Made by a program: the position numbers and the translations under genes. A stretch of DNA of 17,594 nucleotides from Bacteroidales bacterium (GTDB lineage Bacteria; Bacteroidota; Bacteroidia; Bacteroidales; UBA932). Of this stretch, positions 1-17,594 are shown in pieces. The stretch lies in assembly GCA_017615135.1 (NCBI GenBank), contig JAGAAU010000091.1, positions 1 through 17,594 on the forward strand, given 5' to 3'. The notes below the pieces were generated by a model, which saw nothing but the letters and a program-made list of their open reading frames with translations, made no database searches and was not told the origin of the DNA. Each line of letters opens with the position of its first letter. Positions within the stretch are counted from its first letter, which is position 1.

Positions 1-334
1 GAAAGAGTTTACTGGCGGCAATATAGGCAAAAGCGCCGGGCACGCCGCAGTAGGCCACTTTCATCCCGTCCATAAGACGGCCCTGATAGGCCTTGGAAAT
101 ACGCATCAGTTCACGCAGGAAAAGAACGTAATATTCCTGGAGTACGGGGTCTGATATATTGGAGATATTGGACGCAATGACCCTGGCCTCTCTGGCTTCA
201 TCCAGTATGGGAAGCCCGTTCTGTTTCTTGTAGGCCAGAATCTGCTCCACAAGCCGCATCCTTTTTTCGAAGAGGGCGGCCAAATCTTTGTCCACGGCGT
301 TGATCTGCAGCCTGGACGCTTCCAACTCATTCAT
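1..334 (-). CDS. pheA: Chorismate mutase / prephenate dehydratase, N-terminal part (runs off left edge)
   Basis: The first 111 codons are visible. Residues 1-88 form an AroQ-type chorismate mutase: R8, R25, K36, D45, R48 and E49 reproduce the spacing of the E. coli mutase active site (R11, R28, K39, D48, R51, E52). From about residue 91 the chain enters a prephenate dehydratase start (VAYCGVPGAF). The bifunctional enzyme converts chorismate through prephenate to phenylpyruvate for phenylalanine synthesis in the cytoplasm. The start is the ATG at 334, preceded by AAGGAAGG; an out-of-frame ATG sits at 330. It lies 18 bases downstream of the rubredoxin gene on the same strand and may be read through from it. 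The catalytic dehydratase motif and any ACT regulatory domain lie outside the window. Confidence 0.88.
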   Translation of the reverse strand, partial: MNELEASRLQINAVDKDLAALFEKRMRLVEQILAYKKQNGLPILDEAREARVIASNISNISDPVLQEYYVLFLRELMRISKAYQGRLMDGMKVAYCGVPGAFAYIAASKLF

Positions 335-352
335 AAATAACCTTCCTTAAGG

Positions 353-487
353 CTATGCTTCGGCTGAGAAATCTTCTTTTCCTACTCCACAGAGGGGGCA
401 AACCCAATCTTCGGGCAGTTCGGCAAAGGGGACTCCTTCAACGGCCTCGTCATAAACATAGCCGCAAATATTGCAAGTGTACTTCAT
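353..487 (-). CDS. Short rubredoxin (44 aa)
   Basis: A complete 44-residue iron-binding electron carrier. The two knuckles are plain: C5-x2-C8 followed by GYVYD, and C30-x2-C33 followed by GVGKEDF, with the conserved W28. These four cysteines bind one iron. The protein is about 8-10 residues shorter than common rubredoxins because the loop between the first knuckle and the PF..LP segment is shortened: [11 protein letters not shown] replaces the usual longer stretch. Rubredoxins pass electrons to partners such as rubrerythrin or superoxide reductase in anaerobes; no partner is encoded here. A TATTTTTG promoter element lies 8 bases before the ATG, so it probably starts its own transcript and pheA may follow on it. 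Identification is secure; partner and role are unknown. Confidence 0.9.
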
Positions 488-495
488 AACAATTG

Positions 496-503
496 CAAAA
501 ATA
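496..503 (-). promoter_or_regulatory. Predicted -7 promoter element for the rubredoxin gene
   Basis: Read on the minus strand this is TATTTTTG, a full match to the Bacteroidetes -7 consensus TAnnTTTG. It sits in the 38-base gap after the glycosyltransferase gene and 8 bases before the rubredoxin ATG, which implies a very short 5' leader. No clear -33 TTG box was seen. Confidence 0.5.
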
Positions 504-525
504 GGAAAATTTTGAAATTTTTACC

Positions 526-1677
526 TTACCGGCCGATTGCCTGGTGGAACATATCGATAAGAGCCGCGATGGATTTATCTATCTTGTACTTATCTACCGA
601 AGCGGCGTATTCCCAACGCATCCTTTCGAGCTCTTCCGGATTGCTGAGCCAGTAGTCTATGCGCTCTGCGAGGGCGCGGGGATTGCCTACCGGGAACAGG
701 CTCCTGGAATCCAGCGCGAACTGGGAGGTGGCAGAAAGCCTGGCCTCGGCGATAATGGGCACTACGGCCTGCTGCATGGCCTCCAGGGCGGAAAGCCCCT
801 CAACCTCGACCCTGGCGCAGTGGATATAGAGATCCGAGCGCGAAGAGAGCTCTATCAGTTCAGGGATTGTATGGAATGCGAAGATGGGACGATACGCCAG
901 CACACCGTCTTCATACAGTTTGTTCGCAAGGGCTACAATCTTCTGCTCCTCCGGTCCGCGTCCGGCGAAATAAAGCTGAATATTCTTTGCGAATTTGCTG
1001 TATTTCATTGAGTTCAGCAGCGTAAACTGGTCTTTCTCGTTCGAAAGCCGGCCTATGCAGGTTACCAGCCATGGAGCGTCCGGATCCTTCACAGTCCCCT
1101 TCTTGCGCAGGGTTTCAGCAGGAACCAGCCCATTGGAAATCAGGTGCAGGCGTGCTTTGAAATTAAAGGCCTTGAGCCTTTCCAGCACGTTGAGCGTAGG
1201 ACACTGTATATCAGTACAATAATTGTAAACCACGTCTCTTGCAAGCATCAGGGTGGCATTGTTCAGAAAACGCCATCCATCCATCTTGACATTGCAGAAA
1301 ATATTCTCCGGATGCAGATGGTACGTAGCTGTGCAGGGAACGCCCATTTTCTTTGCCATCCTGGCCACCTTCCACTGCACGTGGAAAGGTTCTTCAAGGT
1401 GAACCACATCCGCCCAGCGGAGCGCCTCCCCTATAACCTTTTCGTCATTCTTGGAGAACTGGTATCCCTGTGAATGGATAAGATTGTCGAAGGGAGGAAT
1501 ATGCATCTCCTCCGCCAGCAGGAATTCCGGCTGCGGGCCGTTGGGATCGTCGTTCTTTCCGGACAGCACCCGGACATCTTCTCCCGCTTTCTTTAAGAAA
1601 TCTATGGTACGCTGGGCAGAAGCGCAAAGGCCGTTGCCCCTGAGATACATATTGTTGAGTACAAAAAGAATCTTCAT
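526..1677 (-). CDS. GT4-family glycosyltransferase
   Basis: 383 residues with a GT-B layout. The N-terminal Rossmann half starts MKILFVLNNMYLRGNG (residues 1-16), the acceptor side. The C-terminal nucleotide-sugar half contains VTCIGRLSNEKDQ (205-217), FAGRGPEE (237-244) and the EX7E motif as E291 to E299 (EVEGLSALE), typical of retaining GT4 enzymes. The family moves a sugar from a nucleotide donor to a lipid, glycan or small-molecule acceptor at the cytoplasmic face. There is no membrane segment or signal peptide. Its ATG lies 3 bases after the PCMD gene stop, so the two are probably co-transcribed. No other glycan-synthesis gene is adjacent, so donor and acceptor cannot be named. Confidence 0.85.
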   Translation of the reverse strand: MKILFVLNNMYLRGNGLCASAQRTIDFLKKAGEDVRVLSGKNDDPNGPQPEFLLAEEMHIPPFDNLIHSQGYQFSKNDEKVIGEALRWADVVHLEEPFHVQWKVARMAKKMGVPCTATYHLHPENIFCNVKMDGWRFLNNATLMLARDVVYNYCTDIQCPTLNVLERLKAFNFKARLHLISNGLVPAETLRKKGTVKDPDAPWLVTCIGRLSNEKDQFTLLNSMKYSKFAKNIQLYFAGRGPEEQKIVALANKLYEDGVLAYRPIFAFHTIPELIELSSRSDLYIHCARVEVEGLSALEAMQQAVVPIIAEARLSATSQFALDSRSLFPVGNPRALAERIDYWLSNPEELERMRWEYAASVDKYKIDKSIAALIDMFHQAIGR

Positions 1678-1680
1678 GTC

Positions 1681-2436
1681 TTAATAGTTAAACCGCAAGT
1701 CGTCGATATAGAGAACACTGTCCGTAGAGCCGGTATAATAAGCTCCGAAAGCACTGGAGGCTGCGGTAATTACAACATAGGAAGGAATACGGTCGTCCTT
1801 GTAATTGAGAGGAATCTCGAAGCGGACATATCCGTTTGTCGCTTTCCTGAAATAGATTATTTCTGCGGCGATAACATCAGGATCGCCGTCCTGGCTGAAC
1901 TCGTCTTTGGTTGTATTGACCAGTTTCGGTTGTGCCCAGGCGGCAAGGGTAATGTCAACTTTGCCCACATCGGTTTTGCCCTTCATGGAAAGGTAGGGAG
2001 GTTTTGCATAGTCTACCGTCCCGGGCAGATAATGGTAGTAACCGGAAAGGCTCTTCGGACGGCCCTTGAACGGGACGCCGAAATTTATCTTGGCACCGGA
2101 AGTACCGACCACGCCACCGAATGTCCCGGTATAGAGACTGCCGGCCGCAAAGATACCGAAGACCTTGCGGCTGACCAGCTTGGCTGCCTTACCGCCCTTG
2201 ACCGCAACATGCTCCTCTTCAGGCACCGTAGAATTCATGCCGAGTATGCTCAGCCCCTTATTGGCAGTGTCCCAGGTACGCTGGCGCCCGGCGGCATCCT
2301 TCGGGAAAGGATTCCAGGTAACGCCGCTCCTGGACCAGGTATTGAAGTTCATGTTGTATAATTGCGGACCTTCCTGCGCTAAAACCGGCAGAATGGCAAG
2401 GCAGAAAAAAGCAACTGCAGCGGAAAATCTTTTCAT
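1681..2436 (-). CDS. Secreted PCMD-domain protein (putative carbohydrate metabolism domain)
   Basis: 251 residues. Residues 1-20 are a classic signal peptide ending LPVLAQ with no lipobox cysteine, so export to the periplasm is expected. The rest resembles a PCMD domain: F31-N-T-W near the start, SGYYHYLPGT (131-140), DPDVIAAEIIYF (185-196), the strand RFEIPLNY, PSYVVITAASSAFG and the terminal VLYIDDLRFNY. PCMD is common in Bacteroidetes surface proteins and thought to bind or process carbohydrate, but its activity is unproven. Here it is nearly the whole mature protein. The frame extends to a TTG at 2439, but the adjacent ATG at 2436 is the better start. A TATCTTTG promoter lies 27 bases upstream; the GT4 gene follows after 3 bases. 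Confidence 0.75.
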   Translation of the reverse strand: MKRFSAAVAFFCLAILPVLAQEGPQLYNMNFNTWSRSGVTWNPFPKDAAGRQRTWDTANKGLSILGMNSTVPEEEHVAVKGGKAAKLVSRKVFGIFAAGSLYTGTFGGVVGTSGAKINFGVPFKGRPKSLSGYYHYLPGTVDYAKPPYLSMKGKTDVGKVDITLAAWAQPKLVNTTKDEFSQDGDPDVIAAEIIYFRKATNGYVRFEIPLNYKDDRIPSYVVITAASSAFGAYYTGSTDSVLYIDDLRFNY

Positions 2437-2463
2437 CAATGGTTACAGGTTCTCTGTGTCTGG

Positions 2464-2496
2464 CAAAGATACGCAAAATTTTTCTACCTTTACAAT
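2464..2496 (-). promoter_or_regulatory. Promoter for the PCMD-GT4 unit
   Basis: On the minus strand the -7 element TATCTTTG is at 2471-2464 (full match to TAnnTTTG) and a TTG at 2496-2494 stands 21 bases upstream, fitting the Bacteroidetes -33/-7 arrangement. The implied leader to the ATG at 2436 is roughly 20-25 bases. It faces away from the miaA promoter in the same gap. Confidence 0.6.
2485..2492 (+). promoter_or_regulatory. Predicted -7 element for the miaA-like gene
   Basis: TACCTTTA differs from TAnnTTTG only at the last base. It lies 7 bases before the first ATG of the miaA-like gene (2500), so either the transcript is nearly leaderless or a downstream in-frame ATG (2521 or 2533) is the true start. 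Confidence 0.35.
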
Positions 2497-2499
2497 CAT

Positions 2500-3261
2500 A
2501 TGAATTGCACTGTAAAACAGATGGCTGCCCCGATGTCTCATTGCGAAGAGCTAAGAGAAGCGGCACTCATATGCGTTTTAGGCCCCACGGCCTCGGGAAA
2601 AACCGCTTTTGCGGTAAGGCTTGCGCGGTCTCTCGGAGTGCCGGCGGAAATTATCTCGGCAGACAGCCGGCAGGTTTACAGAGGAATGGACATAGGCACC
2701 GGTAAAGACCTGTGCGAATACGGGGAAATCCCCTACCACCTTATAGACATAGTAGACGCCGGAGAGCAGTACAATGTTTACCGCTATAAGGAAGATTTCC
2801 TGAAAGCCTACCGTTCGGTGCGGGAACGCGGAGCGGTACCAATACTCTGCGGAGGCACCGGCCTTTACATCAGCGCGGTTACCGGCAATTACGATTTTTC
2901 CGGGAACACTCCCCTGAGCGACCCTGCGCGCAATTCAGATCCGTACCATACCTACTTCATCGGTATGCTGGTAGACAGAGATACCAGGAATGCGCGGATA
3001 GACGCCCGGCTCGATGCCAGACTCTCAGAAGGAATGGTGGAGGAAATTCAGGGCCTGCTGGATGCCGGAGTCCCTGCCGAACGCCTCATTTCCTACGGGC
3101 TGGAGTATAAATTCGTTACCAAATACCTGTTGGGAGAGCTGGACTACGCCCAGATGCGGGACCTGCTGGCCATAGCCATCCACCAGTTTGCCAAACGCCA
3201 GATGACCTGGTTCCGGGGCATGGAGCGCTCCGGCATAAAAATACATTGGACCAAACCATGA
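2500..3261 (+). CDS. miaA: MiaA-type tRNA dimethylallyltransferase, abbreviated form
   Basis: Up to 253 residues, against about 300-315 for usual MiaA. Family marks: P-loop GPTASGKT (28-35), ISADSRQVYRGMDIGTG (52-68) with the catalytic-type D55, GGTGLYISAV (118-127) and the C-terminal KRQMTWFRG (232-240). MiaA transfers dimethylallyl to A37 of tRNAs reading UNN codons. The stretch between GGTGLY and FIGMLVDRDTR is only about 30 residues where E. coli MiaA has roughly 90, so most of the helical insertion domain, which grips the anticodon arm, is missing. It may be a second MiaA paralog or have a changed substrate. The start is uncertain: ATG 2500, 2521 or 2533. Its stop overlaps the next start (ATGA), indicating translational coupling. 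Confidence 0.8.
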   Translation: MNCTVKQMAAPMSHCEELREAALICVLGPTASGKTAFAVRLARSLGVPAEIISADSRQVYRGMDIGTGKDLCEYGEIPYHLIDIVDAGEQYNVYRYKEDFLKAYRSVRERGAVPILCGGTGLYISAVTGNYDFSGNTPLSDPARNSDPYHTYFIGMLVDRDTRNARIDARLDARLSEGMVEEIQGLLDAGVPAERLISYGLEYKFVTKYLLGELDYAQMRDLLAIAIHQFAKRQMTWFRGMERSGIKIHWTKP

Positions 3262-4454
3262 CTGCAATCTACACCATAACCTCGTCGCTGCACGACAGCA
3301 ATGCGGTTAATCATCTGTCCGACCAATTCCTCTCCGGCATCTTTCCGGACGGGAACTACCTTTTTAAGGGGGCCGATTTCTCCAGTTTCGGCCAGGAAGC
3401 GCTCAACCTCATTTACATTCGCACAGGTGGCGCCGAGGGCATCTTCAAGAGCCTGATGCCGTCCATTGCAGCTGCCGCCCGGGGGAACTTCTACCTGCTG
3501 GCTTCGGGAGAGAGCAACTCATTGGCCGCATCGCTCGAAATTCTCTCCTACCTGCGCGCCAATGGCATGAAGGGAGAGGTCCTGCACGGCAGTCACGAAT
3601 ACATCCGCTACAGGATAGAACTCCTTTCCGCTGCGGCAAACGCCGGAAGAGCACTTGAAGGAGGAAAGATTCTGGTGATAGGCAAACCCTCGGACTGGCT
3701 GATTTCCAGCACTTTCGATTCTGAAGCCATAAAACGGAGGCTAGGTGTGGAAGTGGAAGAAGTGCCCATGCAGGAGCTGCTGGATTACATCGAGGCCACA
3801 GCAGAGGAGCCTGCCCCGGAAGTGCTGCCCATGATTTGCGATATACGGGAATCCTACCCGGGGGCTATGCGGATTTATTCGGCCCTCAAACGCCTGTGCA
3901 AAGACCGGAAGGGCACGGCGCTTACCCTGCGCTGCTTCGACCTTCTGAGCACCGTAAACAACACAGGCTGCCTTGCACTCGCAAAACTCAATTCCGAAGG
4001 CATTCCCTCCAGCTGCGAAGGGGACGTGCCGGCTCTGCTCACTATGATGATAAGCCGCGCCCTGACCGGAAAATCCGGCTTCCAGGCTAATCCGGCACGC
4101 ATTAACGTCCAAACCGGAGAAATACTCTTCGCCCACTGCACCATTCCTTTCGATATGGTAGACAGCTACAGCTTCCATACCCACTTCGAATCCGGAATAG
4201 GAGTAGGAATACGCGGAAGGGTTCCGGAAGGGGATGTTACTGTAATGAAGGTTTCAGGCAACCTGAGCCGCTGCTTTGTGGCGGAAGGCAGGCTTACCGG
4301 ATGCCTGGGAGAAGAAAACCTCTGCCGCACCCAGGTACAGCTTGAACTGTCTCCTGCAGACGCCCGCTATTTCCTCACGGACCCCATAGGTAACCACCAC
4401 ATTATTGTGCCGGGTGCCTACAGGGCCCTGATAGAGGAATTTCTGGGAATATAA
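3258..4454 (+). CDS. L-fucose/L-arabinose isomerase-fold protein
   Basis: 398 residues, soluble, no signal peptide. The C-terminal half matches my memory of fucose isomerase-like proteins (COG2407 type): NNTGCLALAKLNSEGIP (234-250), CEGD (253-256), FAHCTIPFD (291-299), ESGIGVGIRG (311-320) and GNHHIIVPG (378-386). E254, H293 and H380/H381 are candidate metal or active-site positions by analogy with ketol isomerases; this is inference. Such enzymes interconvert aldoses and ketoses with Mn2+, but this family also has members of unknown substrate. The ATG at 3258 is preferred over 3246 because it forms an ATGA overlap with the miaA-like stop. The pairing with a tRNA modification gene gives no metabolic hint. 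The gene ends 2 bases from the convergent phosphatase-glycosidase gene. Confidence 0.65.
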   Translation: MTAIYTITSSLHDSNAVNHLSDQFLSGIFPDGNYLFKGADFSSFGQEALNLIYIRTGGAEGIFKSLMPSIAAAARGNFYLLASGESNSLAASLEILSYLRANGMKGEVLHGSHEYIRYRIELLSAAANAGRALEGGKILVIGKPSDWLISSTFDSEAIKRRLGVEVEEVPMQELLDYIEATAEEPAPEVLPMICDIRESYPGAMRIYSALKRLCKDRKGTALTLRCFDLLSTVNNTGCLALAKLNSEGIPSSCEGDVPALLTMMISRALTGKSGFQANPARINVQTGEILFAHCTIPFDMVDSYSFHTHFESGIGVGIRGRVPEGDVTVMKVSGNLSRCFVAEGRLTGCLGEENLCRTQVQLELSPADARYFLTDPIGNHHIIVPGAYRALIEEFLGI

Positions 4455-4464
4455 AATTATTCCC
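4445..4464. terminator. Hairpin spanning two convergent stop codons
   Basis: GGGAATA (4445-4451) pairs perfectly with TATTCCC (4458-4464) across a 6-base loop. The structure contains the plus-strand stop at 4452-4454 and the minus-strand stop at 4457-4459. With no other room between these genes it may act as a bidirectional transcription end, though there is no clear U-run. Confidence 0.4.
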
Positions 4465-6595
4465 TGACGATAACGAAATGTGATACCAGCCTGCGCTCGT
4501 AGGCTCCCTTGCTCTTATTGGAAGTGGGACGGTTCACAATATTGGTATTGGGATCGCCCTGACCCTGAACGCAAAGGGTGGTAGAGCCGCCGCCGTCCAT
4601 GTTGATGGCCCAGCGGGGGTTGAAATTCTTGGCTATGAACCTGGTAAGTTCCCGGGCCGACATTCCGGCGCTCTCTCCGGGCCGGCGGCCGTCCACGATT
4701 ATCATCAGCAGGTGATTGTCGGCCGTAAGGGCCACTGCGGTACGGGGATGCCGCACAGCCTGATGGTTGCGGGCGTCTTCGTAATTGAAGTTCTTGATTG
4801 CGGAATCGCGGTAGAATCCTGCGAAGGTCTCACCCACCGGCACATAGTCGTCTATCAGCATAGGGGCGCTGGTATAGATGTTCGGAACAGTACTGGAGGC
4901 GAACAGGGCCCTCAGTTCTTCCAAACTCCGTCCCTTGCCCTCCCAGGCTATTGAAACTCCGTTGGAACCGTCGGAATACAGGGCGGCTTCGCTCTTCCAG
5001 TTGGGTATGCCCGTACCCATGATGGTGTTGTTGGGCATATTGGAATAGAGCTCGCCGTCTATCTTCAGAACTATGGAGGTAGGTTCATAGGCTGCATTCA
5101 TGGCCACTATAGCGCCCTCCTGCTTCATCACCTCGGCCACGGTGGCGTAAGGGATGGTCTGGACATACTTGAATTTATATCCGGGAGCAGAAAGGTCAAG
5201 ATCTGCCACAAACACCCTCTGGGCGGTGCCGGAAACACTGTCCGTGCCCGAGAATTTACGGTAAACAAGCCCCGGGGATACTTCGGTGGAGGTCCAGCCC
5301 TGCTCTTCCGGCCTGGTAACGTACAACGCCGTTCGGGCCGCCAGGTAATTCTTCACATCTTCCCATCTGTAGAACGGGCCCGAGACAGTCTCAAGCTCTC
5401 CGAGCCGCACTTCCTCGCCGTTCAACAGCACCTTTACCAGCACATCGCCCTTGCCCTTTTTGGGTGCAAAGAACACATACTGGATATTGGCTGCCATACA
5501 TGAACGGAAGGTCTGGAAGTAGTAAACCAGATCGTCCGGATTGGAAGGGACAATGTCGAAACCGTCTATATCCATAAGCATCAACAGAGACATGACCACA
5601 TGGTCGTGACCGAAGCGCAGGTCTGCTCCGCGACGGCCGCCAGCCAGGGCGGCATCGGCCTTCAGGACCATATCATCTATAATTGACGCGCAGGAAGTAC
5701 GGTACGGGCGATATTCGCAGAACCGTTCGTAATTATCTATCTCCCAGAGCATTGCATATTCCTCCGGGGTAACAATGCCGCTTACGTCCACCCTCACGTC
5801 TTCAGGCAGACTGTTCATTCCGCCTATAAACATATAGATATTGAAGAAGGCGTCGTAGGGGTTGTTCATCCCCAGGCCTTTGCCCGGATCCTTGAACAGC
5901 CGGGCCAGCACGTCATGATACTGGGGGAAGCGACGGCGCATAAAGTCTTCCGAACGTTCAGAATAAGGGAACGCCGCGGCAGGGCCTACATACCTCAGGG
6001 GGTTCTCACCCATATTGGGGCGGGTTGCCTGAACATCGGTAACGCTCTGATGCGCATAAACGGTTGCCGCCGGGGCCTCGCGGGAAACGGAGGCGCAGAA
6101 AGACGACATACTGACGATTGCACGGGCCGAGGCGGAAGCGCAGGCATCCACCACGCTCCCCTTTCCGAATGCGGAAGGGAAGGATTTCACCATGGTACGC
6201 GCAATTTCGGCATGCTGCTTCCAACCCAGGGGGGTAAGGTCTCCCACACGGTCCCGCACATTGTCCCAGAAGGGCATGAGACGTGTAAGAAGGTCTTCCC
6301 CGTAGGGGGTAAGGTTGCCCTGCCTGCGGGCATCGGCAAGCATGTTAAGAAATACTGTATAAGCCTTGTCCGTATAGGCATAGCGGGAACCATGACGGCC
6401 ATAATGGCTCACATACACGGCCTCATAGCCCTTAGGGGCCGGAGTTGACGCCTTGGGAGAAAGGTCGTACAGACAGTCCAGACCGGAGCATTTATTCCAG
6501 TCTGCCAGGACTTCTTCCCGAACCCCGGTACGCTGCGCATTTGCGGCCACTGCCATCGTGAACAGCAGGGCCAGGGAAATGAACCTAGTCTTCAT
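4457..6595 (-). CDS. Secreted histidine phosphatase fused to a phosphodiester glycosidase (NAGPA/DUF2233) domain
   Basis: 712 residues with signal peptide 1-20 (ends AANAQ, no lipobox). The first domain (about 52-420) is a histidine acid phosphatase: SHYGRHGSRY (63-72) carries the RHG core with nucleophile H68, and GHD at 329-331 is the proton-donor motif. The second (about 433-712) is a phosphodiester glycosidase of PF09992: AMNAAYE (498-504), HPRTAVAL (616-623), VDGR (634-637) and NMDGGGST (665-672). That family includes the human enzyme that removes GlcNAc from GlcNAc-P-mannose. One chain could thus uncap a phosphodiester and then release phosphate; this is inference. The frame opens at 6646, but the ATG at 6595 directly begins the signal peptide and overlaps the preceding small gene by 11 bases, suggesting coupling. 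Confidence 0.88.
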   Translation of the reverse strand: MKTRFISLALLFTMAVAANAQRTGVREEVLADWNKCSGLDCLYDLSPKASTPAPKGYEAVYVSHYGRHGSRYAYTDKAYTVFLNMLADARRQGNLTPYGEDLLTRLMPFWDNVRDRVGDLTPLGWKQHAEIARTMVKSFPSAFGKGSVVDACASASARAIVSMSSFCASVSREAPAATVYAHQSVTDVQATRPNMGENPLRYVGPAAAFPYSERSEDFMRRRFPQYHDVLARLFKDPGKGLGMNNPYDAFFNIYMFIGGMNSLPEDVRVDVSGIVTPEEYAMLWEIDNYERFCEYRPYRTSCASIIDDMVLKADAALAGGRRGADLRFGHDHVVMSLLMLMDIDGFDIVPSNPDDLVYYFQTFRSCMAANIQYVFFAPKKGKGDVLVKVLLNGEEVRLGELETVSGPFYRWEDVKNYLAARTALYVTRPEEQGWTSTEVSPGLVYRKFSGTDSVSGTAQRVFVADLDLSAPGYKFKYVQTIPYATVAEVMKQEGAIVAMNAAYEPTSIVLKIDGELYSNMPNNTIMGTGIPNWKSEAALYSDGSNGVSIAWEGKGRSLEELRALFASSTVPNIYTSAPMLIDDYVPVGETFAGFYRDSAIKNFNYEDARNHQAVRHPRTAVALTADNHLLMIIVDGRRPGESAGMSARELTRFIAKNFNPRWAINMDGGGSTTLCVQGQGDPNTNIVNRPTSNKSKGAYERRLVSHFVIVRE

Positions 6596-6707
6596 AGATA
6601 TATGTTCCGGGCATATCTTCCAGTGACCCGTTGGGGGAAGCTGCAATTATTTCGGACGGCAGCATTTCATACTGCTCGATCTCCGGCTTAGAGTAAAAAT
6701 TCTTCAT
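6585..6707 (-). CDS. Small acidic protein, 40 aa (alternating small-gene family, copy 2)
   Basis: An unrecognised 40-residue protein starting MKNFYSKPEIEQYEM and ending YIYED; it lacks a signal peptide, membrane segment or cysteine. An earlier in-frame ATG at 6722 would give 45 residues and overlaps the stop of the 778-aa gene as TAATG; I prefer 6707 because the product then matches the other small protein of this operon in length and shape. Both share an early Y-x-x-P, a central acidic-I-(I/L)-A-(A/D)-S run, NG(S/T)L-x-D and a terminal Asp. The stop falls 11 bases inside the 712-aa gene, so ribosomes may pass from one to the next. Short Bacteroidetes proteins of this look often sit beside surface-protein genes; their function is unknown. 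Confidence 0.6.
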   Translation of the reverse strand: MKNFYSKPEIEQYEMLPSEIIAASPNGSLEDMPGTYIYED

Positions 6708-6721
6708 ATTGGTATTGTGCA

Positions 6722-9058
6722 TTATTTCAAAGTCGGCAATTCTGCTGAGAAATCCCAGATTTCAGCACTCCAGCCGAGAGTCGTAGACGCCAGCTGCGAT
6801 AAGGTCCTGCCCGCATCAACCTTGCCATGGTAAGGATACTGCGGATAATGGGGATTTGCAACATTATTTTTGGTACTGGCGTCGGACATCTCCTCTCCAG
6901 CGCTGTCGGTCAGAGGATGTGACGGGCTGACGTTGGGCTGGCTGTAATCTGCATCGGGTACCCAGTAGGCGGTCAGGTTCATAGCAGGATTCCTGTAATT
7001 GTCTGCAAGGGTACAGGTGGGGAAGGCAACACCGCACACAGCCCCGCTGCTCCAGTTCCCGGCGCCATAGCTGGCAGGGGTAACGCTTCCGCTCCAGGCA
7101 GCGCAATTGCTCATGGAGAAGTCTGCCGTGCTTATTACACCAACCATTCCACCGGCGGCAAAACCACCCGTAGCGGTGACATTTCCGGCAGCATAGCAAT
7201 TGGAAATCTCGGTGACTCCCTTTTCGTGGAGACCGATAAATCCTCCATTGTAGGAATTGGCGCTAACGTCTCCGGTACAGTAGCAGTTCTTTACTATTAC
7301 CTTACCTTCGCCCGGGGTGACAAGACCTATAAAGCCGCCGACATTCCTCTGTATGCCTTTGACATCTCCTGTTGAATAGCTGTTTTCAACGGAACCGTTA
7401 ACCATCTTTCCAATAAGACCGCCTATATCACGGCCATTGGTAGTCTGATTGATATTAACCGAAGAAGAGCAGCCGTAAATTGCACCATACTGCTGGAAGC
7501 CGGCCAGGCCTCCTACTCCGATATCAACATTGCTGGTTGCATTGGAAGAGCTGACGGAACCGGACGAGCTGCAGCCGGTGAGGGTGCCATAACATACACC
7601 CACAAAGCCTCCGATATTAATGTTTCCCTTAACAGTCACAAATTCCACCGCACAGTTCTCAATGGCCGTCCCCTGATCTGTCTGCCCGGCAAAGCCGCCT
7701 ACACGGTCAGTCGAAGATGTTACAGACGCATTGTATACATAGCAGTTCGATATAGGCGCGGAAAGGTTGGAGACGCGCCCGGCAAAAGCTCCGGCATACC
7801 TGTCGCCGGTAAGGGTTGCATTGGTTACGGTTACATCGCTGCAGGTTCCCTTAACGTCCCCGCTGCCGGTTCCAATATAGCTGGCCACAACTCCGGTATG
7901 GTTATTACCTGCATTGAAGGTAACATTCTCGAAGGTAACGTTCCTGACCTCACCGTACAGAACTCCGGCGAAGCTTGGATATGCGGTGACGCTGCCGGCA
8001 TGAAGTCCGGTAATTGTCTTGCCGTTACCGTTGAAGTATACCTGCTTCAAATAGGGAGACGCGCGGTTCAGCGCAACCCATGCAAAGCCGGAAAGGTCTA
8101 TTGCATCGACCTCTTCCAGAATCTCGAAATGATACTCCATGGCAGCGTCATCCGCAGCATTGTAATACAGATCCATCATGCTTTTCATCTGAGCGGCATT
8201 GGCAATCACGTAAGGATTCTCCTCCGTGCCGGCTCCGTCGTAGAAAGCACTCTTGGCCATGTCCTTGGTAATCTTGATTCCGTTCACCTTACCCATGGAG
8301 ATAGTGCCGGTAAGACCGATAGTGCGGGAATACACGGTATAGTCGGGCGTGATTACCCTGACGGTCGTAGACGCATTGGTGGACATATCTTCCCAGGGAA
8401 TCATAATGTATGCGGTGAGCACCTGGTCGGAAACCGATACATCTACATTGTCCAGCCCCAGACTAAACTTCCTGCCGATGTCGTTCAGGGCAACTTCAAG
8501 AGCCTTCAGCTCCCCAACCCCGTCCGGCAGGGTAATCTCGAACTTCATCACGGTATTGAGCTTGCACAAGCCGCCGCCGTTCTCCCAGGCCCAGGCGTCT
8601 GAGAACACAATGTCGTGATATGTGTTTACACCGCTGAGGAGTGCCATATAATGCAGGTGGCCGATATTGTCATTGCCGTTCTGCACCTGACCCTCGTAGC
8701 TGGCCTCATCGGCCTCAGTTTCGTTGAGGAAGTCTGCAGGATAGAGGATGTCGAAACTGTCCCCTTCAACCGCATTGCCGGTAAAGCTGGCAACACCTCC
8801 GTTGATGCTTGCCGGGTCTATGTTGAAGACCTCGGACTGGCTGCCGCTGATTATACGGATTGCATCGGTAGCTTCCCAACTTAACTTCAGGGCGTTGCCC
8901 TCTCCCTGGGAAAAACTGACTCTGCCCTCTTCAGGCAGGGCCACGCTGATGGTGACAAGGTCTCCGTCTCCCGGTACCGTTCCTTCGACGGACTTGTTGC
9001 ATGAAAGTGCCGTAAAAAGCACTGAAAGAGACACAAGGACAAGTAAATTCTTCTTCAT
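6722..9058 (-). CDS. Surface lipoprotein: fimbrillin-like N-terminus plus GLUG repeats
   Basis: 778 residues. The signal peptide ends in the lipobox ALSC with acylated Cys20, so it is membrane-anchored, probably at the outer membrane. Residues about 33-265 resemble the fimbrillin/Mfa-like domain (LKLSWEATDAIRI at 57-69, YPADF, IMIPWE). YDGAGTEENPYVIANAAQM (273-291) opens a beta-helix-like region, and about 415-645 contains at least six GLUG-type units, each a GG-(F/L/M)-x-G strand followed by a C-containing turn (for example GGFIGL then NCYAAGNV). GLUG repeats occur in bacterial surface adhesins and glycan-associated proteins. The end (about 740-778) parallels residues 617-655 of the 974-aa neighbour. 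A strong AGGAGGAT lies just before the ATG, unusual for this phylum. No catalytic domain is seen. Confidence 0.85.
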   Translation of the reverse strand: MKKNLLVLVSLSVLFTALSCNKSVEGTVPGDGDLVTISVALPEEGRVSFSQGEGNALKLSWEATDAIRIISGSQSEVFNIDPASINGGVASFTGNAVEGDSFDILYPADFLNETEADEASYEGQVQNGNDNIGHLHYMALLSGVNTYHDIVFSDAWAWENGGGLCKLNTVMKFEITLPDGVGELKALEVALNDIGRKFSLGLDNVDVSVSDQVLTAYIMIPWEDMSTNASTTVRVITPDYTVYSRTIGLTGTISMGKVNGIKITKDMAKSAFYDGAGTEENPYVIANAAQMKSMMDLYYNAADDAAMEYHFEILEEVDAIDLSGFAWVALNRASPYLKQVYFNGNGKTITGLHAGSVTAYPSFAGVLYGEVRNVTFENVTFNAGNNHTGVVASYIGTGSGDVKGTCSDVTVTNATLTGDRYAGAFAGRVSNLSAPISNCYVYNASVTSSTDRVGGFAGQTDQGTAIENCAVEFVTVKGNINIGGFVGVCYGTLTGCSSSGSVSSSNATSNVDIGVGGLAGFQQYGAIYGCSSSVNINQTTNGRDIGGLIGKMVNGSVENSYSTGDVKGIQRNVGGFIGLVTPGEGKVIVKNCYCTGDVSANSYNGGFIGLHEKGVTEISNCYAAGNVTATGGFAAGGMVGVISTADFSMSNCAAWSGSVTPASYGAGNWSSGAVCGVAFPTCTLADNYRNPAMNLTAYWVPDADYSQPNVSPSHPLTDSAGEEMSDASTKNNVANPHYPQYPYHGKVDAGRTLSQLASTTLGWSAEIWDFSAELPTLK

Positions 9059-9059
9059 G

Positions 9060-9073
9060 GCAATATCCTCCTA
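9060..9073 (-). promoter_or_regulatory. Strong Shine-Dalgarno for the 778-aa lipoprotein gene
   Basis: The minus strand reads TAGGAGGAT then ATTGCC before the ATG at 9058. Most genes in this window have no such site, as usual for Bacteroidetes, so this one stands out and supports both the start choice and a coupling with the upstream 41-aa gene whose stop it overlaps. Confidence 0.6.
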
Positions 9074-9196
9074 GTCTGAGAAAACTTCATTATACTCATA
9101 ATCGACGAGAGTGCCGTTGGAATCAGCCAGAATGGCCTCAAGCCCGGAAAGGTCGGCCGGTAAAGAATCCGGAGTAAGGTAAGGAATCTTGTTCAT
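9071..9196 (-). CDS. Small acidic protein, 41 aa (alternating small-gene family, copy 1)
   Basis: A complete 41-residue frame starting MNKIPYLTPDSLPADL and ending NEVFSD, rich in Asp/Glu, without signal peptide, membrane segment or cysteine. It fits exactly between two large envelope genes: 3 bases after the stop of the 974-aa gene, and its stop codon TAG is followed at once by the GGAGGAT ribosome site of the 778-aa gene, 12 bases before that ATG. It resembles the 40-aa protein at 6585-6707 (Y-x-x-P early, A-I-L-A-D-S then NGTLVD, terminal Asp). Position and resemblance argue for a real gene rather than chance. I do not recognise it; a role in assembly, or as a substrate or signal of the surface proteins, is speculation. 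Confidence 0.6.
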   Translation of the reverse strand: MNKIPYLTPDSLPADLSGLEAILADSNGTLVDYEYNEVFSD

Positions 9197-9199
9197 ATC

Positions 9200-12124
9200 T
9201 TATTCGGTTTTAACTATGCAGATGTGTGAATTGACCGAACGCGCTCCGGCATGGTCGTGTTTATTGTTATCGCAGGGATAATTGACGATATTGGTAGTGC
9301 TCGCTCCCTCGCCCCGGACACACATGGTGGAAGAACCGCCGCCGTCGAGATTGAGGGCATACTGGGGATTGAAGTTATTGGCCAGGAACTGAGTAAGCTG
9401 CCTGGCACTCATTCCGTTGGAATAGCTGCTGCGTCCGTCCACCACCATAAGAATCAGGTGATTGCCTTCGGTGAGCGCAATGGCAGTACGCGGGTGCAGC
9501 ACGTTCTGGTGATACGACGGCTCCTCGGTACTTGCAGTCGCCGTTCTCTTGCTCTTCCAGGTAGAAACAAAGGATTCTCCCACAGGGTAGAAATCACTGA
9601 TGAGCATAGGCGCGCTGGTAAAGATATTATCCCACTGATCTGTTGTGTTCATGTAATACTGGCGCTGCTGTGCTATTGACATATCGTATCCATCGAAGCT
9701 GATTTTCACCTTGCGGTTGCCGTCGCAGTAGACAGCGGCCTCGCTCTTCCAGTTGGGGATGTAAAGGTCTCTCGAGTCGTCGTAAATGTAGTCGTTCGGC
9801 ATGCTGGACAGGCCTACGCCGTCTGCCTTGACCACGACGGAACCCCTTTCATAGGCTCCGTTTATGGCAGCCACCGCATTGTAAGCCTCAAACAGTTCGT
9901 TGCAGGGAGCGCTGGCGCTGCCGGCCACGAATTTAACCGCAAAGTTGGGATTGTTGAGGTCCAGGTCTATTACGAAGATTTCCTGGGCTTTGCCGGTTAC
10001 CGATTCTGTGCCGCTGAATTTATAATAGTCCAGACCTATCTCTATCTGCTTGTGGGTCCAGCCTGTGCCGGAAGGACGGATTTCGCCCTTGCCGCGAAGG
10101 GATGAAGGCCCGGACGGGACATTCACGGCTCCGCTGGATATTGATGAATCTTCAATGGCTCCGGTAAGCACGGGAACGCTGCCGCTGAGGTCCCATACGG
10201 TCTCACTCCATCCAAGCTGACGGGCAGCATCGGACAGGGTTTTACCTGCTGCAACCGCCTTGCCGTGATAGGCGTAATGGTGGGTGGTGCCGGAAGGCCC
10301 CTGAATTACAAGGGCAGTAGTTGGAGAGGCGTCGTTCTGGTCGTAAGGCTGGAAATTGTAGCTCGTAGAGTAATCCTTGAACTCCATATCCGGCCTGCGC
10401 AGACAGGCGGTAAGGTAGTTGTGGGTGGCGGTAAATCCAACCACTGCTCCGCTGGAGTAGTGGGTTATACTCTCTTCGTCCACATAACTCTTCAGATAAG
10501 GATTCCAGGCTATGCACTTGGAGAACACGTTGTTGGGCATTCTGCTGTCTACCTGGTCGGCCTTGTCCATATTGCACATGCCGGCTATGCCGCCGAAGCC
10601 CCACTTGGCATCTATCGCCATGGTGGAGAAGCAGTTGCTGATAACAGTTCCCATTTTAATAGTACCTCCAGCTATGCCGCCCACTGCGTCGATTGCGGAA
10701 ATGGTTCCGGAGGTCCAGCAGTTACGAACGGTAACCATGCCGGCGTCGTAGCCGAAAATACCGCCGGTAAACTTCTTGGCACTCACAATATTGCAGTCGG
10801 CGGAGCAGGATTCCACAAGGGCGCTCTGGATACGTCCGCAAAGTCCGCCTACTCCGTTTACATTCTTGGAATTTACGCTGCCGCTCACGTGCACGTTCCA
10901 CACATGTGCGGGCTTGCCTCCATAACCCAGATAACCTGCCAGGATTCCGCAGGGATGGCCATTGCTGTCGTCGGTCTTCTCGATCACCGCATTGGAGATA
11001 GTAAGGTCGTGCACGTCTCCGAAAAGAACGGTGAAGAAACCGGGGCAGGCCTCCGTAGTTTTACAGGTCAAATTATTGATTGCATGGCCGTTACCGTTGA
11101 AGTCAACTTCGCAGGTATAGGGATTTTCATGATTCAGGGGTTCCCAGTCCGCTATACTGGAAGCATCAACGTCTGCCGCGAGCTTGAACCAGACCTTCTG
11201 TCCGGGCAGCATGATGCCGGCAGCGTGCATGTTGTTCAGATGCGTGGCGTTGGCTATGAGGTAGGGATTGTCCTTTGTACCGTCACCGCTCTGGAACTGA
11301 GCAGCTTCAAACCCGTGGCTGAGGTAGAAAATGCTCATCACCCCGGACTGCAGGTACGTATCTTCGGGGATTACTATTTTCCTGCACCACATTGTGCCGT
11401 TCTGGTCTGTAACACAGATGAAAAGGTTCGTTCCTTCGGCAATGGGAATGCTCGTCCAGGGTGTCAGGGCATAGGCTGTCAGCACATGGTCTGAGCCGAT
11501 GGTGGCGTTCTGCAGGTCTACCGCAATCTCCTTGGAGAGTCCCCTGAGGGCAACACGGGTGGCAGCGGTAACCTCGGAAGGCAGAGTGAGCACCCATTTA
11601 ACCACACCGGACTGATGGAAGTCTCCGCCATGATCGGCGGCCCAGTCTGCGCTGAAGCAAATATCATCTTTAGTATCAACCCCTTGCAGATATGCAAAAT
11701 AGCGCAGATGTTCGGGGTTGTCGTTCCCGTTCTGAACCTGAGCGGCAAAATCGAAGTTCTCTGCCTCCGGCACTCCGGCACAGGTTCCGGGATACAGGAT
11801 ATTGTAGCTGACTCCAGTTACGTCGGTGCCATAGAACTGGGCAACCTGCGGCTCGAACCCGGCAGCAATCTTATATTTTTGGGACTGGGTGCCGGACATT
11901 ATACGGATGCAGTCTCCTTCCTGCCAGGAAAGGGAGAGATAATCGTCGTCTGAACTGCCGCTGAAAGCCACCTTCGTCGTGGGTGCCTGGGGAACCGTAG
12001 CCTTGATGGTCACGATTTTTTCGGAACCGGAAGGATCGTCGGTCAGGTAATCAGTTTCCTGTGAGCATCCGGCCAGAAGGGCCAGAGCGGGAAAAATAAG
12101 GATCAGAAGTTTAAATTTCTTCAT
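9200..12124 (-). CDS. Surface lipoprotein: fimbrillin-like, GLUG repeats and phosphodiester glycosidase domain
   Basis: 974 residues, first gene of the envelope operon. The lipobox LAGC gives Cys20, followed by an acid-rich stretch (SQETDYLTDD) of the kind that favours surface export in this phylum. Residues about 37-270 are fimbrillin-like, about 275-535 a GLUG/beta-helix region, 617-655 the same closing motif as the 778-aa neighbour. A serine/glycine-rich linker (656-680) leads to a PF09992 domain (about 685-974): AAINGAYE (752-759), LHPRTAIAL (876-884), VDGR (895-898) and LDGGGSST (926-933). This predicts hydrolysis of a sugar-1-phosphodiester at the cell surface, with the front modules binding or displaying. 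It aligns along its first two thirds with the 778-aa protein and along its last third with the 712-aa protein. Confidence 0.88.
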   Translation of the reverse strand: MKKFKLLILIFPALALLAGCSQETDYLTDDPSGSEKIVTIKATVPQAPTTKVAFSGSSDDDYLSLSWQEGDCIRIMSGTQSQKYKIAAGFEPQVAQFYGTDVTGVSYNILYPGTCAGVPEAENFDFAAQVQNGNDNPEHLRYFAYLQGVDTKDDICFSADWAADHGGDFHQSGVVKWVLTLPSEVTAATRVALRGLSKEIAVDLQNATIGSDHVLTAYALTPWTSIPIAEGTNLFICVTDQNGTMWCRKIVIPEDTYLQSGVMSIFYLSHGFEAAQFQSGDGTKDNPYLIANATHLNNMHAAGIMLPGQKVWFKLAADVDASSIADWEPLNHENPYTCEVDFNGNGHAINNLTCKTTEACPGFFTVLFGDVHDLTISNAVIEKTDDSNGHPCGILAGYLGYGGKPAHVWNVHVSGSVNSKNVNGVGGLCGRIQSALVESCSADCNIVSAKKFTGGIFGYDAGMVTVRNCWTSGTISAIDAVGGIAGGTIKMGTVISNCFSTMAIDAKWGFGGIAGMCNMDKADQVDSRMPNNVFSKCIAWNPYLKSYVDEESITHYSSGAVVGFTATHNYLTACLRRPDMEFKDYSTSYNFQPYDQNDASPTTALVIQGPSGTTHHYAYHGKAVAAGKTLSDAARQLGWSETVWDLSGSVPVLTGAIEDSSISSGAVNVPSGPSSLRGKGEIRPSGTGWTHKQIEIGLDYYKFSGTESVTGKAQEIFVIDLDLNNPNFAVKFVAGSASAPCNELFEAYNAVAAINGAYERGSVVVKADGVGLSSMPNDYIYDDSRDLYIPNWKSEAAVYCDGNRKVKISFDGYDMSIAQQRQYYMNTTDQWDNIFTSAPMLISDFYPVGESFVSTWKSKRTATASTEEPSYHQNVLHPRTAIALTEGNHLILMVVDGRSSYSNGMSARQLTQFLANNFNPQYALNLDGGGSSTMCVRGEGASTTNIVNYPCDNNKHDHAGARSVNSHICIVKTE

Positions 12125-12157
12125 TATTTTCTGTGGTTTTACCTATTACTTAAACTG

Positions 12158-12165
12158 CAAATATA
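12158..12165 (-). promoter_or_regulatory. Promoter of the envelope operon
   Basis: TATATTTG on the minus strand matches TAnnTTTG and lies 33 bases before the ATG at 12124, leaving an AT-rich leader. It is back to back with the GH31 promoter in the 90-base gap 12125-12214, which otherwise holds only AT-rich sequence and no evident operator. Confidence 0.5.
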
Positions 12166-12191
12166 TAATATATTCGTAAAAATTGCAGAAA

Positions 12192-12199
12192 TATTTTTG
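12192..12199 (+). promoter_or_regulatory. Predicted -7 element for the GH31 gene
   Basis: TATTTTTG matches TAnnTTTG and lies 15 bases before the ATG at 12215, giving a leader of about ten bases. The shared divergent gap would allow joint control of the GH31 gene and the envelope operon. Confidence 0.45.
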
Positions 12200-12214
12200 T
12201 ACCTTGCGGCTACT

Positions 12215-14581
12215 ATGAAAAACCTGCTTTCAATTTTTCCGGCATTACTGCTCTGCACCCTGCTGCCGGCTCAGAACAACCCTCTGGCAAACCAGGAGGC
12301 GATGGTGGTTTATGAAAATGCCCGCTTTACCGTACTTACAGACAGACTGATCCGCATGGAATGGGCGGAAGACGGAGTCTTCGAGGACCGGGCCTCACTG
12401 GCCATAATCAACCGGAACCTGCCCGTTCCGGAATTCAAATCTTCCTTAAAGAACGGCACGCTGACGATAAACACCGGGAAACTGACTCTCACATACAAGG
12501 GCGGCAGGTTTGCGGCCGGGAACCTGCAGGTGCGCTTCGGCACCGGACGCTGGGAACCCGGGATGAAGGCATCCGGCAACCTGAAAGGCACAACCCGCAC
12601 ACTGGACGGCTGCCTCGGCTTTGAAAAACTCTCGAAGGTAGAGACCGAACTGGAGGATGGAATACTCTCCAGGGACGGCTGGGCTATAGTGGACGAAAGT
12701 TCCCGGCATCTGATGGCTCAGACGGAAAGCGCCTGGGGCAACTGGGTGGCTGAACGCCCGGAAGGAGACCGCCTGGACTGGTATCTGTTCGCCTACGGAC
12801 ACGATTATACAACCGCTCTCAACGACTTCACTAAGGTGGCCGGAAAGATTCCGCTGCCCCCGAAATACACACTTGGATACTGGTGGAGCCGCTACTGGAT
12901 ATACACCGATGAAGAAATGCTGGAAATTGGCCGCGAGATGCGCTCCAGGGGCATTCCCATGGACGTAATGATAGTGGACATGGACTGGCACTACACCTAT
13001 AAGGACATGAATAAGCGCCTGGGGCCGGACGTCTTCGGACAAAGGCGCGGCTGGACCGGATACACCTGGAACCGGGAACTGTTCCCCGATCCCGAAGGAT
13101 TCCTGCTGGACCTGCACAAACTTGGCTTCAGGACGGGCCTCAACCTTCATCCTGCATCCGGAATCAGGGAGTTCGAAGAATGCTACGAACCCTTCGTAAA
13201 GGACTATCTTTCCCGCACAGACGACTACGACGGCCCGGAGGGCTACATCTTCGGCAAGGAGCCTTATCTGTATGCCGGAAACACCGTTCCAGTGGGCAAG
13301 GAGGGCCACCATGCCAGCGTCCCCTACCGCATGGACCAGGAAGCCTGGGCAGATGCCTACTTTGGCAGCGTGATCCGCCCTCTGGAGCGTCAGGGAGTAG
13401 ATTTCTGGTGGCTTGACTGGCAGCAGTGGAGGGAGTCCAAGTATGTCAGGGGGCTCAGCAACACCTTCTGGATAAACTACACCTTCTTCCGCAACAAGGA
13501 ACTGAACGGCAACGAGCGTCCGTTCATCTACCATCGCTGGGGCGGACTGGGCAGCCACAGATATCAGCTCGGATTCTCCGGAGACACCCACGATGAATGG
13601 GACGTACTTAAGTTCCTGCCCTACTTCACCGCAACCGCCTCCAATGTAGGCTATGGCTATTGGGGACACGATATCGGCGGTCATCAGCAGAAAAAGGGGC
13701 ACGAGCGACTGACCGAGCCTGAAATGTACACCCGCTGGCTGCAGTTCGGGGTCTTCACCCCTATTTTCAAAACACATTCCACCCAGAACGCAAGGCTCGA
13801 ACGGAAAATCTGGGCTTTCCCGGAGCATTATCAGTATATGCTGGACGCCATCCGCCTGCGCTACACCCTGAGCCCGTACATCTACACCTTCGCCCGCGAG
13901 ACCTTCGACACCGGAGTGAGCATGTGCCGGCCCATGTACTACGCCTACCCGGAAGCCAACGAAGCCTACAACTACAACGAGCAGTACCTCTTCGGGGACC
14001 GCATACTCGCAACCACCATCTGCGAACCCGCGGGAGCCGACGGCAAGAACGCCCGTACCATCTGGTTCCCAAAGGGTTGCGACTGGTACGACATGGGGCT
14101 CCACACCATGCATAAAGGCGGAAACATCCGAACGCTCCGCTACGCCATAGACCAGAATCCCTGGTACGTTAAGGCCGGAAGCGTACTGCCGCTGGCAGAT
14201 GAAAAGATTACATCCCTCCAGGAAGAGTCCGATGTTCTGGGACTGCTGATTGTGCCCGGAGCCGGGAAATCCAGCTTCTCACTCTACGAAGACGACGGAA
14301 TTTCACGGAATTACGAAACAGCTTTCGCACGCACCAGGATAGATAAGAACCGCAGCGGCAACAAGCTCTCCATAACCGTTCATCCCCGCGAGGGCAGTTA
14401 TAAGGGAATGCCTCGGCAGAGGAACCTCTATCTGGTATTGGAAGGGGTAACGGCAAAACCCGCCGGCATCCTTTGCAACGGCAAAAGGGCCGGAGACGTA
14501 TCCATCGGCCCCCACGCCGCCACAATCACCCTTCCGGCAGTTCCGGCAGACGGCGAAACCAGAATAGAAATAACCCTGTAA
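12215..14581 (+). CDS. Secreted GH31 glycoside hydrolase (alpha-glycosidase)
   Basis: 788 residues. Signal peptide 1-19 ends LLPAQ with no lipobox, so periplasmic location is likely. An N-terminal beta-sandwich (about 25-215) precedes the catalytic barrel (about 225-590) and C-terminal beta domains. Barrel marks: PPKYTLGYWWSRYWIYTD at its start, VDMDWHYTYK, nucleophile D401 in WLDWQQW and predicted acid/base D457 in GFSGDTHDEWD. GH31 enzymes are retaining and act on alpha-linked glucose, xylose, galactose or related sugars. The WLDWQQ form differs from the WxDMNE of common alpha-glucosidases, so the sugar specificity is open. An in-frame TTG at 12197 overlaps the promoter; the ATG at 12215 is the start. 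It is divergent from the phosphodiester glycosidase operon and ends 2 bases from comF. Confidence 0.88.
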   Translation: MKNLLSIFPALLLCTLLPAQNNPLANQEAMVVYENARFTVLTDRLIRMEWAEDGVFEDRASLAIINRNLPVPEFKSSLKNGTLTINTGKLTLTYKGGRFAAGNLQVRFGTGRWEPGMKASGNLKGTTRTLDGCLGFEKLSKVETELEDGILSRDGWAIVDESSRHLMAQTESAWGNWVAERPEGDRLDWYLFAYGHDYTTALNDFTKVAGKIPLPPKYTLGYWWSRYWIYTDEEMLEIGREMRSRGIPMDVMIVDMDWHYTYKDMNKRLGPDVFGQRRGWTGYTWNRELFPDPEGFLLDLHKLGFRTGLNLHPASGIREFEECYEPFVKDYLSRTDDYDGPEGYIFGKEPYLYAGNTVPVGKEGHHASVPYRMDQEAWADAYFGSVIRPLERQGVDFWWLDWQQWRESKYVRGLSNTFWINYTFFRNKELNGNERPFIYHRWGGLGSHRYQLGFSGDTHDEWDVLKFLPYFTATASNVGYGYWGHDIGGHQQKKGHERLTEPEMYTRWLQFGVFTPIFKTHSTQNARLERKIWAFPEHYQYMLDAIRLRYTLSPYIYTFARETFDTGVSMCRPMYYAYPEANEAYNYNEQYLFGDRILATTICEPAGADGKNARTIWFPKGCDWYDMGLHTMHKGGNIRTLRYAIDQNPWYVKAGSVLPLADEKITSLQEESDVLGLLIVPGAGKSSFSLYEDDGISRNYETAFARTRIDKNRSGNKLSITVHPREGSYKGMPRQRNLYLVLEGVTAKPAGILCNGKRAGDVSIGPHAATITLPAVPADGETRIEITL

Positions 14582-14583
14582 TT

Positions 14584-15297
14584 TTACCGCACATAACCCA
14601 GGGTGGCCACTGAAATGCGCACAGTGGCCGGAAAGATTGCGCGCAGGGCGCTATGGCATTCGGCAAGAGTCGCACCGGTAGTACACACATCGTCAACCAG
14701 AAGAATATGACGTATGTTGCCCGTATTCCCGGCGGCTCGGGCCCTGAAAGCCCCTTTTACATTCCCGCTTCGGCCGGAATTGTCCAGCCTGGTCTGGGTA
14801 GAAGTCCGTCTTACCCTCCTCAGCAGGTCCGTACGCATTTGTGCCCGAGGCAGGCCGCGGGCCACCTCGGCCGCAATTACCGCAGCCTGATTGTATCCCC
14901 GGCGCAACAGCCTGGTCCAGTGCAGTGGCACGGGAATCACGGTATCTACGTCTTCGTAAAGCGGAGAAGACGCCAGCCTTTCGGCCAGCATCCCCGAGAA
15001 AAAACTGCCGCTGCGGAAGTTGGAATGGTATTTAAGCCCCTTACTTATGTTTCCGTAGCCGCTCTGGGCAGAATAGAAAAAAAGGGCGCAGGCATAGGAA
15101 TATGGTTCAACTCCGGGAATCCGGGCGTTGAGGGCATCGGCCATGGGATTGCGCGAAAGCCTGGAATACCGTGTCTCCGGCAGGTCGGAAAGGCAGCACA
15201 CGCAAATCACTTTCTCCTGAGGGAGAAGCTGTGCTCCGCAGACTGCGCAGACTCTCGGGAATATCAGTTCAAGTAAACTTTTCAGAAACCGCCGCAT
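14584..15297 (-). CDS. comF: ComF-family phosphoribosyltransferase-like protein
   Basis: 237 residues. An N-terminal zinc ribbon has C17-x2-C20 and C32/C34/C35. The central VIPVPLHWTRLLRRGYNQA (120-138) is the ComF signature, and ILLVDDVCTTGAT (198-210) is the PRPP-binding loop of type I phosphoribosyltransferases. ComF proteins are linked to DNA uptake in naturally competent bacteria, where the relatives assist single-stranded DNA import; in Bacteroidetes the role is not established. The gene overlaps the fabG stop as TGATG and is last in the pepP-fabG-comF run. Its stop lies 2 bases from the convergent GH31 stop, so the transcripts must overlap or end inside the genes. Confidence 0.85.
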   Translation of the reverse strand: MRRFLKSLLELIFPRVCAVCGAQLLPQEKVICVCCLSDLPETRYSRLSRNPMADALNARIPGVEPYSYACALFFYSAQSGYGNISKGLKYHSNFRSGSFFSGMLAERLASSPLYEDVDTVIPVPLHWTRLLRRGYNQAAVIAAEVARGLPRAQMRTDLLRRVRRTSTQTRLDNSGRSGNVKGAFRARAAGNTGNIRHILLVDDVCTTGATLAECHSALRAIFPATVRISVATLGYVR

Positions 15298-16034
15298 CAG
15301 CAGTTCATGCCCCCGCAGCAGCTGATGGTCTGTCCGGTCACATAGGAGGACAGGTCGCTTGCGAGGAACAGCGCCACAGAAGCCACCTCGTCGATGGTCC
15401 CGTCTCGCCGCAGAGGAATGGTTTTAACCCACTCGGCTCGGATTTCTTCGCTCAACGCTTCCGTCATGGCGGTGCGAATGAAGCCCGGAGCGATGCAGTT
15501 CGCACGCACTCCGCGACTGCCGAATTCTCTGGCCACAGATTTCGTGAGCCCGATTATTCCCGCCTTGGAGGCCGCATAGTTGCTCTGACCGGCATTCCCG
15601 TGCAAACCCACTACCGACGAGAGGGAAATAATGCTGCCGCTGCGCTTGCGTGCCATTACCGGAGCCACCGCATGCATGAAATTAAAGGCCGATTTGAGGT
15701 TCACCCCTATCACCCGGTCCCAGGCGTCTTCGTCCATACGCATAAGCAGCGAATCTGCGGTAATTCCGGCGTTGTTTACAAGTATGTCGATTTTTCCAAA
15801 GTCCGCGCAGACTTTTTCCACCACCTCATGTGTCTGTGCAAAGTCTGATGCGTTTGACAGGTAGAATTTTGCCTTTATTCCCTTTTCGAGCAGCTCAGAA
15901 AGGGTTTCCGAGCCGTCCGTTATATCAGTGAAAGCTATGTCCGCCCCTTCGGAAGCGAACCTGAGCGCTATTGCCTTGCCAATACCCCTGGCCGCACCTG
16001 TAATCAGTGCGGATTTTCCTTCAAGAAGTCCCAT
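15297..16034 (-). CDS. fabG: 3-oxoacyl-ACP reductase (short-chain dehydrogenase)
   Basis: 245 residues of classical SDR type. The NADP site is TGAARGIG (12-19) and NNAG (87-90); the catalytic set N112, S140, Y153 and K157 is complete. The PGFIRTAM segment and the TIPLRRDGTIDEVA region fit FabG, which reduces beta-ketoacyl-ACP in fatty acid elongation in the cytoplasm. The tail is ISCCGGMNC where many FabG proteins have DGGM without cysteine; three Cys in the last seven residues is noticeable. The stop of pepP lies 1 base before this ATG and its own stop overlaps comF, so all three are one operon. FabG is usual by length and motif; another SDR substrate is possible because no other fatty acid genes are adjacent. 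Confidence 0.82.
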   Translation of the reverse strand: MGLLEGKSALITGAARGIGKAIALRFASEGADIAFTDITDGSETLSELLEKGIKAKFYLSNASDFAQTHEVVEKVCADFGKIDILVNNAGITADSLLMRMDEDAWDRVIGVNLKSAFNFMHAVAPVMARKRSGSIISLSSVVGLHGNAGQSNYAASKAGIIGLTKSVAREFGSRGVRANCIAPGFIRTAMTEALSEEIRAEWVKTIPLRRDGTIDEVASVALFLASDLSSYVTGQTISCCGGMNC

Positions 16035-16035
16035 A

Positions 16036-17421
16036 TCAGCCGTTGTTTTGTTTCATTGCCTCTTCGATTTCAGCGGTGGTTACCGGCAGTCTCCTGGCTC
16101 CGAGCCTTCTGGCCCCGTCCGGTGTTACCAGCACGTCGTCTTCTATGCGGATGCCGCCGAAGTCGAAGTATTCTTCCAGTTTAGAGTAGTTCACGCAGCC
16201 CCTGTCCGTGCCGTCGGCCTTCCATTTGCGGATAAGGTCCGGGATAAAGTAGATGCCCGGTTCGTCGGTAATAACGTTGCCGGGAACCAGTTTTCTGGCC
16301 ATTCGGAGCGAGTGCAGGCCCGGGAGCGGGGAGCGCGTCTGGTCATCGTCGTAACCAACCAGATCTTCGCCGAGGTCTTCCATATCGTGCACGTCCAGGC
16401 CCATATTGTGCCCGAGGCCGTGCGGCATGAACAGACCGGCAACGCCTCTGGAGGCCATTTCCGCAGGATTGCCACTGACCAGCCCAAGGTCACGCAAATG
16501 CTCCAGCATACGTTCCGCCACCGCAATGTGCACATCCCGGTAGGCTATGCCGGGCTTGATAAGCGAAAAGGCGTATTCATTGCAGTCCAGGACAGTATCG
16601 TAGATATCTTTCTGGCGGGGGGTGTATTTGCCCCCGGTGGGGTAAGTGCGGGTGAAATCGGACGCATAATGCTCATTGCTCTCAGCCCCGGCGTCTACTA
16701 CCATCAATTTTCCGGGCACCACTGTGGCTTCATGAGAGTGGCAGTGGAAAATCTCCCCATGCTGGGTGAGTATGGTCGCGAATGAAACGCCCCAGCCCTT
16801 CTGCAGGGTTACAGCCTCCATGCCGCCCACTATTTCCTGCTCTATCACTCCCGGGCGTATGCCGTTGCGGGCAATTGTGTGCATTTCGTATCCAAGGTTG
16901 CAGGCGGCGTCTATGAGCTCTATTTCGCGAGGCTCCTTGACCAGCCGGAGGGACACTATTGCCCGGATGAGCGCTTCGGAAGGCTGCCTGATGCCCAGCT
17001 GCCCGAGCAGCATTTCATTGTAGTAGCGCGAAGGGGGAATCGTATGCACTTTCCGGCCTTTCGCCAGCGCTTCTTTCACCGCTTCGAACGCTTTGGCATA
17101 GGGCGCGCTGGCGGCAATTCCGGTCTTTTCGGCGAGCGACTGCACCGAAGGCATCGGCCCCATCCAGACAATGTCGTCGATGGTATAATCGTCTGCATAG
17201 ATGGTTTCAGCCCCGCTTTCAAGGTCTAAGATTGCGGCGAACCGGGGCTCGTCCAGCCCGAAAAAATAGAGCCAGGTGCTGTCCTGACGCCACTTATAGC
17301 AATTATCCCTGTACTGAGCCGGGGCCTCAACATTTCCAATGAACAGGATGATGCCTTTCTGCCCCTCGAGGCGGCGCAACAGCTCCCTGCGCCTCTCTGC
17401 GTAAACTTCCTTGTCGAACAT
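16036..17421 (-). CDS. pepP: Xaa-Pro aminopeptidase (M24B, aminopeptidase P)
   Basis: 461 residues, about the size of E. coli PepP. The N-terminal domain (1-170) precedes a pita-bread metallopeptidase domain with all five metal ligands: D243 (VVDAGAES), D255 (SDFTRT), H338 (MPHGLGHNMG), E387 (TDEPGIY) and E427 (GIRIEDD). H334 and H345 match the conserved substrate-binding histidines. The enzyme removes the N-terminal residue from peptides with proline in second place, with two Mn2+ ions, in the cytoplasm; no signal peptide is present. It is the first gene of the operon with fabG and comF. A perfect TATCTTTG lies 5 bases before the ATG, implying a leaderless or nearly leaderless message. Confidence 0.92.
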   Translation of the reverse strand: MFDKEVYAERRRELLRRLEGQKGIILFIGNVEAPAQYRDNCYKWRQDSTWLYFFGLDEPRFAAILDLESGAETIYADDYTIDDIVWMGPMPSVQSLAEKTGIAASAPYAKAFEAVKEALAKGRKVHTIPPSRYYNEMLLGQLGIRQPSEALIRAIVSLRLVKEPREIELIDAACNLGYEMHTIARNGIRPGVIEQEIVGGMEAVTLQKGWGVSFATILTQHGEIFHCHSHEATVVPGKLMVVDAGAESNEHYASDFTRTYPTGGKYTPRQKDIYDTVLDCNEYAFSLIKPGIAYRDVHIAVAERMLEHLRDLGLVSGNPAEMASRGVAGLFMPHGLGHNMGLDVHDMEDLGEDLVGYDDDQTRSPLPGLHSLRMARKLVPGNVITDEPGIYFIPDLIRKWKADGTDRGCVNYSKLEEYFDFGGIRIEDDVLVTPDGARRLGARRLPVTTAEIEEAMKQNNG

Positions 17422-17426
17422 AAATA

Positions 17427-17434
17427 CAAAGATA
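17427..17434 (-). promoter_or_regulatory. Promoter of the pepP-fabG-comF operon
   Basis: TATCTTTG on the minus strand is a full match to the Bacteroidetes -7 element and ends only 5 bases before the pepP ATG at 17421. It faces away from an identical element at 17447-17454 with 12 bases between them. Confidence 0.55.
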
Positions 17435-17446
17435 ATTAATTTTGAC

Positions 17447-17454
17447 TATCTTTG
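17447..17454 (+). promoter_or_regulatory. Promoter of the tRNA-Leu gene
   Basis: TATCTTTG is a full match to TAnnTTTG, 24 bases before the first base of the mature tRNA. No -33 TTG box is seen at the usual spacing. Confidence 0.55.
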
Positions 17455-17478
17455 CGAAGATATTGCTTCGGCAATTCA

Positions 17479-17512
17479 GCCTTGGTGGTGAAATGGTAGA
17501 CACGAGGGACTT
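17479..17512 (+). tRNA. tRNA-Leu(UAA), 5' exon only
   Basis: The exon folds as the first half of a tRNA-Leu: acceptor strand GCCTTGG (17479-17485), TG at positions 8-9, D stem GTG/CAC (17488-17490 with 17501-17503) around a D loop holding GGTAGA, G26, anticodon 5' stem AGGGA (17505-17509), then C32, U33 and U34. The bases after U34 do not supply a TCCCT to close the anticodon stem, and no T arm or acceptor 3' strand CCAAGGC occurs before the window ends. The gene is therefore split after the first anticodon base, which is the exact intron position of cyanobacterial tRNA-Leu(UAA). The anticodon UAA is inferred from that position and the AGGGACTT context; the 3' exon is not in the window. Confidence 0.8.
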
Positions 17513-17594
17513 AGAAAATTGAGTGCTCGCTCCGAAAGGAGTGAAGTAGAATGTCGTAAATTCAAGGAAGCCTTAACAGGTAATGCTGATGGTA
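17513..17594 (+). ncRNA. Group I intron in tRNA-Leu, 5' part (runs off right edge)
   Basis: The start fits a tRNA group I intron. P1: exon ACTT (17509-17512) pairs with GAGT (17521-17524), putting the required U-G wobble (U17512 with G17521) at the 5' splice site. P2: 17527-17533 pairs with 17538-17544 over a GAAA tetraloop. A conserved P/P4-P5 segment follows, AAATTCAAGGAAGCC (17558-17572), very close to the AAACTCAGGGAAACC of cyanobacterial tRNA-Leu introns. The Q, R and S elements, P7, the terminal G and the 3' exon lie beyond the edge. No homing endonuclease frame is visible in the 82 bases present. Subgroup IC3 is expected from the insertion site and motifs. Confidence 0.8.

Follow-up and report, generated by a model that had tools for sequence, protein, structure and literature searches.

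A group I intron after U34 of tRNA-Leu(UAA) in a gut or rumen Bacteroidales bacterium, probably a disarmed member of a mobile lineage with phages as likely carriers

The split tRNA-Leu(UAA) gene and its ribozyme

The window, that is, the whole stretch of 17,594 nucleotides that was analysed, is the complete contig G000:C6 of a 62%-complete genome from a gut or rumen bacterium, and it ends within a tRNA-Leu(UAA) gene that is split after U34 by a group I (IC3-like) intron. The features of this locus, all of them on the forward strand, are the following.

17447 to 17454, + strand: -7 promoter box TATCTTTG of the TAnnTTTG type, read directly; no TTG at the -33 spacing in the window
17479 to 17512, + strand: 5' exon of tRNA-Leu(UAA), position 1 to U34 (GCCTTGG...GGGACTT), read directly; U34 is 17512
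17509-17512 with 17521-17524, + strand: P1, ACTT/GAGT, closed by a U.G pair at the 5' splice site; the loop is only 8 nt in the window
17513 to 17594, + strand: 5' part of the group I intron, 82 nt from P1 to P5, read directly and ended by the contig end
17513 to 17593, + strand: open frame RKLSARSERSEVECRKFKEALTGNADG, probable remnant of the C-terminal, core-encoded tail of an HNH endonuclease; in relatives the endonuclease ends in a similar peptide
17526 to 17546, + strand: P2 hairpin with a GAAA loop; its stem covaries in relatives, with 5 of 8 pairs changed on both sides
17552 to 17556, + strand: P3 5' strand, TGTCG; its partner lies past the contig end, and the third pair is UA in 30 of 47 relatives and CG in 17 of 47
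17562 to 17566, + strand: P4 5' strand; its partner lies past the contig end, and the pair columns are invariant in 47 relatives
17570 to 17593, + strand: P5 and P5a; the base of P5 is G.U in the window, and the middle pair of P5a is AU in 23 and GC in 22 of 47 relatives

The same exon runs on as AAAATCCC in intronless relatives, where ARAGORN calls a tRNA-Leu (taa). A 155-nt query taken from the window matched 43 of 61 genomes (its own included), many of them in the tRNA exon alone. In six genomes of the same genus, exon and intron were matched as a single piece of about 115 nt (83-87% identity, E from 1e-35 to 5e-31), so that the match of tRNA and intron is more than chance. Furthermore, an exact 19-nt signature of the intron core gave at least 120 loci in genome contigs, almost all of them Bacteroidales or Bacteroidia by record title and many from ruminant or horse samples. 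The 120 listed loci were examined: 109 have both exons and the intron at the same site, and the 11 that lacked one exon, in some cases because the stored stretch and not the contig ends there, were dropped before counting. The closest of these 109 two-exon introns to the 82 nt of the window, among the matches listed, are L152, L140 and L055 (94.6% over 74 nt).

The preliminary description had recognized a group I intron after U34 of tRNA-Leu(UAA) and proposed to look for the 3' exon and the terminal G. Both are present in the complete relatives, together with P6 to P9, and the reading of the locus stands; neither was found in the window's own 62%-complete assembly, where a search for the 3' half of the intron (one genome, without a positive control) gave no match. 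The U.G splice-site pair in P1, the GAAA-capped P2 and the P4-P5 segment listed in that description could all be placed in the window. It had also raised the possibility of a neighbouring intact tRNA-Leu(UAA), but no uninterrupted GGGACTTAAAATCCC, that is, no intact anticodon-loop string, occurs in the own genome (62% complete). A dead remnant at this locus, no longer able to splice while an intact tRNA-Leu(UAA) elsewhere serves the cell, would fit with the missing 3' half and with the seven same-genus genomes, described below, that hold both states of the gene. We consider this quite improbable, as the 82 nt of the window keep P1, P2, P5 and P5a pairable as well as the P3 and P4 5' strands of the relatives, and the own genome shows no intact copy of the string.

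With regard to transcription, the gene had been credited with a strong -7 promoter of its own. The box is present, and 97 of 107 relatives among the matches listed have a TAnnTTTG at most 60 nt ahead of the tRNA (mononucleotide shuffle mean 1.7). That the promoter is strong is not borne out, since a TTG at the -33 spacing was found in just 23 of these 107 relatives, among the matches listed, and not in the window.

The structure was tested with a hand-named model of 57 pairs, from P1 to P9, on 47 distinct complete short introns among the matches listed. In these 47 relatives 96.8% of the cells are paired (shuffle mean 92.9), 19 pairs are changed on both sides (shuffle mean 10.9) and such cells amount to 147 (shuffle mean 51.1). 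None of 500 shuffles equalled the real alignment on any of five measures, and slid structures pair 27-42%. Covariation was detected in P3, P5a, P6a, P8 and P8a. P1, P4, P6 and P7 are without variation across the 47 relatives, so that covariation neither backs nor opposes these pairings; in the case of P1, its four pairs and the U.G at the splice site are invariant (47 of 47), and the U.G is also found in the window. The base of P5 is G.U in 19 of the 47 relatives and A.C in 24, two pairs that are isosteric. The P3-P8 core with the guanosine site in P7 is whole in the relatives, while the window reaches the 5' strands of P3 and P4 and P5, and a terminal G precedes the 3' exon in all 109 two-exon introns among the matches listed, a position that lies past the contig end of the window.

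Rfam gave no match on the window at the gathering score or at E<=1, as is expected for what is only a fragment. RF00028 was matched in 14 of the 61 genomes, all of them of the window's genus (8 over the cut-off), and L002 was the only one matched at the gathering score among five intron-bearing loci (L002, L057, L206, L210 and L252). Beyond P5 the anatomy of the window copy, including its completeness past the contig end, is presumed from that of its relatives. On these grounds the element would be an IC3-like group I ribozyme whose anatomy suggests self-splicing. The tRNA precursor would be transcribed from the TAnnTTTG promoter, P1 would hold the 5' splice site with its U.G pair, and a guanosine bound in P7 would start two transesterifications, after which the exons would join in the anticodon loop to give a normal tRNA.

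The HNH endonuclease in the P1 loop and its remnants

Complete introns span 211-752 nt, and the 109 listed ones comprise 68 short (211-255 nt), 12 intermediate (256-600 nt) and 29 long introns (>600 nt). The long introns have about 500 nt extra between the 5' splice site and the internal guide and, among the matches listed, 27 of the 29 carry there an open HNH endonuclease frame that runs into the core; L088 and L063 do not. The latter is Candidatus Cryptobacteroides onthequi, with an intron of 733 nt whose length and reading frame are as in G012. PF01844 scored over the cut-off in both endonuclease proteins scanned. The frame passes the internal guide into the ribozyme core, and 12 of the 27 listed frames end in P6 after NLEPSL, 11 at a TAG in the 3' strand of P7 and 4 elsewhere. 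Among the best 120 of 3095 endonuclease homologues, 70-100% identical to the query, SALSEK- and NLEPS-like motifs are present in all 120 and GAETRH in 114.

The endonuclease gene is under purifying selection: the median dN/dS of its body is 0.08 (28 usable pairs of 351, the other 323 being saturated or too close), and that of the core-coded tail is 0.26 in 339 pairs. In a structure model of the protein (mean pLDDT 73, pTM 0.46) the N-terminal helices and the HNH part are confident, and most of the core-encoded tail looks unstructured, because residues 152-159 and 174-206 fall under a pLDDT of 50. A fold search of the PDB with this model gave nothing at E<=0.001 (best EcoKMcrA, 0.011), and a sequence search of solved structures with the endonuclease gave nothing significant (best E 0.072).

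The ends of the insert pair as an extension of P1, with a mean of -22.8 kcal/mol as compared to -10.0 when the 3' strand is shuffled (n=27, among the matches listed). Ahead of the endonuclease start, and again among the matches listed, a TTTG-N17-23-TAnnTTTG element is present in 9 of 27 copies (shuffle mean 0.02) and missing from 18, and a TAnnTTTG box in 11 of 27 (shuffle mean 1.2), 9 of these 11 boxes lying 8 nt before the ATG. These elements suggest that the endonuclease gene may own a promoter in some copies. The shuffles for the promoter elements, the P1 extension, the tRNA box and the tail frame were made with single letters, not dinucleotides.

Remnants of the endonuclease region, of various sizes, are found in other introns. 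The window copy has no endonuclease gene, and the tail remnant alone is left in it. An 89-nt tail frame is kept in 66 of 67 anchored short introns among the matches listed (L062 is without the anchor). As the endonuclease tail frame is still open in its 82 nt, the window copy is probably derived from a mobile intron whose endonuclease has been lost, although constraint on the RNA alone could also explain the open tail frame of the short introns. Three further introns (L010, L058 and L117) have in the P1 loop a repeat-like insert bearing CAACGTGGCA motifs, and no endonuclease gene.

Intact copies hold an HNH endonuclease gene in the P1 loop, closed off by the long P1-extension helix and in part provided with a promoter-like element of its own, and the frame passes the internal guide and enters the catalytic core. 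Intronless tRNA-Leu(UAA) genes are presumably what the enzyme cuts, and their repair would copy the intron in. The endonuclease gene would then decay and be deleted, giving rise to short introns like that of the window, and empty genes would be fresh targets. I-SspI is the homing endonuclease of the cyanobacterial tRNA-fMet group I intron and belongs to another nuclease family. It is alike in being encoded in a bacterial tRNA group I intron and aimed at the anticodon region, whereas in our case the tRNA is a different one and the enzyme is an HNH protein that is read through into the ribozyme core.

Intron states in the genus, the family and the order

Among 300 genomes of the window's genus (Candidatus Cryptobacteroides), 93 contain the intron core signature and 131 an uninterrupted gene, so that empty alleles are found among close relatives. 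Seven of the 300 contain the interrupted and the intact gene together; their intact copies lie on contigs of 3.3-7.8 kb and, in one case, at the end of a 31-kb contig, and these both-state genomes possibly reflect mixing in the metagenome-assembled genomes (MAGs). In the family the signature was present in 34 of 299 genomes and in 4 of 25 genera, and in an order-wide sample in none of 393 genomes, of which only 6 belong to the family. The pattern used for this distribution is exact and misses diverged copies and cut contigs, that of the window included.

On a MiaA tree of 28 genomes and the window, from which G005 and G019 were left out because they had only a paralogue, the intron state changes 8 times, compared to a shuffle mean of 10.0. 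As 13% of the shuffles were as low or lower, the intron state is patchy, with no significant clustering. The window itself contains a miaA-like gene (2500-3261). All of 30 genomes have a homologue of it, although two are matched via a paralogue alone. MiaA acts beside the anticodon of tRNAs such as tRNA-Leu(UAA), which is close to the splice site, and the presence of this gene on the same contig as the split tRNA-Leu(UAA) is probably a coincidence.

Contigs of MAGs frequently stop in or beside the intron, as in the window and in L008, L013, L017, L018, L059, L107 and L111, as if strain variation broke the assembly. In addition, L045 (G021:C47, - strand, with the exon ending near position 1100 of the reverse complement) contains by eye a clearly different group I-like intron of 263 nt at the same U34|A35 site and in the same genus, and Rfam is silent in that genome. 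Judging from L045, two intron families possibly share one site.

Phage and other cellular relatives and the origin of the intron

Among viral contigs, the 19-nt signature gave 12 loci and two further patterns gave 10 and at least 120 loci. A first regex sort of the at least 120 viral loci yielded 14 with both tRNA-Leu(UAA) exons, 8 in which only the 3' exon was recognised, 47 followed by a T-arm and 51 others; the 47 lay outside the first tRNA-Leu pattern, yet some of them later proved to be tRNA-Leu. When the exons of 86 recognised-core loci among the matches listed were joined in silico, 64 gave a tRNA-Leu (taa) with the junction at U34|A35 and 22 gave none. The 64, among the matches listed, are 62 viral-contig loci, a Bacteroidota genome (L185) and a Bradyrhizobium plasmid (L374), and L206 and L372 likewise splice in silico to tRNA-Leu (taa). 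The 62 listed viral loci collapse to 47 distinct introns, L206/L207 and L372 being outside that set. Among these 47 distinct viral introns, in the matches listed, 36 are short, 6 have an open frame that ends before the core (with an HNH motif recognised in four) and 5 have a frame into the core. The core-spanning frame extends into the P8 loop in L209, L212, L215 and L217 (287-298 residues open).

With regard to the carriers, 11 of 24 intron-bearing viral contigs tested, including L209, L212, L214 and L215, contain terminase PF03237, which is also matched in 6 of 14 control genomes. It was not found in the other 13 of the 24, which are fragments and include L206, L207, L210 and L217, and phrog_2 was present in 9 of the 24. 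In the public 595-kb phage record LR756511.1 (L372), the tRNA-Leu(UAA) gene is interrupted by 700 nt of intron, and the related endonuclease encoded there (38% identity) lies by eye within P6. The phage HNH endonuclease family phrog_10822 spans residues 2-264 of the L210 homologue (E 1.2e-53); its PHROGs entry is silent on a tRNA intron, and the bacterial copies differ in being without the L8-encoded extension.

Over the core, the identity to L071, a member of the window's group, is 80-85% for five phage tRNA-Leu(UAA) introns and at most 77% for other phage introns (among the matches listed), 74% for the Bradyrhizobium intron, 71% for a cellular Bacteroidota intron and 71% for that of Azoarcus. 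A core tree was built with 84 sequences of 105-126 nt, from which L213 and L045 are absent and for which the window fragment is too short. In this tree the 29 introns that belong to the window's group fall into a single clade (0.784), in which endonuclease-bearing and short introns are mixed and which adjoins L215/L217, then L209/L212 and L206 (enclosing nodes 0.906, 0.338 and 0.916). The introns of the window's group are thus nested within phage introns, among the matches listed, and those of other cellular Bacteroidota, Bradyrhizobium and Azoarcus fall elsewhere. In the endonuclease tree, for which seven of 26 proteins were cut at a differing end point, the phages are also nearest: 14 bacterial and 5 phage copies group together (0.996), the bacterial clade (0.564) is a neighbour of the phage clade (0.949) and does not nest within it, and L217 lies outside. 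Judging from these sequences, the intron is kin to phage introns. The closest relatives found occupy the same site in phage tRNA-Leu(UAA) genes, which makes phages the likely carriers, and the transfer may have run from phage to bacterium.

The trees and the distribution also bear on an old vertical descent within the family with repeated loss, phages having taken the intron from such bacteria. This is rather unlikely in our opinion. It would account for the restriction to one family (34 of 299 genomes and 4 of 25 genera, as compared to 0 of 393 order-wide, 6 of which are of the family), and for the single bacterial clade beside the phage copies in the endonuclease tree; however, the patchiness on the MiaA tree, the selection on the endonuclease and the nesting of the cores among phage introns argue against it.

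The tRNA-Leu(UAA) intron of cyanobacteria is likewise inserted after U34 and, as in plastids, is a small IC3-type ribozyme. Because both the tRNA and the splice position are identical, the horizontal transfer of a trnL intron from a cyanobacterium or a plastid has to be weighed, but we regard it as very unlikely indeed: the nearest relatives of L071 are phage tRNA-Leu(UAA) introns (80-85% over the core, in a comparison with phage, Bradyrhizobium, cellular Bacteroidota and Azoarcus introns), P7 of plastid trnL introns is GACTC as opposed to GACTA in the window's group, and we know of no HNH gene in P1 of cyanobacterial trnL introns. The present intron is further set apart, by description, by its other host phylum, the HNH gene in P1 of its relatives and its phage kin. 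The origin offered as the second choice in the preliminary description, a little-noticed bacterial lineage of the intron, agrees better with the data, with the qualification that this lineage has a patchy distribution in a single Bacteroidales family and that its closest relatives are introns of phage tRNA-Leu(UAA) genes. The tRNA-Ile intron of Azoarcus and proteobacterial IC3 tRNA introns are alike in P7 (GACTA), in the GAAA loops of P2 and P9 and in the core layout. The host tRNA of Azoarcus is a different one and the core identity is 71%, and to our knowledge no core-spanning endonuclease has been found in these introns.

Our preferred reading, which we hold with considerable confidence, is that the window has a group I intron of a mobile lineage at U34 of tRNA-Leu(UAA), that its copy is probably a disarmed short form and that phages are the likely carriers. 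A more specific proposal, which we put forward only tentatively and as a possibility, is that phages with their own intron-bearing tRNA-Leu(UAA) spread the intron, together with the core-spanning HNH endonuclease, among the tRNA-Leu genes of phages and bacteria. The intronless tRNA-Leu(UAA) of the host or of a rival phage would be cut by the enzyme, the phage's own gene being immune, and gut Bacteroidales, the host of the window among them, would keep disarmed leftovers. Among bacterial introns, that of tRNA-Leu(UAA) is the classic example of an "old and settled" one, and here the same site appears to be passing through a live cycle in a single genus, with empty, endonuclease-bearing, decaying and disarmed genes. 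Moreover, a coding frame inside a ribozyme core is an unusual double constraint for study, and the phage-borne copies make horizontal movement directly testable.

As far as we have seen, the site and the ribozyme type are known, and the host lineage, the core-spanning endonuclease and the phage relatives are new. The restriction of other bacterial tRNA introns to Arg, Ile or fMet genes, which had been taken as given, does not hold, as tRNA-Leu(UAA) introns are also present in other Bacteroidota and in a Bradyrhizobium plasmid, and putative group I introns have been reported in tRNA-Leu-TAA of Beggiatoa and Thiomargarita (PMC4853749). The hosts in that report are Gammaproteobacteria, and according to its text the structure and subtype of those tRNA introns were not determined (PMC4853749). 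The phage introns known by 2014 were all in protein genes despite the many phage tRNA genes, as stated in a review of that year (PMC3984707), a phage-host transfer has been suggested for another subtype, IA2 (PMC11835236), and many group I introns are described in protein genes of gut huge phages in a preprint whose main text contains no word starting with "tRNA" (PMC12363816). Introns of tRNAs are also mentioned in circularised bacterial genomes (PMC8172020). A literature search, with subscription papers mostly outside its scope, returned no report on a Bacteroidales tRNA-Leu intron or on phage tRNA-Leu group I introns, which is no proof of their absence from the literature.

Plasmids were considered as a vehicle for the endonuclease and set aside, as it had no match in the plasmid search. 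In the case of the intron core, 1,269 plasmid records, mostly from Enterobacterales, have a stretch 60-80% identical to it (for example, NZ_CP028312.1, 55550-55688), and the 20 of these 1,269 that were listed cover 58-71% of the query, with no annotated feature at the match. In many viral contigs (L252-L371), group I introns seem to be located in other tRNA genes as well, with 3' exons that begin with CATAA, CTAAG, GTAA and others. In five viral loci (L205, L208, L211, L213 and L216) the same core lies by eye inside DNA polymerase-like genes, after DADYSS and TINFG, and in L213 and L216 a reading frame starts before the core and runs through it. Finally, RF00028 was matched in 29 of 395 genomes of the phylum (Bacteroidota), and group I introns were seen by eye in other Bacteroidota in tRNA-Arg(UCU)-like genes, genes with a CAU anticodon and 23S rRNA genes (loci L178, L181-L183, L186-L188 and L202; L184, L191 and L197; L180, L190 and L198-L201).
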